DNA of 64,000 bases from Paenibacillus daejeonensis DSM 15491 (lineage in GTDB: Bacteria > Bacillota > Bacilli > Paenibacillales > Paenibacillaceae), in NCBI RefSeq assembly GCF_000378385.1, contig NZ_KB899679.1:1-64000 (forward strand), read 5' to 3'. The number at the start of each line of letters is the position of its first letter. Positions within the stretch are counted from its first letter, which is position 1. A program made the position numbers and the translations under genes. The notes beneath the pieces are model-generated. The model did not search any database. It was not told where the DNA came from and worked only from the letters and a program-made list of their open reading frames with translations. Below, one piece after another: positions 1-64,000 of this stretch.

Positions 1-10
1 CACAGCCACG

Positions 11-127
11 TTTGGTGATGATGGCGAAGGGGAACCACGCGTTCCCATCCCGAACACGACCGTTAAGCCCTTCAGCGCCGATGGTACTTGGACCGCAGGG
101 TCCTGGAAGAGTAGGACGTCGCCAAGC
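11..127 (+). rRNA. rrf: 5S ribosomal RNA
   Basis: The sequence has the typical Firmicutes 5S signature: a GGGGAACCACGCGTTCCC segment, the CCGAACACGACCGTTAAGCCC region, and a GGTCCTGGAAGAGTAGGACG arm, with the 3' end pairing back to the 5' end. The length of about 117 nt is normal. It is probably the last gene of a 16S-23S-5S operon whose upstream part lies outside the window. In B. subtilis the rrnA operon lies at the same place, just before csfB, so the position is conserved. The exact ends are estimated to within a few bases. Confidence 0.95.
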
Positions 128-133
128 ACGATG

Positions 134-163
134 AACCCACGATCTGATGATTGTGGGTTTTTT
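134..163 (+). terminator. rRNA operon terminator
   Basis: A stem AACCCAC/GTGGGTT, with a partly paired loop, is followed by TTTTTTG just after the 5S gene. It should end the rRNA operon transcript. Confidence 0.85.
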
Positions 164-298
164 GTTGCTGTAATTGGGGTTAAGGATGTTCGATAACATC
201 CATGAAACCACGCCACTTCCACACCCGCTGCACCCCAGTCAACTCGCCCTGAAGCTGCAGGTCGCTCCAGATTCCCTCAACTAACCTGCGTTTTTACC

Positions 299-484
299 CT
301 AAGTGCGAAAATACAATTAGCATCGTCTACAAAGCAGAGCGATCCATCCTTAAGTGCAAAAATACAATTAACTCATCCTAAATTGGGAATTACTAGGAGA
401 AAACGGTGCTGCTAAGTGTATTTTTGCAACTAGGAGAAGAGAATATAGCCGATTAGTTTGAAATAGTGGTATTTTTGCAGTTAG
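299..484. repeat. Phased four-motif element, copy 1
   Basis: Four copies of a 22-bp motif (core roughly TAAGNGCAAAANTACANYTA) begin at 299 and 350 on the plus strand and at 412 and 463 in inverted orientation. The offsets are 51, 62 and 51 bp. The same layout recurs at 1031-1216 and 49424-49608. The inward-facing pairs could form nested hairpins. No open frame or transposase is inside. This may be a non-autonomous mobile or protein-binding element; its function is unknown. Confidence 0.85.
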
Positions 485-677
485 TGCGTGGATTGGAGGT
501 GGGAAGAGGGGACGGGTGCACGTTTGGAGAAGAAGGATAGGGCGGGTGGCGAGGTTAACTAACTAGAGGAGTGGTTAGGCCCCTCGGTTGTTTATAGCTG
601 AGGAAGGAGTTACGAAGTTTAGCCGGGCCATGAGCATCAAACGATGACCACCCCACCTACGTCCACAGCCAATAAAC

Positions 678-791
678 ACGATATTTCATACATATTGGAA
701 CGATTTTGGCCAAAAGTCTCAAATAAGCTCGAAAAATCATATCTATTCGGGGGAAATCCGCTAAAAGGCCGAAATAAATGCGAAAAATCGT
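678..791. repeat. Second 51-bp-period repeat with inverted ends
   Basis: Two 32-bp units in reverse orientation (709-740 and 760-791) match at about 25 of 32 positions and lie exactly 51 bp apart, sharing GATTTTTCG, TTATTT and CTTTT blocks when read on the minus strand. A weaker forward unit (678-709, about 19 of 32) abuts them. The outer ends form a 12-of-13 inverted repeat at 674-686 and 783-795. The motif is unrelated to the 22-bp motif nearby but has the same period. Confidence 0.7.
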
Positions 792-1030
792 GTTTAGCCA
801 TAAAACAGCCTCCTCCAGCACCAACTATCCCAATACACCGCCTCTCACCAGCTTTCAGCATCAATAAATCTCTCCAACAAACTACTGCAACGCAACCCCT
901 CCCCTCCCTCCCGCATCAACAAAAAACTGCACCTCACCGCCAGAGCAGCTTCAAATTCAAGTTCAAGTTCCCCATACCCCTTACCATCACAAAGACAGCA
1001 GCCTCGCACGCCTGCCACTGTACAGCAGCC

Positions 1031-1216
1031 ACAACGACAATAGTACCTCTAATGCCTCCTGTAAACTGGAGAAGTAGGCCCTTAAGGACAAAAATACAGC
1101 TAGTTCGTTGGAATTTGGAAGGTTCTAGGATGATGTGGTGGATTTAAGTGTACATTTGTCGGTATCGACTCCATATTGAGCCAGATACGAGGATTTAGGT
1201 GTACTTTTGTCGGTAT
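1031..1216. repeat. Phased four-motif element, copy 2
   Basis: 22-bp motif copies start at 1031 (degenerate, 14 of 22 against the next copy), 1082, 1144 and 1195. The first two are forward and the last two inverted. The offsets of 51, 62 and 51 bp are identical to copy 1. The degenerate first unit was found by looking at the position the spacing predicts, which supports the spacing being real. Confidence 0.8.
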
Positions 1217-1420
1217 GCAGTCAATGCATGGGGTTGTAGATCATGAGGGCAGGCGGTTGGAGAGGCATATGCGAGAGAGGCGGTAGGAGAGGTGTGAAGA
1301 CGTAAAATGTTTGTGTTGGTTAAGCTACACTCTGCCGAGAATGAAGTATCTCCTCAACTAGCGGGGGTTGTCTATCAATAAGGGTTAAACGCATTACAAT
1401 CAGTGTTGACTGCATCGAGT

Positions 1421-1458
1421 GGGATCTGCTGCCTCAGATAGAGGAGGCAGCAGATCCC
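1421..1458. repeat. Perfect 15-bp inverted repeat
   Basis: GGGATCTGCTGCCTC at 1421-1435 and its exact complement at 1444-1458 enclose an 8-nt loop. It lies just downstream of the stop codon of the minus-strand gene at 1487-2020. No T-run follows on either strand, so a simple intrinsic terminator is not certain. It could act as a terminator or as an mRNA 3'-end stabiliser for that gene. Confidence 0.7.
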
Positions 1459-1486
1459 ACCAGGCGCTGATGGGGCGCGGGGAGTA

Positions 1487-2020
1487 TTAGCGGTGGTAGT
1501 AGAGCACTTCGTGATCTTCCAGCCGCAGCACTCCGTTGCGTTTGGCTTTGCGCAGCATCCGTAGGATTAGCAAGCGTGGCGCCAGCAGCCAGGCATGCCA
1601 GCAGATGAAGCTTAATAGTAGCGACTCCGGCACCCAGGGGTACAAGAGCGCGATGGTGCATATGCCCAGCCAGATGAGATGACGGTGCAATCTGCGAAAC
1701 TGCGCCAGTTCGACCATTTGGGTCGGCAGATAGCCTGTCCAAGGCAGTCGAAACCGCCAGCCCCAGCGCCGGTCATCTCCTTCATCGACTCGGTACATCG
1801 TGAGCCGCAGAATCACCCATTGCATCAAGGCAATGGCAGGCAGACCTAGTGCCCAATGTATCGCACCCATTTGACCATAAAACGCGAACTGAAACCCGAG
1901 CAGCAAGAGTGCGATGATCCCGTAGCTAAGCATTGATTCCTGGTGTATCGGGATTTTACGGACTAGTTGGTAGTGGTAGATGGTCGCATTTTGATGGATT
2001 ACCGATGCTCGTTGAATCAT
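1487..2020 (-). CDS. Hypothetical membrane protein
   Basis: A 177-residue protein that I do not recognise. Hydrophobic stretches near residues 31-48, 55-73, 115-128 and 130-150 suggest about four membrane segments. The stretch between the second and third is polar and rich in Arg and Trp, and the C-terminus is basic. An AGGGGATG ribosome binding site precedes the ATG. It is alone on the minus strand between repeats and the gin gene, with a strong hairpin directly after its stop. No motif suggests a function. The good ribosome binding site and protein-like composition favour a real gene. Confidence 0.6.
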   Translation of the reverse strand: MIQRASVIHQNATIYHYQLVRKIPIHQESMLSYGIIALLLLGFQFAFYGQMGAIHWALGLPAIALMQWVILRLTMYRVDEGDDRRWGWRFRLPWTGYLPTQMVELAQFRRLHRHLIWLGICTIALLYPWVPESLLLSFICWHAWLLAPRLLILRMLRKAKRNGVLRLEDHEVLYYHR

Positions 2021-2178
2021 GACAAGTCATCCCCTATGATCGACTTCATCGATCGTAATATCCATTTCCCAATGATACTATCGGAAGAATGACGTCAGAT
2101 GTTTATGCTGAACTGGGCACCAACCGCTTTCTCTATGCATACAATATAAAAAAAGATTTCCTAAAGGCTATGAAACAA

Positions 2179-2208
2179 GTATATTATAGTAGAGACTGAG
2201 GCATACTA
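2179..2208 (+). promoter_or_regulatory. Sigma-G-type (possibly sigma-F) promoter of gin
   Basis: GTATA at 2179-2183 and CATACTA at 2202-2208 are separated by 18 bp, matching the forespore sigma-G pattern. B. subtilis csfB (gin) is known to be read by sigma-F and sigma-G, so the site fits the gene it precedes. A clear sigma-F -10 element is not separately visible. Confidence 0.65.
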
Positions 2209-2249
2209 GTAGGGAGAAAACGTATCATACGGTTAAAGGCGGGATGCAC

Positions 2250-2435
2250 ATGCATGAGGAGCATCGTCACACCTGTATCGTCTGTGGATTGGACAAAACG
2301 GAAGGTATCCATATCGTTACTCAGTTCATTTGCGATACCTGCGAACGGGAAATGGTTCGCACGGATGTAAAAGATGAAAAATACCCTTTTTATATTCATC
2401 AACTCAAACAGCTGTGGATACAAAATAATGTCTAA
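2250..2435 (+). CDS. gin: Sigma-G (anti-sigma) inhibitor Gin
   Basis: A 61-residue protein of the Gin/CsfB family. It has the CIVCG and FICDTCE cysteine pairs that bind zinc, followed by the family's KYPFYIHQLKQLW-type tail. Gin binds sigma-G, and in B. subtilis also sigma-E, to prevent its activity at the wrong time or in the wrong compartment during sporulation. I chose the ATG at 2250 because the AAAGGCGGG ribosome binding site ends at 2243, which leaves no spacer for the ATG at 2244. The place right after an rRNA operon is as in B. subtilis csfB. The B. subtilis neighbours xpaC and yaaN are absent here. Confidence 0.88.
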   Translation: MHEEHRHTCIVCGLDKTEGIHIVTQFICDTCEREMVRTDVKDEKYPFYIHQLKQLWIQNNV

Positions 2436-2436
2436 T

Positions 2437-2476
2437 AGAGAGGAGCTCTTTTCAAAGAGTATCTTCTCTTTTTTTC
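2437..2476 (+). terminator. Terminator of gin
   Basis: An AGAGAGGAGCTCTT / AAAGAGTATCTTCTCT hairpin with small mismatches is followed by a run of T. Confidence 0.7.
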
Positions 2477-2601
2477 AAATTCTAAGAATTTATATGTTTC
2501 ACACACAGATCAGCTTAGAATTCTCCGGAATGAAACTAGCTACACCGCCAAAGGACGGCGTAAGCCGTTTCACCTTGAGGTCTACTAAATGAAAGTTAGG
2601 A

Positions 2602-4131
2602 ATGAAATCATCCATGCCATTGTCCGATACATGGCGGGCCCCGCTCTATGAGGCGCTGCTGCGCCACCGGAGCGCCCGCCCACATAGTTTTCATGTCCCC
2701 GGTCATGCGCTGGGTCAAGCCTTGAAGGAGACACCGGCGGCTCCAGACTATGCAGCCATGCTGCAGCTCGATGTGACTGAGCTGTCCGACACGGACGATC
2801 TGCATCAGCCCGAGGGTGTCATTCTGGAAGCTCAGCATTTGGCAGCAGCTACTTTTGGAGCCGAAGAGACCTGCTTTCTTGTTGGGGGCAGTACCGCAGG
2901 CAATCTCGCACTGATTCTGGCCCACTGCCGCCCCGGGGATATACTCCTGGTTCAACGTAACGTCCATAAATCAGTCATTCACGGTTTGCAGCTGGCACAA
3001 GCTACTGCTGTCTTTCTCTCTCCTAGCTATGAAGAAGCTTCGGGCTTAGCCCTCATCCCATCCCTATCCGATCTCGCAACGGCACTGCAGCAGTATCCGC
3101 AAGCCAAGGCCGTGCTGCTCAGCAATCCGAATTATTATGGCTTCGGCGTAGGTCTGGAACCCTATGTCGAGCTCATTCACAGCTATGGGCTCCCCTTACT
3201 GGTAGATGAAGCGCATGGTGCCCATTACGGCTTGCATCCGGAGCTGCCGGGCAGTGCGCTTGCTGCAGGAGCAGATGGGGTGGTGCAGTCCACCCACAAA
3301 ACGTTAACGGCGATGACGATGGGTGCCATGCTCCACATGCAGGGCAATCGTATAGACAGACCCGCTGTTCGACAAATGCTGCAGCTCGTGCAAAGCTCCA
3401 GTCCCTCGTATCCTATTATGGCATCGTTGGATATTGCCCGGGCAATGATTGACTCGGCAGGACCGATATTGTTCGAGCCCGCGCTTGCATGCGTGAGCAG
3501 TTTTCGAAAACGATTGGCGAATGAAACCCAGTTTGAAGCTGCCAACCTGCCTATAGTCCAAGGTCAAGAGGGGCTAGAAGCTTGTTATATAGATCCACTA
3601 CGAGCTGCCGTCCAAGACCGCACCGGCACGTTGTCCGGGTATGCGATTCAGTCGAAACTGGAAGCGTACGGTTGCTGGGCAGAAATGGCGAATGAGGCCT
3701 ATGTGGTGTTAATCTTTGGTCCTGGAACCCGAGATAAAGATGTGGAAACGCTGCTTGGGGCTTTTAAGAAGATAAGCGAGACGCTGGAACCAGGCAGGGA
3801 CCGCCCTAATAAAAGTGGGTTGGGGACGCCTCTTGAAGTAACGAATGATCGTGAGGTCCACTCAGACAGGATCAGCGACCCTATACCGTTTGGTATTCAC
3901 CTGGTCCGTGAGCAAGCTACGGAGATCATATCGCTTCAGGAGGCGGAAGGTCGCATCTCGGGAGAGATGATTACACCCTATCCCCCAGGAATTCCTCTCG
4001 TTTATGTGGGAGAACGGTTTACGCAAGCAACGATAACACGACTGCAGCGACTGGCAGCGCTCGGGGCCAAATGTCAGGGGGCTAGCGATTCTACTTTGAC
4101 GACGGTTCGTGTATGGGTAAAAACTGTTTAG
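2602..4131 (+). CDS. Orn/Lys/Arg decarboxylase family protein (YaaO/SpeA type)
   Basis: A 509-residue PLP-dependent fold-type-I protein of the basic amino acid decarboxylase family. Visible marks are the SFHVPGH N-terminal motif, a GSTAGN phosphate-binding loop, DEAHG in the middle, and STHKT with the likely PLP-binding Lys near residue 233. The C-terminal domain ends with the PYPPGIPL motif typical of the family. Relatives make agmatine or cadaverine, but YaaO itself is not well defined and the substrate cannot be read here. It lies directly upstream of tmk, as in B. subtilis. The ATG at 2602 has a modest GTTAGGA ribosome binding site. Confidence 0.88.
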   Translation: MKSSMPLSDTWRAPLYEALLRHRSARPHSFHVPGHALGQALKETPAAPDYAAMLQLDVTELSDTDDLHQPEGVILEAQHLAAATFGAEETCFLVGGSTAGNLALILAHCRPGDILLVQRNVHKSVIHGLQLAQATAVFLSPSYEEASGLALIPSLSDLATALQQYPQAKAVLLSNPNYYGFGVGLEPYVELIHSYGLPLLVDEAHGAHYGLHPELPGSALAAGADGVVQSTHKTLTAMTMGAMLHMQGNRIDRPAVRQMLQLVQSSSPSYPIMASLDIARAMIDSAGPILFEPALACVSSFRKRLANETQFEAANLPIVQGQEGLEACYIDPLRAAVQDRTGTLSGYAIQSKLEAYGCWAEMANEAYVVLIFGPGTRDKDVETLLGAFKKISETLEPGRDRPNKSGLGTPLEVTNDREVHSDRISDPIPFGIHLVREQATEIISLQEAEGRISGEMITPYPPGIPLVYVGERFTQATITRLQRLAALGAKCQGASDSTLTTVRVWVKTV

Positions 4132-4191
4132 TCGCAGCCCTGCTTTTCATGGTACACTTAAAGGACAACTAAGGGTTCGATTGAGGAGACA

Positions 4192-4851
4192 ATGCAAGTG
4201 AGACAAGGGACGTTTATTACAATCGAGGGCGGCGAAGGCGCTGGCAAAACAACACTGATTGAGGCCTTGCAAGAACATTGGGCGGCTGCAGGCCGGACAG
4301 TTCTGACCACGCGGGAGCCAGGAGGCATTCCAATTGCCGAACGCATTCGTCATGTGATTCTGGATCAGGCTCATACCGCGATGGATGCCCGAACAGAGGC
4401 GCTGCTCTACGCAGCAGCCCGTAGACAGCATCTGGTTGAGAAGGTAATTCCGGCGTTGGAACGCGGCGAAGTAGTCATTTGCGACCGGTTCATCGACAGC
4501 AGTCTGGCTTACCAGGGACACGCCCGCGGACTTGGCATGGACGAAGTAGGCGAGATCAACCGGTTTGCCGTAGAAGGTACCATGCCAGATTTGACGATCT
4601 ACATGGATGTGCGGCCCGAGATTGGATTGCAGCGGATTAACAACGGGGACAGCCGGGAGATCAACCGACTGGACTTGGAGAGTATCGCTTTCCACAATCG
4701 GGTAAGAGAAGGGTACAGGATGCTGTTGGACCGCTACCCTGACCGAATGGTGGAGATTGATGCCGAACAGACACCAGATCAGGTCATGATACAAGTTATT
4801 GCACTTGTCGAGGAGCGTTTGGGAGGATTTTTGGCACCTCGTGTCAAATGA
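4192..4851 (+). CDS. tmk: Thymidylate kinase
   Basis: A 219-residue dTMP kinase that makes dTDP for DNA synthesis. The P-loop EGGEGAGKT is at residues 12-20, the TREPGG motif follows, and DRFIDSS starts near residue 98. The length is normal. A GAGGAG ribosome binding site precedes the ATG at 4192; a GTG at 4198 is an alternative start. It stands at the head of the tmk-darA-yaaR-holB-ricT-yabA run, conserved in Bacilli. Confidence 0.97.
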   Translation: MQVRQGTFITIEGGEGAGKTTLIEALQEHWAAAGRTVLTTREPGGIPIAERIRHVILDQAHTAMDARTEALLYAAARRQHLVEKVIPALERGEVVICDRFIDSSLAYQGHARGLGMDEVGEINRFAVEGTMPDLTIYMDVRPEIGLQRINNGDSREINRLDLESIAFHNRVREGYRMLLDRYPDRMVEIDAEQTPDQVMIQVIALVEERLGGFLAPRVK

Positions 4852-4881
4852 TAAGAGTACTCATATCTTATCTATAACTAA

Positions 4882-5235
<354 letters not shown>

Positions 5236-5251
5236 ATGGATGTGAAATGAG

Positions 5252-5695
5252 ATGAAAATTAATCCAGGCTTCCGTCCACTCGGTCAAGACCGGGCCCGCG
5301 CCGATCTCGGCCCGCGCCCGGTCGAAGCCAAGAGCTTCGCCGATGTGATGGGCCAACAGGATCAACAGCGAACGCAGGAGCAACTGCAGCGCAGGCTGCA
5401 GGATATCCATCTCCAGGGGGAGCGGCTCGCGCGCTCGATGACGGTGCGCGAGCTGAAGCTCTATCGCCAGATGGTCAAGCAGTTTTTGGAAGATACGGTG
5501 CGACGCGGCATCGGCCTCAAGGATACAAAGGGCTGGGACCGCCGCGGACGCACAAAACGATATAAGCTATTGGAAGAGGTAGACGCGGCACTTGTTCTCA
5601 TGGCCGAAGAACTGCTTGAGTCGGAGGACGGCCGAATTCAGCTGCTGCAGCGAATCGGCGAGATTCGCGGAATGCTGATCAACCTGTTCTTTTAG
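5252..5695 (+). CDS. yaaR: YaaR family protein (DUF327)
   Basis: A 147-residue, strongly helical, charged protein. The IGLKDTKGWDRRGRTKRYKLLEEVD segment is characteristic of the YaaR/DUF327 family, and the C-terminus ends in RIGEIRGMLINLFF-type residues as in relatives. The role is unknown. It lies between darA and holB with short spacers, as in B. subtilis, so it is probably in the same transcript. The ribosome binding site is weak. Confidence 0.88.
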   Translation: MKINPGFRPLGQDRARADLGPRPVEAKSFADVMGQQDQQRTQEQLQRRLQDIHLQGERLARSMTVRELKLYRQMVKQFLEDTVRRGIGLKDTKGWDRRGRTKRYKLLEEVDAALVLMAEELLESEDGRIQLLQRIGEIRGMLINLFF

Positions 5696-5721
5696 CTCAG
5701 CAACAGAGAGTAGGGAAAACC

Positions 5722-6699
5722 ATGTCGTTTAAGACCATAGTCGGGCAGCCGAAGGCTGTGCGTCTGATGCAGCACGCATTGCAGCGTGGAGCGGTAGCGC
5801 ACGCATACCTGTTCAGCGGACCTGTAGGGACAGGCCGCAAGCAAGCGGCGCTTGCCTTTGCCAAGGCCCTGTTCTGCGAGGCTGGGGGCGATGATGCTTG
5901 CGGGACCTGTCTAGCCTGCCGCAAGTTCGATAATGGCAACCAGCCCGATCTGTATCAGATCGGGCCTGATGGCGCTTCAATCAAGATCGATCAGATTCGG
6001 GAGTTGCAGCGGGAGCTGGCTTATCGCAATAGCGGCTCTCAGCGTAAGGTGTATATTGTCGAGCAAGCGGAGAAAATGACGATGCAGGCGGGCAATAGCC
6101 TGCTGAAGTTTCTGGAGGAGCCGCAATCTCCGATTGTCGCCCTCCTTATTACGGACAATGGACAAGCTGTGCTGCCCACGATCCGCTCACGTACACAGTA
6201 CGTCCCCTTTCTGCCGATGTCCCCGCAAGCGATGCTCGAGGCTCTCCTTGGTGAAGGCCATCCAGCACTCTTATGCCGGGCTGCGGTGCACCTGGCTGCC
6301 GGTCTGCCGGCTTGCCGGGCCCTCATCCAGCAAGAGGGGTTTGCAGAAATCAGAAATGTAGTGATACAATTAGGCAAGGAGAGCACGACCCGGTTGGCCT
6401 CCGCGATGATTACCGCGCAGCAGCAGGTTTTCAAGACGGACCGGGCGGAGCATTCCGAGTTGTTGTTGTCACTGATGATTCTGTGGTTCAAGGATATGAT
6501 ACACTTTCAGGCCGGCAGGCAAGAGAGCATCGTTTTTATAGATCAGCTGGAATGGATCAGCAAGCACGCCTTTCAGCGTTCCCCCGCAGGCTGGGTCGCC
6601 TGTATGGAGCATGCGCTGGAGACGGGAAGGCGCCTGCGCGCTCACGTGGCGCCGCAGCTTGCATTTGAGCAGTTTTTAGTACACCTACAGGAGGTTTAA
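5722..6699 (+). CDS. holB: DNA polymerase III subunit delta prime
   Basis: A 325-residue clamp-loader subunit. The AAA+ fold has a zinc module with CEAG...CGTCLAC cysteines near residues 53-69 and an LLKFLEEP motif. The Walker A equivalent reads GPVGTGRKQ, lacking the usual GKT/GKS, as expected for delta prime, which generally does not hydrolyse ATP. It would work with DnaX and HolA to load the beta clamp. An AGAGAGTAGGG ribosome binding site precedes the ATG. Its stop is 4 bp from the ricT start, which implies co-transcription. Confidence 0.94.
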   Translation: MSFKTIVGQPKAVRLMQHALQRGAVAHAYLFSGPVGTGRKQAALAFAKALFCEAGGDDACGTCLACRKFDNGNQPDLYQIGPDGASIKIDQIRELQRELAYRNSGSQRKVYIVEQAEKMTMQAGNSLLKFLEEPQSPIVALLITDNGQAVLPTIRSRTQYVPFLPMSPQAMLEALLGEGHPALLCRAAVHLAAGLPACRALIQQEGFAEIRNVVIQLGKESTTRLASAMITAQQQVFKTDRAEHSELLLSLMILWFKDMIHFQAGRQESIVFIDQLEWISKHAFQRSPAGWVACMEHALETGRRLRAHVAPQLAFEQFLVHLQEV

Positions 6700-6703
6700 T
6701 CCC

Positions 6704-7504
6704 TTGTATAATGTAGTCGGTGTTCGCTTCAAGAAAGCGGGCAAGATCTATTACTTTGATCCTGTCGAGCATCAGGTCGCCCAAGATCACCATGTGATCG
6801 TGGAGACGGCCAGGGGTATCGAGTACGGCAGAGTGGTGGTCGGACAGAAGCAGGTTGGCGAGTCGGATGTAGTCCTGCCCCTCAAGAAGGTCATTCGTAT
6901 TGCCGGGGATGCCGATGCACGGGTTGTGGAAGAGAACAAGACAGCGGCGAAGAATGCTTTCGCCACCTGTATGGACAAGATAAGAGATCACAAGCTGAAG
7001 ATGAAGCTGGTCGATGTAGAGTTTACCTTCGATCGCAACAAGATTATCTTCTACTTTACAGCTGAAGGTCGAGTGGATTTCCGTGAGCTGGTCAAGGATC
7101 TGGCAAGCGTCTTCCGTACCCGGATCGAGCTGCGTCAGATCGGGGTTCGTGACGAAGCCAAGATGCTGGGAGGTATCGGTCCGTGTGGACGATTGCTATG
7201 CTGCTCGACGTGGCTGGGCGATTTTGAACCGGTATCGATCAAGATGGCCAAGGATCAGAATCTTTCCCTCAATCCGACCAAGATTTCAGGTCTGTGCGGA
7301 CGTCTGATGTGCTGTCTGAAATACGAGCATGACAATTATGAAAGTGCCCGGGAAGAGATGCCTGCCGTCGGCAAGCTGGTTGTCACTTCGCTGGGTGAAG
7401 GCAAAGTATCAGGGCTGAATGCGTCCAAGCGGACCGTGTACGTTCAGCTGTTCGATTCTGGCAAGTCGAAAGAACTGCCTTTCGATGAGGTCGTCGTCAA
7501 ATAA
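6704..7504 (+). CDS. ricT: RicT/YaaT regulator (PSP1 domain)
   Basis: A 266-residue PSP1-domain protein. Two cysteine clusters, CGRLLCC (residues 161-167) and CGRLMCC (198-204), correspond to the iron-sulfur-linked cysteines of the RicT family. In B. subtilis the RicA-RicF-RicT complex promotes mRNA maturation by RNase Y and stimulates sporulation and competence. The start is a TTG at 6704, fixed by a strong AGGAGG site about 10 nt upstream and by family alignment. It lies immediately after holB. Confidence 0.94.
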   Translation: MYNVVGVRFKKAGKIYYFDPVEHQVAQDHHVIVETARGIEYGRVVVGQKQVGESDVVLPLKKVIRIAGDADARVVEENKTAAKNAFATCMDKIRDHKLKMKLVDVEFTFDRNKIIFYFTAEGRVDFRELVKDLASVFRTRIELRQIGVRDEAKMLGGIGPCGRLLCCSTWLGDFEPVSIKMAKDQNLSLNPTKISGLCGRLMCCLKYEHDNYESAREEMPAVGKLVVTSLGEGKVSGLNASKRTVYVQLFDSGKSKELPFDEVVVK

Positions 7505-7535
7505 ATAGAATGATAGCGTGCTCTGGGGTGGGACC

Positions 7536-7931
7536 ATGGGAAAAAGTGAGATTTTTAAACGAATGGATCAGCTGGAAACCCATGTAGGCGGACTCCATAC
7601 GGAGCTGGGGGACATGAAGCAGACCATCAAGGCGCTGCTCGAAGAAAACCAACGGCTCAGTATGGAGAATCAGCGGCTGCGCAAAGTGCTGAAAGAAAAG
7701 ACGGAGCATCCCCAGGCGGTGACGCAGGGGGCTCTGCTTACTGGCTCTGCCGCTGTCATGCAGGAGGAAGATCAGCCCCTGGCTGTTGATCCTGCAGCGT
7801 CCGCTGTGGGCGAGGGCTATGATAACCTGGCCCGGCTGTATCATGAAGGATTTCATATTTGCAATGTGTACTATGGTCATCTTCGTACGGAAGGCGACTG
7901 TCTGTTTTGTTTGTCGTTTCTTAGCAAGTAG
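7536..7931 (+). CDS. yabA: Replication initiation control protein YabA
   Basis: A 131-residue protein with an N-terminal coiled coil (about residues 1-60), a variable linker, and a C-terminal zinc domain with [12 protein letters not shown] and GDCLFC. YabA binds DnaA and DnaN and limits re-initiation of replication. I chose the ATG at 7536, which follows GGGGTGGG; the in-frame GTG at 7518 lacks a ribosome binding site. It follows ricT by 31 bp. A terminator follows the stop. Confidence 0.93.
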
Positions 7932-7946
7932 AATAGCCTATCAGAT

Positions 7947-7970
7947 AAGACCCCGTGCGGGTCTTTTCTT
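7947..7970 (+). terminator. Terminator after yabA
   Basis: AAGACCC / GGGTCTT stem with a 5-nt loop and a T-rich tail, ending the tmk-to-yabA run. Confidence 0.85.
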
Positions 7971-8021
7971 GAATTTAGGGCTGTTCTGCGTTTTACTCAC
8001 GGCAGGAGGGTATGTACGTAA

Positions 8022-8807
8022 ATGGAAGCAAGGATGAAGCCCGTATTATATGATAATGAACGGTATGACTATTTGGTAACCGATGAATTAGGAATTATTC
8101 AGAGTCGCGAGGTATTCAGCTTCTCGATGGATGCGGTGCTGCTGGCCCGGTTTGCCGGTGTTCCGAAGCATGGCCGAATCCTTGATCTGTGCAGTGGCAA
8201 TGGAGTCATTCCTTTGCTGCTGACCACCCGTACCCAAGCTCAAATCGATGCCGTTGAATTGCAGCCTCGCCTGGCAGATATGGCCCGCCGCAGTGTGCAA
8301 TCCAATGGGCTCGAAGAAAGGGTACATATAATAGAAGGAGATCTGCGGGAATATCACCAAACCGGTGGATATGGCACGTATGACGCTATCACAGTTAACC
8401 CGCCCTATATGCCGCCTACGTCAGGAGAGTCCAACAGGAACGAGCATTATGCGATTGCCAGACACGAAATTCACTGTACGCTGAAAGACGTAGCGGCAGC
8501 TTGTGCCAAATTGGTGCGGACGGGTGGAAGAGTATCGATGGTACACCGGCCATCGCGGCTAGTTGAAATTATTGAAGCGTTTCGTGAGGTGAGACTGGAA
8601 CCCAAACGACTGCGGTTTGTGCATCCACATGCAGGCGGAGAAGCCAATATGGTACTCATTGAAGCGATGCGCGATGCCAAGCCAGAACTGAGGCTGTTGC
8701 CTCCATTAATTGTATATGATGAAAATCGGGAGTATGCGGACGAGCTGAAGGCCATCTACTACGGACAGCAGAGCGAACGGACCGAAGGAACTGGAGGTGG
8801 ACAATGA
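8022..8807 (+). CDS. yabB: tRNA1(Val) adenine-N6 methyltransferase-like protein (YabB/TrmN6 family)
   Basis: A 261-residue Rossmann-fold methyltransferase. The SAM-binding ILDLCSGNGVIPLLL motif lies near residues 51-66, and the catalytic NPPY motif typical of N6-adenine enzymes is near residue 125. By family it would methylate adenine 37 of tRNA(Val); substrate assignment is by homology only. An AGGAGGG site lies 11 nt upstream of the ATG. The 3' end overlaps rsmI by 4 bp. B. subtilis has yazA (GIY-YIG) between these two genes; it is absent here. Confidence 0.88.
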   Translation: MEARMKPVLYDNERYDYLVTDELGIIQSREVFSFSMDAVLLARFAGVPKHGRILDLCSGNGVIPLLLTTRTQAQIDAVELQPRLADMARRSVQSNGLEERVHIIEGDLREYHQTGGYGTYDAITVNPPYMPPTSGESNRNEHYAIARHEIHCTLKDVAAACAKLVRTGGRVSMVHRPSRLVEIIEAFREVRLEPKRLRFVHPHAGGEANMVLIEAMRDAKPELRLLPPLIVYDENREYADELKAIYYGQQSERTEGTGGGQ

Positions 8808-9712
8808 ACGTTCAACGAAGCTTTGGCGCGGGTACAACAGGGACCTTGTATTTGGTGGGGACGCCGATTGGCAACTTGGAGGATATGACCTTCCGTGCCG
8901 TTCGCGTGTTGCAGGAGGTAGATCTGATTGCTGCAGAGGACACACGACAGACCCGCAAGCTCTTGACGCATTATGAAATTCAAACGCGTCTGGTGAGCTA
9001 CCATGAGCATAACAAGCAAGCCAGCGGCAGCGAATTGGTTCGATTGCTGTTGGACGGGCAGCATATTGCTCTGGTGAGTGATGCAGGATTGCCTGCGATA
9101 TCTGATCCTGGTTCCGATCTCGTAGTCGCAGCAGCAGAAGCAGGGATTCCAGTTGTGCCCGTCCCAGGTGCAAATGCAGCTCTCTCGGCTCTGATCGTTT
9201 CTGCCCTGCCAACAGAGCGCTTCACCTTTGCCGGTTTCCCGCCTCGGGAGAAGAAGCGTCTGCAGCCCTGGCTGGAGGAGCTAGCCGTCCAAGAGGGGAC
9301 GCTCCTCCTCTATGAGTCGCCTCACCGGCTGCAAAAGACGCTCCAAGCGATTGCTGTAGCCTGGGGCAACCGGCAAATGGCGATGGTCCGGGAGCTGACC
9401 AAGCGATATGAAGAGGTCGTTCGCGGCACGGTGCAGGAATGTCTGGAGCGGCTGGACGAGCATCCGCCGCAGGGCGAGTACGTGCTTGTCCTGGCGGGCG
9501 CCGAACATCAGCTGCCGGATGGGGCAGAATCGCCGCGTGCCGGAGATGTCACCTGGTGGTCCCCGCTCTCGCTGGAGGCGCATGTCCGCCATTATGAGGA
9601 GCTGACGGGCGACCGCAAGGAAGCGATGCGTCGCACCGCCCAAGACCGCGGCCTCCCCCGCCGCGAGGTATATAACACTCTAATGAAGAAACACGATGAA
9701 GAGGATCAATAA
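8804..9712 (+). CDS. rsmI: 16S rRNA 2'-O-ribose C1402 methyltransferase RsmI
   Basis: A 302-residue tetrapyrrole-methylase-fold protein. The LYLVGTPIGNLEDMTFRA start, AAEDTRQTRKLL, and LVSDAGLPAISDPG motifs are diagnostic for RsmI, which methylates the ribose of C1402 of 16S rRNA. The ATG overlaps the stop of yabB by 4 bp and follows GGAGGTGG, so translation is probably coupled. The gene is followed by a structured repeat, not a clear terminator. Confidence 0.95.
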   Translation: MNVQRSFGAGTTGTLYLVGTPIGNLEDMTFRAVRVLQEVDLIAAEDTRQTRKLLTHYEIQTRLVSYHEHNKQASGSELVRLLLDGQHIALVSDAGLPAISDPGSDLVVAAAEAGIPVVPVPGANAALSALIVSALPTERFTFAGFPPREKKRLQPWLEELAVQEGTLLLYESPHRLQKTLQAIAVAWGNRQMAMVRELTKRYEEVVRGTVQECLERLDEHPPQGEYVLVLAGAEHQLPDGAESPRAGDVTWWSPLSLEAHVRHYEELTGDRKEAMRRTAQDRGLPRREVYNTLMKKHDEEDQ

Positions 9713-9730
9713 TATTTGTCTTCAGGGCTA

Positions 9731-9889
9731 GAGTAAGGTCGAAACCGCAGGAGCGTAGCGTATGCTTCCGAGGTCGCTTTCTTGCAGAAAGCGTTTAGCG
9801 TTCGCCTTTGTTCATGAATGTCCCCCTATTAAGGGGTTATACAATCCAGAGATTCATGAACAACAGCGACCGGAGGTTTGATCTTACTC
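9731..9889 (+). repeat. Structured element, core family, copy C
   Basis: The outer stem pairs GAGTAAG (9731-9737) with CTTACTC (9883-9889), extended by GTCGAAACC against GGTTTGAT. The core AGCGTTCGCCTTTG (9797-9810) and CAACAGCGACCGG (9861-9873) flank a stem GTTCATGAAT/ATTCATGAAC, inside which a CCCC/GGGG hairpin sits. Copies A and B (minus strand) have the same core and architecture but a different stem sequence. Compared with them, copy C carries an additional CGCTTTC/GAAAGCG hairpin before the core. It could be a structured RNA or a repeat DNA element. Confidence 0.75.
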
Positions 9890-9930
9890 GACGCCCCCAA
9901 AGACTACGATTTTGTGCTCCTTCATCGCAC

Positions 9931-9966
9931 AAAAAAAGACCTCCCCGGCCATTCGCCCAGGGAGGC
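9931..9966 (-). terminator. abrB terminator
   Basis: On the minus strand GCCTCCC pairs with GGGGAGGTC and is followed by seven T. It lies about 65 bp after the abrB stop codon. Confidence 0.85.
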
Positions 9967-10031
9967 ATCAAGGAGTATGAAAAAGGTTAGAATTACCAAG
10001 TTAAGTGTGGTTCTATTATAACCGATTTTGC

Positions 10032-10286
10032 TTATTTTGTCACAGGTTCTGGCAACTCGGAGATGCATTCGTTGCAAACAATTTTGCCTTTGAAGTACGT
10101 GACGTTCTCAGCGTTTCCACAGAAGATACAAGCAGGCTCATATTTCTTGAGCATGATGCGCTCGCCGTCTACATAAATCTCGAGGGCGTCCTTCTCTCCG
10201 ATACCCAGTGTGCGGCGCAGCTCGATTGGAATAACGACACGGCCGAGCTCGTCGACTTTACGTACAATACCAGTGGATTTCATCAT
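10032..10286 (-). CDS. abrB: Transition-state regulator AbrB
   Basis: An 84-residue protein. The N-terminal half, STGIVRKVDELGRVVIPIEL onward, is the AbrB swapped-hairpin DNA-binding domain. The C-terminal part differs from B. subtilis AbrB: it carries CIFC and CNEC about 19 residues apart, which may bind a metal. AbrB represses post-exponential genes and is itself repressed by Spo0A-P. A GAGAGGGG ribosome binding site precedes ATGATG, so the start is 10286 or 10283. It is on the minus strand, as in B. subtilis, and diverges from the HD gene. Confidence 0.95.
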   Translation of the reverse strand: MMKSTGIVRKVDELGRVVIPIELRRTLGIGEKDALEIYVDGERIMLKKYEPACIFCGNAENVTYFKGKIVCNECISELPEPVTK

Positions 10287-10322
10287 AATCTATTGTTTCC
10301 CCTCTCAAGTTATATTCGTCAG

Positions 10323-10383
10323 TTTTCGACAAAATACTACGTTTTCTGTAATCTATAATACCAACCATTACCAGAATAGTCAA
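10323..10383 (-). promoter_or_regulatory. abrB promoter with Spo0A box
   Basis: Read on the minus strand, TTGACT (10378-10383) and TATTAT (10355-10360) are 17 bp apart, a good sigma-A promoter. A near-perfect Spo0A box TTTTGTCGAAAA (10323-10334) lies just downstream of the predicted start of transcription, the same arrangement by which Spo0A-P represses abrB in B. subtilis. Confidence 0.85.
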
Positions 10384-10481
10384 CCTAAATTTTTGCGCCT
10401 AAAATGTGACTTCGTCGGCCTGGTAAGGGGAGTGGGACCCTAACAAGCATACTACAAGGCGCTTTGCTTGGAAACGACAAC

Positions 10482-10543
10482 TCGACATCATTCGACAAAC
10501 TACCGACATTCTGTGTCGAAATAATGAACGTTAATCGACAAAA
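10482..10543. promoter_or_regulatory. Cluster of Spo0A-box-like sites
   Basis: TCGACA (10482-10487), TTCGACA (10491-10497), TGTCGAA (10514-10520) and TCGACAAAA (10535-10543) match the Spo0A box core TGTCGAA in one or the other orientation, two of them perfectly. They lie directly upstream of the HD gene and more than 100 bp upstream of the abrB promoter. They could control either gene. No clear promoter for the HD gene is visible among them. Confidence 0.6.
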
Positions 10544-10561
10544 TCTACCGAGGTGATTGCG

Positions 10562-11854
10562 ATGTCTAGGATAATGGACGAAGAGAAAGTCTTTAAAGAT
10601 CCTGTTCATAAATACATTTATGTGCAGGATAAGCTAATCTGGGATCTGATTAATACCAAGGAATTCCAACGTCTTCGTCGGATCAGACAATTAGGCACAT
10701 CATACCTTACCTTCCATGGAGCCGAGCATAGCCGTTTCTCACATTCCCTAGGCGTGTACGAGATTACTCGAAAAATCATTTCTCAATTTGAACGGAGTCA
10801 CTATCCAGATTGGCCAAAGGAAGAAAAGCTTGTCTCACTCTGCGCCGCCTTGCTGCACGATCTGGGACATGGTCCATTTTCCCATTCCATTGAACAAGTA
10901 TTTGAGACCGACCACGAGCAATGGACATGCCGCTTTTTGCTGGAAGATACCGAGGTAAACCGGGTGCTGCGCACCATTTCGGACGATTTTCCCGAACAAG
11001 TGGCCTCAGTCATCTGCAAAACGTACGCCAAACCCATTGTGGTCAGTTTAGTATCCAGTCAGATGGATGCCGACCGGATGGACTATCTGCTCCGGGATGC
11101 TTACTACACAGGCGTGAATTATGGCACCTTTGATCTTGACCGGATTCTCAGAGTGCTCCGGCCTTATCGCGGACGAATCGTGATCAAAGAAAGCGGAATG
11201 CATGCGGTGGAGGATTACCTGATGTCCCGATATCAGATGTACTGGCAGGTTTACTTCCATCCAGTGACACGGAGCTCGGAGATAATCCTTAGACAGATTT
11301 TTCGCAGAGCGAAAGAGCTTTATGTGGGTGGGTACCCATTCCAAACGATGATGAGGCCTTTCGAGAGCCTCCTACGAGGGACCCTGGAGATCGAGGATTA
11401 TTTTCGGTTAGATGAAGCTATGGTACAGACGATCTTCATGGAGTGGGTTTCAGAGGAGGATACGATCTTGTCCGATCTGTGCCATCGTTTCCTACATCGC
11501 CGTTTATACAAATATATAACCGAGACAGAAGCAGATGAAGCTCGCTGGTCCACAATTCGAAAAGAATTAGAAGCTGCCGGGCTCCATCCGGACTATCATC
11601 TGGAGATTGATTTCCCTTACGATCTTTCCTATGATGTATACCGACCGGGGACAGGCGACGGGGAAGAAAGGCCACCCATTCTGATGCTTGATGGACAGGA
11701 GCAAATCGCAGAGATCTCGGCAAAATCCGACATCGTCACCTCCATCACCGGCCTTCATAAAGGCAAATATCACCTGTATTTTCCGGAGGAGCTGCTGCGC
11801 GAAAAAGCGCAGATGTTATCGAATGAAACGAGGGCGTTATTCGGACTTGATTAA
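10562..11854 (+). CDS. HD-domain phosphohydrolase (YwfO / SAMHD1-like)
   Basis: A 430-residue protein with the fold of dNTP triphosphohydrolase-like HD enzymes. HGAEHSRFSHSLG is at residues 52-64, and the metal-binding LLHDLGHGPFSH has His99-Asp100. The opening EEKVFKDPVHKYI matches B. subtilis YwfO. Relatives hydrolyse nucleoside triphosphates; the substrate here is not known. The ATG at 10562 is preferred over the GTG at 10553 because GAGGTG lies about 7 nt before it. The gene occupies the place that metS holds in B. subtilis. A cluster of Spo0A-like boxes lies upstream. Confidence 0.87.
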   Translation: MSRIMDEEKVFKDPVHKYIYVQDKLIWDLINTKEFQRLRRIRQLGTSYLTFHGAEHSRFSHSLGVYEITRKIISQFERSHYPDWPKEEKLVSLCAALLHDLGHGPFSHSIEQVFETDHEQWTCRFLLEDTEVNRVLRTISDDFPEQVASVICKTYAKPIVVSLVSSQMDADRMDYLLRDAYYTGVNYGTFDLDRILRVLRPYRGRIVIKESGMHAVEDYLMSRYQMYWQVYFHPVTRSSEIILRQIFRRAKELYVGGYPFQTMMRPFESLLRGTLEIEDYFRLDEAMVQTIFMEWVSEEDTILSDLCHRFLHRRLYKYITETEADEARWSTIRKELEAAGLHPDYHLEIDFPYDLSYDVYRPGTGDGEERPPILMLDGQEQIAEISAKSDIVTSITGLHKGKYHLYFPEELLREKAQMLSNETRALFGLD

Positions 11855-11892
11855 AAAACTGTAATAATAGAAGAAAGGGGTTCAAAACAGAC

Positions 11893-12660
11893 ATGATTAT
11901 TGACACACATACCCATTTGGATGCGCATGCATTTGACGAAGATCGGGAGGCAATCATCCGCCGGGCAAGAGAGGCAGGAGTCGATCGGATGATCAACATC
12001 GGCTTTAATCGGGAGACGATTCCAACCACAATCGAGCTGGCAGAAACCTATGATTTTATCTATGCTGCAGTCGGCTGGCACCCGGTGGACAGCATCCATA
12101 TGAAGCCGGAGGATCTGGAGTGGATCGCTTCGCTCTGCACGCATGAGAAAGTTGTGGCCATCGGCGAAATCGGCCTGGATTATCACTGGGATACGTCGCC
12201 CAAGGACGTGCAACAGCGCGTGTTCCGCCAGCAAATCGGCCTCGCGCGCGAGGTCGGAAAGCCGATTGTCATCCATAATCGGGATGCACATGAGGATATC
12301 GTGAACATTCTGAAAGAGGAGCGGGCAGAGGAAGTCGGGGGCGTCATGCACTGCTTCTCCGGAAGCTGGGAAACCGCACGTCAATGTCTCGATTTGGGCT
12401 TCTATATTTCACTTGGCGGACCCGTCACATTCAAAAATGCAAGGGTGCCAAAAGAGGTGCTCAAGCATGTCCCACTGGACCGTCTTTTGATCGAAACAGA
12501 CTGTCCTTATTTGGCCCCTCATCCGAACCGAGGGAAGCGGAACGAGCCCTCTTATGTACGTTATGTAGCAGAGGCTGCAGCGGAAATGAAAGGAAAATCT
12601 TTGGAAGAAATTTCAAGAATTACGACCGAGAACGCTGAGAAATGTTTTCGATTGCGTTGA
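11893..12660 (+). CDS. tatD: TatD family metal-dependent hydrolase/DNase
   Basis: A 255-residue TIM-barrel protein. The HTHLD motif at residues 5-9, GEIGLDYHW, VIHNRDAH, GVMHCFSG and ETDCPYLAP are the metal-binding and signature motifs of TatD. Relatives are 3'-5' exonucleases or DNases. The equivalent of B. subtilis yabD, it precedes yabE as usual. An AAAGGGG ribosome binding site lies ahead of the ATG. Confidence 0.94.
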   Translation: MIIDTHTHLDAHAFDEDREAIIRRAREAGVDRMINIGFNRETIPTTIELAETYDFIYAAVGWHPVDSIHMKPEDLEWIASLCTHEKVVAIGEIGLDYHWDTSPKDVQQRVFRQQIGLAREVGKPIVIHNRDAHEDIVNILKEERAEEVGGVMHCFSGSWETARQCLDLGFYISLGGPVTFKNARVPKEVLKHVPLDRLLIETDCPYLAPHPNRGKRNEPSYVRYVAEAAAEMKGKSLEEISRITTENAEKCFRLR

Positions 12661-12844
12661 AAAACGCCAAAATCGTTAGGATTTTGAACGAATCGTATGA
12701 AAAAACTCTCTTTCGACCGAAAAATCCCGGGATAAGACCCCGATTTTCCTAAAAATTCGTTAAAATCGTCTTTTAAGCGATCTTTACAATGAGGGTGCAA
12801 AGAAGGTATGATTCTTCTCAGAGCTTCACTATTGTATCCAATTT
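12661..12844. other. Leader/promoter region ahead of the riboswitch
   Basis: AT-rich DNA with repeated words AAAATCGTTA, GAACGAATCG and a CGATTTT/AAAATCG inverted repeat near 12741-12767. A possible -10 TACAAT is at 12785-12790, but no good -35 element is present. Nothing else is seen. Confidence 0.4.
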
Positions 12845-13045
12845 CCAGTTTCGCTTAATCTTCGACTATGAAGAACGGGGGAACCAAAATCACCAGTCCG
12901 CTCTCCCACTTGCGGCTGTCTGATTTTCTTCCTTGGGGTGAATTCGTGAAGAGCCGAATCGACGAACCCGGCTCCTTCTGATAGGGCATCTCTCATGTCC
13001 GAACCCGTCAGCTAACCTCGTCAGCGTCCAAGAGAGATCACTCGT
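12845..13045 (+). ncRNA. Cyclic-di-AMP riboswitch (ydaO/yuaA class)
   Basis: Class-specific conserved blocks appear in the right order: CGCTTAATC, AAGAACGGGGGAACCA, TTGGGGTGAATTC, a TAGGGCATCTCT block, and CCGAACCCGTCAGCTAACCTCG. This class binds c-di-AMP and usually turns expression off when the ligand is bound. Here it precedes yabE, a cell-wall hydrolase type gene that such riboswitches often control. The 5' and 3' ends are approximate. A clear intrinsic terminator between it and the gene was not found; a GCGTGC/GCACGC hairpin at 13151-13164 lacks a T-run. Confidence 0.93.
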
Positions 13046-13234
13046 GCAGAACCCATTTCGAAGATTAGAGTCATCTAAGATTTGAATATTGCGTAAAGCC
13101 CCGACATAGGGTGTTACATGGGGGTGGGGTATACGAGGATACTGGAAGTGCGTGCTTGCACGCTATTCTAAGATAGTCACGCCAAGTATCATGCGTAAGT
13201 TCACAGGCGGTGGCTATGAAGGAGGACCGAGGAA

Positions 13235-14386
13235 GTGGGCATGTTCCAAATCAAGGATACCCATGGTAAACGATCATCCAGCATGTCTTTCGCGTTGCGA
13301 TGGAAGCATGAAAACCTGCGTTTGATTCTTCTGAGTGCGATCATTTCAATCGCTATGACTTTCATGTTGTTGGTGTTGCTGTACGGTACGGCTGAGAAGA
13401 ACGTATCGGTAGTAGTGAATGGGCAGGAGCAGATCGTATCCACGAAACAGTGGACATTGGACCGCTTGCTGGCAGAGCAGTCGATCGAGATCGGGGCTTA
13501 CGATCAGGTATCGTTGCCAACGAATGCATCGATCAAAGATGGAGACCGGGTCGTCATCGACCACGCGAGAGCGGTCACTATTCATGCAGACGGCAAGTCC
13601 AATACGTATTACACAACGGAAAAAACGGTAAAAGACGCGATGGCGGCAGTAGGCATTCCCGTCCGCGAACAAGATAGAGTTCACCCCGCGCTATCCTCGC
13701 CGATTGATTCGGATGTGACGGTGTCGGTGGTACGGGTAGACACGGAAGTCGAAACGACTCAGCACAAAATGCCTTTCAAAGTCGTCAAGAAGGAAGATCC
13801 AGAGCTCGCCGAAGGCAAGCAAAAGGTCATCCAGACGGGGGCAGATGGGTTGCTCGTGAAGCAGTTCAAAAAAGTATACGAAGACGGCCAGCTCATATCC
13901 GAGGAAATGGTATTGAAATCAATGGAAACCTCGGCCGTTGAACAAATCGTTGCGGTAGGCACCAAGAAGCCGGAGCCAAAAGTTAGTGTGCTCTCTTCGC
14001 CGACTCCACAAGCCGAACCGACGATTAGCAAGAACGACTATTCGTTCCAAGCGAAAAAGACGCTGAAGAATGTGACGCTAACTGCCTATACAGCACATGT
14101 GGCATCGACCGGCAAGAGCGAGGGCCATCCGGCTTACGGTATTACCGCTTCGGGTACCAAGGTCCAGGAAGGTCGGACGATCGCCGTGGATCCCAAGGTG
14201 ATTCCGATTGGCTGGTGGGTGTATATCGAGGGTATCGGTTTGAGACGCGCTGAGGATACCGGCGGCGCAATCAAGGGCAACAAGATTGATGTGTATTATG
14301 AGAGTGAATCCTATGCCAAGAAATTTGGCCGCAAGAAGGGATATACCGTTCATGTGATCGGTCCTAACAAGCCCAAGGCCAGTTAA
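13235..14386 (+). CDS. yabE: YabE: DUF348-G5-3D domain cell-wall protein
   Basis: A 383-residue protein. A basic N-terminus and one membrane segment (about residues 29-49) are followed by two DUF348 repeats (about 55-165), a G5 domain (about 170-250), a linker, and a C-terminal 3D domain with three Asp residues, including AVDPKVIPIG and the AEDTGG / KIDVYY segments. Proteins of this resuscitation-promoting-factor-like type act on peptidoglycan. The start is GTG at 13235, after GGAGGACCGAGGA; the ATG at 13241 is possible. Expression is likely under c-di-AMP control through the riboswitch. Confidence 0.93.
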   Translation: MGMFQIKDTHGKRSSSMSFALRWKHENLRLILLSAIISIAMTFMLLVLLYGTAEKNVSVVVNGQEQIVSTKQWTLDRLLAEQSIEIGAYDQVSLPTNASIKDGDRVVIDHARAVTIHADGKSNTYYTTEKTVKDAMAAVGIPVREQDRVHPALSSPIDSDVTVSVVRVDTEVETTQHKMPFKVVKKEDPELAEGKQKVIQTGADGLLVKQFKKVYEDGQLISEEMVLKSMETSAVEQIVAVGTKKPEPKVSVLSSPTPQAEPTISKNDYSFQAKKTLKNVTLTAYTAHVASTGKSEGHPAYGITASGTKVQEGRTIAVDPKVIPIGWWVYIEGIGLRRAEDTGGAIKGNKIDVYYESESYAKKFGRKKGYTVHVIGPNKPKAS

Positions 14387-14460
14387 TTATAAAGCAGTGC
14401 ATCATAAAACGTGGATTTGATTTTATCATATCGCTTTTTAGCTGATAATATGCCATCATG

Positions 14461-14486
14461 AGAAGAGGTGACGCCTCTTCTTTTTG
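14461..14486 (+). terminator. Terminator after yabE
   Basis: AGAAGAGG / CCTCTTCT stem with a 5-nt loop and five T. Confidence 0.85.
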
Positions 14487-14538
14487 CATGTTTGTCCCCT
14501 GTTAGGGGAACTTAGATTTTTTTGAAAGGGATAGGCTT

Positions 14539-15998
<1,460 letters not shown>

Positions 15999-16001
15999 AA
16001 G

Positions 16002-16028
16002 CCGTACCGTTAAGGTGCGGTTTTTTTG
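16002..16028 (+). terminator. Terminator after rsmA
   Basis: CCGTACC / GGTGCGG stem followed by seven T. Confidence 0.8.
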
Positions 16029-16109
16029 TAATGACTGCTAATCGCGTTAGACGGATTGCTCACCAAACTTGCTGTTCGCCCATAGGATAGACGAAGAGGT
16101 GATTCTATC

Positions 16110-16994
16110 ATGAAGTTAGGCGATCTGGTGGTCCGCAATTCGTATGGCGGCGATGTGCTGTTTCGGGTCGAGGATCTCCGCCAGACAACTGCCGTCCTCA
16201 AGGGAACGGATTATCGTCTGCTTGCGGACGCCCCAATAGGGGACCTGGCGGTCGTACCTCATCCAGAGACCGCACGTGCGACGCAGCAAGTGAGGGTCAA
16301 GGTGTCTGCGACGATGCAGCGCATGGTCCAGGAGCAGCTGCGCCAACAGCAGGTGCAGCGGGACAATGTAGTGCAGCAGCACGGCCTTCAACGGGACCAA
16401 GGTTATTTTGAGATGCCCGGGCGTGTATTGCATCTGGACGGTGACGGCAATTATATGAAAAAAAGCATGCAGCTGTACCAGCAAATGCGGGTACCGGCGC
16501 ATGGTTTACATGCCAACGAGGCCCAGATGGCCGAGATTCTCCAACGTCTGCTTCCTCAAGTACGACCGGATATTGTCGTCATTACTGGGCATGACGGGGT
16601 ATTAAAGCACCGGCCCAAGGAAGAGCTATATCATCTATCCAGCTACAAGAACTCTCAGAACTTCGTCAATGCCGTACGGGTGGCCCGAGATTATGAGAAG
16701 AGTCGTGATGGGCTGATTGTCGTCGCTGGTGCCTGCCAGTCGCATTTTGAAGCGCTGTTGCAGGCCGGGGCCAATTTTGCCAGTTCGCCAGGGCGTATTC
16801 TGATTCATGCGCTTGATCCCGTTTATATCGCCATCAAGTCGAGCTTCACGCCAATGCGGGAGACGATCAATCTGGCGGAGGTCATTCAGGGTACTATCAG
16901 CGGGGTAGACGGCGTGGGTGGTATTGAGACATTGGGTCGTCACCGTGTAGGGATGCCCAAGTCGAGTAAACCGCAATCAACAGCGTTGCTGTAA
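16110..16994 (+). CDS. yabG: Sporulation-specific protease YabG
   Basis: A 294-residue protein. The MKLGDLVVRNSYGGDVLFRV start, the VITGHDG segment, and VVAGACQSHFEALL near residues 207-220, with the likely catalytic Cys, match YabG, the cysteine protease that processes spore coat proteins during late sporulation. It stands alone between the rsmA terminator and the veg promoters, as in B. subtilis. A GAAGAGGTGAT site precedes the ATG. In B. subtilis it is under sigma-K; no sigma-K promoter was identified with confidence here. Confidence 0.94.
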   Translation: MKLGDLVVRNSYGGDVLFRVEDLRQTTAVLKGTDYRLLADAPIGDLAVVPHPETARATQQVRVKVSATMQRMVQEQLRQQQVQRDNVVQQHGLQRDQGYFEMPGRVLHLDGDGNYMKKSMQLYQQMRVPAHGLHANEAQMAEILQRLLPQVRPDIVVITGHDGVLKHRPKEELYHLSSYKNSQNFVNAVRVARDYEKSRDGLIVVAGACQSHFEALLQAGANFASSPGRILIHALDPVYIAIKSSFTPMRETINLAEVIQGTISGVDGVGGIETLGRHRVGMPKSSKPQSTALL

Positions 16995-17027
16995 GCGGCA
17001 ATTCTCCACAAATACACAAATCCCTCA

Positions 17028-17098
17028 TTGACAAAAACTTTGCTTCACTGTTATAATATTTTGCCTTGTTTGACAAGCCTCCTCTTTTTGGTTATAAT
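17028..17098 (+). promoter_or_regulatory. Two tandem sigma-A promoters of veg
   Basis: TTGACA (17028-17033) and TATAAT (17052-17057) are 18 bp apart. A second TTGACA (17070-17075) and TATAAT (17093-17098) are 17 bp apart. Both hexamer pairs are perfect consensus, so this should be a very strong constitutive promoter region, as is known for veg in B. subtilis. Confidence 0.92.
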
Positions 17099-17125
17099 GT
17101 ATAAGGAAAGAGGTGGTTGTGGACA

Positions 17126-17398
17126 ATGGCTAAAAATTCGCTGTTGGAGATCAAACGTAGTTTGGAAGCCCATGTTGGCTCCAAGATTAGTCTTCGAGCA
17201 AACGGTGGTCGTCGAAAGACCATTGAACGTACCGGTGTTCTGGAAGAAATCTACCCCTCTGTTTTCATTGTTAAGCTGGACCAAGATCAACATGCGTTCA
17301 AGCGCGTCTCTTACAGCTATGCAGATATATTGACCGAATCGGTGGAAGTTACTGTTCGCAATGACGACGGTGAGGTTCGGATTAACCACATTCAATAG
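17126..17398 (+). CDS. veg: Veg protein
   Basis: A 90-residue protein. [18 protein letters not shown] and [18 protein letters not shown] are the family signature. Veg is an abundant small protein in Bacilli, reported to stimulate biofilm formation through the SinR-controlled genes. The start is the ATG at 17126, after AAAGAGGTGG; an in-frame TTG at 17117 lacks support. Confidence 0.95.
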
Positions 17399-17413
17399 AA
17401 CAAGGTTTCACCC

Positions 17414-17446
17414 TCAGTCCGGAGCTGCTCCGGGCTGATTTTTTTT
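17414..17446 (+). terminator. Terminator of veg
   Basis: TCAGTCCGGAG / CTCCGGGCTGA hairpin followed by eight T. Confidence 0.9.
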
Positions 17447-17463
17447 GTACGGAATGACGAATG

Positions 17464-17492
17464 GAATAAATGGCGCTCACCTGCCCATACTA
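17464..17492 (+). promoter_or_regulatory. Sigma-G-type promoter of sspF
   Basis: GAATA (17464-17468) and CATACTA (17486-17492) are separated by 17 bp, a good sigma-G match. Small acid-soluble spore protein genes are normally read by sigma-G in the forespore. Confidence 0.75.
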
Positions 17493-17536
17493 ACAACGGG
17501 GTGACCCTACAGCGGATAGAGGAGGCGACCCGAACC

Positions 17537-17716
17537 ATGAGCAGAAGAAGACGAAGTACGATGTCCGAGGGCCTCAAGAATGAGCTGGCCAAGGATCTGG
17601 GCTTCTATGATACGGTCCAGAAGGATGGCTGGGGCGGCATTACCGCCAAGGACGCAGGCAACATGGTCAAACGTGCGATCCAGCTCGCCGAGCAGGCGGC
17701 TGCCAAGAAGCCCTGA
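17537..17716 (+). CDS. sspF: Small acid-soluble spore protein, SspF type
   Basis: A 59-residue alpha/beta-type small acid-soluble spore protein. The MSRRRR start, [20 protein letters not shown] and [16 protein letters not shown] segments are diagnostic. These proteins coat and protect spore DNA. The start is the ATG at 17537, preceded by AGAGGAGGCGA; longer in-frame starts (17501) extend past the family N-terminus. It has its own sigma-G-like promoter and terminator. Confidence 0.95.
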
Positions 17717-17768
17717 TACGCATAACTGTATACGTGCGTTCAACAACCTCTATAAGTAGATTTTTAAA

Positions 17769-17818
17769 GCTAAGCTGGACTGTTCTCCGGAGGGAGATCG
17801 GAACAGCTTAGCTTTTCT
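17769..17818 (+). terminator. Terminator of sspF
   Basis: GCTAAGCTG / CAGCTTAGC outer stem with an inner GTTCTCC/GGAGATC part, then TTTTCTT. Confidence 0.8.
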
Positions 17819-17918
17819 TGTGCCCATTTGTTAATATAGTAAGAAAGAAGAAGATTTACATCTCCATTTGGCTTCTGCTATCCTATGAAGCTGTAAACGA
17901 CGATGAGCGGGTGACAAG

Positions 17919-18773
17919 ATGAAAGTATACGAGAAAGCGCCAGCCAAAATTAATCTCATGCTCGACGTCCTCCGCAAGCGGGAGGATGGGTTCCATGAGG
18001 TTGAGATGATTATGACCATGGTGGATCTGGCCGATCGGCTGGAGATGGAAGAGCTGTCCCGAAACACGATTGTAATCTCCAGTCAGGCGGGGTACATCCC
18101 TCTGGATGAGAAGAACCTGGCGTTCCAGGCTGCCAAGCTGATCAAAGAGAGGTACAAGGTAGACAAGGGCGTATACATCCATCTCGACAAGAAAATCCCG
18201 GTAGCGGCAGGCCTGGCCGGCGGCAGCAGCGATGCAGCGGCAGCGCTTCGAGGGCTCAATCGGCTCTGGGGGTTGGGCATTCCGCTGGACGAGCTAAGCC
18301 GGTTAGGAGCTGAACTGGGATCGGACGTGCCGTTCTGTGTGACTGGCGGTACAGCTATCGCCAGAGGCCGGGGAGAGCAGCTGGAGCAGATTGCTCGCCC
18401 GCCGCAATGTTGGGTCATTCTGGCCAAGCCCCCGATCAATGTATCGACGGCTGATGTGTATGGGCGGTTCCGCTTATCCCAGGTGGAGCAGCATCCTTCC
18501 ACGGAGGGGATGGCGGCCGAGCTTGCTGCCGGTTCATTCACAGGCATGTGCCAACAGTTGGGTAATGTGTTAGAAAGCGTAACATTGAAGCTGCATCCTG
18601 AGGTAGAGCAACTGAAAGAGAGTATGCGCAAGCTTGGTGCAGATGGTGTGCTGATGTCAGGCAGCGGACCCACGGTTTTTGGTCTTGTTTCCAGGGAGTC
18701 CAAGGTGGCTAGAATCTATAATGGGCTGCGTGGCTTCTGTAAAGAGGTCTATGTGGTAAGAATGCTCACATGA
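17919..18773 (+). CDS. ispE: 4-diphosphocytidyl-2-C-methyl-D-erythritol kinase
   Basis: A 284-residue GHMP kinase of the MEP isoprenoid pathway. The [11 protein letters not shown] start, the [20 protein letters not shown] phosphate loop, and [11 protein letters not shown] near the C-terminus are present. The length is normal. It lies between sspF and purR as in B. subtilis. A GAGCGGGTGAC site lies before the ATG. Confidence 0.95.
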
Positions 18774-18825
18774 AATTCACGTTCTCCTTGTAGAAACCCG
18801 TATAAAAATGTTATATTACCTATAT

Positions 18826-18840
18826 AACATTCGGATTTTA
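18826..18840 (-). promoter_or_regulatory. Possible PurBox upstream of purR
   Basis: Read on the minus strand, AAATCCGAATGTT matches 11 of 13 positions of the PurR box. Autoregulation of purR is known in B. subtilis. Only one box is visible, where PurR normally needs a pair, so this is tentative. Confidence 0.35.
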
Positions 18841-18855
18841 GCGGGGGGAGACATC

Positions 18856-19701
18856 GTGAAAAAGTTGAAACGGAGTGCCAGGTTGGTTGAGATGACGCAG
18901 TATCTGTTGTCGCGCCCCCATACGCTCATATCGCTTACTGCATTTGCCGACCGCTATCAGTCTGCCAAATCATCGATAAGCGAAGATTTAGCTATTATTA
19001 AAGAGGTATTCGAAGAAGACGGACTCGGTCAGTTGAGCACGCTCGCCGGTGCGGCGGGCGGTGTCAAATATATGCCTATGATGAGCAAGAACGTATCGCT
19101 GGCCATTATAAAAAATATTTGCCGGGAACTGGAGCAGCCGGAGCGGGTGCTTCCGGGCGGCTACCTCTACATGACGGATATGCTGGGACAGCCCAACCTC
19201 ATGAACGAGGTGGGCCGGATGTTCGCTACGGCTTTTGCCCATCGGGATCTGGATGTCATTATGACAGTGGAGACCAAGGGCATTCCCTTGGCGTATGCCA
19301 CGGCTACTTTTCTGAACCTGCCGGTTGTTATCGTTCGTCGGGACAACAAGGTGACCGAAGGCTCAGCAGTGAGTATCAACTATGTATCTGGCTCCAACAA
19401 GCGCATCCAGACGATGTCGCTGGCACGGCGGGCGCTCAAGGAGCAATCCCGTGTGCTTATTATCGATGACTTCATGAAAGCAGGCGGAACCGTGCAGGGC
19501 ATGATGGACTTGCTGTATGAGTTCAATGCGACGGTTGCTGGCGTGGGCGTCTTCGTCGAATCCGGAGAAGTGGACCGTGACGAACGATTGCTTGAAGATT
19601 ATGTATCCCTGGCCAAGCTAACGGCTGTCGATCTGAAGACGAAGCAGACCAGCGTAGCTCCAGGTAATTACTTCACCAAATCCGAGGAGGTTTCATCATG
19701 A
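18856..19701 (+). CDS. purR: Purine operon repressor PurR
   Basis: A 281-residue repressor with an N-terminal winged helix (about residues 1-75) containing the [16 protein letters not shown] segment, and a C-terminal phosphoribosyltransferase-like domain with the PRPP-binding [13 protein letters not shown] motif. PurR represses purine synthesis genes and is released by PRPP. I chose the GTG at 18856 from the family start and the strong GGGGGGAG site; the frame is open to 18808. It overlaps ridA by 4 bp. Confidence 0.95.
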
Positions 19702-20096
19702 CAAAGAAAGCGATCCCTACCCCGATTGCAACGGATCAGGCGCCAGCCGCTATCGGTCCGTATGCGCAAGCGGTGAAGCTGGGCAATCTGCTATTCACCT
19801 CTGGCCAGATTCCATTGGGACTGGATGGAGAGGTCGTGGCCGGCGGTGTAGAGGAGCAGACCCATCAGGTGTTCGCCAACCTCAAAGCGGTACTGGCCGA
19901 AGCGGGTGCCGAGTTTTCCGACGTGGTGAAGGCAACCGTGTTCATTAAGGACATGGGACAGTTTGCAGCGATCAATGCAATCTATGCCAGCTATTTTGGC
20001 GACCACAAACCAGCTCGTTCCACCGTAGAAGTGGCGCGGTTGCCCAAGGATGTGCTTGTCGAAATTGAGTTGATCGTATCGATCAATGTCGAATAA
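19698..20096 (+). CDS. ridA: RidA family enamine/imine deaminase (YabJ)
   Basis: A 132-residue protein. [23 protein letters not shown], and [20 protein letters not shown] are family motifs, with the conserved Arg in ARSTVEVA. RidA hydrolyses reactive enamines and imines formed by PLP enzymes; YabJ is also linked to full PurR function in B. subtilis. It is translationally coupled to purR (ATGA overlap) after a CGAGGAGG site. Confidence 0.95.
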
Positions 20097-20158
20097 ACTC
20101 GAAAGTTCCTCAAATGGAAAAAATGTTGTGAAATAGGGGATTATTTTCCCAAATAAAA

Positions 20159-20187
20159 GAAGGATTTTGCACTGGCGTGTGGAATAT
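20159..20187 (+). promoter_or_regulatory. Sigma-H promoter of spoVG
   Basis: AGGATTT (20161-20167) and GTGGAATAT (20179-20187) are 11 bp apart, a very good match to the sigma-H consensus. spoVG is the classical sigma-H gene in B. subtilis. An AT-rich tract lies just upstream, as is known to stimulate that promoter. Confidence 0.85.
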
Positions 20188-20226
20188 TACACCAAGTCTT
20201 CTAACAGGCAAAGGTGGTGAACACAA

Positions 20227-20514
20227 GTGCAGATTACCGATGTTAGACTCCGCCGCGTTAATTCCGAAGGGAGAATGAAGGCCATCGCTTCGATCACCAT
20301 TGACAATGAATTTGTTGTTCATGACATTCGCGTCATTGACGGCAACAATGGCATGTTCGTAGCAATGCCTAGCAAGCGAACACCGGATGGTGAGTTCCGC
20401 GATATTGCCCATCCCATCTCTTCAACCACCCGGGAGAAGATTCAGGCAGCCGTCCTTGCTGAGTATGAGCGAGCGGCTACAGAAGAAGAAGTTGCGATCG
20501 AAGAAGGTGCATAA
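20227..20514 (+). CDS. spoVG: SpoVG regulator
   Basis: A 95-residue protein. [28 protein letters not shown] and [21 protein letters not shown] are near-invariant SpoVG sequence. SpoVG is a small nucleic-acid-binding regulator that affects septation and the spore cortex. The start is GTG at 20227 after AAAGGTGGTG. It has a sigma-H promoter and its own terminator. Confidence 0.97.
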
Positions 20515-20533
20515 TGGGTTAGGGGTTACGAGG

Positions 20534-20563
20534 GAGAGCCTGATATGGGCTCTCTTTTCTTTT
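20534..20563 (+). terminator. Terminator of spoVG
   Basis: GAGAGCC / GGCTCTC stem with a T-rich tail. Confidence 0.88.
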
Positions 20564-20648
20564 GTTGCGGAATACGATATATTGATACTTAACTTTATTC
20601 ATAGATTTCAAGATCAAGATTATATAATCAGGTTATTGATAAAGAGAG

Positions 20649-20788
20649 CCTACAGTCACGGATCGATCTTACGATCGCTGTTGTCCCCAGATTTCTTGAA
20701 TTGTTAACCGCTCTAGCGGTTGAAATCCGGGGACAAAGGCGAACGCTACGCTTCTCCAGATTCGATTCCGTGCCTCTCCGGCCTTTAT
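20649..20788 (-). repeat. Structured element, core family, copy A
   Basis: Read on the minus strand it has an outer stem (CACGGAATCGAATCT with AGATCGATCCGTG), the core AGCGTTCGCCTTTG (plus-strand 20734-20747), a stem TTGTCCCC-ATTTC paired with GAAAT-GGGGACAA, an inner AACCGCT/AGCGGTT hairpin, and CAACAGCGATCG (plus-strand 20672-20683). Copy B at 54641-54780 is about 96 percent identical; copy C at 9731-9889 shares the core with a different stem. Confidence 0.8.
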
Positions 20789-20840
20789 TCATCATCCTGA
20801 GATACATTATGCATAATGGACTACTAGGAGGGCTTATCCT

Positions 20841-22244
20841 TTGAAGAAAATGGCGATCGTACTTGCTGCAGGGCAAGGCAAACGTATGAAATCCAAGCTG
20901 TATAAAGTACTGCACCCGGTATGTGGCAAGCCGATGGTTGGTCATGTCATGGATGTCGTCGAGGCTTCCGCCTGTGAGCGGACGGTCGTCATCGTCGGTC
21001 ACGGAGCAGAGGCGGTTCAGAGCTATCTCGGAGAGCGAGCGGAGTATGCCTTGCAAGCACAGCAGCAGGGTACCGGCCACGCGGTACTGCAGGCGGAGCC
21101 GCTGCTCGGTGCAGAGGAAGGCACGACAATTGTCATCTGTGGCGACACGCCGCTTGTCACCGCGGCGACCGTACAGGCAATGCTGACCATTCACGAGACG
21201 AGCGGAGCGGCAGCGACGGTGTTGACTGCTGAATTGGGCGATCCCACAGGATACGGCCGCGTGATTCGCGGCAGCGATGACGGCGTACAGCGTATCGTCG
21301 AACAGAAGGATTGCACGCCGGCTGAGGGAGCGGTCAAGGAGATCAATACGGGTACGTATTGCTTTGATAATAAAAAATTGTTTCAGGCGCTTGCTCAAGT
21401 AACCAACGAGAATGCGCAGGGAGAGTACTACCTGACTGACGTCATCGGTATACTGCAACGAGGCGGCGAGCGGGTATTGGCACATTGCACAGGCGATGAG
21501 GCGGAGGCCATTGGCGTCAACGACCGGATTGCACTCTCGGAAGCAGAGCGTTTCATGAAGGAGCGAATCATTCGCGGGCATTTGGTAAACGGCGTCACGG
21601 TAATCGATCCTTCCTCCACCTATATCGAGGCTGGTGTAACCATCGGTGCAGATACGGTTATCTATCCTGGCACGCTGCTGCGCGGGAATACCGTGATTGG
21701 CGAAGATAACATCATCGGGCCCCAGTCGGATCTGACGGATACAGTGACTGGGAATGGCGTCTGCATCAAGCACTCTGTTACTGACCGTTCGGAGGTCGGC
21801 GATGAGACGACCGTTGGACCTTACGCGAACCTGCGTCCTGGCACCAAGCTGGGTCGTAAGTGCAAGGTCGGTGATTTTGTGGAACTTAAGAATGCTGTGC
21901 TGGATGACGGCAGCAAGGTGTCCCACCTGAGCTATGTGGGCGACGCCAAGGTCGGCAAGGATGTCAACATTGGCTGCGGCGCGATTACGGTTAATTATGA
22001 CGGCTATAACAAGGCAGTCACCGAGATTGGGGATGGCGCGTTTGTCGGCAGCAATGTCAACCTTATCGCTCCGGTCCGTATCGGGGACGGTGCCTATGTG
22101 GTAGCGGGCTCGACGATCACCCAAGACGTTCCCGAGAACGATCTGGCGATCGCACGCGAGCGCCAAGTCAACAAACCAGGCTACGCCGCCAAAATCCGCA
22201 ACCGCGCCAAGCTCAAAAAAGAAAAAAAGGATTCCTCTTCATAA
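20841..22244 (+). CDS. glmU: Bifunctional UDP-GlcNAc pyrophosphorylase / GlcN-1-P acetyltransferase
   Basis: A 467-residue bifunctional enzyme making UDP-GlcNAc for peptidoglycan. The N-terminal uridylyltransferase carries LAAGQGKRMKSKL at residues 8-20; the C-terminal left-handed beta-helix (from about residue 250) has hexapeptide repeats and the catalytic region HLSYVGDAKVG. The start is TTG at 20841, preceded by TAGGAGGG. In B. subtilis the next gene is prs; here prs is missing and a structured element follows. Confidence 0.96.
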   Translation: MKKMAIVLAAGQGKRMKSKLYKVLHPVCGKPMVGHVMDVVEASACERTVVIVGHGAEAVQSYLGERAEYALQAQQQGTGHAVLQAEPLLGAEEGTTIVICGDTPLVTAATVQAMLTIHETSGAAATVLTAELGDPTGYGRVIRGSDDGVQRIVEQKDCTPAEGAVKEINTGTYCFDNKKLFQALAQVTNENAQGEYYLTDVIGILQRGGERVLAHCTGDEAEAIGVNDRIALSEAERFMKERIIRGHLVNGVTVIDPSSTYIEAGVTIGADTVIYPGTLLRGNTVIGEDNIIGPQSDLTDTVTGNGVCIKHSVTDRSEVGDETTVGPYANLRPGTKLGRKCKVGDFVELKNAVLDDGSKVSHLSYVGDAKVGKDVNIGCGAITVNYDGYNKAVTEIGDGAFVGSNVNLIAPVRIGDGAYVVAGSTITQDVPENDLAIARERQVNKPGYAAKIRNRAKLKKEKKDSSS

Positions 22245-22254
22245 AATTAAAAAA

Positions 22255-22402
22255 TTCGGTTTTCAGCACCGAGAAGGTTGGACGCAGGAGGATATGAGGA
22301 GCGGAGCGTAGCTGTAAGCTACGTGAGCACCGGAAGATCCGACTGCGTTCAAGATTCGACGCCGAGTAAGCTTCTCAGAGTTACTTCGTGATCAAAACCG
22401 AA
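22255..22402. repeat. Structured element D between glmU and ctc
   Basis: Nested pairing is visible: TTCGGTTTT (22255-22263) with AAAACCGAA (22394-22402), GAGAAG with CTTCTC, GGACGCAG with CTGCGTTC (one G-T pair), and a central CGTAGCT/AGCTACG hairpin with a 3-nt loop flanked by GAGGAGCGGAG and GAGCACCGGAAGATC. The length of 148 nt is close to the A/B/C family, but the core differs. It occupies the place of prs in B. subtilis. It could be a structured RNA or an inserted repeat. Confidence 0.7.
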
Positions 22403-22475
22403 CCTGATGATTAAAGGTGGGCTTGACTGGGTAATCATAGTAGGAGATCAGGTGTGAACCAAGGAGGTTTCCTAG

Positions 22476-23123
22476 ATGAGTGTATCCCTAAAAGTAGAGA
22501 AGAGAGAAGCACAGTCCAAGGGCAAACTGAATCAGCTGCGCCAGGACGGTAAAGTGCCAGGCGTCGTCTACGGCCAGAACATCAAGCAAGCATCCCCGAT
22601 TGCCGTGGATGAGAGAGAGCTGCAAGCACTACTGAAATCCAACCCTAATGCTGTATTGGAAATTGAAGTGCCGACGGCTGGCAAGCAGCCGGTTATGATA
22701 ACAGATATCCAGCGGGATTCGCTGTCCAGAAAGCTGCTGCATATCGATCTGCATCAGATTGATATGAACAGTGAGGTCACGACTTCGGTTCGGATCGAGG
22801 TGACTGGCGAAGCGGCGGGCGTGAAGGAAGGCGGCGTGATGCAGACAGTTCTGCATGAACTCGAGATCACCTGTCTGCCTAGCAGCATCCCGGAATCGGT
22901 GAGCATCGATGTGTCGGAGCTGCAGATTGGAGAGAGCCTAGCGGTAAGTGAAGTGAAGCTGCCGAAGGGTGTATCCACTTCTGTGGATCCAGAGATGGTC
23001 ATCGTGTCGATTCTGGCGCCTCAGAAGGAAGAGCTGGATGAGGAAGCCGAAGAGACAGCTGAGGAGAGTGCGGAGGCCGATGAGGCGGAAGACGCTCCTG
23101 CGGCTGAGGGCGAACAGGAATAG
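22476..23123 (+). CDS. ctc: 50S ribosomal protein L25/general stress protein Ctc
   Basis: A 215-residue protein of the L25/TL5/CTC family. The N-terminal 5S-rRNA-binding domain (about residues 1-92; GKVPGVVYG) is followed by the beta-rich CTC domain (about 93-185). The last 30 residues are almost all Glu, Asp and Ala. In B. subtilis Ctc is a ribosome-associated protein induced by sigma-B; no sigma-B promoter was identified here. A CAAGGAGGTTTCCTAG site precedes the ATG. Confidence 0.95.
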   Translation: MSVSLKVEKREAQSKGKLNQLRQDGKVPGVVYGQNIKQASPIAVDERELQALLKSNPNAVLEIEVPTAGKQPVMITDIQRDSLSRKLLHIDLHQIDMNSEVTTSVRIEVTGEAAGVKEGGVMQTVLHELEITCLPSSIPESVSIDVSELQIGESLAVSEVKLPKGVSTSVDPEMVIVSILAPQKEELDEEAEETAEESAEADEAEDAPAAEGEQE

Positions 23124-23138
23124 TCGCTGCACACAACC

Positions 23139-23193
23139 AAAGAGGATTATCTCGATTGTAGATTCGTCTACCTTCGAGGTAATCCTCTTTTTG
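23139..23193 (+). terminator. Long hairpin terminator between ctc and the opposing gene
   Basis: AAAGAGGATTA / TAATCCTCTTT with CTCG/CGAG and an inner GTAGA/TCTAC form a long stem, followed by T on the plus strand. It can also serve the minus-strand gene at 23222-23458. Confidence 0.85.
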
Positions 23194-23221
23194 CATGGCG
23201 GTGCCAAGCCACATCTAGCCT

Positions 23222-23458
23222 CTAGTATCCAGGGCGCGAAATGAAGGTAAATTGCGAGCGTCTGTAGAATACGCTGTTGACCTTGACATAATCCGGGCAG
23301 TAGTGTTCAATGAAGCCAATGTCGCTATGTTCGCGGTCCAGGTAAATTTGGACAGGCACGGCATGGCGAATGTGGTCTTCAAAGTGATGATTGTCGTACA
23401 ATTGTTGTCCGTTGATGTAGACATTGTCTACAACCTTGTCGATCAGAGCATTACTCAT
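23222..23458 (-). CDS. Conserved-looking small hypothetical protein
   Basis: A 78-residue protein, rich in His, Tyr and Asp, without membrane segments or a recognised domain. Segments such as QIYLDREHSDIGFIEHY and FYRRSQFTFISRPGY look constrained and protein-like. A TGAGGTGAT ribosome binding site lies correctly before the ATG. It is on the minus strand between ctc and pth, where B. subtilis has no gene. I do not recognise a function. Confidence 0.65.
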   Translation of the reverse strand: MSNALIDKVVDNVYINGQQLYDNHHFEDHIRHAVPVQIYLDREHSDIGFIEHYCPDYVKVNSVFYRRSQFTFISRPGY

Positions 23459-23599
23459 AAAAGATCACCTCATATACGTAGACAATTATCGGGCGCAAAT
23501 CGTTGCATCCTACAAAAATATTACTTACCCAAAGATAAAATTTTCAATCATAGAAAATAAAACGTATCAATTGAATGATATTTGCAGGAGGTAGAGCAA

Positions 23600-24160
23600 G
23601 TGAAGTGGATCGTTGGACTAGGCAATCCGGGCGCAAAATATGAAGATACTCGGCATAATGTCGGGTTTATGGTCGTTGACGAGCTGGCTCGTCGTTGGAG
23701 CATCCCTGTTACGCAGAGCAAGTGCCGGGGGCTGCTCGGAGACGGTCATGCCGGTGGGCAGAAGGTAGCATTGCTCAAACCTATGACGTATATGAATCTG
23801 TCTGGCGAATCTCTGCGATCCTTCATGGATTATTACAAAGCCGATCTCGAGGACTGCATCGTCGTTTACGACGACCTCGATACCGCGATTGGACGAATTC
23901 GTCTGCGGTATCAAGGCAGCGCAGGTGGACACAATGGGATTAAATCCATCATCTCGCATACCGGGACACAGATCTTCAATCGGGTGCGGATGGGAATCTC
24001 GCGACCGGAGCCGGGTAGAAATATTGCAGATTATGTGCTCTCCGACTTTGCCAAGAGTGAACGTGAACTCTTATCGGAAATGATCAGCTATGCCTGCGAC
24101 GCCATCGAACATGCGCTGGATCATCCTTTCGAATCAACAATGGGCAAGTTTAACCGATAA
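23600..24160 (+). CDS. pth: Peptidyl-tRNA hydrolase
   Basis: A 186-residue enzyme that recycles peptidyl-tRNA. IVGLGNPGAKYEDTRHNVGF with the catalytic His, LLKPMTYMNLSGES and GSAGGHNGIKSII are diagnostic. The start is GTG at 23600, 8 nt after AGGAGGT; the frame is open to a TTG at 23582 that overlaps the ribosome binding site. It is followed by fin and mfd as in B. subtilis. Confidence 0.96.
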   Translation: MKWIVGLGNPGAKYEDTRHNVGFMVVDELARRWSIPVTQSKCRGLLGDGHAGGQKVALLKPMTYMNLSGESLRSFMDYYKADLEDCIVVYDDLDTAIGRIRLRYQGSAGGHNGIKSIISHTGTQIFNRVRMGISRPEPGRNIADYVLSDFAKSERELLSEMISYACDAIEHALDHPFESTMGKFNR

Positions 24161-24214
24161 CTTTGCCGTTAATTGGGCATACTGAAGACATAACGGTTCT
24201 TCAGGAGGCATACA

Positions 24215-24448
24215 ATGGCGGTACATTACATTTGTCGACATTGCAAGACATCGATTGGTTCTTTGGCAACAACCGAAGTGATCTCAGAGGCCCGACTTGG
24301 CTTTCATTCCTTGACCCCCGAGGAGCGCAGCGATATAATAGCGTATAACCCTAATGGAGATGTCACAGTAACGGTCGTCTGTGATTATTGCAGTGAAGCG
24401 ATCGATGCGAATCCCGAGCTGCTCCTGGTGACGAGTCCGCTGCAATAG
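24215..24448 (+). CDS. fin: Anti-sigma-F factor Fin
   Basis: A 77-residue protein with two CxxC pairs, CRHC near the N-terminus and CDYC near residue 56, plus the LGFHSLTPEERSDIIAY segment of the Fin (YabK) family. Fin inhibits sigma-F to allow the switch to sigma-G in the forespore. A CAGGAGGC site precedes the ATG. The pth-fin-mfd order is conserved. Confidence 0.94.
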   Translation: MAVHYICRHCKTSIGSLATTEVISEARLGFHSLTPEERSDIIAYNPNGDVTVTVVCDYCSEAIDANPELLLVTSPLQ

Positions 24449-24559
24449 TGCGGCTCATCGGAGACCGGGTGCGTAGCCTTAGCGCATAGCCGAGGCTTCT
24501 TTTTTGTTGTGTCAGGAATACTTTTTCTTTGTGCTGAAGAAATGAGGTGTTGCAACCAT

Positions 24560-27500
24560 ATGAGAACAGTAATCGAAGCCTTTTCCAAGGATGAGGATTT
24601 TCAGACGGTGCTTTCCGGCATCGCCAAGGGCATGCGGGAGCAGATGATCTCTGGACTGGCCGGCTCGTCCCGACAGATCCTGGCGGCCGCCCTGATGCAG
24701 GAGCTGCAGCGTCCGATGCTCATCGTGACCCACAATATGTTTGCTGCGCAGAAGATTGCAGAGGACTTGCAAGAGTGCCTCTCGCCCGAGCAGGTACTGC
24801 TCTATCCGGCCAATGAATTGGTCGCTGCGGAGGCCGCGATTTCCAGTCCCGAGACGCTGGCCCAACGGATTGATGTGCTGGTCCGACTGTCCGCTGGCTT
24901 CCGGGGCATTGTTGTCGTGCCATTTTCCGGGGTTCGGCGTTATCTCCCGACTCAGGAGGCAATTGCAGAGGCGCGTATTCCACTGACTGTAGGGACTTCC
25001 CTGCCGATGGACACGTTCCTGTCCCGGATGGTGGAGCTGGGTTATGAACGGGTGGATCGCGTCGAGTCCAAGGGTGAGATGAGCGTGCGCGGCGGGATCG
25101 TCGATTTCTTCCCCTTGACCGAGCCGCATGCCTATCGAATTGAATGGTTTGATGATGAGATTGATTCGATTCGTACCTTTGACCCGGTCGACCAGCGTTC
25201 CATCGACAAGCTTGAGACCTATGTCGTACCACTCTGCAAAGAGGTACTGGCCAGCAGCAAACGCCAGCATGTAGCTGCTCAACACGCGTATGATCTGATG
25301 GAGCGGCAGTTGGAGAAGATGACTGACCGCACGGCCAAGGACCGCCTGCGTAGCGAGCTCGGCTCAGAGATCGAGAAGCTGCGCGAACAAGTGTATTTCT
25401 CGGAAATCTATAAATATATCTCCTTGCTGTATCCGGAGCGGCAGACGATTATCGATTATATGCCGGAGGATACGCTACTCCTCATGGACGAACCAACCCG
25501 ACTGGTCGAGACGGCCAAGCAGCTCGAGAGAGACGAAGCCGAATGGGCGACGCACCTGCTGCAGAATGGCAAATCCCTGCCTGGATTCGTTCTGGCCAGA
25601 GATAGCGACGAGATTCTGTATCACCGTCCGTTCCAGACGTTGTTCCTGTCGCTCTTCCTGCGTCAGATTCCCCATACCCAGCCGCAGAACATCCTGAACT
25701 TTGTCTGCCGCGCCATGCAGAATTTCCACGGGCAAATGAACGTGCTCAAGGCGGAGATGGACCGCTGGAAGAAAGCGGGTGCAAACGTTATCATGCTGGC
25801 CGGCAACGCCGAGCGCATGGAGCGGATGCGGCGAGTGCTGCAAGATTACAGTATTGAGCCACCCGTGATGGTCGAGGGCAACCTGCAGACCGGTTTTGAG
25901 CTGCCTTCGGTGCATCTGGTCATTATTACGGAAGGCGAGATGTTCTCGCAGAAGCAGCGCAAGGTGCGCCGACTGGACAAGAAAATCGATAATGCCGAAC
26001 GGATCAAGAGTTACACCGAACTGAAGGTCGGAGACTATGTCGTGCACCAAAACCACGGGATCGGCAAATACCTGGGTATCGGCACGCTGGAGATTGGCGG
26101 TATTCATAAGGATTACCTGCACATTATGTATGCGGCAGGCGACAAGCTGTCGGTACCGATTGACCAGATAGATCTGATTCAGAAGTATGTGGGTTCGGAG
26201 GACAAGGAGCCCAAGGTCTACAAGCTCGGCGGCAGCGAGTGGACACGGGTCAAGAACAAGGTCAAGGCGTCCGTGAAGGATATCGCAGACGACTTGGTCA
26301 AGCTGTACGCCGATCGGCAGGCAGCGGACGGATTCGGGTTCGGTGACGATACGCCGTATCAGCAGGAATTCGAAGCCATGTTCCCTTACGATGAGACGCG
26401 GGATCAGCTGCGCGCCATCGAGGAGATCAAGAAGGACATGCAGACCAAACGGCCGATGGACCGTCTGCTCTGCGGCGATGTTGGCTATGGCAAGACAGAG
26501 GTCGCCATCCGTGCGGCGTTCAAGGCAGCTATTGAAGGCAAGCAAGTCGCGGTTCTAGTACCCACTACGATTCTTGCCCAGCAGCACTACGAGACGTTCC
26601 GCGAGCGCTTCTCGGGCTACCCTTTCAATATTCAGGTGCTCAGCCGTTTCCGCTCCCGCAAGGAGCAGAATGAGACGATGAAAGGGCTAAAGAGCGGTAC
26701 GGTGGATGTAGTTATCGGTACGCACCGGTTACTGTCGCAGGACATCATCTTCAAGGACCTGGGACTGCTGATTGTCGATGAAGAGCAGCGCTTTGGCGTC
26801 TCCCATAAGGAAAAACTGAAGCGTCTGAAGACCAATGTGGATGTACTGACGCTGACTGCAACGCCAATCCCGCGTACGTTACATATGTCGATGCTCGGTG
26901 TACGGGATCTCTCTGTCATCGAGACGCCGCCGGAAAACCGGTTCCCGGTGCAGACCTATGTCGTTGAGTACAATATGTCGCTCGTCCGCGAAGCGATCGA
27001 ACGTGAGCTTGCACGCGGCGGACAGATTTACTACCTGTACAATCGGGTGCAGGGCATCTACCAAATGGCGGAACTGATCTCAGAGTTAGTTCCAAATGCC
27101 CGAGTAGCGGTGGGTCATGGCCAGATGTCGGAGCAGGAGCTGGAGAAGACAATTCTGGATTTCCTGGATGGTGAATCCGATGTTCTCGTCAGTACGAGCA
27201 TTATTGAAACGGGCGTTGATATTCCAAACGTGAATACGCTGATCGTTCATGATGCCGACAAGATGGGACTGTCCCAGTTGTATCAGCTGCGGGGCCGTGT
27301 TGGACGCTCGAACCGGATCGCTTACGCTTATTTCACCTATCAGCGGGATAAAGTGCTGACTGAGGTAGCGGAGAAGCGTCTGCAGTCCATCAAGGAATTC
27401 ACAGAGCTCGGCTCCGGGTTCAAGATTGCCATGCGGGACTTGTCCATCCGGGGAGCGGGTAATTTGCTGGGCGCAGAGCAGCACGGATTTATCGCTTCAG

Positions 27501-28087
27501 TAGGTTTTGATCTGTACTCCCAGATGCTCGCAGATGAAATCGCCAAGCGCAAGGCTGAAATGTACGGTGACGAGGCCAAGCAGGAGAAAGAGATTACGAC
27601 ACAGATCGATCTTAGCATGGATGCGTACCTGCCTTCCGATTATATCTACGACAGCATTCAGAAGATCGAGATTTACAAGAAGGTAGCGACCGCCCGCTCC
27701 GTGGAGGAGACCGAGGATCTGCGTGACGAGCTCGTTGACCGGTTCGGAGACCTTCCGGATGCGGTTCACAACCTGCTTGCAGTAGCGAGACTCAAGGTGT
27801 ACGGCGGCGAGTACGGCATCGAGCTGATCAGCAAGCGTGGCGAGGAAATTACCCTGCGCTTCGATGAGCAGGCGAGTAAGGGAATCGACCGCAAAATCAT
27901 CGATATGCTGTGCCTGCAGTTCGAAAACCGGTTCAAACGAGCAACCCCGCAGGAGAACCATTTGATCGTGCAGCTGCGCGGCCAAGGGCTGTCGGACGAG
28001 GAAAAATTGGCTTTGCTGGAGCGTTTTCTGATACAATGTAAAGAGGCAGTCAAATCGAAAGGGGAACTTCAGGATGTTGCACAATAA
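24560..28087 (+). CDS. mfd: Transcription-repair coupling factor
   Basis: A 1175-residue DNA translocase that removes stalled RNA polymerase and recruits UvrA. In order: UvrB-like N-terminal domains, the RNA-polymerase-interacting CarD-like domain (about residues 490-560, GDYVVHQNHGIGKYLG), the RecG-like helicase with Walker A GDVGYGKTE (near 640) and DEEQ (near 740), and the C-terminal TRCF domain. The ATG at 24560 is preferred over the GTG at 24509 because of the GAGGTGTT site and family start. Its 3' end overlaps the next gene by 14 bp. Confidence 0.96.
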   Translation: MRTVIEAFSKDEDFQTVLSGIAKGMREQMISGLAGSSRQILAAALMQELQRPMLIVTHNMFAAQKIAEDLQECLSPEQVLLYPANELVAAEAAISSPETLAQRIDVLVRLSAGFRGIVVVPFSGVRRYLPTQEAIAEARIPLTVGTSLPMDTFLSRMVELGYERVDRVESKGEMSVRGGIVDFFPLTEPHAYRIEWFDDEIDSIRTFDPVDQRSIDKLETYVVPLCKEVLASSKRQHVAAQHAYDLMERQLEKMTDRTAKDRLRSELGSEIEKLREQVYFSEIYKYISLLYPERQTIIDYMPEDTLLLMDEPTRLVETAKQLERDEAEWATHLLQNGKSLPGFVLARDSDEILYHRPFQTLFLSLFLRQIPHTQPQNILNFVCRAMQNFHGQMNVLKAEMDRWKKAGANVIMLAGNAERMERMRRVLQDYSIEPPVMVEGNLQTGFELPSVHLVIITEGEMFSQKQRKVRRLDKKIDNAERIKSYTELKVGDYVVHQNHGIGKYLGIGTLEIGGIHKDYLHIMYAAGDKLSVPIDQIDLIQKYVGSEDKEPKVYKLGGSEWTRVKNKVKASVKDIADDLVKLYADRQAADGFGFGDDTPYQQEFEAMFPYDETRDQLRAIEEIKKDMQTKRPMDRLLCGDVGYGKTEVAIRAAFKAAIEGKQVAVLVPTTILAQQHYETFRERFSGYPFNIQVLSRFRSRKEQNETMKGLKSGTVDVVIGTHRLLSQDIIFKDLGLLIVDEEQRFGVSHKEKLKRLKTNVDVLTLTATPIPRTLHMSMLGVRDLSVIETPPENRFPVQTYVVEYNMSLVREAIERELARGGQIYYLYNRVQGIYQMAELISELVPNARVAVGHGQMSEQELEKTILDFLDGESDVLVSTSIIETGVDIPNVNTLIVHDADKMGLSQLYQLRGRVGRSNRIAYAYFTYQRDKVLTEVAEKRLQSIKEFTELGSGFKIAMRDLSIRGAGNLLGAEQHGFIASVGFDLYSQMLADEIAKRKAEMYGDEAKQEKEITTQIDLSMDAYLPSDYIYDSIQKIEIYKKVATARSVEETEDLRDELVDRFGDLPDAVHNLLAVARLKVYGGEYGIELISKRGEEITLRFDEQASKGIDRKIIDMLCLQFENRFKRATPQENHLIVQLRGQGLSDEEKLALLERFLIQCKEAVKSKGELQDVAQ

Positions 28088-29246
28088 ACGCAAATCGGCA
28101 TGGCGCCGCCCGCTGCTGCTTATCATTGCGGCGATGCTCGTCATGACGATCGCGGCAGCTTGCGGATCGAAGAACGACAACAACGGCGGTAATGGCGGCA
28201 CGGAAGGCGGGACGCCGAATACGGGCGCTACGATCGCGACGTATACAGATGGCACGGTAACAGATGATGAGTTCACTAAATACAAGACGTTCTTTATTCT
28301 GATGAATCCACAGGCGGAGATGTTCCTTAGCATTCCACAGTACGAAGAACAGTTCCTGCAGGAGTATATCGGATACAAGATTTTGTTTGATCGGATGTCC
28401 GACGAGAGCAAGGCTGCAGCGGATGCGGACACGGAAGAGTTCCGTACGCAATTCGAGACAGCGGTTAACGATCAAGAAGAGCTGCAAACCCGGCTGGATG
28501 AAGGCGGTCTGACCGTCGATGAAGCCGTCGATTTCTTCCATCTGATTATGGCGGTTATGAAGGACGCCGAGTCCAAAGTGACCGATGAAGATGTACAAGC
28601 TATCTTCAATGAGGATCCATCTGCACTCCAGACTGCGAGCGTACGTCATGTTCTTGTGGCGACTACGGATTCGCAGACCCAGGAGGAGCTCCGTACAGAA
28701 GAAGAAGCACTGGAGCGCGCGGAAGATGTAAAAGCCCAACTTGAAGCTGGCGGAGACTGGCAGGCACTGGCTGCTGAGTATTCCGACGACCCAGGCTCCA
28801 AGGAGAACGGCGGCCTGTACGAGGACGTTAATGTTAGCCAATGGGTCCCTGAGTTCAAGGACGCTGCACTGACGCAGGAAGTAGGCGTTATCGGCGACCC
28901 GGTCAAGACCGACTTTGGTTACCATGTTGTTCTGGTTGAGAAACGCGATGAGCTGACGTATGAGTCGCTGACAGACGAGCAGAAGAACGCGCTGCGTCAG
29001 ACCGCTGCTAGTGAAGTGCTCAATGAATTCATGCAAACGGAACTGCCTGAGCTGATTCAAAGCATCGATCTGCCGCAACCTGAAGCACCAGAGGGCACGG
29101 AGCCTCCGGCTACTGAAGGCACGGAGAACGGAGATGCTGGCACAGACGGAGCCACTGAGGATGGTGCCGAAGGCAATGCGCCTGCGGACGAGACACCAGC
29201 TAATGAAGAGGCACCAGCTACAGAAGAAGAGACACCCGCACAATAA
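28074..29246 (+). CDS. Secreted peptidyl-prolyl cis-trans isomerase lipoprotein (PrsA/SurA-like)
   Basis: A 390-residue lipoprotein. The signal peptide ends with AAAC, giving a lipidated Cys30. A SurA-N-like helical region (about 65-180) and a parvulin rotamase domain (about 195-300; RHVLVAT, GGDWQALAAEYSDDPGSKENGG, FGYHVVLVEKR) follow. The last 55 residues are Glu, Ala, Thr and Pro-rich low complexity. It should help fold exported proteins outside the membrane. It overlaps mfd and precedes a terminator, so it is probably co-transcribed with mfd; B. subtilis lacks a gene here. Confidence 0.88.
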   Translation: MLHNKRKSAWRRPLLLIIAAMLVMTIAAACGSKNDNNGGNGGTEGGTPNTGATIATYTDGTVTDDEFTKYKTFFILMNPQAEMFLSIPQYEEQFLQEYIGYKILFDRMSDESKAAADADTEEFRTQFETAVNDQEELQTRLDEGGLTVDEAVDFFHLIMAVMKDAESKVTDEDVQAIFNEDPSALQTASVRHVLVATTDSQTQEELRTEEEALERAEDVKAQLEAGGDWQALAAEYSDDPGSKENGGLYEDVNVSQWVPEFKDAALTQEVGVIGDPVKTDFGYHVVLVEKRDELTYESLTDEQKNALRQTAASEVLNEFMQTELPELIQSIDLPQPEAPEGTEPPATEGTENGDAGTDGATEDGAEGNAPADETPANEEAPATEEETPAQ

Positions 29247-29263
29247 TAAGGCAACGTAGAGAG

Positions 29264-29301
29264 GGCAGCCTCCGCAGATGATCTGTGGAGCTGCCTTTTT
29301 T
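29264..29301 (+). terminator. Terminator after the PrsA-like gene
   Basis: GGCAGC-CC / GG-CTGCC stem-loop with a run of six T. Confidence 0.85.
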
Positions 29302-29366
29302 GATGAGGGCAAGCCATTGGAGTCTCTGCGGGGGCCGCGGATAGAATATAAGAAGGAGGAATACAT

Positions 29367-29756
29367 ATGTCATTCTACAAACCTGAAGGGTACAATGCGC
29401 TATCTCCGTATCTGGTGGTAGAGAATGCAGGGAAGCTGGTGGAGCTCCTGCAGTCGATCTTCGGTGCCCGGGAGCTGCGCCGTTATGAGACGGACGAAGG
29501 CAGGATCATGCATGTTGAGGTACGTATCGACGATACGGTGGTTATGCTCGCTGACGCGACTGCAGGCTACTCTTCTCGACAGCAGATGCTCCATGTCTAT
29601 GTGGAGGATGCGGATCTGACCTTTGGGCGTGCGCTGGCCCAGGGCTGCGAGCCCCTCCAGGAGCCCAAACGTTCCGAGGGAGATCTGGACAAACGTGGCG
29701 GCTTCCGGGATTTCGCAGGTAACGAATGGTGGATCGCGACCCAGCAGGAGGATTAA
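29367..29756 (+). CDS. VOC-superfamily protein (glyoxalase/PhnB-like)
   Basis: A 129-residue vicinal-oxygen-chelate fold protein. The SFYKPEGYNALSPYLVVENA start, HVEVRIDDTVVMLAD, YVEDADLTFGRALAQG and DFAGNEWWIAT segments match the PhnB-like glyoxalase/bleomycin-resistance family. The function is unknown in most members. An AAGGAGGA site precedes the ATG. It begins the accessory block and overlaps the next, opposite gene tail-to-tail by 4 bp. Confidence 0.85.
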   Translation: MSFYKPEGYNALSPYLVVENAGKLVELLQSIFGARELRRYETDEGRIMHVEVRIDDTVVMLADATAGYSSRQQMLHVYVEDADLTFGRALAQGCEPLQEPKRSEGDLDKRGGFRDFAGNEWWIATQQED

Positions 29757-31993
29757 CGGTCATCCCCGCCGTACATGCTCAGGTAGCGATCGTAGGCGGT
29801 CTCGCACCATGTCGCCTTCAGACCGTTGTCGTAGAGTGGAAAACGGGTCGTCGGAATGAGCAACTCCGTCTCCCGCTCCAGCGCTTCTGAATGACTGCGG
29901 AGCCGCTGGAAGGTCCGGCGGGCCAGGGCGGGACGTCCGCTGCGCGTAAAGCGGTGGGTCCGCACCAGGCCATAGATCGTCAGAATCATATCCTCAAGGT
30001 AGCGGAACCGTCGCTCATCCTCCAGCAGGCGCTCCATCACCCTCTCATCTCGCGCCACGTCGATCGCTGCATCGAGCAGGGCACGGCACACATAGAGCTG
30101 CGCCACGGTCTCCGTCAGGCTGATCCCGCTATTGGGGCTGTCCGCCTGCGTATCGTATTGCATATGCAGCAGCGGGAACAGCTCGTCCGCATCTTCCCGC
30201 AGATAGCCCGTCAGTGAATGACGAATCCCCCGCGAATATTGATAATGCTTGAGATACTTGCTGTTCCGCATCGCTTCTTCCAGCTTCTCGTAGAACTGCC
30301 GAGCCTTCGAGGCCGACTCTCCATAGTACGCACGGTAATAATCGGCCAGCAGCTCCTCCGAATCCATCTCGGGATGCCAGAGCATTCGGTACAATTGATA
30401 GTTGGTCAGGGTAAGCGGCCCCCAGCTTCGATCGGTCAAATGCATATAGTGAAAGTGACGGACGCCGGAGCGGTAGTAAAATGGGATATCCGCCGCCATC
30501 ATCGTCATCAGCGGGACCGGGCAGGCTGCAAAAGAGCTGACGTTGTAATACTCGCCCACAAACAGGTCGCCGAGGTAATGGCGGTCGGGATCGGTCGTCC
30601 ACGGGACGAAGGTAGCCATCAGCTCCTGATTTGACTCGGTGCAGCCCGGGTCAGCCAGCGTATGGACGTAGCAGCGTTCAATCGGGAAGTAGGTCGGGAA
30701 GCAGCGGTTGTAATCAAAATCGGCGGGCAGCGGCCGGTCCGGAGCGGGCAGCGTCTCATGATAGATGGGGAACAGGATACGGATGCGTCGTTTCAGCCGG
30801 CCCACCGTCCGGGCCTGCTCTAGATAGCTGCTGAGCGCATGGACGAGCAGAATCATTTTGTAAGCATAGTTGCCGCTTTGCTCGCATCTGTGGCACTGGC
30901 ACCAGGTGCCGTTGTCCAGCATCCAGAAATTGAGGTCATCCGCATACCGCCACTGCCCGTCGATCAGATCTTCCGTGACCCGCAGACAGAGCTCGTGGAC
31001 GGCATCAGGGTGAGTCGTGCAGAAGTTGTCGCCGAACCCTTCCCGGTTGCCCTCGCCGACATCGAAGCTGCGCTTGCCGTCTACCAGTCCGAACCACTCC
31101 GGATGAGCCTCCGCATACGTCAGCCTGCCGTCTTCGCGCGACGGGAAGGGTCGTTCCTCATCGCCCGGCTCGTAAGGATCCTCCGGATCGTCGCCCGCCG
31201 GCGAGCCTGCTGGCCGGTAAGGGTATACGGCGTGAGGGTTGAGGAAGCGGTAGAGGATGTGATGGCCGCCCATACAGAGACGGATCCCCCGTTTCTGGAG
31301 AGCATGGGGATCGGCGACCCGGTCCAGCGAAGCAAAATTGATTCGGTTGCGTCCGAGCCAGTCGATCAGCTCGGGATTGTCATCACCGATGTGCTCGCTG
31401 TACACGCCCCGGGTAAGGAACCGCGGATAATCGATGAGCTCGAAGGGTCCGTCCATCCGCTTTGCATCCTGCGGAATATGCGTGCCGCGATTACCCAGTC
31501 CGTACCACCGGAACCCAAGATTTTCCAGAAAGGCGTATACGCCGTAGAGTGTGCCTCGCCGTTCTCGGCCCGTGATGATCCAGTGCGTACCGTCTTCCAT
31601 CAAGCGAGACACCACCACATAACCTTCGTCCGGCAGCAGCTCCCACTCGTCGGCACGCCCGGCCAACCAAGCATGCCAAGCCTCCTCTCCCGTCGTACCC
31701 GCAGCAGGTGTTCCCACCCAAATCGTCAGATTCCCGCTTTCCTGCAACGGCACATCCTCTGCTAGTTTCTCATCCCTGCTGTCCATCCAGATTGGTGTCT
31801 CTCCGTATACCAGACGGAGATGCTCCGCCAGCTCTACTGCACCGTAGCAGGTTGTACAGGCTGCCGCCTCCGCACTTGTGGCCTCGTCCCACCAGTCGAT
31901 TCGGCGTTCCGCTCCCGCCGCTTCCCGTATCGAGCCGAAGCTCCCGGCATTTGCCATGATTCGTATGCCTGTCCATCCCACGTCCGCTTTCAC
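29753..31993 (-). CDS. DUF4838 domain protein (alpha-glucuronidase-like N-terminal domain)
   Basis: A 746-residue protein without a signal peptide, so probably cytoplasmic. An N-terminal GH67-like accessory domain (about residues 40-165; YGAVELAEHL, GTLYGVYAFLENLGFRWYG) precedes a DUF4838 domain (about 215-480) with GGHHILYRF, LDNGTWCQC and IRILFPIYHETLP. DUF4838 proteins occur in polysaccharide utilisation clusters; activity is unproven. The start is GTG at 31993 after AAAGGAGA. It follows the AraC regulator by 22 bp on the same strand, so the two probably form an operon divergent from the ABC transporter. Confidence 0.82.
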   Translation of the reverse strand: MKADVGWTGIRIMANAGSFGSIREAAGAERRIDWWDEATSAEAAACTTCYGAVELAEHLRLVYGETPIWMDSRDEKLAEDVPLQESGNLTIWVGTPAAGTTGEEAWHAWLAGRADEWELLPDEGYVVVSRLMEDGTHWIITGRERRGTLYGVYAFLENLGFRWYGLGNRGTHIPQDAKRMDGPFELIDYPRFLTRGVYSEHIGDDNPELIDWLGRNRINFASLDRVADPHALQKRGIRLCMGGHHILYRFLNPHAVYPYRPAGSPAGDDPEDPYEPGDEERPFPSREDGRLTYAEAHPEWFGLVDGKRSFDVGEGNREGFGDNFCTTHPDAVHELCLRVTEDLIDGQWRYADDLNFWMLDNGTWCQCHRCEQSGNYAYKMILLVHALSSYLEQARTVGRLKRRIRILFPIYHETLPAPDRPLPADFDYNRCFPTYFPIERCYVHTLADPGCTESNQELMATFVPWTTDPDRHYLGDLFVGEYYNVSSFAACPVPLMTMMAADIPFYYRSGVRHFHYMHLTDRSWGPLTLTNYQLYRMLWHPEMDSEELLADYYRAYYGESASKARQFYEKLEEAMRNSKYLKHYQYSRGIRHSLTGYLREDADELFPLLHMQYDTQADSPNSGISLTETVAQLYVCRALLDAAIDVARDERVMERLLEDERRFRYLEDMILTIYGLVRTHRFTRSGRPALARRTFQRLRSHSEALERETELLIPTTRFPLYDNGLKATWCETAYDRYLSMYGGDDR

Positions 31994-32015
31994 GATTCAC
32001 CGTCTCCTTTGAAGC

Positions 32016-34220
32016 TCAGCCTGTTTTGAGCTTCTTGTAGTCTCCCGGCGTCGTGCCGGTTTGTTTCTTGAACACTCGGATAAATGTACTTACATTAACA
32101 TAGCCAACCAATTGGGCAACCTCCTGGATTTTTAGATCGGTGCGGCTCAGGATTTCTTTGGCCTTATTCATCCGATATGTGGTGAGGTAGTCGACAAAAT
32201 TGATCCCGGTCTTCTCCTTGAAGTAGCTGGAAAGGTAGCCGCGGGTAATGTGAAGCCGGTCAGCCAGCATGTCGAGCGAGATGTCCTCTGCATAATGCTG
32301 CTCAATATAGGTCGTGACGAAGCTCGTAATGGGATCATTGGCCGATTTCTTCTCCTGTACCAGCTCGCACACAGCACTCAGCAGCGACTCGAGCCGATCC
32401 ACGTACTCTTGCTGTGTATGACAAGCCTTCATCTCTTCATAGGGCGACTCCGTACCGGGCAGTTTGCTTAGCTCGATGTGATGGGTGTACAGCGTCTTCA
32501 TGACGCGATTAACGATTTCATTGGCTACCTCGTCATACTGACAGGCATATGCCTGCTTGCGCTCCAGCCGGCCCAGCACACGCCTGATTAGCGGCAGCAC
32601 GACCTCGCGATTGCCCCCGGTCAGATTGGCGTAGAAGTCCTGCTCCTCCTGTCCGGTAAAGAAAGGCAGTGTAGGCGGGGGTTCGAAGCGGGTTACCAAT
32701 TGGGGTTCCCGGCCGAGTTTCCTCTGCTTGACCAAGGCTGACACATCGGCATAAGCCTGGGCAAAATCCTTGACGTGGCTGTACGACCCGCTGATGGCTA
32801 CCGTCATCAGGCAAGCCTGGAGCTCGGGACTGAGCAGTTGCATCAATCCGCTCGTCACCTCTTCCAGCTCAGGCTCCTCGCCTTCATCAAAATGCAGCAC
32901 GGTCAGGATCTCGCAAGGCTCTAATTGAAGCGTGATGGCATGCTCAACATGCGTCGCATACCAATCCCGGGCATGCTCGCGGACGAATGCCGTATCCTGT
33001 TGCAACTGGCTGCTCTCCAGCAAGGCTGGCCTCTCAGGCGTCAAATGGAAGAGCAGCAGCCGAAACGGTTTATCCAGCGGCTGAAAGTGGTCCGATAGCT
33101 GGCCGATCCGTTTCAGTTGATCGGCATAGCCATACAGATTGAGCATCGAATTCTTCTGATGGATATCCTCGGCGATATGATTGATCCGGTCGCCAATCAG
33201 CCGGAATTCGCGGATATTGCTCTGTGGCCGGCCCGGCTGGAGCTGGCCGATCCATTCGACGAGATGACGCACCGGAGCGTTGAGCTTACGGCTGATCCAG
33301 GCGGATACTGTGATGCTGATCAGCACGGCCGCGGCCAGCAGGACAGCCAGGACGAGCGTCAGCCGGACGACCTGCGCATTGATATGCTTGAAAGGAATCA
33401 CACTGACATAAGTAAAGCCGGACTTGCCGCCATGCTGATAGAAGTAGTAGTGATCGTCCGCCTTGACATACCCTGTGCCGCTGCCCGCTTGCAGGACGCT
33501 GTGCGGCAGGGCGGTTGCCGTCGAGGCAAAGAGCGTACGGCCACCGCTATCTAGAATTGTAAAGGCGTCGCCTTGCGTGGGCCGGAAGAAATCAAGATAC
33601 GCCCGTCTGCTATCCATAAAGGCGAGGACGGCAGACTGGTCATCGTATACCCGCTTGATTAAAATCGGAATAGACTGTCCTTTGCTCACAGGCGTGCCCA
33701 GGGAATTCTCCCAATAAGGATAGGCAGGATAGATCGCAAAGCTGACCGGAAGCTCCAATTGCTCTTGCCAGAATTGCAAGGGATACTGCTCGCTGTAGAA
33801 CAGTTTATTAAAAAACAGCTCCGCATCGGCGCTGCTGTCCTTCTCAATGACATATTGACTTCGCTTCATATAGATCAGCAGATTGTCCAGATACAGATAG
33901 GGACTTGCCACACTGGCGCGCAGCTGATCGCGTACCGCTGCCACGGTCTCGCTGGGGAGCTGCTGCTGCCGGGACAGTAAAGAGATCTGTTCGTCGAATT
34001 GAAGAGAGAGGCCAATGCTGCGGATCTGTTCGAAGTGCTCCTCATAATTGCGAACCGCCGTGTCCAGATTGAGGCTGCTGCTCTTGGTGATCTCTGCCCG
34101 GATCGTATTCAGGAATACGGTGAATGCTACCCCGATAAAGACACAAAGCAACAGGATGACGATCAGGAAGCTGCCGAACAGGCGATAGAACATCGAATCG
34201 GTGGCAAATCTCTTCATCAT
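32016..34220 (-). CDS. Membrane-anchored AraC-family sensor-regulator
   Basis: A 734-residue protein. TM1 (about 13-37), an extracytoplasmic sensing region (about 40-280), TM2 (about 284-306), a HAMP-like linker and a C-terminal AraC HTH domain (about 630-734; ISLDMLADRLHITRGYLS, VGYVNVSTFIRVFKKQTG) make a one-protein sensor that binds DNA. This type typically regulates adjacent CUT1 sugar transporters in Paenibacillus. Start is ATG 34220 or 34217; GGAGGG lies upstream. It is divergent from the permease genes, so it probably controls them and the DUF4838 gene. Confidence 0.88.
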   Translation of the reverse strand: MMKRFATDSMFYRLFGSFLIVILLLCVFIGVAFTVFLNTIRAEITKSSSLNLDTAVRNYEEHFEQIRSIGLSLQFDEQISLLSRQQQLPSETVAAVRDQLRASVASPYLYLDNLLIYMKRSQYVIEKDSSADAELFFNKLFYSEQYPLQFWQEQLELPVSFAIYPAYPYWENSLGTPVSKGQSIPILIKRVYDDQSAVLAFMDSRRAYLDFFRPTQGDAFTILDSGGRTLFASTATALPHSVLQAGSGTGYVKADDHYYFYQHGGKSGFTYVSVIPFKHINAQVVRLTLVLAVLLAAAVLISITVSAWISRKLNAPVRHLVEWIGQLQPGRPQSNIREFRLIGDRINHIAEDIHQKNSMLNLYGYADQLKRIGQLSDHFQPLDKPFRLLLFHLTPERPALLESSQLQQDTAFVREHARDWYATHVEHAITLQLEPCEILTVLHFDEGEEPELEEVTSGLMQLLSPELQACLMTVAISGSYSHVKDFAQAYADVSALVKQRKLGREPQLVTRFEPPPTLPFFTGQEEQDFYANLTGGNREVVLPLIRRVLGRLERKQAYACQYDEVANEIVNRVMKTLYTHHIELSKLPGTESPYEEMKACHTQQEYVDRLESLLSAVCELVQEKKSANDPITSFVTTYIEQHYAEDISLDMLADRLHITRGYLSSYFKEKTGINFVDYLTTYRMNKAKEILSRTDLKIQEVAQLVGYVNVSTFIRVFKKQTGTTPGDYKKLKTG

Positions 34221-34515
34221 GCATCCCTCCGAAGATGAGATAAAAAAGTCAGAAAACCTGACGCCAAAGTGGGAAAGAGATGGATGAGGCTCGCTTTAAC
34301 ACGAGTAATTTTATCGTAAACGACTTCTTTCGCCAATACGCATTTTTTACACCAGTCCTGATTATTAACGATTTGGTCGATGTAACCGTAATCATAGGGA
34401 TAAGTTGATATAATCTCTATTCTCAGAGGAGGGAGCCTGGGCTATAGTGAAGTGGCGGGAGGTCAGGTAATCTAACATAATTCCCGTTGAACTAACCTTT
34501 AGGAAAGGTGATCCC
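34221..34515. promoter_or_regulatory. Divergent promoter region of the sugar cluster
   Basis: A 295-bp gap between divergent genes. A -10 like TATAAT is at 34409-34414 for the permease operon, without a good -35 at the proper distance, as expected of an activator-dependent promoter. The AraC-type regulator's binding sites would be expected here, but no clear repeat was identified. Confidence 0.45.
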
Positions 34516-35472
34516 ATGGCTATGCAACAATCGGAATTACAGGCCCGCGCTCCGGCGTCGGTGCCCTATGGCAGATTCAGGCGTCGCTGGTCGAGAGGCA
34601 AGCTTCTGCTGGTGATGTTTGTCCCCTGTCTCCTCTATTATGTATTGTTCAAGTACTACCCGATGTTCGGCATCGTCATTTCTTTCAAGAACTACAACCT
34701 GTACAAAGGCGTCTGGGAAAGCGATTGGGTCGGCTTCAAATATTATGCCATGTTTTTTCAAAACCCGGATTTCTGGTTGCTTTTCCGCAATACGTTTTTG
34801 CTCGGGCTGTACAAACTGGTCTTTGGTTTCCCGGCTCCGATTCTGCTGGCGCTGATGCTCCATGAAGTGCGAAACCGGCTGTTCAAACGATTCGTCCAGA
34901 CAGCCACCTATATGCCTCATTTTATCTCCAACGTCATCGTTGCCAGTATGGTCGTCATGTTCCTGTCGCCTACCGGCGGCCTCATTAATCAACTGATGAA
35001 TTCGCTTGGGCTGGAGACGGTCCATTTCCTGACCCGCCCAGAATGGTTCCGAACGATCTACGTGCTCTCGGAGATCTGGCAGCATCTCGGCTGGGAGACA
35101 ATCATCTACCTGGCGGCGCTCTCGGCCATCGATCCTTCGCTCTATGAAGCGGCTGAGATGGATGGTGCCGGGAGATTGCGGAAGGTGTGGAGCGTGACGC
35201 TGCCGGGCATCACATCGGCGATCGTCATCCTGCTGCTGCTCAATGTCGGCAAAGTCCTGGAGATCGGCTTCGAAAAGGTCTATCTGCTGGCCAATCCGAC
35301 GACATATGAGACGGCGGACATCTTCAGCACTTATGTGTACCGGGTCGGCATGACGAACGGCAATTTCAGCTATGCGGCGGCTATCGATATGTTTACCGGC
35401 GTTGTCAGCCTGGTCTTCATCGTCATGGCCAACTCTATCAGCCGCAAGGTCAGCGATAACAGTTTATGGTGA
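34516..35472 (+). CDS. CUT1 sugar ABC transporter permease (LplB type)
   Basis: A 318-residue inner-membrane permease with about six membrane segments and the ATPase-contact EAA loop EAAEMDGAGRLRKVWSVTLPGI near residues 213-234. A cytoplasmic N-terminus of about 30 residues is typical of LplB-like proteins, which import oligosaccharides. AAAGGTG lies ahead of the ATG. It forms an operon with the next two genes. There is no ATPase gene, so a shared ATPase such as MsmX probably powers it. Confidence 0.9.
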   Translation: MAMQQSELQARAPASVPYGRFRRRWSRGKLLLVMFVPCLLYYVLFKYYPMFGIVISFKNYNLYKGVWESDWVGFKYYAMFFQNPDFWLLFRNTFLLGLYKLVFGFPAPILLALMLHEVRNRLFKRFVQTATYMPHFISNVIVASMVVMFLSPTGGLINQLMNSLGLETVHFLTRPEWFRTIYVLSEIWQHLGWETIIYLAALSAIDPSLYEAAEMDGAGRLRKVWSVTLPGITSAIVILLLLNVGKVLEIGFEKVYLLANPTTYETADIFSTYVYRVGMTNGNFSYAAAIDMFTGVVSLVFIVMANSISRKVSDNSLW

Positions 35473-35488
35473 GGAGGCGTTCCGTCAT

Positions 35489-36358
35489 ATGAAAGTCGAG
35501 AAATGGTCGCTCCCGTCGATCCTGATCACAATCGTGCTCATCTTGCTCGTCCTCGTCATGGTCTATCCGTTTCTGTACATGATCTCGGTTTCGCTCAGCG
35601 ACAGCATCTATGTCATGCGCGGCGAGGTCACCTGGTTTCCCAAAGGGCTGGACTTCAGCACTTATCAGCTTGTTCTGAACGATGCACGCATCTCCCAGTC
35701 ATATCTCAACACCATCATCTACGTAAGTCTGGGGACTCTGATCTCGCTCGTCGTTACCGCATTTGGCGCCTATTCGCTGGCACGCAGGGATATGCTCTTC
35801 CATCGGGGCTTCACCCTGCTAATCATCTTCACAATGTTTTTCCAGGGCGGGATGATCCCCACCTTCCTGGCAGTGAAATCGATGGGCATCATGGACAGCG
35901 TATGGGCGATGGTGCTGCCCGGCGCGGTCAGCACCTGGAATCTGCTGGTCATGCGCACCTTTTTCGCGAACTTCCCGACCGAGCTGGAGGAGGCCGGACG
36001 GATGGACGGACTGAGTGATTTTGGCATCTTCACGCGCATCGTTGCCCCGTTGTCACAGGCTGTTTTTGCTACAATTGGTCTCTTCTACGCCGTGGCGATG
36101 TGGAACAATTTCATGTTCCCGCTCTTGTATCTGCGCGATCCAGAGCTATTCCCGCTGCAGGTGGTGCTGCGCAACATCGTCCTGGCAGGATCCAATGCAG
36201 GCAGTGAGTCGATGGGCGTAGGCAGCGATGCGATGGTTGTGGAGGAGTCGCTCAAGTATGCCACGATCATGGTGTCGACCATTCCGATTCTGCTCCTGTA
36301 TCCGATGCTGCAGAAGTATTTTGTAAAAGGCGTTATGATTGGCGCGGTAAAAGGATAG
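35489..36358 (+). CDS. CUT1 sugar ABC transporter permease (LplC/YtcP type)
   Basis: A 289-residue second permease with about six membrane segments, the YPFLYMISVSLSD start region, an EAA loop EEAGRMDGLSDFGIFTRIVAPL, and a C-terminal KYFVKGVMIGAVKG typical of this subfamily. The start is the ATG at 35489 after GAGGAGG; the open frame extends into the upstream permease gene. It lies 16 bp after its partner. Confidence 0.9.
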   Translation: MKVEKWSLPSILITIVLILLVLVMVYPFLYMISVSLSDSIYVMRGEVTWFPKGLDFSTYQLVLNDARISQSYLNTIIYVSLGTLISLVVTAFGAYSLARRDMLFHRGFTLLIIFTMFFQGGMIPTFLAVKSMGIMDSVWAMVLPGAVSTWNLLVMRTFFANFPTELEEAGRMDGLSDFGIFTRIVAPLSQAVFATIGLFYAVAMWNNFMFPLLYLRDPELFPLQVVLRNIVLAGSNAGSESMGVGSDAMVVEESLKYATIMVSTIPILLLYPMLQKYFVKGVMIGAVKG

Positions 36359-36424
36359 AGGGCGAGACCTATAAGGATTTATGCCAATAAAAATATACAG
36401 TTATAGAAGAGAGGGATGGTTATC

Positions 36425-37981
36425 ATGAGGAACAAAATGATCTTGTGGCTCGTCCTGACGATGCTCGTCGCTGTGGTATCCGCTTGTTCTGGAGGAGGCA
36501 ACAACACGCCTGAGGAGCCGGGAGCACCTGGCAAGGAGGGCGGCAACTCGCAGGAGCATAGGCCTCCGTCGCTGGAGGGCAGTACGTTCACGATGCTCGT
36601 CGAGTCCAACCCAAGCTGGCCGTACGACAAGGAATGGCCAGTCTGGAAGTGGCTTAATGAAGCGACTGGCGCTTCTTTAAACATCACCGTACCCTCGGGC
36701 AAACTCGATGAGACCGTGCAGCTCAATGTCGCGGCTGGCTCCCTGACTGACATCACGATGATGCTCAGTCTGAGCGACGCCAACAAGTTCGGCCAACAGG
36801 GCGCTTTCGTCAATATTCTTGACTATACCGACCAGATGCCTAACTTCACCCAATGGATGGAGCAATATCCGGACATCGTGCGCTCCAATCTGGCGCCGGA
36901 CGGCAACTTATATATGCTGCCCAACGAAGGCTTTGGCGAGACGAATCGGATGAGCTGGCTGTACCGCGAAGATGTGTTTGCGGCCGAAGGACTGGAGGTA
37001 CCGGCAACATACGACGAGTTGTATGAAGTGCTCAAACAGTTGAAACAGCGGTATCCCGACAGCTACCCGCTGAGCTTCCGGATGGGCAAGACGCTCAACT
37101 CTCAGCTGACTCGCATTATGGGTCCGAACTTCGGTACTAGCGATATGTATTATTACGATGAAGGCACCGGCGAAGTCGGCTACGGTCCGACCGAGGACGG
37201 TTACCGTACAATGGTGGAATATCTGCACAAATTTACGGCCGAAGGGCTGATCCCGCCCAATTGGCTGACGGTGGACACGAAGCAGTGGCAGGATATGATC
37301 TCTGCCAACAAATCGTTCGTGACGTTCGATTATATGGGCCGGATCGACTTCTTCAACATCCCGCTGCGCGCTGATAACCCAGACTTCAACCTGGCGTTCA
37401 TGCCGCCGCCCGCAGGACCCGGCGGGGAGCAGAAGAACCCGTTTACTGCCTTCCTGCAGTCCGGCATGGCGGTCTCATCACAATCGAACCAGATCGACAA
37501 AGTCGTCCAGTACCTCGACTATTTTTATACAGAGGAAGGACGAACGCTGGCGAGCTGGGGCAAGGAAGGCGAAACCTACATTACAGAAAACGGCGAGAAG
37601 AAGATGACGGGCGACTTTACCGATCTGACCGAATTCCGCAAAAAGACGGGTCTGGCCACCCACGGCACCTACACTTGGATCGACTATAACGCCCACCTGG
37701 CGCTGTCCTCCAACGAGATGAAAGCAGCTTACGAGCAGGCCGGACAGTATGACGGACCGTTCCGTCCGATCCCGTCCTTCACTGAGGAGGAGCAGGATGT
37801 TCTGTCTACAGTAGGCGAGGCTGTCGACAAGCACCGTGAAGAGAGCATCTCCAAATTCATCATGGGCAGCCGTCCATTGTCCGAGTGGGACAGCTATGTT
37901 ACCGAAGCGGGCGACCTGGGGCTGGAGCAGATCAAGGATATCTATAGAGCCGCTTATGAACGCATGGCCGGGGCGCAGTAG
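36425..37981 (+). CDS. Extracellular sugar-binding lipoprotein (LplA type)
   Basis: A 518-residue binding protein. The signal peptide ends in the lipobox VSAC, giving lipidated Cys21, followed by a Gly-Asn-Pro-rich linker and a family-1 solute-binding domain, with NEGFGETNRMSWLYREDVF typical of LplA-like proteins. It would capture the oligosaccharide for the two upstream permeases. The second ATG (36425) fits the GAAGAGAGGG site; the first (36416) overlaps it. Confidence 0.9.
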   Translation: MRNKMILWLVLTMLVAVVSACSGGGNNTPEEPGAPGKEGGNSQEHRPPSLEGSTFTMLVESNPSWPYDKEWPVWKWLNEATGASLNITVPSGKLDETVQLNVAAGSLTDITMMLSLSDANKFGQQGAFVNILDYTDQMPNFTQWMEQYPDIVRSNLAPDGNLYMLPNEGFGETNRMSWLYREDVFAAEGLEVPATYDELYEVLKQLKQRYPDSYPLSFRMGKTLNSQLTRIMGPNFGTSDMYYYDEGTGEVGYGPTEDGYRTMVEYLHKFTAEGLIPPNWLTVDTKQWQDMISANKSFVTFDYMGRIDFFNIPLRADNPDFNLAFMPPPAGPGGEQKNPFTAFLQSGMAVSSQSNQIDKVVQYLDYFYTEEGRTLASWGKEGETYITENGEKKMTGDFTDLTEFRKKTGLATHGTYTWIDYNAHLALSSNEMKAAYEQAGQYDGPFRPIPSFTEEEQDVLSTVGEAVDKHREESISKFIMGSRPLSEWDSYVTEAGDLGLEQIKDIYRAAYERMAGAQ

Positions 37982-38076
37982 CACGCCATCTCGCTCTGTG
38001 TAGAGACTGGCAAACTCGCTTCACCACGCTTCCAGCTTCTCCGTTTAACGAAACGATAGATAAGGAGAGATGACGA

Positions 38077-38922
38077 ATGCGATTGGTCATGAGAATCAAA
38101 GGACGCAAGCTTTGGACGGTAAGTTTCATTGCGGCACTGTGCCTGGGGCTAGTCTCGGGAACAGCAGGATCTCTGCCTGCGGTGCTTGCTGCCTCCGCCT
38201 ATGATGATGCCGTCTTGGCCGATAATCCGGTCGGTTACTGGAAGCTGGGGCCAGGAGGCGGCGACGACCAGAGCGGCAGCGGCATGAACGGCAGCTTTAA
38301 CGGCAGCCCGGGCGGAAAAACAATGCCTAACGGTGATGCTGCCACAGTGTTCAACGGTTCTAGCCAATACTTTACGATTCCAGATCACAACCTGCTGGAG
38401 GTGACTAGGTCCGGCATCCTGACAATCGAGGCGTGGATGCGGCCGGATACGCTGCAATTTGATCATGCCGAGGGCAGCGGATATGTCCATTGGATGGGTA
38501 AAGGGACCGCCGGTCAGCACTCCTGGGTGGCGAGGATGTACAACTACACGAACAACGAGAACAGGCCGAACCGGATTAGCGGCTATGCGTTCAATCTGAG
38601 CGGCGGACTCGGCGCCGGATCGTACGTGCAGGATGCGGTCACAGTCGGCGAGTGGATCCATTACACGCTGGTCATCAACACGGTGAACACAAGCCCCACT
38701 TACCCGACAGGTTATACCAAGCTGTATAAAAATGGCGTGTTGCGGGACCAGGACAGCCTGATCGGGTACAGTATTGTTCCCGGCAACGGCACGGCGCCGA
38801 TGCGGGTAGGAACGCGGGATTTGAATTCATTTTTCAAAGGAGCGATCGGCAAGATTGCCGTCTACGATTATGAGCTAACCGCTGCCCAGTTGACCAGTCA
38901 TTACGCTGCGATGGACGGGTAG
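38077..38922 (+). CDS. Secreted LamG/concanavalin A-like domain protein
   Basis: A 281-residue exported protein. A Sec signal peptide (about residues 1-39, ending near VLAAS) is followed by a single LamG-type jelly-roll domain; DNPVGYWKLG, GILTIEAWMRPDTL, GEWIHYTLVIN, and the closing KIAVYDYELTAAQLTSHY are characteristic. Such domains bind glycans. There is no catalytic domain, so it may be a carbohydrate-binding accessory to the transporter. It is 95 bp after the binding protein gene and before a terminator, probably the last gene of the operon. Confidence 0.82.
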   Translation: MRLVMRIKGRKLWTVSFIAALCLGLVSGTAGSLPAVLAASAYDDAVLADNPVGYWKLGPGGGDDQSGSGMNGSFNGSPGGKTMPNGDAATVFNGSSQYFTIPDHNLLEVTRSGILTIEAWMRPDTLQFDHAEGSGYVHWMGKGTAGQHSWVARMYNYTNNENRPNRISGYAFNLSGGLGAGSYVQDAVTVGEWIHYTLVINTVNTSPTYPTGYTKLYKNGVLRDQDSLIGYSIVPGNGTAPMRVGTRDLNSFFKGAIGKIAVYDYELTAAQLTSHYAAMDG

Positions 38923-38965
38923 GAGCGGCAGGATCGATTAGTATATTGAACACATAGTTCGCCGC

Positions 38966-39000
38966 GAAGGCCCGACTCTTTCATGAGTCGGGCCTTCTTG
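38966..39000 (+). terminator. Terminator after the LamG gene
   Basis: GAAGGCCCGACTC / GAGTCGGGCCTTC perfect 13-bp stem, followed by TTG; the T tract is short. Confidence 0.85.
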
Positions 39001-39188
39001 CCATGCTGTGAGGATGCTTTCCCGGGGATCGGAAGATAGCATGTCACATTCTCTACGTAAATACTTTACCTAATGTGTGAGTTTTGTTGTTGAATCATCC
39101 AAAATTTGATCTTAAAAATCAATATAATGACCTAAAACTTCATTAATAGTCAATTTCAATTCATAATATAGTTTTGGAAAAATATATA

Positions 39189-39228
39189 TGTAAATTATGT
39201 TGACATGATTCAAAGTGCGAACTATAAT
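39189..39228 (+). promoter_or_regulatory. urtA promoter overlapped by a GlnR/TnrA box
   Basis: TGTAAATTATGTTGACA (39189-39205) matches the GlnR/TnrA consensus TGTNA-N7-TNACA perfectly. It includes the -35 TTGACA (39200-39205); the -10 TATAAT (39223-39228) is 17 bp away. Overlap with the -35 suggests repression by GlnR when nitrogen is plentiful. Confidence 0.85.
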
Positions 39229-39309
39229 AAAAATCACGAACGATACATACAAAACAAATCAGGTTCGTTCGGATATAGGCGAACATTTTAAAAATTGGGG
39301 AGTGGGAGA

Positions 39310-40593
39310 ATGAAGCGGAAAATCGTAAAGAATCTGGCGTTTTTGACAGTGGCATTGAGTGTAGTTCTGGCAGGTTGCGGTGCGAACAACACAACGAGCG
39401 GGGATCCGGCACCGGCGCCGTCCAACACGGGAACGAACACGACGACGGGCTCTGGAGGCGCAACGGATGGCGATGAAATCAAGGTCGGTATTCTTCATTC
39501 TCTGAGTGGTACGATGGCGATCAGTGAGGTGTCCGTTAAAGATGCAGAGATGATGGCCATTGAAGAGATCAATGCCAACGGTGGTGTGCTCGGCAAGCAG
39601 CTCGTGCCGGTGGTCGAGGATGGCGCATCCGATTGGCCAACCTTTGCAGAGAAAGCTCGCAAGCTGATCTCCGAGGACCAGGTAGCGACAGTGTTCGGCG
39701 GTTGGACCTCATCAAGCCGTAAAGCCATGCTGCCCGTATTCGAAGAGCTGAATGGACTGCTGTGGTACCCGGTTCAATATGAAGGCCTGGAATCCTCCCC
39801 TAATATTTTCTATACAGGTGCAACAACGAATCAGCAAATCGTACCGGCTGTGAGCTGGCTGCTCGAGAACCGCGGCACGAAGTTCTTCCTGCTCGGCTCG
39901 GACTATGTCTTCCCGCAGACGGCCAATAAAATCATCAAGGAGCAGCTGAATGCAGAAGGCGGCGAGCTGGTAGGCGAAGAGTACACACCACTGGGCCATA
40001 CCGATTACAGCACGCTGATCGCCAAGATCCAGCAGGCGAAGCCGGAAGTCATCTTCAATACGCTCAACGGTGACAGTAACGTAGCCTTCTTCAAGCAGTT
40101 GAAGGATGCAGGGATCAGTGCAGATGATATCACGGTGCTGTCCGTATCGGTAGCCGAAGAAGAAATCCGCGGTATCGGGGTGGATGTGCTCGAGGGTCAT
40201 CTGGCAGCCTGGAACTACTATCAGACGACCGATACACCGGAGAACAAAACGTTCGTGGAGAACTACAAAGCGGCTTACGGCGATGACCGCGTGACTGCTG
40301 ACCCGATCGAAGCTGGCTACGACGCGGTATACCTGTGGGCAGCCGCTGTCGAGAAGGCAGGCACCACCGACGTCGATGCGGTCAAGGAAGCAGCCAAAGG
40401 CCTCGAGTGGGATGCGCCAGGCGGCAAGATTACAATCGACGGTGACAATCAGCACATCTACAAAACTGTACGAATCGGTGAAGTGCAATCGGATGGGCAA
40501 TTCCAAGAGCTCTGGAACTCCGGAGAGCCTGTCAAGCCAGACCCGTATCTGGAAACCTATGAATGGGCATCCAGCCTGAGCTCTTCCAAATAA
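39310..40593 (+). CDS. urtA: Urea ABC transporter substrate-binding protein
   Basis: A 427-residue lipoprotein (lipobox VLAGC, Cys23) followed by a Thr/Gly/Pro linker and a periplasmic-binding fold. [45 protein letters not shown] and [10 protein letters not shown] are characteristic of UrtA as against amino acid LivK proteins. It binds urea outside the cell. The start is the ATG at 39310 after GGGAGTGGGAG. It heads the urtABCDE operon, under a GlnR/TnrA-type promoter. Confidence 0.94.
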
Positions 40594-40698
40594 CATAGAC
40601 GACGCAAACGATACAGATCAGTTCAGGGGAAGTATTCGGCGCTCATTATCGAATGCTTCCCTTCTTGCATCGTAAGTGACCGCGTGAGAGGTGAAATG

Positions 40699-41604
40699 AT
40701 GGAGATCACGATTATTCAATTGTTTAACGGGCTGAGCATGGGCTCGATCCTGCTGCTGATTGCGCTGGGCTTGGCGGTTACTTTCGGACTGATGAATGTT
40801 ATCAATATGGCGCATGGCGAGCTCATCATGATTGGGGCGTACGCTACGTACATCACGCAGAACCTGTTCAATGACTATTTGCCGGCCTCTCTGTTCAATT
40901 GGTATTTTGTCCTGTCGATCCCTGTGAGCTTCATGGTCGCGTTCCTTATCGGCTGGCTGCTGGAAGTGAGCCTCATCCGCTTCCTGTACGGACGTCCGCT
41001 CGATAGCTTGCTGGCCACTTGGGGAATCGCACTTATGCTGCAGCAGTTGGCTCGGACGATCTTCGGTGCACCGAATGTGGCGGTGAAAAGTCCCACTTGG
41101 CTCGATGGCGGATTTCGCCTGATGGACGGTGTCGTACTCCCATACAAGCGGCTGTTCATCATCTTGCTGGTCATTGTGACTCTGGTAGCGATGTTCCTCT
41201 ACATTTATCGTAGTCATGCCGGACGCCGGATGCGTGCCGTCATGCAGAACCGGGACATGGCCGCTTGTCTGGGCATCTCGACCCGCCGCGTGGACTCGAT
41301 GACGTTCGCCATTGGATCAGGGGTTGCAGGGATTGCTGGTTGTGCTCTTACCCTGATGGGACCTATTGGTCCGTCGCTCGGCACGTATTATATTGTGGAT
41401 GCCTTTATGGTTGTCGTCCTTGGCGGTGTCGGCAAGCTGGTCGGTACGATCGTCGGAGCTGTCGGCATTGGCGTCACGGGTACGATGTTTGAATATTGGA
41501 CCAACGCTTCACTCGGCAAAGTGCTCGTCTTCCTCTGTATTGTTGCGTTCCTGCAGTGGAAGCCCAAAGGGCTTGTTGCCATGAAGACCCGATCGCTCGA
41601 TTAA
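40699..41604 (+). CDS. urtB: Urea ABC transporter permease UrtB
   Basis: A 301-residue LivH-type permease with about eight membrane segments; FGLMNVINMAHGELIMIGAY is the conserved N-terminal loop. Together with UrtC it forms the urea channel. The N-terminal extension seen in some UrtB proteins is absent. Start ATG 40699 (or 40696) follows GAGAGGTG. It is 105 bp after urtA. Confidence 0.93.
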   Translation: MEITIIQLFNGLSMGSILLLIALGLAVTFGLMNVINMAHGELIMIGAYATYITQNLFNDYLPASLFNWYFVLSIPVSFMVAFLIGWLLEVSLIRFLYGRPLDSLLATWGIALMLQQLARTIFGAPNVAVKSPTWLDGGFRLMDGVVLPYKRLFIILLVIVTLVAMFLYIYRSHAGRRMRAVMQNRDMAACLGISTRRVDSMTFAIGSGVAGIAGCALTLMGPIGPSLGTYYIVDAFMVVVLGGVGKLVGTIVGAVGIGVTGTMFEYWTNASLGKVLVFLCIVAFLQWKPKGLVAMKTRSLD

Positions 41605-41630
41605 TTCCGCTACCCAGGAGGTGAATCCAC

Positions 41631-42713
41631 ATGCAATTGCGCACACTCACGCCCCAAAAAATATATATCTTGATTGGCTATGCTGTCGCTGCCACCGCGC
41701 TGTTCTGCGCACCGATGGTGCTGAGCGACTTCCGTCTCAACCTGCTGGCCAAATTTCTTGCCTTCGCCATCGTAGCCCTGGGACTGGATTTGATCTGGGG
41801 GTACACCGGCATCCTCAGTCTGGGCCATGGCGTCTTCTTCGGTCTCGGTGCCTATGCCATGGGCATGTATCTGAAGCTGGAGGCGAGCGGCGGCAGGCTG
41901 CCGGATTTCATGGATTGGAGCGGCCTATCTGCACTGCCATGGTTCTGGAAGCCATTTGAGAGCTTTCCCTTTGCCATCGCCATGGGAATACTCATTCCGG
42001 CGCTGCTGGCACTGATTCTTGGCTTCTTCACCTTCCGCAACCGGATCCGCGGCGTGTATTTTACCATTCTGACGCAAGCGCTCGTCATTATTACGGTGAC
42101 TTTGTTTATTGGGCAACAGAAATTCACGGGCGGCACCAACGGCCTGACCGGCTTCACGACAGTTCTCGGGCATTCCATCGGCTCGCCAGATACGAAGCGC
42201 ATGCTCTATTGGGTTACAGCGATTGTGTTGATTGCGGCCTTCGTCCTCTGCCGGTTCCTCGTGAAGAGCCGCTTCGGCAAGGTGTTGCGGGCCATTCGCG
42301 ATGGTGAGAACCGGGCCCGGTTCATTGGTTACAACCCGGCGGTCTATCAGATGATTGCCTTCGCGATCTCCGCTGGTCTGGCTGGTGTGGCAGGTATGCT
42401 GTTCGTGCTCCATGTTGGCATTATTTCTCCTTCGACGATGGCCATCGTGCCCTCGATTGAAATGGTCTTATGGGTCGCCATCGGCGGCCGCGGTACGCTC
42501 ATTGGTGCAGCGCTTGGGGCAGTATTGCTCAACTACGCCAAGAGCGCATTCAGTGAATCGTATCCCGATGCCTGGCTGTTCTTCCTAGGCGCATTGTTTG
42601 TTATTGTCGTCGTGTTCCTGCCGAAAGGCGCAGTAGGTCTGTTCCGTAAATGGAAGCTACCAAAGAGGAGGCGAACCGAACATGAGCAACAAGTCGGTCA
42701 TTCTACAGTGTGA
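41631..42713 (+). CDS. urtC: Urea ABC transporter permease UrtC
   Basis: A 360-residue LivM-type permease with about nine membrane segments; GLDLIWGYTGILSLGHGVFFGLGAYAM-type loop residues are present near the N-terminus, and GKVLRAIRDGENRARFIGY follows in the middle. It is preceded by AGGAGGTGA. The last 32 bp overlap urtD, so the two are translationally coupled. Confidence 0.93.
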   Translation: MQLRTLTPQKIYILIGYAVAATALFCAPMVLSDFRLNLLAKFLAFAIVALGLDLIWGYTGILSLGHGVFFGLGAYAMGMYLKLEASGGRLPDFMDWSGLSALPWFWKPFESFPFAIAMGILIPALLALILGFFTFRNRIRGVYFTILTQALVIITVTLFIGQQKFTGGTNGLTGFTTVLGHSIGSPDTKRMLYWVTAIVLIAAFVLCRFLVKSRFGKVLRAIRDGENRARFIGYNPAVYQMIAFAISAGLAGVAGMLFVLHVGIISPSTMAIVPSIEMVLWVAIGGRGTLIGAALGAVLLNYAKSAFSESYPDAWLFFLGALFVIVVVFLPKGAVGLFRKWKLPKRRRTEHEQQVGHSTV

Positions 42714-43464
42714 GGCTGTGACGGTGGAGTTTGATGGGTTCAAGGCGGTACAGGGGATGCATCTGGCACTGGAAAAAGGTGAACTCCGGTTTCTGATCGG
42801 TCCCAATGGAGCGGGGAAGACAACGATTCTGGATGTCATCTGTGGCAAGGTGAAGCCATCTTCAGGGAAGGTGCTGTTCTCCGGGGATGTCGACATTACC
42901 CGCAAGAAGGAGCATCAGATCGCCGAGCTGGGCATCGGACGCAAGTTCCAGACACCATCCATCTTCCCTACGCTTACGGTGTTCGAAAACCTGGAGATCG
43001 CCATGAAGCAGAACCGCAGCGTGTTCTCGACACTATGGGCCAAGATGCGGACCGAGGATGAGGATCGCATTCACAACCAATTGGTGATGATTGGTCTGGA
43101 GGATAAGGCCCAGTGGCGGGCAGGCGGCCTCTCGCATGGCGAGAAGCAGTGGCTAGAGATCGGCATGATGCTGTTGCAGGAACCGGAGATTCTGCTGCTC
43201 GACGAGCCAGTAGCCGGCATGACAGACAAGGAAACCGACAAGACCGGCGAACTGCTCCACGAGATTGCCCGTCAGCAGTCGATCGTCGTCGTCGAGCATG
43301 ACATGGAATTCGTACGGAATTTCGCCAGCAAGGTGACGGTCATGCACGAGGGCAAGCTACTCAAGGAAGGCACCATGGACGAAGTGCAGGGCGATGATCG
43401 GGTGGCAGAAGTGTATCTTGGCAAGAAGAGGCGGGATGTCGATGTTAGCCGTTCAACAGCTTGA
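42682..43464 (+). CDS. urtD: Urea ABC transporter ATPase UrtD
   Basis: A 260-residue LivG-type ATPase. Walker A GPNGAGKTT is at residues 40-48, the signature reads LSHGEKQWLEIGMM (His-Gly-Glu in place of the canonical LSGGQ, normal for UrtD), and Walker B is ILLLDEP. It pairs with UrtE. Start ATG lies inside the 3' end of urtC after AGAGGAGG. Confidence 0.94.
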   Translation: MSNKSVILQCEAVTVEFDGFKAVQGMHLALEKGELRFLIGPNGAGKTTILDVICGKVKPSSGKVLFSGDVDITRKKEHQIAELGIGRKFQTPSIFPTLTVFENLEIAMKQNRSVFSTLWAKMRTEDEDRIHNQLVMIGLEDKAQWRAGGLSHGEKQWLEIGMMLLQEPEILLLDEPVAGMTDKETDKTGELLHEIARQQSIVVVEHDMEFVRNFASKVTVMHEGKLLKEGTMDEVQGDDRVAEVYLGKKRRDVDVSRSTA

Positions 43465-44137
43465 GGCAGGGTATGGCGAGAGCGTCATCCTGCGGGATGT
43501 ATCGCTTAGAGTGAAGAAGGGGCAGGTTGTATGCCTGCTAGGCCGTAATGGCGTCGGCAAGACGACGCTTATGAAGAGCATTATGGGATTGCTGAAGGCC
43601 CGCAAGGGTGTGGTCTCCTACAATGAGGCCAACCTCACCAAGGCGGCTCCGGGCGTACGGGCCAAGAGCGGCATTGGGTACGTGCCGCAGGGGCGGGAAA
43701 TTTTTGCCCAGCTTACCGTGTATGAGAACGTCCTGCTCGGGCTCGAGGCCAGCAAGGAGAAGACCAGGGAGATTCCTGCTTCTGCGATCGAGAAGTTCCC
43801 CGTGCTGCCTACGATGTATGAGCGGCGCGGCGGCGATCTCAGCGGCGGACAGCAGCAGCAGTTGGCCTTTGCCCGGGCCTTGGCGTCGAAGCCGGAAGTG
43901 TTGCTGTTAGACGAACCGTGCGAGGGCATTCAGCCCTCTATTGTGGAGGATATTCGGGATGTCATCCGTTCCATCAAGGCGGAAGGCACAACAGCAGTGC
44001 TGCTGGTTGAGCAGAGTCTGGAATTCGTGCAGAGCGTTGGTGATTACTTCTACATTTTGGAGAAAGGTGCGATCGCCTGGGAAGGCGGGCTGGAGCAGCT
44101 CTCTGATGAGGTCATCCGCACGTATCTGACGGTGTAG
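43436..44137 (+). CDS. urtE: Urea ABC transporter ATPase UrtE
   Basis: A 233-residue LivF-type ATPase. Walker A GRNGVGKTT is at residues 36-44, the signature is LSGGQQQQLAFAR, and Walker B is VLLLDEP followed by CEGIQPSIVEDI. The ATG at 43436 overlaps urtD by 29 bp and follows AAGAAGAGG; the frame is open further upstream inside urtD. It is the last urt gene, and a short terminator follows. Confidence 0.94.
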   Translation: MSMLAVQQLEAGYGESVILRDVSLRVKKGQVVCLLGRNGVGKTTLMKSIMGLLKARKGVVSYNEANLTKAAPGVRAKSGIGYVPQGREIFAQLTVYENVLLGLEASKEKTREIPASAIEKFPVLPTMYERRGGDLSGGQQQQLAFARALASKPEVLLLDEPCEGIQPSIVEDIRDVIRSIKAEGTTAVLLVEQSLEFVQSVGDYFYILEKGAIAWEGGLEQLSDEVIRTYLTV

Positions 44138-44447
44138 CTCAGGATACCAAGGGAATCGGCATGGCCGGAGCGGATCGCTCCGGCTCTTTGTGCTGCATGC
44201 CTTGCGCAAGGAGGACAAAAAGCCAGGTGGAACAAGCATGTATAAGATATTGGGAAGGGATGAATACTATGGTCAGATTCGAAAGAGCTGTCGCTGTGAA
44301 ACGAAATCGAGCCCAAACCGCGTTGCACGACTCGTTTCCCCCTATATGAATCTAAGTGTAATTCCCCGCATACAGCATTGCCGAATGAATGAGCCACGAC
44401 TTCGTCGCTAACTCTAATCTGTCACAGAAAGTGGGGCAACATGAATC
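44138..44447. other. Intergenic region before spoVT
   Basis: 310 bp: the urt terminator (44164-44188) and a weak sigma-G-like candidate for spoVT, TGAATC (44347-44352) with CATACAG (44369-44375) only 16 bp apart. Short open frames here lack support. Confidence 0.5.
44164..44188 (+). terminator. Probable terminator of the urt operon
   Basis: GCCGGAGCG / CGCTCCGGC stem with a 3-nt loop, then TCTTT; the T tract is weak. Confidence 0.65.
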
Positions 44448-44990
44448 ATGAAAGCTACCGGAATTGTTCGCCGTATTGATGATTTAGGCCGGGTGGTTAT
44501 TCCGAAGGAAATCCGCCGCACGCTCCGCATCCGCGAAGGCGATCCATTGGAAATTTTCGTAGACCGCGATGGCGAGGTTATTTTGAAGAAGTATTCACCG
44601 ATTGGTGAGCTTGGCGACTTTGCCAAGGAGTACGCCGATTCGTTGTATGAGAGCACCAATCATATTACGATGATTACCGACCGCGACACCATCATCGCGC
44701 TGGCCGGCGCATCCAAGAAAGAGTATCTGGACAAGCAGGTAGGCCAATTGCTGGAGAACTGCATGGAGAACCGTAAAACGATTGTGGAAGCCGAAGGCGG
44801 AAGCTTCGAGCTAATCAAGGACGTGAGCGAGCAATACAGCTCAATTGTGGTCGCACCGATTATTTCGAGCGGCGACCCGATTGGAACCGTCGTGTTGGTC
44901 AGCAAGGATGAGCAAGTGAAGATGGGCACGATGGAGACCAAAATGACGGAGACGGCAGCCGGATTTTTGGCCAAACAAATGGAGCAATAA
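44448..44990 (+). CDS. spoVT: Stage V sporulation regulator SpoVT
   Basis: A 180-residue protein. The N-terminal AbrB-type domain, MKATGIVRRIDDLGRVVIPK onward, is followed by a GAF-like domain (about residues 55-178). SpoVT tunes sigma-G-dependent genes in the forespore. In B. subtilis it follows mfd directly; here about 15 kb of accessory genes stand between. A GTGGGGC site precedes the ATG. Confidence 0.96.
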   Translation: MKATGIVRRIDDLGRVVIPKEIRRTLRIREGDPLEIFVDRDGEVILKKYSPIGELGDFAKEYADSLYESTNHITMITDRDTIIALAGASKKEYLDKQVGQLLENCMENRKTIVEAEGGSFELIKDVSEQYSSIVVAPIISSGDPIGTVVLVSKDEQVKMGTMETKMTETAAGFLAKQMEQ

Positions 44991-45016
44991 ACGCGATTTC
45001 TCACAAGCGGAACAAG

Positions 45017-45057
45017 AACCCTCAGCCACATTCCAAGGAATGGCGAGGGTTTTTTGT
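45017..45057 (+). terminator. Terminator of spoVT
   Basis: AACCCTC-GCC-CATTCC / GGAATG-CGAGGGTT long hairpin followed by six T. Confidence 0.9.
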
Positions 45058-45249
45058 TGATGCAGCAAGGTTTTTTGAGAATTATATTACCTGGTATTAC
45101 TAAGTAAAATAAAGTGTTGCCTAGTAATGTGATATTGAATGAATGCGTTAATTATAGTAAGTTGAACAGACTGGATAATGATTCGATGAGAAGGTTCGCA
45201 GGATAGTCGGGCCGGTCGCCAGATGAGACATGGGGAGGACAGACCGGGC

Positions 45250-47013
45250 ATGAGTAGGATCAATGATGAAGGAACAGAGCGCCCGAGGCATCCGGCCTCG
45301 CCTGCAATAAAACGCAAAGATCGGGCGGGAAGCTGGCTGCGCGGGGCGGTATGGCTGGGAGCCGCTGCACTAATCAGCAAGGTGATCGGGACCCTGCAGA
45401 AGATACCGCTGCAAAATCTTGCCGGTGACCGGGTATTTGGCATCTACAACGCCGTGTATCCCTTCTATCAGCTGTTGTTATTCCTGGCAACTGCAGGTAT
45501 CCCTGTGGCGGTGTCGCTGCTGGTCGCCGAACGTCGGGAGTCTGGCGATGACGAGGGAATGCACAGGGTGCTGCGCACTGCCGTTGCTCTGCTGGGACTG
45601 TGCGGGGCCATCGGGTTCGCTGTCATGTGGGCGAGCGCAGGCACTGTGGCGGGCTGGATCGGCGATGATGAGGCAGCGGCAGCAATCCGGATGGCTTCGC
45701 TGGCGTTGTGGTTTGTCCCGGCAATGGCTGCGCTCAGAGGCTATTTTCAGGGGATGGAGCGAATGCAGCCCTCTGCGTTCTCTCAGGTTATCGAGCAATC
45801 GGTACGGGTGGTTGTCATGCTGCTGTTGCTGTATGCGGGATTAACCTGGGGGTGGTCAGACAGAGGGCTCGCTTCCGGCGCATTAGCCGGGTCCGCTGCC
45901 GGTGGCGCCGCCGGGCTGGTGACGATGCTGGTGTTCTGGTGGCAGGCGGAGCGTCGTGGGCGCGGGCATGTGAAACGCAAAGTTGGAGTTGCTAAAGGGG
46001 ACTTGGCAGAGGCTGCGGGCCGTTCGACCGCCGCTGGCTTGCCCGTCATTCGCCGCTTGGTAGCGCTGGCGGTTCCGGTTGCGCTCGGATCCATTGCTCT
46101 GCCGATCTTCGGCATTGTCGATGCCTTCACGGTTCCGCGGCTCTTGCAGCAGGGCGGCCTGGAAGCAGCACAAGCGATGGAGCGATTCGGGCAGTATAGC
46201 CGGGCCCAACCGCTCGTTCAGCTGGTCGTGATGGTGGCGGGCGCTGGCGCGGGGGCGCTTGTCCCGGCGTTGGCTGCTGCCCGGGCCCGCGGCGATCTGG
46301 TGCAGGCGAGGCTGCAAGCCGGGCTGGCCCTGCGTCTGGCCTGGTATATCGGGTTGCCAGCGGCACTCGGACTGATGCTGCTTGCCGAGCCAATTAATGT
46401 TATGCTGTATGCAGACAATGCGCAGACGGACATCTTTGCGCTGGTCGGCAGTACTGCTGCCGCCGGCACGCTTGGGGCGGTGACAGCTGCTGTCCTGCAG
46501 GGCTTCGGCTCCGTGCGGGGCCCGGCGGTCTTCCTGCTGGCGGCCGCCCTGCTCAAGGTGGCGCTCAGCCTCGCGCTCGTGCCAGCCTATGGCCTGGCGG
46601 GCGCCGCCTGGTCCGGCATCGCAGCCCTTGCGCTGCCGGCACTGCTGGGCCTGGCCGCCGTCCGCCGGGCAGGCGGCCCCGGCCGGGGCCTCGGGCGGCC
46701 CGCCTGGCGGCACGCGGCGGCCGCTGGGCTCGCGCTCGCGTGCATGGCCGCGGCGCTGTGGCTGCTCGGGCGCGGCTTCGCGGCGCTGCCCGGCTGGGGT
46801 GGTCCGCAGCCATCGCGGATGCTGGCTGCGGTGTTCGCGCTGACGGGCGTTGCCGTCGGCGCTGCAGTCTACGGCGCGGCGCTGCTGCGCGGCGGCGCAT
46901 TCGGCGCGGATGAGCTGCGGGCGCTGCCGGGCGGGACGAAGCTCGCCGCCAAGCTTCGGCGGTGGCGGCTGCTGCCGCGCAGGACATCAGAGACAACGTA
47001 CAGCGCTGACTAA
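45250..47013 (+). CDS. yabM: Polysaccharide transporter/flippase, MATE-MurJ-SpoVB type (YabM)
   Basis: A 587-residue polytopic protein with about 14 membrane segments. LGAAALISKVIGTLQKIPLQNLAGDRVFGIYNAVYPFYQ is spread over the first segments and typical of the SpoVB/YtgP/YabM group, which flips lipid-linked cell-wall or spore-cortex precursors. I chose the ATG at 45250, preceded by GGGGAGGA; the frame opens at 45223. The 3' third is strikingly GC-rich (Ala/Gly/Arg/Leu codons), unlike its neighbours. Confidence 0.88.
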   Translation: MSRINDEGTERPRHPASPAIKRKDRAGSWLRGAVWLGAAALISKVIGTLQKIPLQNLAGDRVFGIYNAVYPFYQLLLFLATAGIPVAVSLLVAERRESGDDEGMHRVLRTAVALLGLCGAIGFAVMWASAGTVAGWIGDDEAAAAIRMASLALWFVPAMAALRGYFQGMERMQPSAFSQVIEQSVRVVVMLLLLYAGLTWGWSDRGLASGALAGSAAGGAAGLVTMLVFWWQAERRGRGHVKRKVGVAKGDLAEAAGRSTAAGLPVIRRLVALAVPVALGSIALPIFGIVDAFTVPRLLQQGGLEAAQAMERFGQYSRAQPLVQLVVMVAGAGAGALVPALAAARARGDLVQARLQAGLALRLAWYIGLPAALGLMLLAEPINVMLYADNAQTDIFALVGSTAAAGTLGAVTAAVLQGFGSVRGPAVFLLAAALLKVALSLALVPAYGLAGAAWSGIAALALPALLGLAAVRRAGGPGRGLGRPAWRHAAAAGLALACMAAALWLLGRGFAALPGWGGPQPSRMLAAVFALTGVAVGAAVYGAALLRGGAFGADELRALPGGTKLAAKLRRWRLLPRRTSETTYSAD

Positions 47014-47050
47014 GCAGCGATGAATGGATAACGAAGAGGAGGGACAGGCC

Positions 47051-48532
47051 ATGCAACCTGCCATTATTGTCGTCGGACTCGGCTCCGGCGATGCCGATCA
47101 ATTGACGCTGGGCGTCTGGCGAACACTCCAGGAAGCTCAGCTCATCCGTGTGCGGACAGACCAGCATCCGATGATGCGTCTGTTCACCGAGCATGGACTG
47201 GCCTATCAGTCGTATGACGAGCTGTATGAACAATTCGACGCCTTCCCGGAGGTCTATGAGGCCATTGCAGAGCGTCTCCTAACCGAGGCACAAGCGTCCG
47301 GGCAACCTGTGGTGTATGCGGTGCCTGGCCATCCCATGGTAGCGGAGCGCACCGTGCAGATCCTGCGTGAGCGCGCGCCTCAGGAGGGCGTGAAGCTGAC
47401 GGTGAAGGGCGGCGAGAGCTTTCTGGATCAGGCGTTCGTGCGGCTTGGTTTTGATCCAATTGAGGGATTCCAGCTGCTGGATGCCGGCGAGCTGACGGCA
47501 GGGCTGCTGCGGCCCCAGCTGCACACGGTCATTGGCCAGGTGTATGACGAGTACACGGCCTCCGATGTCAAATTGACCTTGATGGAGCGCTATCCTGACG
47601 AGCATCCGGTTGTAATCGGTCATGCGCTTGGCGTGGCCGGGGAGGAGCAGATCCTCACGGTGCCATTGTATGAGCTGGACCGGACGCCGGGCTTCGGCAA
47701 TTTGTCGCTGGTGTGGATTCCGCGTGCCCAAGAGGAGCAGCTGCGCAACCGGTCCTTTGAGCGGCTGCATGAAATTGTGGCCATTCTGCGCAGTCCGGAG
47801 GGCTGTCCATGGGACCGCGAGCAGACGCACCAATCGATCCGCAAAAACTTCATCGAGGAAACCTACGAGGCCATCGAGGCGCTCGACAATGATGATCCGG
47901 TGCACATGCGTGAGGAATTCGGCGACGTGCTCCTCCAGATCATGCTGCACAGTCAGATGGAGGAAGAGGTCGGCACGTTCAGTGTCTATGATGTGATTGA
48001 ATCGCTCAACGAAAAGCTGCTGTTCCGTCACCCGCACGTGTTCGGCGACCTGGGGGCCGAGAATGCCCAGCAGGCGCTGGAGAGCTGGGAGCAGATGAAG
48101 GCGGAGGAGAAGCGGCGCAAGGGGATCGATCCCGAGCAGCAGTCCGTGCTGGATGGCATCCCGCCGGACCTGCCGGCTCTGATGAAGGCCTACAAGCTGC
48201 AGAAGAAGGCGTCCAAGGTCGGCTTCGATTGGGACACGTTGGGACCCGTCCTCGACAAAATCGAGGAGGAGCTCGGTGAGCTGCGAGCTGCAATTGCAGA
48301 GGGGACAGCCGACGAGCAAGCAGCCGAGCTGGGAGACCTGCTGTTCGCAACGGTCAACGCCTCACGATTCATTGATGCGGATCCGGAAGAATCGCTGGCG
48401 CGGACCAACCGCAAATTTTTGCAGCGGTTTCGCTACATTGAGGAGAAACTGCGTATAGCTGGCCGAACTTTTGACCAGACTGATTTAACAGAAATGGATC
48501 GTTGGTGGGAAGAAGCCAAGCAGCATTCGTAA
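47051..48532 (+). CDS. yabN: YabN: tetrapyrrole-methylase-like / MazG pyrophosphohydrolase fusion
   Basis: A 493-residue two-domain protein. The N-terminal half is a tetrapyrrole-methylase fold (VVGLGSGDADQLTLGVW; VYAVPGHPMVAERTV); the C-terminal half is MazG (CPWDREQTHQSIRKNFIEETYEAIEA, with acidic EExxE metal-binding residues), which hydrolyses nucleoside triphosphates. The ATG at 47051 follows AGAGGAGGGA; the ATG at 47024 has no ribosome binding site. The order yabM-yabN is as in B. subtilis. Confidence 0.94.
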   Translation: MQPAIIVVGLGSGDADQLTLGVWRTLQEAQLIRVRTDQHPMMRLFTEHGLAYQSYDELYEQFDAFPEVYEAIAERLLTEAQASGQPVVYAVPGHPMVAERTVQILRERAPQEGVKLTVKGGESFLDQAFVRLGFDPIEGFQLLDAGELTAGLLRPQLHTVIGQVYDEYTASDVKLTLMERYPDEHPVVIGHALGVAGEEQILTVPLYELDRTPGFGNLSLVWIPRAQEEQLRNRSFERLHEIVAILRSPEGCPWDREQTHQSIRKNFIEETYEAIEALDNDDPVHMREEFGDVLLQIMLHSQMEEEVGTFSVYDVIESLNEKLLFRHPHVFGDLGAENAQQALESWEQMKAEEKRRKGIDPEQQSVLDGIPPDLPALMKAYKLQKKASKVGFDWDTLGPVLDKIEEELGELRAAIAEGTADEQAAELGDLLFATVNASRFIDADPEESLARTNRKFLQRFRYIEEKLRIAGRTFDQTDLTEMDRWWEEAKQHS

Positions 48533-48708
48533 TCGTTATCGACTCGACATCCGGACCTCGCCACCAGCCAGTTTTAAAAAAATGCCCGCCGCAAGCAGGA
48601 TTTATAAGGGAACGGGCAGAATACTATTCTTCGTGGTACGCCCACAGCAACACCTTATCGCCGGTAGCAGAACCGGCCAATCCAGTTTAGAAGCAGGAGG
48701 ATGCAATA

Positions 48709-48981
48709 ATGAACAAAACAGACCTGATCAACAACATCGCCGCCAAAAGCGGACTTACTAAACGTGACGTCGAATCCGTACTGAATGGTTTCCTGGGTGA
48801 AGTAACTGATGCCCTGGCAGGTGGCGACAAAGTTCAACTTATCGGCTTTGGCACCTTTGAAACCCGCAAGCGTTCCGGTCGCGTAGGCCGCAACCCGCAA
48901 ACCGGCAAGGAAATCTCGATCCCCGAGTCCCAGGTTCCCGCTTTTAAAGCCGGCAACAAACTGAAAGAAGCTGTAAAGTAG
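48709..48981 (+). CDS. hup: HU-type DNA-binding protein
   Basis: A 90-residue HU/HBsu homologue. MNKTDLINNIAAKSGLTKRD, GFGTFETRKRSGRVGRNPQTGKEI and the C-terminal PAFKAGNKLKEAVK are diagnostic. It compacts the nucleoid. In B. subtilis hbs lies elsewhere, so the position between yabN and rqcP is a lineage difference. GCAGGAGG precedes the ATG, and rqcP begins 3 bp after its stop. Confidence 0.96.
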   Translation: MNKTDLINNIAAKSGLTKRDVESVLNGFLGEVTDALAGGDKVQLIGFGTFETRKRSGRVGRNPQTGKEISIPESQVPAFKAGNKLKEAVK

Positions 48982-48984
48982 TCC

Positions 48985-49272
48985 ATGCGACTGGACAAGT
49001 TTCTCAAGGTATCGCGATTGATCAAGCGGCGTACAGTCGCCAAGGACGTGTCCGATCAAGGACGCGTCTGGATCAATGGCAGGGACGCCAAACCAAGCAG
49101 CACCGTTAAGCCTGGTGACGAGCTTAAGATTCAATTCGGTCAGAAGACGATAACGGTGCGCGTCGAGCGGATTGCCGAATCGACACGCAAGGATGAGGCT
49201 GGGGAGCTGTATACCTTGTTGAAAGAAGAATCGAATGCCAGCAGCACCAATGACTGGCTTAATAAGCAATAA
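48985..49272 (+). CDS. rqcP: Ribosome-associated quality control protein RqcP (S4 domain, YabO)
   Basis: A 95-residue protein. The S4 RNA-binding domain covers residues 1-65 (MRLDKFLKVSRLIKRRTVAK, GRVWINGRDAKPS). RqcP binds the 50S subunit and helps RqcH add Ala tails to stalled peptides. It lies 3 bp after the HU gene. A terminator follows. Confidence 0.93.
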   Translation: MRLDKFLKVSRLIKRRTVAKDVSDQGRVWINGRDAKPSSTVKPGDELKIQFGQKTITVRVERIAESTRKDEAGELYTLLKEESNASSTNDWLNKQ

Positions 49273-49304
49273 TCGAGCGCCTCTTTTTTAGGAGCTGCGA
49301 TTGA

Positions 49305-49338
49305 GGTCAACCAGCCATGATGCTGGTTGGCCTTTTTG
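49305..49338 (+). terminator. Terminator of the HU-rqcP unit
   Basis: GGTCAACCAGC / GCTGGTTGGCC hairpin followed by five T. Confidence 0.9.
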
Positions 49339-49423
49339 CATGCATACGCCTATGTGCGACGGTACAAGAAAGGATAGGGAGGGTCATGCGACGGGGGAAC
49401 GGATGGATGGAGGTAGGCTATCG

Positions 49424-49608
49424 CTAAGGACAAAACTACAACTAATAATCGCATTAGGATAGATTATCCGTCTCGTAAGAGCAAAAGTGCAGTTAATATG
49501 CCGAGTATATCCATATATTTCTATAAACCAGCGTATTAGTTGTACTTTTGACGTTAGTTTCCCAATATCACTAGAATTTCAAGCTATTAATTGTACTTTT
49601 GTCTTTAA
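49424..49608. repeat. Phased four-motif element, copy 3
   Basis: 22-bp motif copies start at 49424 and 49475 (forward) and at 49536 and 49587 (inverted). The offsets are 51, 61 and 51 bp, matching the two copies near the start of the window. Motifs 2 and 3 can pair over about 20 bp when G-T pairs are allowed, and motifs 1 and 4 pair similarly, giving nested hairpins. Confidence 0.85.
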
Positions 49609-49868
49609 GATGCAGGTGTGCAGAGGTGCAGAGGTTCACTTGCAGGCGTATAGTGTTGAGGCATCTTCCAGACCCTAGGAGCGATTCAACTCATATGTAC
49701 TCGTGGCGGTATGTTTTTCTGCCCAGCTGTTTCAAATCAATTTCGTTCGGGTAATGAATCAAGATATTAAATTTCAACGGTTAGACAGGCAGAACATCTT
49801 GTCCTTCGCCCGGTTCTAATTCTTGTCCCCCTCTCATAAGCTATGGATGTGAAGGGAGGGGCCAAGCT

Positions 49869-50150
49869 ATGGCAGAACCAGGGAAAACCAAACGTCAGGA
49901 AGTTAAAATGTTGAACCGCAAGGTCCTCGAAATCTCGGGGGTCAGTAATGTGGAAAGCTTCGACAGCGAGGAATTCCTGCTGGAGACCGACTGTGGATTT
50001 CTGGCGATCAAAGGGCAGGATTTGCATATCAAGCACCTTAGCCTGGAGCAAGGGCTGGTGGCGATCGAAGGACTCGTCCATTCTCTCGCCTATCTGGACG
50101 GGCAAGCCACACCAAAAACCAAAGGGCTGCTAGGGAAGCTGTTCAAGTGA
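49869..50150 (+). CDS. yabP: Sporulation protein YabP
   Basis: A 93-residue YabP/YqfC-family protein; KTKRQEVKMLNRKVLEISGV, VESFDSEEFLLETDCGFLAI and LDLHIKHL-type segments match the family. It is needed for normal sporulation in B. subtilis; the biochemical role is not established. GGAGGGG lies ahead of the ATG. Its stop overlaps the yabQ GTG start by 4 bp. Confidence 0.92.
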   Translation: MAEPGKTKRQEVKMLNRKVLEISGVSNVESFDSEEFLLETDCGFLAIKGQDLHIKHLSLEQGLVAIEGLVHSLAYLDGQATPKTKGLLGKLFK

Positions 50151-50779
50151 GCCTGAACATCCAGTTCTTTACACTGGCCATGATGCTGTTGTCAGGCGTG
50201 GGGATGGGAGCGGCGTTCGACGGCTACCGAGTCGTGTCGAATCGGCTTCGGCTCGGCCGGCTATGGATCCCTGTGTTCGACCTTCTCTACTGGCTGGCAG
50301 CAACAGTCATCGTTTTTCGCGTTCTTGCGGCGAGCAATGAGGGCGAACTGCGAATGTATGTGTTTGTAGGCCTACTATTAGGTATCGGGTGCTATTTTTG
50401 GCTCTTCAGTTCAGCCGTGATTGCTTTTGTGGTATGGTTAATGGACACCCTGCATCGCATCTGGTTACTGTTCCTTGCTTGTCTGGATTGGGCAGTATTG
50501 AAGCCGGTGATGCTGCTTTATAAGCTGCTTCGGGTGATAGCGGGCTTCATCTTGGCCTTCGCTATTCTGCTCTTTCGAATTGTGATACAATTGGTAAAAC
50601 CCTTTTGGCTGGTCCTCAAATGGCTACTCGGGCCGATATGGCGCCCCGTAGTTCGCAAGCTGGGTCCAGTTGCTGGCAGACTTAACCTTGCGGGTCGTTG
50701 GAAGGGAATGACTGCAGCTTTAGGGGCACGATGGAAAAAATGGGTGAGGAGGTCGGGAGACGATGGGAACAGCGGGTAA
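50147..50779 (+). CDS. yabQ: Spore cortex biosynthesis membrane protein YabQ
   Basis: A 210-residue membrane protein with about five hydrophobic segments in the first 150 residues and a basic C-terminal tail. GMGAAFDGYRV and FDLLYWLAAT near the N-terminus match YabQ, required for cortex formation. The start is GTG at 50147, coupled to yabP. It overlaps divIC by 17 bp, giving a tight yabP-yabQ-divIC unit. Confidence 0.92.
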   Translation: MSLNIQFFTLAMMLLSGVGMGAAFDGYRVVSNRLRLGRLWIPVFDLLYWLAATVIVFRVLAASNEGELRMYVFVGLLLGIGCYFWLFSSAVIAFVVWLMDTLHRIWLLFLACLDWAVLKPVMLLYKLLRVIAGFILAFAILLFRIVIQLVKPFWLVLKWLLGPIWRPVVRKLGPVAGRLNLAGRWKGMTAALGARWKKWVRRSGDDGNSG

Positions 50780-51083
50780 CAAGCAAACCGCATCATATAC
50801 AGGCACGAAGCGGAGGCTCAAGCTATGGCTGTTGGCTGTCTGTCTTTTTATGGGCTGGGCTGTCTACACCATGATAGGTCAGACGGATCGCCAAGCCGAG
50901 ACCGAATCCAAGCTTATGGCTATTGAACAGCAGTTGCAAGCTAGTGAACAGAAGAGTGCCGAGCTTCAGCAGAAGATGGAACGGCTGAACGACGCTGAAT
51001 ATATTCAAGAGATCGCACGCAAGCAATACGGGCTCATCAAGCCTGGTGAAACGCCGATTCAAGTGACTGTACCGGAGGAATGA
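50763..51083 (+). CDS. divIC: Cell division protein DivIC (FtsB/FtsL family)
   Basis: A 106-residue bitopic protein: a basic cytoplasmic N-terminus, one membrane segment (about residues 22-39) and an extracellular coiled coil (about 45-80), then EYIQEIARKQYGLIKPGE, the conserved end of the DivIC family. It acts in the FtsL-DivIB complex at the division septum. The ATG overlaps yabQ. Confidence 0.92.
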   Translation: MGTAGNKQTASYTGTKRRLKLWLLAVCLFMGWAVYTMIGQTDRQAETESKLMAIEQQLQASEQKSAELQQKMERLNDAEYIQEIARKQYGLIKPGETPIQVTVPEE

Positions 51084-51101
51084 AGAACGGGTGAACGTCT
51101 G

Positions 51102-51131
51102 TTGACCTTGCTTCCGGGCATCGGGTATAAT
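51102..51131 (+). promoter_or_regulatory. Sigma-A promoter of yabR
   Basis: TTGACC (51102-51107) and TATAAT (51126-51131) with an 18-bp spacer, about 100 bp upstream of yabR. Confidence 0.75.
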
Positions 51132-51232
51132 CACGGTAAAGGCTAAGCAAACTGTGCATCTTTGATGAATCAGGCCTCGCTTTCGAAGCAGGCATTGCTT
51201 CGCAAAAATTTTAGGGAGGAACATTTTATTCT

Positions 51233-51760
51233 ATGGCAATTGAAGTGGGAGCCAAACTAGAGGGCAAAGTGACAGGCATTACGCATTTCGGGGCATTCGT
51301 CGATTTGTCGGGAGGTGTCACGGGGCTAGTTCACATTTCGGAAATTGCCGATAATTACGTCAAGGACGTGAAGGATCATCTGAAGATTGACGATGTTGTC
51401 AAAGTCAAAGTGATCAACGTGGACAAAGACGGAAAGATCGGACTTTCCATTAAACAGGCGATTGACCGGCCAGAAGGCCAAGCGCCACCGCAGCGTGAAC
51501 GCTTCGGAAGCGGAGATCGTGGACCGCGTCCCGGAGGAGGAGGCGGAGATCGTTTCCCTCGTCCAGGTGGAGGCGGCGGAGGCGGAGGCCGTCCGTACAA
51601 ATCCAATTCCGGCAAGCCGCCATACGGCAAACCGTCTTTTGGCAAACCTACTTTCGAGGATAAAGTATCTCGCTTCCTAAAAGACAGCGAAGAGCGTATT
51701 TCGTCCCTGAAGAAGAACACCGACTCCAAGCGCGGAGGCCGCGGTGCCAAACGAGTTTAA
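51233..51760 (+). CDS. yabR: S1 RNA-binding domain protein YabR
   Basis: A 175-residue protein. One S1 domain (about residues 1-75; GKVTGITHFGAFVDLSGGVTGLVHISEI) is followed by a long disordered Gly-Pro-Arg-rich stretch with runs of Gly (about 85-125) and a basic C-terminal tail. It probably binds RNA or the ribosome. The glycine-rich linker is longer than I expect for B. subtilis YabR. GGGAGGA precedes the ATG. Confidence 0.92.
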   Translation: MAIEVGAKLEGKVTGITHFGAFVDLSGGVTGLVHISEIADNYVKDVKDHLKIDDVVKVKVINVDKDGKIGLSIKQAIDRPEGQAPPQRERFGSGDRGPRPGGGGGDRFPRPGGGGGGGGRPYKSNSGKPPYGKPSFGKPTFEDKVSRFLKDSEERISSLKKNTDSKRGGRGAKRV

Positions 51761-51777
51761 TCGTATATCTAATCAAG

Positions 51778-51804
51778 CAGAACCTAACGGTTCTGCTTTT
51801 TTTG
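51778..51804 (+). terminator. Terminator of yabR
   Basis: GCAGAACC / GGTTCTGC stem with a 4-nt loop and seven T. Confidence 0.92.
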
Positions 51805-52101
51805 TTGCTTAGGAATTATTTTTCATGGTAGGTTCCGTTGCTCCGACAGGTTAGGACGATCATTTACAGCGGCGTACGCACGGGCATGGACAGTTTTTGT
51901 AGAACCTCCCCGTGCGCGCATCACGGATCTTGCCGTGGCGTCGCCCACCACGCAAGGGCTCGCGGCGACGCGTCACGTGCGCGGCAGGGCCATTGTTTTT
52001 GTCGGAAAAAACTTTGGTCATCGGGGCGGGTTCTGACAAACTTCATACGGACAAGCTCCTATAATAAGAGGCACGACAAATTCGGAAATGGTGGTGCCTG
52101 A
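51805..52101. other. GC-rich hairpin series and spoIIE upstream region
   Basis: About 300 bp with no gene; B. subtilis has tRNA genes here, but none is visible. Three hairpins follow each other: GCACGGG/CCCGTGC (51878-51914), CACGG/CCGTG (51922-51937), and GCGTCGCC/GGCGACGC (51938-51971). The spoIIE promoter follows. The hairpins may be part of an untranslated RNA, an attenuator, or unrelated inserted DNA. Confidence 0.55.
51998..52065 (+). promoter_or_regulatory. spoIIE promoter: Spo0A box and long-spacer sigma-A promoter
   Basis: A Spo0A-box-like TTTGTCGGAAA (51998-52008) lies upstream of CTGACA (52033-52038) and TATAAT (52060-52065), which are 21 bp apart. The unusually long spacer is a known feature of the Spo0A-activated spoIIG and spoIIE promoters, in which Spo0A-P compensates for misplaced hexamers. 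Confidence 0.78.
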
Positions 52102-54606
52102 ATGATGGACAAGCATAATCTGGTGATGTTTCCCGGAACAATGAAGCGGACAGGCCGTCTCAAATTGATGCTGGGGCGGGCAAAGGAATGGGCTGGCGGG
52201 AGACGCCTGCTGCAGCTGCTCGCGGCCAAGAAGTGGACCTTCCTCCTGATGGCTGTCGGCTTCCTGCTCGGGCGGGCGATGATTCTGGAGACGCTGACTC
52301 CCTTTGCGGTTGCTTACTTCGCGGTCATTTACTTTATGCGCAGGGATATGTACCGGGCCGTTGCCGTATCGCTGGTCGCCGGCAGCTTCTTCGCCATCAC
52401 CCCCGCCCCCGTCTGGATCGCGCTGGAGCTGGTTGTCTTCTTCCTCTTGGTCAAAGGGCTGGAAGCGTATGAGAAGGCGGAGCTATCCTATGCGCCCTTA
52501 CTGGTGTTCGTCTCGACATTGGTCGTGCGGCTCTTCCATGTTGTCATTGCGGAGACGCTGGGCTGGTATGAGCTCACCATGGTCGGTGTGGAGGCAGGCC
52601 TTGGCTTTGTCCTGACACTGGTCTTCGTCCAGGCCATCCCGGTGTTCACCATGACCAAGAAAACCGCATCGCTTAAGCATGAGGAGATCATATGTCTCAT
52701 GATTATGCTGGCCGCCATTATGACGGGGCTGGTCGGATGGTCCGTTAGCGGCATGTCTATTGAGCAAGTGATGTCACGGTATCTGCTGCTGCTGTTTGCT
52801 CTGGCTGGCGGTGCGCCGCTCGGGGCCTCGGTGGGCGTCGTGGTGGGTCTGATCCTCAGTCTGGCGAGTCTGCAATCGGTCGCCCAGATGAGTATTCTGG
52901 CTTTTGCGGGATTGCTGGCTGGTCTGTTGCGAGAAGGAGGCAAGGCGGCGGTGGCTTTTGGCATGCTGCTGGGCACCTCGATTCTCTCCATCTATATCGG
53001 GACGCAGGGCGATGTGATGGCCTCCACCTGGGCCTCCGTCACTGCGGCGATTCTCTTCATGCTTACGCCAAAAAGTATTACGCGAACGATCGCCCGCTAT
53101 GTACCGGGTACGCAGGAGCACGCCAAGTCGCAGCATGAGTATGCCAAGCGTGTCCGGGAGGTCACGGCCCAGCGTGTTACACAGTTCTCTGATGTCTTCC
53201 GGCAGCTGGCGCGCAGCTTTGGCCAATTCGGTCCGCAGGCAGAGACGACGGAGAACAAGCGCGAGGAGAAGGTCGGACACTTCATGAATGCTGTAGCGGA
53301 GAAAACATGTGCGAGCTGCCATCGGCGGGGCATGTGCTGGGACAGCAAGTTCTATCAGACCTATAAGGTCATGACTGACATGATGCAGACGATTGAGGAA
53401 AATAGACGTCCCGGCAACAAGGATATCCCTCGTGAATGGTCGGTGCATTGTGTACGTCCGCAACAGGTGCTCACGGTCATGAACCAGCAGTATGAGCTGT
53501 ATCAGCATGATCAGCATTACAAGCAGCAGATTCAGGAGTCCCGCCAGCTGGTCGCAGAGCAGCTTTCCGGTGTCTCGCAGGTGATGGAGGATTTGGCCAA
53601 GGAAATCCGGCGCGAAGGGCAGGAGCTACATTTGCAGGAAGAGCAGATCCGCGAAGCGCTGGAAGGGCTAGGCTTGTCTATTCATAGTGTAGATATTATC
53701 AGTCTGGAGGAGGGCAATGTGGAGATTGAAATTGGACACACCTTCGGTAAAGGTTATGACGAGTGCCGCAAAATTATTGCCCCGCTGCTCAGCGATATTC
53801 TGGGCGAACACATCGCGGTGAAGGCGGAGATTCCATCGGAGCAGCCTGGCAAGCCGGTATCCGTCCTGTTCGGCTCGGCGAAGGAATTCGAGATCGAGAC
53901 GGGCGTGGCAGGCGCAGCCAAGGGCGGCGACCTGCTCTCCGGTGACAGCTTCAGCACAGTCGAGCTGGGCAACGGCAAATTCGCCGTGGCGATTAGCGAC
54001 GGGATGGGCAACGGCGAACGGGCGCGCATGGAGAGCAGCACGGCGCTAACGATTCTGCAGCAGCTGCTGCAGTCGGGTATGGATGAGAAGCTGGCCATCA
54101 AATCGGTCAATTCCGTACTGCTGCTGAGGTCATCGGATGAAGTGTTCGCGACGGTGGATGTAGCCTTAATAGATATGTATACAGCGAGGACCACTTTTAT
54201 GAAAATTGGTTCGACGCCAACCTTTATTAAACGTGGACAGGATGTAATCGTCGTCTCGGCTAACAACCTGCCGGTGGGCATTCTGCAGGATATTGAGGTC
54301 GATCTGATTCGTGTTCAGCTGCAGCCGGGCGATACGCTCATTATGATGACGGATGGCATCTATGATGCGCCGGGTCATGCGGTCAATAAGGAGATGTGGA
54401 TGAAGCGAATCATCCAGGAGATCAAGGTGGAGGAGCCGCAGGAGATTGCCGACAGTCTGCTGGAGACCGTGGTCCGTTACCACGAAGGCGATATAATCGA
54501 CGATATGACCGTTGTGGTGGCCCGCGTCGCCAAGCATCAGCCGGAGTGGGCAACCTTCCGCTGGCCCGGCGTCTCACGCATGGAGCGCCCACGTACAGTG
54601 AGCTAG
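52102..54606 (+). CDS. spoIIE: Stage II sporulation protein E, PP2C phosphatase
   Basis: An 834-residue membrane phosphatase. The N-terminal third holds about ten membrane segments (residues about 45-335), then a central oligomerisation region (about 340-600) with CASCHRRGMCWD cysteines, and a C-terminal PP2C domain (about 600-825) with SDGMGNGERARMES, including metal ligand Asp633, and MTDGIYDA. SpoIIE dephosphorylates SpoIIAA and thereby activates sigma-F, and also interacts with FtsZ at the polar septum. The ATG is at 52102; the ribosome binding site is weak. Confidence 0.96.
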   Translation: MMDKHNLVMFPGTMKRTGRLKLMLGRAKEWAGGRRLLQLLAAKKWTFLLMAVGFLLGRAMILETLTPFAVAYFAVIYFMRRDMYRAVAVSLVAGSFFAITPAPVWIALELVVFFLLVKGLEAYEKAELSYAPLLVFVSTLVVRLFHVVIAETLGWYELTMVGVEAGLGFVLTLVFVQAIPVFTMTKKTASLKHEEIICLMIMLAAIMTGLVGWSVSGMSIEQVMSRYLLLLFALAGGAPLGASVGVVVGLILSLASLQSVAQMSILAFAGLLAGLLREGGKAAVAFGMLLGTSILSIYIGTQGDVMASTWASVTAAILFMLTPKSITRTIARYVPGTQEHAKSQHEYAKRVREVTAQRVTQFSDVFRQLARSFGQFGPQAETTENKREEKVGHFMNAVAEKTCASCHRRGMCWDSKFYQTYKVMTDMMQTIEENRRPGNKDIPREWSVHCVRPQQVLTVMNQQYELYQHDQHYKQQIQESRQLVAEQLSGVSQVMEDLAKEIRREGQELHLQEEQIREALEGLGLSIHSVDIISLEEGNVEIEIGHTFGKGYDECRKIIAPLLSDILGEHIAVKAEIPSEQPGKPVSVLFGSAKEFEIETGVAGAAKGGDLLSGDSFSTVELGNGKFAVAISDGMGNGERARMESSTALTILQQLLQSGMDEKLAIKSVNSVLLLRSSDEVFATVDVALIDMYTARTTFMKIGSTPTFIKRGQDVIVVSANNLPVGILQDIEVDLIRVQLQPGDTLIMMTDGIYDAPGHAVNKEMWMKRIIQEIKVEEPQEIADSLLETVVRYHEGDIIDDMTVVVARVAKHQPEWATFRWPGVSRMERPRTVS

Positions 54607-54640
54607 GTGGGGGGTTATAAGAGGCTGAACTCAAAGGGAA

Positions 54641-54780
54641 CCTACGGTCACGGATCGATCTTCCGATCGCTGTTGTCCCCAGATTTCTTGATTTGTTAAC
54701 CGCTTTAGCGGTTGAAATCCGGGGACAAAGGCGAACGCTCCGCTTCTCCAGATTCGATTCCGTGCCTCTTCGGCCTTATT
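54641..54780 (-). repeat. Structured element, core family, copy B
   Basis: About 96 percent identical to copy A. The six clear differences between A and B fall mostly in predicted loops or bulges (for example A/C in the CGATC tetraloop and C/T at the centre of the AACCGCT hairpin), while the stems are kept. It lies after spoIIE, as copy A lies after spoVG. Confidence 0.82.
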
Positions 54781-54977
54781 TAGGACAGCCTAATATAAAA
54801 TGTGATGTAGAGAGATGGGGGAAATGGCGATACGCTAATGGGCGATCGCAGCGGAAGAAAGACACGAGAACAGGTAGATGGGCCGGAAAGCAGTCTGCAG
54901 CGGCGAAGTACAAAGTGGTTTAAAACAGGCAGATGGGGTCTGGAAGGCAGTCTACAGCGGATGATTCATCAGGATGT

Positions 54978-55017
54978 AAAAAGAGACGGTTTCCCTCACG
55001 CGGAAACCGTCTCTTTT
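54978..55017. terminator. Bidirectional terminator between convergent genes
   Basis: AAAAGAGACGGTTTCC / GGAAACCGTCTCTTTT, a perfect 16-bp stem with a 7-nt loop and A/T ends, serves both spoIIE and the minus-strand gene. Confidence 0.9.
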
Positions 55018-55045
55018 GTGCTGCATGTCATCCATCAAGTAGCAT

Positions 55046-57085
55046 TCAGGCTGCGTCTTCCTCCATCTTACTGAGTACCAGGTGCTGTGTTGTCGGATTC
55101 CAGCTAACCGTGCGACCGAGCGCTTCAGCGAGGAACCGGACTGGCACCATTGTGCGCCCATTGATGATAATCGGAGTTGCTTGCAGCGTGAAGGCCTGCC
55201 CCGCCACAGTCGCCGACAGTTGGTCAATTGCGACAATCACCGCCGTGTCGTCAAATGTTGCGGTCGTTGTTCTCGAGGCGCTATCCCAGGCAAGACTGCC
55301 ACCCAGGGCAGTAACCACGGTCCGCAATGGGACGTAGAGCTGGCCCTCCCTGATTAATGGCTGCTGCTCTGCGAAGGACAGGCGCTGCCCATCCAGTGTC
55401 ACTTGAATGCCGTCACCGGCCGAACTGGAGGAGTCTCCTTCGGATCCAGATTCCTCGGTCGCTTCAACCGGTGCACCGGAGGATTCGCTGCCCTGCGGCA
55501 GGTCAATGACCTCCAGTCCGAGCTGTTCTTGCAGATTGGCCAGACGATTCAGCGCAAAGGTCACCAGCGAGCCTGCTGTCATCAGACCACCGCCACCCAT
55601 GCCGCCCCCCGGCCATCCATTGTCCTCGGCGCCGCCTTCACCTGGAGCCATCCCGTCCCATGGACGTTCACCAGGACGTGAGCCAGAGCCCTCCGCCGAA
55701 CCGAAGCCTTGCGGGAGCCCGCCTTCCCAGCCTTCAGGGGGTGTCATCCCCTCAAAATCACCGGGAGGCGTCCAATTTTCCATGCCTTCGGGCGGCGTCA
55801 TGCCGAGTCCACCGCCGAACATTCCCATTCCGCTCACTTGCTCATCTGGATCATAGACAAGGTTCGATTCGAACTGCTCCACCGTATAGAAGGCTGTAGG
55901 GTCCGCTGTCACGGAAGGCCGAATCAAGTCCGCCAGCTCCGCCACGCGATCTTCGATACCGGCGAGGTACGAGACCAGCTCACTCACATATGACAGGTAC
56001 TTTGTTTTGTATTCCGGCACCTGCAGCAGGTTGTTGATCAACGGCACCCGCGCCATATCAATACCCAATACGGGCTCATCGACAGGTACAGTTACAGCTG
56101 TCACACTCGTCTGTGAAGTGCCGCCGCCTGCACGGCCGCCTCCCCCCATAAAGCCGTTAAAGGACATATTAAAGTCCCAGGGCACGACCGAGAAGAGGCC
56201 GTCGGCATCACTGTACAGCATGAAGTTATGCCCCATCGAGCCGTTGTAGCTGTCGTAGTTGCCGAGCACCATGTTGGCTGCAATGTATTGCAGTGCGGAG
56301 TCTACATGTAACACGGATTCAATATCGCCCTGTTCTCCGTCCGGCATGGAATTCAACGTCTCGATGAATTGACGGAGCAGCGCCTTGTCCGGATCGGAGC
56401 CGAGGTCCTCGGTGAGCGTCTCGTACGCGCCATCCTCTTCATATAACAATGTCGTTCCCTGCTCTGCCTCGTACAGCACACCCTCCTTGTAATCTTCACC
56501 GTAATTGCGCAGCAAGTAACTATCATCGACCGACTCGACACCGGTGTAGAATCCGAATAGCTCACCGTTTATGTACAGGTTGGCAAAAACGGTTTGCGGC
56601 GCATCCATACCCAGCAGGCGGAGTGCTTCATAATGCAGGTATTCGCGCAGGTAAGAGGGGTCCGAATAGTTGTTGTTAAGCACCATTTTGTCCAAGCCTA
56701 GCAGAGTTTGCGACTTGTCGAACTTGTCGAATTTTAGCCGAAAGCTGTAGCGGTCTGAATCGTCCATGCTAGCCACTGCACGAAGGGTAGAATTGCCCTT
56801 GGTGGAGAAGCCGACATTGTCCAGCACATGACCGTCCACCTCGACGGTTACGGATTTGTAGTCCTTCTCCAGCGGACTGGCCAGGATGCTCTCCCAATCT
56901 TCATCCGCAATCGTTACGTTCACATCGATGATGCGGTCGCCAGTGAATAACGTTTCATAGGCCTGCGGGACGCCAGCATCTGCAGCATAGGCTTGTGGAG
57001 CGATGCCGACCGTTCCCAGCGGTGTGACAGCCAGCACCACCGCGAGGGCGCCGGTTGCGAATGTCTTGGCCAAACTAGTCTTCAT
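55046..57085 (-). CDS. Secreted CotH-family kinase-like protein with C-terminal stalk domain
   Basis: A 679-residue exported protein. Signal peptide (about 1-35), CotH domain (about 50-400) with GNSTLR, YSFRLKFDKFD, GLDKMVLNNNY, NLYINGELFGFY, NYDSYNG-HNFMLY (276-291) and PWDFN (302-306, likely metal-binding Asp304). A Pro/Gly/Met-rich linker (about 420-510) has repeats around MTPPEG. A copper-amine-oxidase-N/stalk domain (about 560-672; LYVPLRTV, MVPVRFLAEALG) ends it. Spore CotH proteins are protein kinases; this one is secreted and may be wall-bound. GAGGAGG precedes the ATG. Confidence 0.87.
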   Translation of the reverse strand: MKTSLAKTFATGALAVVLAVTPLGTVGIAPQAYAADAGVPQAYETLFTGDRIIDVNVTIADEDWESILASPLEKDYKSVTVEVDGHVLDNVGFSTKGNSTLRAVASMDDSDRYSFRLKFDKFDKSQTLLGLDKMVLNNNYSDPSYLREYLHYEALRLLGMDAPQTVFANLYINGELFGFYTGVESVDDSYLLRNYGEDYKEGVLYEAEQGTTLLYEEDGAYETLTEDLGSDPDKALLRQFIETLNSMPDGEQGDIESVLHVDSALQYIAANMVLGNYDSYNGSMGHNFMLYSDADGLFSVVPWDFNMSFNGFMGGGGRAGGGTSQTSVTAVTVPVDEPVLGIDMARVPLINNLLQVPEYKTKYLSYVSELVSYLAGIEDRVAELADLIRPSVTADPTAFYTVEQFESNLVYDPDEQVSGMGMFGGGLGMTPPEGMENWTPPGDFEGMTPPEGWEGGLPQGFGSAEGSGSRPGERPWDGMAPGEGGAEDNGWPGGGMGGGGLMTAGSLVTFALNRLANLQEQLGLEVIDLPQGSESSGAPVEATEESGSEGDSSSSAGDGIQVTLDGQRLSFAEQQPLIREGQLYVPLRTVVTALGGSLAWDSASRTTTATFDDTAVIVAIDQLSATVAGQAFTLQATPIIINGRTMVPVRFLAEALGRTVSWNPTTQHLVLSKMEEDAA

Positions 57086-57269
57086 AATTGTTGTCGCCTC
57101 CTCGTGATTTGTTGTTCAACTCCATGGTAGGCAACGAACCTTAAACAAAACTTAACATCGTTGGCCATCGTTCCCTCCCGTCTCTCAAATGCGATTAAAG
57201 CCTTTCAAAAACGGGCATGCTGATAGATAGAGTTATATAAGGTGAATTCAAGCAATGGAGGCGGAAGCG

Positions 57270-57995
57270 ATGAGACAAATCCTGTTGATAACGGATGGCT
57301 GCTCCAATGTTGGGGTCAGTCCGGTCGTGGCAGCTGCGCATGCCCAATCCGAAGGGATTACGGTCAATGTGGTTGGCGTGCTGGACCAGGAGGAGGCAGT
57401 CGATTACGGAGCACCGGAGATACACGAGATCGCGCGTGCCGGTGGCGGATTAAGTCGGATGGTGGCGATGCGTGAGCTGGCGAGAACCGTGCAGATGATG
57501 ACCCGCAAAACGGTGATGCATACCATTCAGAGCGCGGTCCACAAAGAACTGCAGCAGGTGTTCGGCGCGACCTCCCTGGAGGAGCTCTCACCCGACAAGC
57601 GAGGTGAAGTCGTGCGTGTCATTGATGAACTCGGTGAAACATCGCCTCTGGAGGTGGCATTGCTCATTGACACCAGCGCGAGCATGAAACCAAAGATGAA
57701 AGCGGTGGAGGAAGCGATCCATGATCTCATGCTCAGCTTGCAAGCCAGGCAGGGCAAGAGCCGGATTAGCGTGTTCCGGTTCCCCGGCTCCCGCCACGGC
57801 GCGGAGTGCGCTCAGGTCCTGGAGTGGACCGACAGCGCAGCAGGTTTGCCCAGCCTGTTCGCCAAGATTACCATGCAGGGGACGACGCCGACAGGGCCTG
57901 CGCTTATGCATGTGATTGATTTTTACCGCCAGGACAAGTATGGTAGAGACAATAGAGAGGAAACGGATGGGATGAGGAGTGGCAACGTCGGTTGA
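57270..57995 (+). CDS. yabS: VWA-domain protein YabS
   Basis: A 241-residue protein. LLITDGCSNVG near the start and a von Willebrand A domain (about residues 130-235) with the MIDAS motif in LLIDTSASM. B. subtilis yabS is a sporulation-phase gene of unknown function next to yabT. The start is the ATG at 57270 after GGAGGCGG; the ATG at 57255 overlaps that site. The 3' end overlaps the kinase gene by 17 bp, so they are coupled. Confidence 0.88.
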   Translation: MRQILLITDGCSNVGVSPVVAAAHAQSEGITVNVVGVLDQEEAVDYGAPEIHEIARAGGGLSRMVAMRELARTVQMMTRKTVMHTIQSAVHKELQQVFGATSLEELSPDKRGEVVRVIDELGETSPLEVALLIDTSASMKPKMKAVEEAIHDLMLSLQARQGKSRISVFRFPGSRHGAECAQVLEWTDSAAGLPSLFAKITMQGTTPTGPALMHVIDFYRQDKYGRDNREETDGMRSGNVG

Positions 57996-58899
57996 GCCGA
58001 GGCTGGCCCCGGGCACGGTCATTGCAGGCAAATGGAATCAAAACCGCTATCGCATCGAACGGCTGCTGGGCGAAGGGGCCAACGGGCGGGTCTACTTGGT
58101 GGAACGGGAGCGGGTCTTGTACGCCTTTAAGGTAGGGGCGGATGCTGTTGATCTTCAATCCGAGGTGAATGTCCTGAAGTCTCTGGCACAGCGGCAGCGC
58201 GGCGAGGAGGCCTTCCTCGTCGATGTGGACGACTACAAGGGGACAGACGGCCGCGAGCACCCCTTCTATGTCATGCGCTACGTGCGCGGGTCCTCGCTCT
58301 CGGACTATCTGAACCGCGAGGGGGCGGACTGGTTTCCCCTTGTGGGCTTTCATTTGTTGAACAAGCTGGCCGGCTTGCACGGGTCCGGCTGGGTATTCGG
58401 CGATCTCAAGCTGGAGAATGTACTGGTGGGGGATTATGGGCGTGCCCAACTGGTGGACTACGGCGGAGTTAGTGAAATCGGCAAAAGCGTGCGGCAGTTT
58501 ACCGAAATCTATGACCGTGGCTATTGGTCGGCAGGGTCGCGATCGGCTGATCCACAATACGACCTGTTCTCGTATGCGGTGCTGTGTGTGCAGCTGTTTG
58601 AAGGCAAAAGGCTAGCCGAGCTGACGCGGACGCTGCTGCCGCAGAACCGGGTGCCGGAGGAATTAATGAAGCTGATCCAAGGGAATCCTGCTCTAAAGCC
58701 CTTTGCGGGTTGGCTCCGCAAGGCGCTCCAAGGCAGTCATACAGACAGTAGAGAGGCGGCCGCTGCCTGGCAGCGCCTCGCCCACCGGCCTGGAAAACGC
58801 CGCCGTACCCGTACGCCGCGGTGGATGCGACGGTTGCTGCTGGGATCAGCGTTGCTTTTTGCCGCATCGATGATTTGGCTGATTCGGACGGGCTTGTAA
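57979..58899 (+). CDS. yabT: YabT-like serine/threonine protein kinase
   Basis: A 306-residue Hanks-type kinase anchored by one C-terminal membrane segment (about 287-303). Glycine loop GEGANGRV (31-38), Lys51 (AFK), Asp142, Lys144 and Asn147 in GDLKLEN, and DYG (160-162) in place of DFG are present. The His and Arg of the usual HRD motif are replaced by Phe-Gly, so it is a non-RD kinase. B. subtilis YabT is a forespore kinase that binds DNA and phosphorylates RecA. The start is GTG at 57979. Confidence 0.88.
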   Translation: MATSVEPRLAPGTVIAGKWNQNRYRIERLLGEGANGRVYLVERERVLYAFKVGADAVDLQSEVNVLKSLAQRQRGEEAFLVDVDDYKGTDGREHPFYVMRYVRGSSLSDYLNREGADWFPLVGFHLLNKLAGLHGSGWVFGDLKLENVLVGDYGRAQLVDYGGVSEIGKSVRQFTEIYDRGYWSAGSRSADPQYDLFSYAVLCVQLFEGKRLAELTRTLLPQNRVPEELMKLIQGNPALKPFAGWLRKALQGSHTDSREAAAAWQRLAHRPGKRRRTRTPRWMRRLLLGSALLFAASMIWLIRTGL

Positions 58900-58938
58900 T
58901 CGGGTATTAACTACGAAGTAGCAGTGGGGGATAGGCAG

Positions 58939-60354
58939 ATGAACCAATTACTCAATGAGATTTCAGCTACCGCCGCCCGGGAGGGGCTATGGCGCGCCGG
59001 CGAGCGCATTCTGGTTGCCGTATCTGGCGGCCCGGACTCGGTCGCCTTGCTGCATATTCTCTCTCAGTTGGCGGAGCGTGAGCGGTTCCTGCTGACGGCT
59101 GCCCACATCCATCACGGCTTGCGACAGGCTTCGGATCAGGAGGCGGAGGCAGTTCAACAGCTCTGTCAATCGCTCTCGATAGCCTGCGAGTATGAACGCC
59201 TGGATGTACCTGCTCACAAGCAACGCTCCGGCCTCAGCACACAGCTCGCCGCCCGCGAGCTCAGGTACCGCTTCCTGCATGAAACAGCGGAGCGAATCGG
59301 CGCCAGCCGGATCGCATTGGGTCATCATGCCGACGATCAGGCGGAGACCGTACTGATGCGCGTGCTGCGGGGAACGGGTCTTAGTGGACTGGCGGGTATG
59401 AAAATGCGGCGCAGTGATCATGGCGTCGAGTTGATCCGGCCATTGCTGGCGATGCCCAAGTCCAAGCTCATCGAATATTGCGAAGTTCAGGGACTGATAT
59501 ACAGCGAGGACGCCAGCAACACAGACAGGCATTATCTGCGCAATGCGTTGCGTCTGGATGTGATGCCTCAGCTTCAGACTTATAATCCGGAGCTGCGAGA
59601 GGCGCTATGCCGGCTGGGAGAGATGGCATCGCAGGAAGATGATCTGCTCCAGAGCCAGACAGAGCAATGTTACAAGCGCCTCGTGCGTCCCGAGAAAGAC
59701 GGTTTGTCCATGGATAGGCAGGACTTGCTGGGTCTGCATGTCGCTTTACAAAGGAGATTGATTAAACTAATATTATACTATCTGTCCCCCGAACGGGATT
59801 CCACCTCTTATGAACGAGTGGAAGCCATGCGAATGGCTGTAGCCGATGAATCACAGACGACCTGGCGCACGGATGCAGGCGATGGCATTCGCTTTGCGCG
59901 CGAATATGAACGGCTGCATTGGCTGCGCAGCAACTTACATATGGCAAGCGAAGTACCGAAGTACCAATACGAAGTGTCCGCGCACGCGCGCGAGCTCATC
60001 ATTCGCGAGACGGATCCGCCGATGGTGTTCTCGTTCCATTCTGCGGATGCGGGCAGCAGCAAGCCGGCGAACCGATACGAAGCGGTATTCGACGTGCAGG
60101 CGCTGCACTTTCCCCTGACGATCCGTAACAGGCGTCCGGGCGATCGTATGGCGGTCCTGGGACTAGAAGGGACCAAAAAAGTGCAAGATATGTTCGTTGA
60201 TGACAAAATCCCGCCCTCTCAGCGCGGCACGCTGCCGATTGTCTGCGATGCGGACGGGAAGCTGCTATGGATTCCGGGAATTCGGCGATCCTCGCATGCC
60301 CTTGCCGGGCTCCCCGGAGGGGCTGAATTGCGCATCCGAGTGCAGTTCGCTTGA
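58939..60354 (+). CDS. tilS: tRNA(Ile)-lysidine synthase
   Basis: A 471-residue N-type ATP pyrophosphatase that makes lysidine at C34 of tRNA(Ile). The P-loop SGGPDS is at residues 29-34, followed by AAHIHHGLR and GHHADDQAETVLMR. The C-terminal TilS domain (about 390-470) contains the RPGDRM motif. The ATG at 58939 follows GGGGGATAGG; the GTG at 58924 is less likely. The order tilS-hpt-ftsH is conserved. Confidence 0.95.
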   Translation: MNQLLNEISATAAREGLWRAGERILVAVSGGPDSVALLHILSQLAERERFLLTAAHIHHGLRQASDQEAEAVQQLCQSLSIACEYERLDVPAHKQRSGLSTQLAARELRYRFLHETAERIGASRIALGHHADDQAETVLMRVLRGTGLSGLAGMKMRRSDHGVELIRPLLAMPKSKLIEYCEVQGLIYSEDASNTDRHYLRNALRLDVMPQLQTYNPELREALCRLGEMASQEDDLLQSQTEQCYKRLVRPEKDGLSMDRQDLLGLHVALQRRLIKLILYYLSPERDSTSYERVEAMRMAVADESQTTWRTDAGDGIRFAREYERLHWLRSNLHMASEVPKYQYEVSAHARELIIRETDPPMVFSFHSADAGSSKPANRYEAVFDVQALHFPLTIRNRRPGDRMAVLGLEGTKKVQDMFVDDKIPPSQRGTLPIVCDADGKLLWIPGIRRSSHALAGLPGGAELRIRVQFA

Positions 60355-60412
60355 TCGAGCATGGGAGCACTTATATAATCATAAGTATAGCTAACAAGTG
60401 GGAGGTCCCGTT

Positions 60413-60955
60413 TTGCTTAATGACATTCAAGAAATTCTGTTTGATGCCGACCAGATTCAGCAGCGCGTACGAGAGCTGGCTGAAGAGGTCAACCGTGATT
60501 TCGAAGGGCGCAATCCCCTCGTCATCTGTGTTTTGAAAGGCGCGTTTATCTTTATGGCGGATCTGGTGAAGAATATCCATATCCCGCTGGAGCTCGACTT
60601 CATGGCGGTATCCAGCTATGGCCAGTCCACCAAGTCGTCGGGCGTCGTGAAGATCATCAAGGATCTCGACGTACCGGTTGAAGGCCGTGATGTATTGATC
60701 GTTGAGGATATCATCGACAGCGGCTTGACGCTCAGCTATTTGATCGATGTACTGGAACGCCGCAATGCCAAGTCTGTCCATGTCGTGACGCTATTTGACA
60801 AGCCTGCGCGCCGTACGGTGGGGCTGGAAGCGGACTACACGGGGTTCAAGCTGCCGGACGAATTCATCGTTGGGTATGGACTGGACTATGCCGAGAAATA
60901 CCGCAATCTTCCTTTTATCGGTGTGCTGCGCTCTGAGATCTACGCCAAGGAATAA
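60413..60955 (+). CDS. hpt: Hypoxanthine-guanine phosphoribosyltransferase
   Basis: A 180-residue purine salvage enzyme. VLKGAFIFMADL, the DFMAVSSYG loop, and the PRPP-binding VEDIIDSGLTL (about 97-107) are present, with GYGLDYAEKYRNLPFIGVL near the C-terminus. The start is probably TTG at 60413, spaced correctly after GGGAGGT; the frame opens with a GTG at 60398 that overlaps this site. Confidence 0.95.
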   Translation: MLNDIQEILFDADQIQQRVRELAEEVNRDFEGRNPLVICVLKGAFIFMADLVKNIHIPLELDFMAVSSYGQSTKSSGVVKIIKDLDVPVEGRDVLIVEDIIDSGLTLSYLIDVLERRNAKSVHVVTLFDKPARRTVGLEADYTGFKLPDEFIVGYGLDYAEKYRNLPFIGVLRSEIYAKE

Positions 60956-61067
60956 TAAGCCCGATCGGGTTGTCCCCATACCTGTCCTTCCCCGTCTGGG
61001 TGGTTCTATTGTGGTGGAAAGACCTGCTATGGTAAAATATTTAAAGCGTCTTGAGAGGAGGTAGGGG

Positions 61068-63083
61068 ATGAATCGGATCATCCGCAACACGGGATTTTAT
61101 TTGCTCATCTTTTTGGTCACAGTGGGGATTGTCCAAGTTCTGAGCAACTCCGGCGATTCGGCTGTCGAGCTTCGATATGACCAGCTTCGTCAAGAGCTCC
61201 GAAACGATAATGTCGACAAGTTGACCATGAAATTCGATGATTACACGTATTACATCACGGGGGAATTCAAGAACCAAGCCGATGATGCCGAGTCTAACAA
61301 GTTCTACTCGCGCATCAATGTGGAAGAGTATGCGGTCCAGGAACTAACCGAAACCGCGGAAGCCAACGGGCTGGAGATAACCTTCGATCCAATGGATACG
61401 CCAAGCTTCTGGCTGACGTTCCTTACCTCAATCATACCTTTTGTGATTATTTTCATCCTGTTCTTCTTCCTGATTAATCAGGCACAGGGCGGCGGCGGCA
61501 AAGTGATGAACTTCGGCAAGAGTCGCGCCAAGCTGTACAATGAAGAGAAGAAGCGCGTCACATTTGAAGATGTGGCTGGTGCTGATGAAGAGAAGCAAGA
61601 GCTTGTAGAGGTCGTGGAATTCCTGAAGGATCCACGCAAGTTCGCCGCTGTCGGCGCTCGTATACCAAAAGGTGTCCTGTTGGTAGGTCCTCCAGGTACC
61701 GGTAAAACCTTGCTTGCCCGTGCCGTTGCTGGCGAGGCAGGCGTACCGTTCTTTACCATTTCGGGTTCGGACTTCGTGGAAATGTTCGTCGGGGTCGGCG
61801 CTTCCCGCGTCAGAGATCTCTTCGAAAATGCCAAGAAGAACGCACCTTGTATCATATTTATCGATGAGATCGATGCTGTCGGTCGTCAGCGCGGAGCCGG
61901 TCTCGGCGGTGGGCATGACGAGCGCGAGCAGACGCTCAATCAGTTGCTCGTCGAGATGGATGGCTTCGGCGCCAACGAAGGCATCATCATGATTGCTGCT
62001 ACCAACCGTGCCGATATTCTTGACCCGGCATTGCTCCGTCCAGGCCGGTTTGACCGTCAGATCACGGTTGATCGTCCAGACGTGAAGGGTCGCGAAGCGG
62101 TACTGAAGGTTCATGCGCGCAATAAGCCGATTTCCAAGGAAGCCCGAATGGATGTCGTTGCGAAGCGGACAACAGGCTTCTCCGGTGCAGATCTGGAGAA
62201 CTTGCTTAACGAAGCGGCGCTCTTGGCCGCACGGCGCAACAAGAAAGAAATCGGCATGCTCGAAATTGACGACGCGATTGACCGCGTCATCGTCGGTACA
62301 GAGAAGAAGAGCCGTGTTATCAGCGACCGGGAGAAGCGTATTGTCGCTTATCACGAAGCTGGTCACACGATTCTTGGCTACTTCCTGGAGCATGCGGATA
62401 CGGTTCACAAAGTAACGATTATTCCGAGGGGCAAGGCTGGCGGATACGTCATCATGCTGCCGAAGGAAGATCGGATGCTGGTGACCAAGAACGAATTGCT
62501 GGATAAAGTTACAGGCTTGCTCGGCGGGCGTGTGGCGGAGGAGCTGTTCATCGGTGAGATCGGTACAGGTGCCTATAGTGACTTCAAGCATGCGACGGGC
62601 ATTGTCCGCAGCATGATTATGGAGTACGGCATGAGTGACAAGCTCGGTCCGATGCAGTTCGGCAGTTCGCAGCAGGGGCAAGTGTTCCTGGGCCGTGACA
62701 TTGGTCACGAACAGAACTACTCCGATGCCATCGCTTATGAGATCGACCAAGAAATGCAGCAATTCATTGGCGCATGTTATGCCCGTGCCAAGCAGGTGCT
62801 GACGGAGAAGAGCAAAGAAATGCATCTGATCGCACAGACCTTGCTGGAAGTTGAGACGTTGGAGATGGATCAGATCAAGCGTCTGATCGAGACCGGTACG
62901 CTCGACTTGCCACCAGGCACAGAGCCTCCTGCCGGTGATGAAGGAGAAGAAACGAAAGGCGAGCCTTCCGTAGATACCCTTGGCAATGTCAAGGTTCGGA
63001 TTCAGAAGCGCGAGCCTGGCGAAGACATCCCGACACCTCCGGATGATGTACAGGGCGGCAATGACGACCCTGACAAGAAGTAA
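61068..63083 (+). CDS. ftsH: ATP-dependent zinc metalloprotease FtsH
   Basis: A 671-residue membrane protease. Two N-terminal membrane segments (about 8-26 and 112-133) flank an extracellular domain; the AAA domain has Walker A GPPGTGKT (about 207-214) and the [12 protein letters not shown] Walker B; the zinc site HEAGH is at residues 429-433. The Pro/Gly/Glu-rich tail (about 615-671) is variable. It degrades membrane and regulatory proteins and supports sporulation. GAGAGGAGGTAGGGG lies before the ATG. Confidence 0.97.
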
Positions 63084-63089
63084 CAACCA

Positions 63090-63117
63090 ACGCTGCCCTC
63101 GCGGGCAGCGTTTTTTG
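63090..63117 (+). terminator. Terminator of ftsH
   Basis: ACGCTGCC / GGGCAGCGT stem with six T. Confidence 0.93.
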
Positions 63118-63242
63118 CATGCACTGAAGGTGCTGGAGAGTCAAATTCCCGTTTTGGCCGATAGTAGACCGCCTTCGGCTCTGGAGCCGGGGTATGCTTG
63201 CTGCAGCGTGACGGCACGCCGGGAGGAATGTCCGGCCGTTTA

Positions 63243-63271
63243 TTGACAGTCCCTCCAGGGTTGTGTACATT
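63243..63271 (+). promoter_or_regulatory. Probable sigma-A promoter of nadA
   Basis: TTGACA (63243-63248) and TACATT (63266-63271) are 17 bp apart, about 110 bp before nadA. The -10 overlaps a TGTACATTAAATGTTAA stretch that could be part of an operator; this is not established. Confidence 0.65.
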
Positions 63272-63378
63272 AAATGTTAACTAATGAATTGTCCGGCTAA
63301 AGCCAACACTAGTGAAGTGCAGACATGCACCTGCACAACGGTTTCAGCCGATCGACATACACGAGGAGAGGATCCGAG

Positions 63379-64000
63379 ATGGAAGCTTTAGCTCTCGAGC
63401 GCAAGCAGCAACAGAACAAGGAACTTCGTGAGCGTCTGGAGCAATTGAAGAAGGAACGCAACGCCATTATTCTGGCTCACTATTATCAGCGGGATGAAAT
63501 TCAAGAGGTTGCCGATTTTCGCGGAGATTCATTTCTTCTTGCCCAGAAGGCTGCCGAGACGGATGCAGATACGATCGTGTTCTGCGGCGTTCACTTTATG
63601 GGGGAGAGCGCCAAGATTCTGGCCCCGAACAAAACGGTCATTATTCCAGATGAGCGTGCCGGCTGCCCGATGGCCGATATGGTCAATGTAGACGGTCTTC
63701 GCAAGCTGAAGGCAGAGCATCCCAATGCAAAGGTAGTCACCTATATTAACTCCTCTGCCGACGTAAAAGCGGAAACCGACATTTGTTGTACTTCTGCCAA
63801 TGCGGTCAAGGTTGTTAATTCCGTGGACGCCGATGAGATTATTTGGGTACCCGACAAGAACCTGGGACACTACGTCCAGCAAAAAACCGATAAAAAGATG
63901 ATTATCTGGGAAGGCTACTGCAACACGCATGACATGCTGACCGTCAAAGATGTCGAGGAGATGCGGGCGAAATATCCGAATGCGCAATTTGTTGTCCATC
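63379..64000 (+). CDS. nadA: Quinolinate synthase NadA (5' part)
   Basis: The first 207 codons of NadA, running off the window end. [19 protein letters not shown] and [16 protein letters not shown] are diagnostic, and [10 protein letters not shown] carries the first iron-sulfur ligand Cys. The enzyme condenses iminoaspartate with dihydroxyacetone phosphate for NAD synthesis and needs a [4Fe-4S] cluster. ACGAGGAGAGG precedes the ATG. In B. subtilis ftsH is followed by coaX, so this is a change of neighbour. Confidence 0.93.

Follow-up and report, generated by a model that had tools for sequence, protein, structure and literature searches.

Genomes of the Paenibacillaceae carry a short dispersed DNA element built of four 22-bp dyad sites (F1, F2, R1 and R2), which stand in a forward-forward-reverse-reverse layout at steps of about 51, 61 and 51 bp. 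The layout and its dyads are spread throughout the family, and both the sites and their spacing change slowly between species. Furthermore, the element is oriented with replication in one other genome (G307) and in those copies of Paenibacillus daejeonensis that match the consensus of that genome. From these observations we infer a protein, a complex and a fork-coupled movement: on balance, the element is probably a non-autonomous, REPIN-like dispersed element that a putative oligomeric protein binds as double-stranded DNA and that spreads at replication forks.

Anatomy of the element in P. daejeonensis

The window, by which we mean the whole 64-kb stretch of P. daejeonensis DNA analyzed, contains three such elements (Table 1). 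An initial annotation had described them as twelve copies of one motif, and upon re-examination of the window the coordinates, spacing and orientation of all twelve were as it had given them. A 20-base pattern with up to three mismatches matches the window 13 times, against 1.83 matches expected, and 12 of the 13 are these sites; none of 100 shuffles of the window reached 13 matches. The second element is the weakest of the three, and the asymmetric spacers of the third follow the leading strand, the local G-C skew being +0.10.

Table 1. Positions of the three elements and their sites in the window.
Feature	Position	Strand	Remarks
Element 1, TGCA-type	299..484	+	186 bp; after 5S rRNA gene
Element 1 site F1	299..320	+	
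Element 1 site F2	350..371	+	step +51
Element 1 site R1	412..433	-	step +62
Element 1 site R2	463..484	-	step +51
Element 2, diverged copy	1031..1216	uncertain	186 bp
Element 2 site F1	1031..1052	+	weak, 3 mismatches vs pattern
Element 2 site F2	1082..1103	+	step +51
Element 2 site R1	1144..1165	-	step +62
Element 2 site R2	1195..1216	-	step +51
Element 3, GACA-type, fits genome consensus	49424..49608	+	185 bp
Element 3 site F1	49424..49445	+	
Element 3 site F2	49475..49496	+	step +51
Element 3 site R1	49536..49557	-	step +61
Element 3 site R2	49587..49608	-	step +51

Three other features of the window were recorded. Positions 1-1216 are near-identical to positions 1-1202 of locus L045 on another contig of the genome (G000:C6), both being contig starts after a 5S rRNA gene and both holding two elements; the end of an rRNA operon has probably been duplicated here. 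At 673-796 a further inverted repeat, also imperfect (arms 673-696 and 773-796), whose right-arm 17-mer has 14 genome matches with up to two mismatches versus 2 in the control, is perhaps a second low-copy repeat. A c-di-AMP riboswitch (ydaO/yuaA leader) lies at 12842-13041 (85.4 bits).

About 36 copies of the layout, with a central step of 61 or 62 bp, are present in the 7.46-Mb P. daejeonensis genome (G000), where a model of the element, model R1, gives 73 matches over both strands, amounting to about 36 places. With at most one mismatch, the 20-base pattern matches this genome 110 times, versus 3 times for a reversed control, and the retrieved matches group into elements of one common layout; 3 of 33 complete copies (L038, L046 and the copy at 11324 in L043) have one step of 50 or 52 instead. 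Comparison across genomes resolves each site as a dyad, TAANTGYA-AAAN-TRCANTTA, which is directional owing to its A-rich center. In P. daejeonensis its left half has GACA- or GTCA-like letters in most copies and TGCA in a smaller set, and at four loci (L035, L050, L053 and L058) the two types are neighbors within about 50-160 bp, in full or with one of the two halved. Across 24 GACA-type copies the mean information content per column falls from 1.38-1.49 bits in the sites to 0.39-0.71 in the spacers and to 0.06-0.08 in flanks of 30 bp. Similarity in these copies stops sharply at the outer ends of F1 and R2, which form terminal inverted repeats, a feature of classical MITEs.

The near-duplicates L045:289 and L045:1017 were left out of alignment A1, the information profile and the within-copy identity test, and L045:289 was kept in the TGCA set of the orientation test. 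Partial copies in L035, L037, L056, L058, L062, L067 and L070 were left out of the pair and covariation counts, and for six diverged copies of unsure direction an orientation was assumed when they were included in alignment A1 and model R1.

The elements are mainly intergenic: open reading frames of at least 150 amino acids overlap them by more than 60 bp in 3 of 33 copies in P. daejeonensis, 2 of 9 in G003 and 3 of 39 in G307. Flanking genes are convergent at 16 and divergent at 2 of 38 places in G307, with corresponding counts of 4 and 4 of 28 in P. daejeonensis and 3 and 2 of 9 in G003. The proposal that all four sites face nearly the same side of the helix fares well near 10.2 bp per turn, where 51/61/51 bp make about 5/6/5 turns; at 10.5 bp per turn, simple arithmetic puts the steps off by about -1.5 and -2 bp and the last site off the first by about -5 bp, so that the one-face arrangement is approximate only.

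Family-wide spread and conservation of sites and spacing

Of the 295 genomes sampled from the family, 142 match the element (E<=1e-4), and these represent 17 of its 19 genera; the family is taken as Paenibacillaceae on the basis of named matches, and most of the matches listed span 174-185 bases. Within the genus of P. daejeonensis, model R1 matches three of seven genomes; a fourth, G002, has weak matches to model R2 only (17, best E 5.4e-7), and neither model matched the element in G001, G004 or G006. Eleven of 299 genomes match in a class-wide sample, ten of them Paenibacillaceae. The eleventh, G355, belongs to another family of the class and has strong matches (locus L135; 8 scored, best E 2.9e-20), possibly acquired by transfer. 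Viral contigs gave no match to the F-F pattern, and among 154 plasmid records matched by a 1.2-kb query, the 8 matches listed all fall in query positions 1-128, the 5S rRNA part. All 11 elements among the matches listed for G016:C1 lie within 2.11-3.58 Mb of its 4.23-Mb chromosome and surround an origin placed near 3.2 Mb by skew samples.

The layout does not depend on the spacing assumed in the search. When named genomes were scanned for the exact F-F pattern at any period from 36 to 66 (at least 80 stretches), 66 of 76 Paenibacillaceae pairs among the matches listed, one of them bearing the name Bacillus sp. FJAT-27264, had a period of 51 and 74 one of 50-52, the rest being 47 and 49; Gottfriedia, Myroides and others yielded eight matches in seven stretches, at periods of 41, 42, 60 or 66. 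In named genomes, a free search placed R-R downstream of F-F in 52 of 72 pairs, and across the genomes compared the unit is one of four sites in F-F-R-R order, not of two palindromes. The site itself is GGACA-like in its left half in genus g6 and nearly palindromic in G307 and others; thus, the letters change by lineage and the layout stays. Isolated copies with random spacing, which the initial annotation had named as the observation that would count against the element, are not what the genomes hold, since the 51/61/51 spacing recurs family-wide.

Orthologous copies reveal what is conserved within the element. G029 and G094 have elements at orthologous places, and at two of these G128 and G183 also carry it, the copy of G094 being partial at one. 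Over eight G029-G094 pairs, sites carry 27/695 substitutions, spacers 79/777 and flanks 328/2241 (site versus spacer, p=2.5e-6), with the limit that seven of the eight pairs came to notice through high scores of both copies, a selection that favors conserved sites. Gap columns number 4/781 in the spacers versus 387/2628 in the flanks, and the 41/736 gapped site columns fall nearly all in the loosely aligned outer sites F1 and R2. Seven deeper comparisons, five of them located by searches with flanking DNA, give substitutions of 73/614 in sites and 142/678 in spacers (p=1.3e-5) and gaps of 5/683 in spacers versus 197/1526 in flanks; in two of the seven (L099-G029 and L080-G094) sites are no better conserved than spacers, and L099 with G029 is counted in both sets. 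Judged by these alignments, spacer length is under tighter constraint than spacer sequence.

Two breaks of synteny between related species touch the element: at L078/L096 at its outer edge, and at L104/L114 inside it, between R1 and R2. The former was considered as a clean insertion and rejected, as about 3.8 kb faces 0.8 kb of unlike sequence.

Orientation relative to replication and possible movement

Since the spacers are asymmetric, they allow each copy to be oriented independently of the genes around it. This was done in G307 for 39 copies (40 retrieved of at least 58, minus L188, whose element the site finder missed) by an unsupervised method under three codings, including a purine/pyrimidine coding that ignores transitions, and all three agree. 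When 12 skew samples are used to bound the replichores at 1.55 and 5.55 Mb, orientation accords with the replichore in 33 of the 39 copies (p=1.7e-5) and with local G-C skew likewise in 33 (p=1.1e-5), and with the local gene majority in 26 (p=0.054); where skew and gene majority are at odds, all seven loci follow skew. Between 2.9 and 5.2 Mb, the strand calls of the model are the same in 23 of 24 copies among the matches listed. P. daejeonensis points the same way, with 18 of 24 GACA-type copies oriented with the leading strand (p=0.038): under leave-one-out scoring all 18 consensus-matching copies, which had been hand-picked as sharing the consensus spacer, follow it, and the other six, which do not fit the consensus in either direction, run the opposite way. 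Because gene direction and skew largely coincide in this genome, G307 is the informative case. Eight TGCA-type copies of P. daejeonensis (p=0.38) and nine copies of G003 (p=1) gave no significant orientation signal, and for G288 and G162 the skew samples did not place origin and terminus.

The initial annotation had listed a transposition signal among its possibilities, and dispersal does gain indirect support from this orientation together with the spacers, which are common within a genome or genus and different between them, as expected from the spread of a local master copy. Movement itself was not seen, because no empty site was found: at two loci all four g6 species carry the element, one of them in part. 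Nor was there a clear target-site duplication over 396 combinations of length and offset (best z 3.0 for 39 copies of G307 and 3.3 for 18 of P. daejeonensis). A subset of G307 copies (L190, L198, L201, L202, L206, L213, L216, L217 and L219) shares 30-80 bp or more of flank, as parts of larger repeats would, and since this reaches beyond 185 bp, the moving unit may be larger in G307.

An insertion sequence bears independent witness to the sites. Five stretches of G288, chosen for partial or split element matches, contain six copies of an insertion sequence that is IS3-like by its HTH_Tnp_1 and rve_3 domains. Five of the six interrupt F2 or R1, the inner sites, at the center, and the four central bases stand at either end of the insert, exactly in four copies and in three of four bases in one; insertion at this point marks the sites as real dyads. 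The sixth (L303, 364-1774) has one junction at the center of R1 and the other without repeated bases, as after rearrangement.

Possible nature of the element and relation to known systems

Each element would be a double-stranded DNA array of four dyads bound by one putative trans-acting oligomeric protein, which is most likely the spreading enzyme or a partner of it, and the 51-61-51 spacing would bring the bound units together in a single wrapped or looped complex. A gene-less, lineage-specific master copy would then spread to intergenic DNA through a fork-coupled process that leaves most copies in one orientation relative to replication, and settled copies would persist through speciation with their sites and spacing held by selection. 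Protein binding, as the initial annotation had proposed among other roles, is indirectly supported by the dyad sites, by the spacing held in orthologues and by alignments without pairing-specific covariation. The latter speak against the nested RNA hairpin that it had also proposed, in which a transcript would pair F1 with R2 and F2 with R1. Single-sequence folds do give nested hairpins, of roughly -41 to -75 kcal/mol when the better strand is taken, and the F2/R1 differences of most GACA-type copies would be G-U pairs on one strand; this asymmetry was dismissed as evidence for RNA, being one inherited change in related copies that also fits leading-strand base skew. However, RNAalifold finds no consensus pair in 40 copies and eight weak pairs in 38 family-wide copies, and a crossed pairing, which cannot form, does no worse (81.9% standard pairs, covariation 0.190) than the nested one (81.7%, 0.183), both lying above all 500 column shuffles; the apparent covariation arises because the sites share one type. 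Within-copy identity shows no significant excess between F1 and R2 or between F2 and R1 (z 0.42 and -2.60 for GACA-type, 1.38 and 0.90 for TGCA-type copies), Rfam at its gathering threshold matches none of the elements in the window and five further loci, and a structured RNA is thus very improbable. The element also belongs to no named family that we could find, as had been remarked at the outset: besides Rfam, searches of the open-access literature at the level of titles and the starts of abstracts brought up no description of it.

Mobilization as a REP or REPIN by a RAYT or an IS200-type Y1 transposase would fit the intergenic position and inverted order of the dyads, the lineage-specific populations, the replication-linked orientation and the IS3-like targeting, features which earlier reports describe for REPs, REPINs or IS200/IS605 (PMC3116915, PMC5371812, PMC1525189). 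Yet the Y1/RAYT domain PF01797 occurs in 48 of 142 carriers and, among the 153 genomes in which the element was not matched, in 46 (p=0.53), was not found in the other 94 carriers, and is absent from G000, G003, G005, G007 and G016; it does not track the element, and such an enzyme does not explain it. A REPIN moreover consists of two palindromes and the present element of four. Repeated and mainly intergenic as it is, we do not assign it to the REP/RAYT group, and this origin appears unlikely. A role in the host chromosome, with permanent sites for a family-specific chromosome-organizing or fork-related protein and a selected orientation bias, is less doubtful, although still rather improbable. 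FtsK/SpoIIIE-orienting and fork-arrest sequences are precedents for such a bias, and sites and spacing held in place between species, the seven discordant G307 loci and the clustering of the listed G016 elements round the origin would all fit. Against it, the element is patchy even in its own genus (none found in three of seven genomes), the 58 copies listed for G307 lie all round the chromosome, and copy polarity stems from the lineage-specific spacer, the less constrained part.

Returning to the fork-spread, protein-bound element that we favor, it may tentatively be regarded as a new class: a replication-polar array of four dyads, carried by about one in two of the Paenibacillaceae genomes sampled, with spacing selected for wrapping or looping by a putative dedicated protein, combining mobile spread with a lasting host role. 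The element is widespread and strict in its DNA architecture, and selection on spacer length while spacer sequence drifts points cleanly to a nucleoprotein complex with several sites. If the partner protein is found, it would offer a testable case of short repeats that spread at forks and are then kept; how short repeats spread and persist is a question that the REPIN work leaves (PMC3116915).

Among known systems, bcr1 of Bacillus cereus is likewise a short dispersed repeat in Bacillota, a likeness by description only. The element resembles REPINs and REP-RAYT systems in being dispersed, intergenic and non-autonomous, with inverted palindromic sites at a preferred spacing, and REPINs in having populations that differ between genomes (PMC3116915). 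In contrast to REPINs, it has four dyads at a tight 51-61-51 spacing, no association with Y1/RAYT in 295 genomes and no pairing-specific covariation. In published fork-coupled elements orientation is linked to replication, and with IS200/IS605 and TnsE-guided Tn7 the element shares an orientation that tracks replication direction (PMC5371812); unlike both it contains no internal gene, and unlike IS200/IS605 it is not associated with Y1 enzymes. Finally, as with the IS-targeted REPs of IS1397 and ISPsy8 (PMC1525189), an IS3-family element targets a repeated palindrome, whereas the target here is the center of one of four phased dyads.
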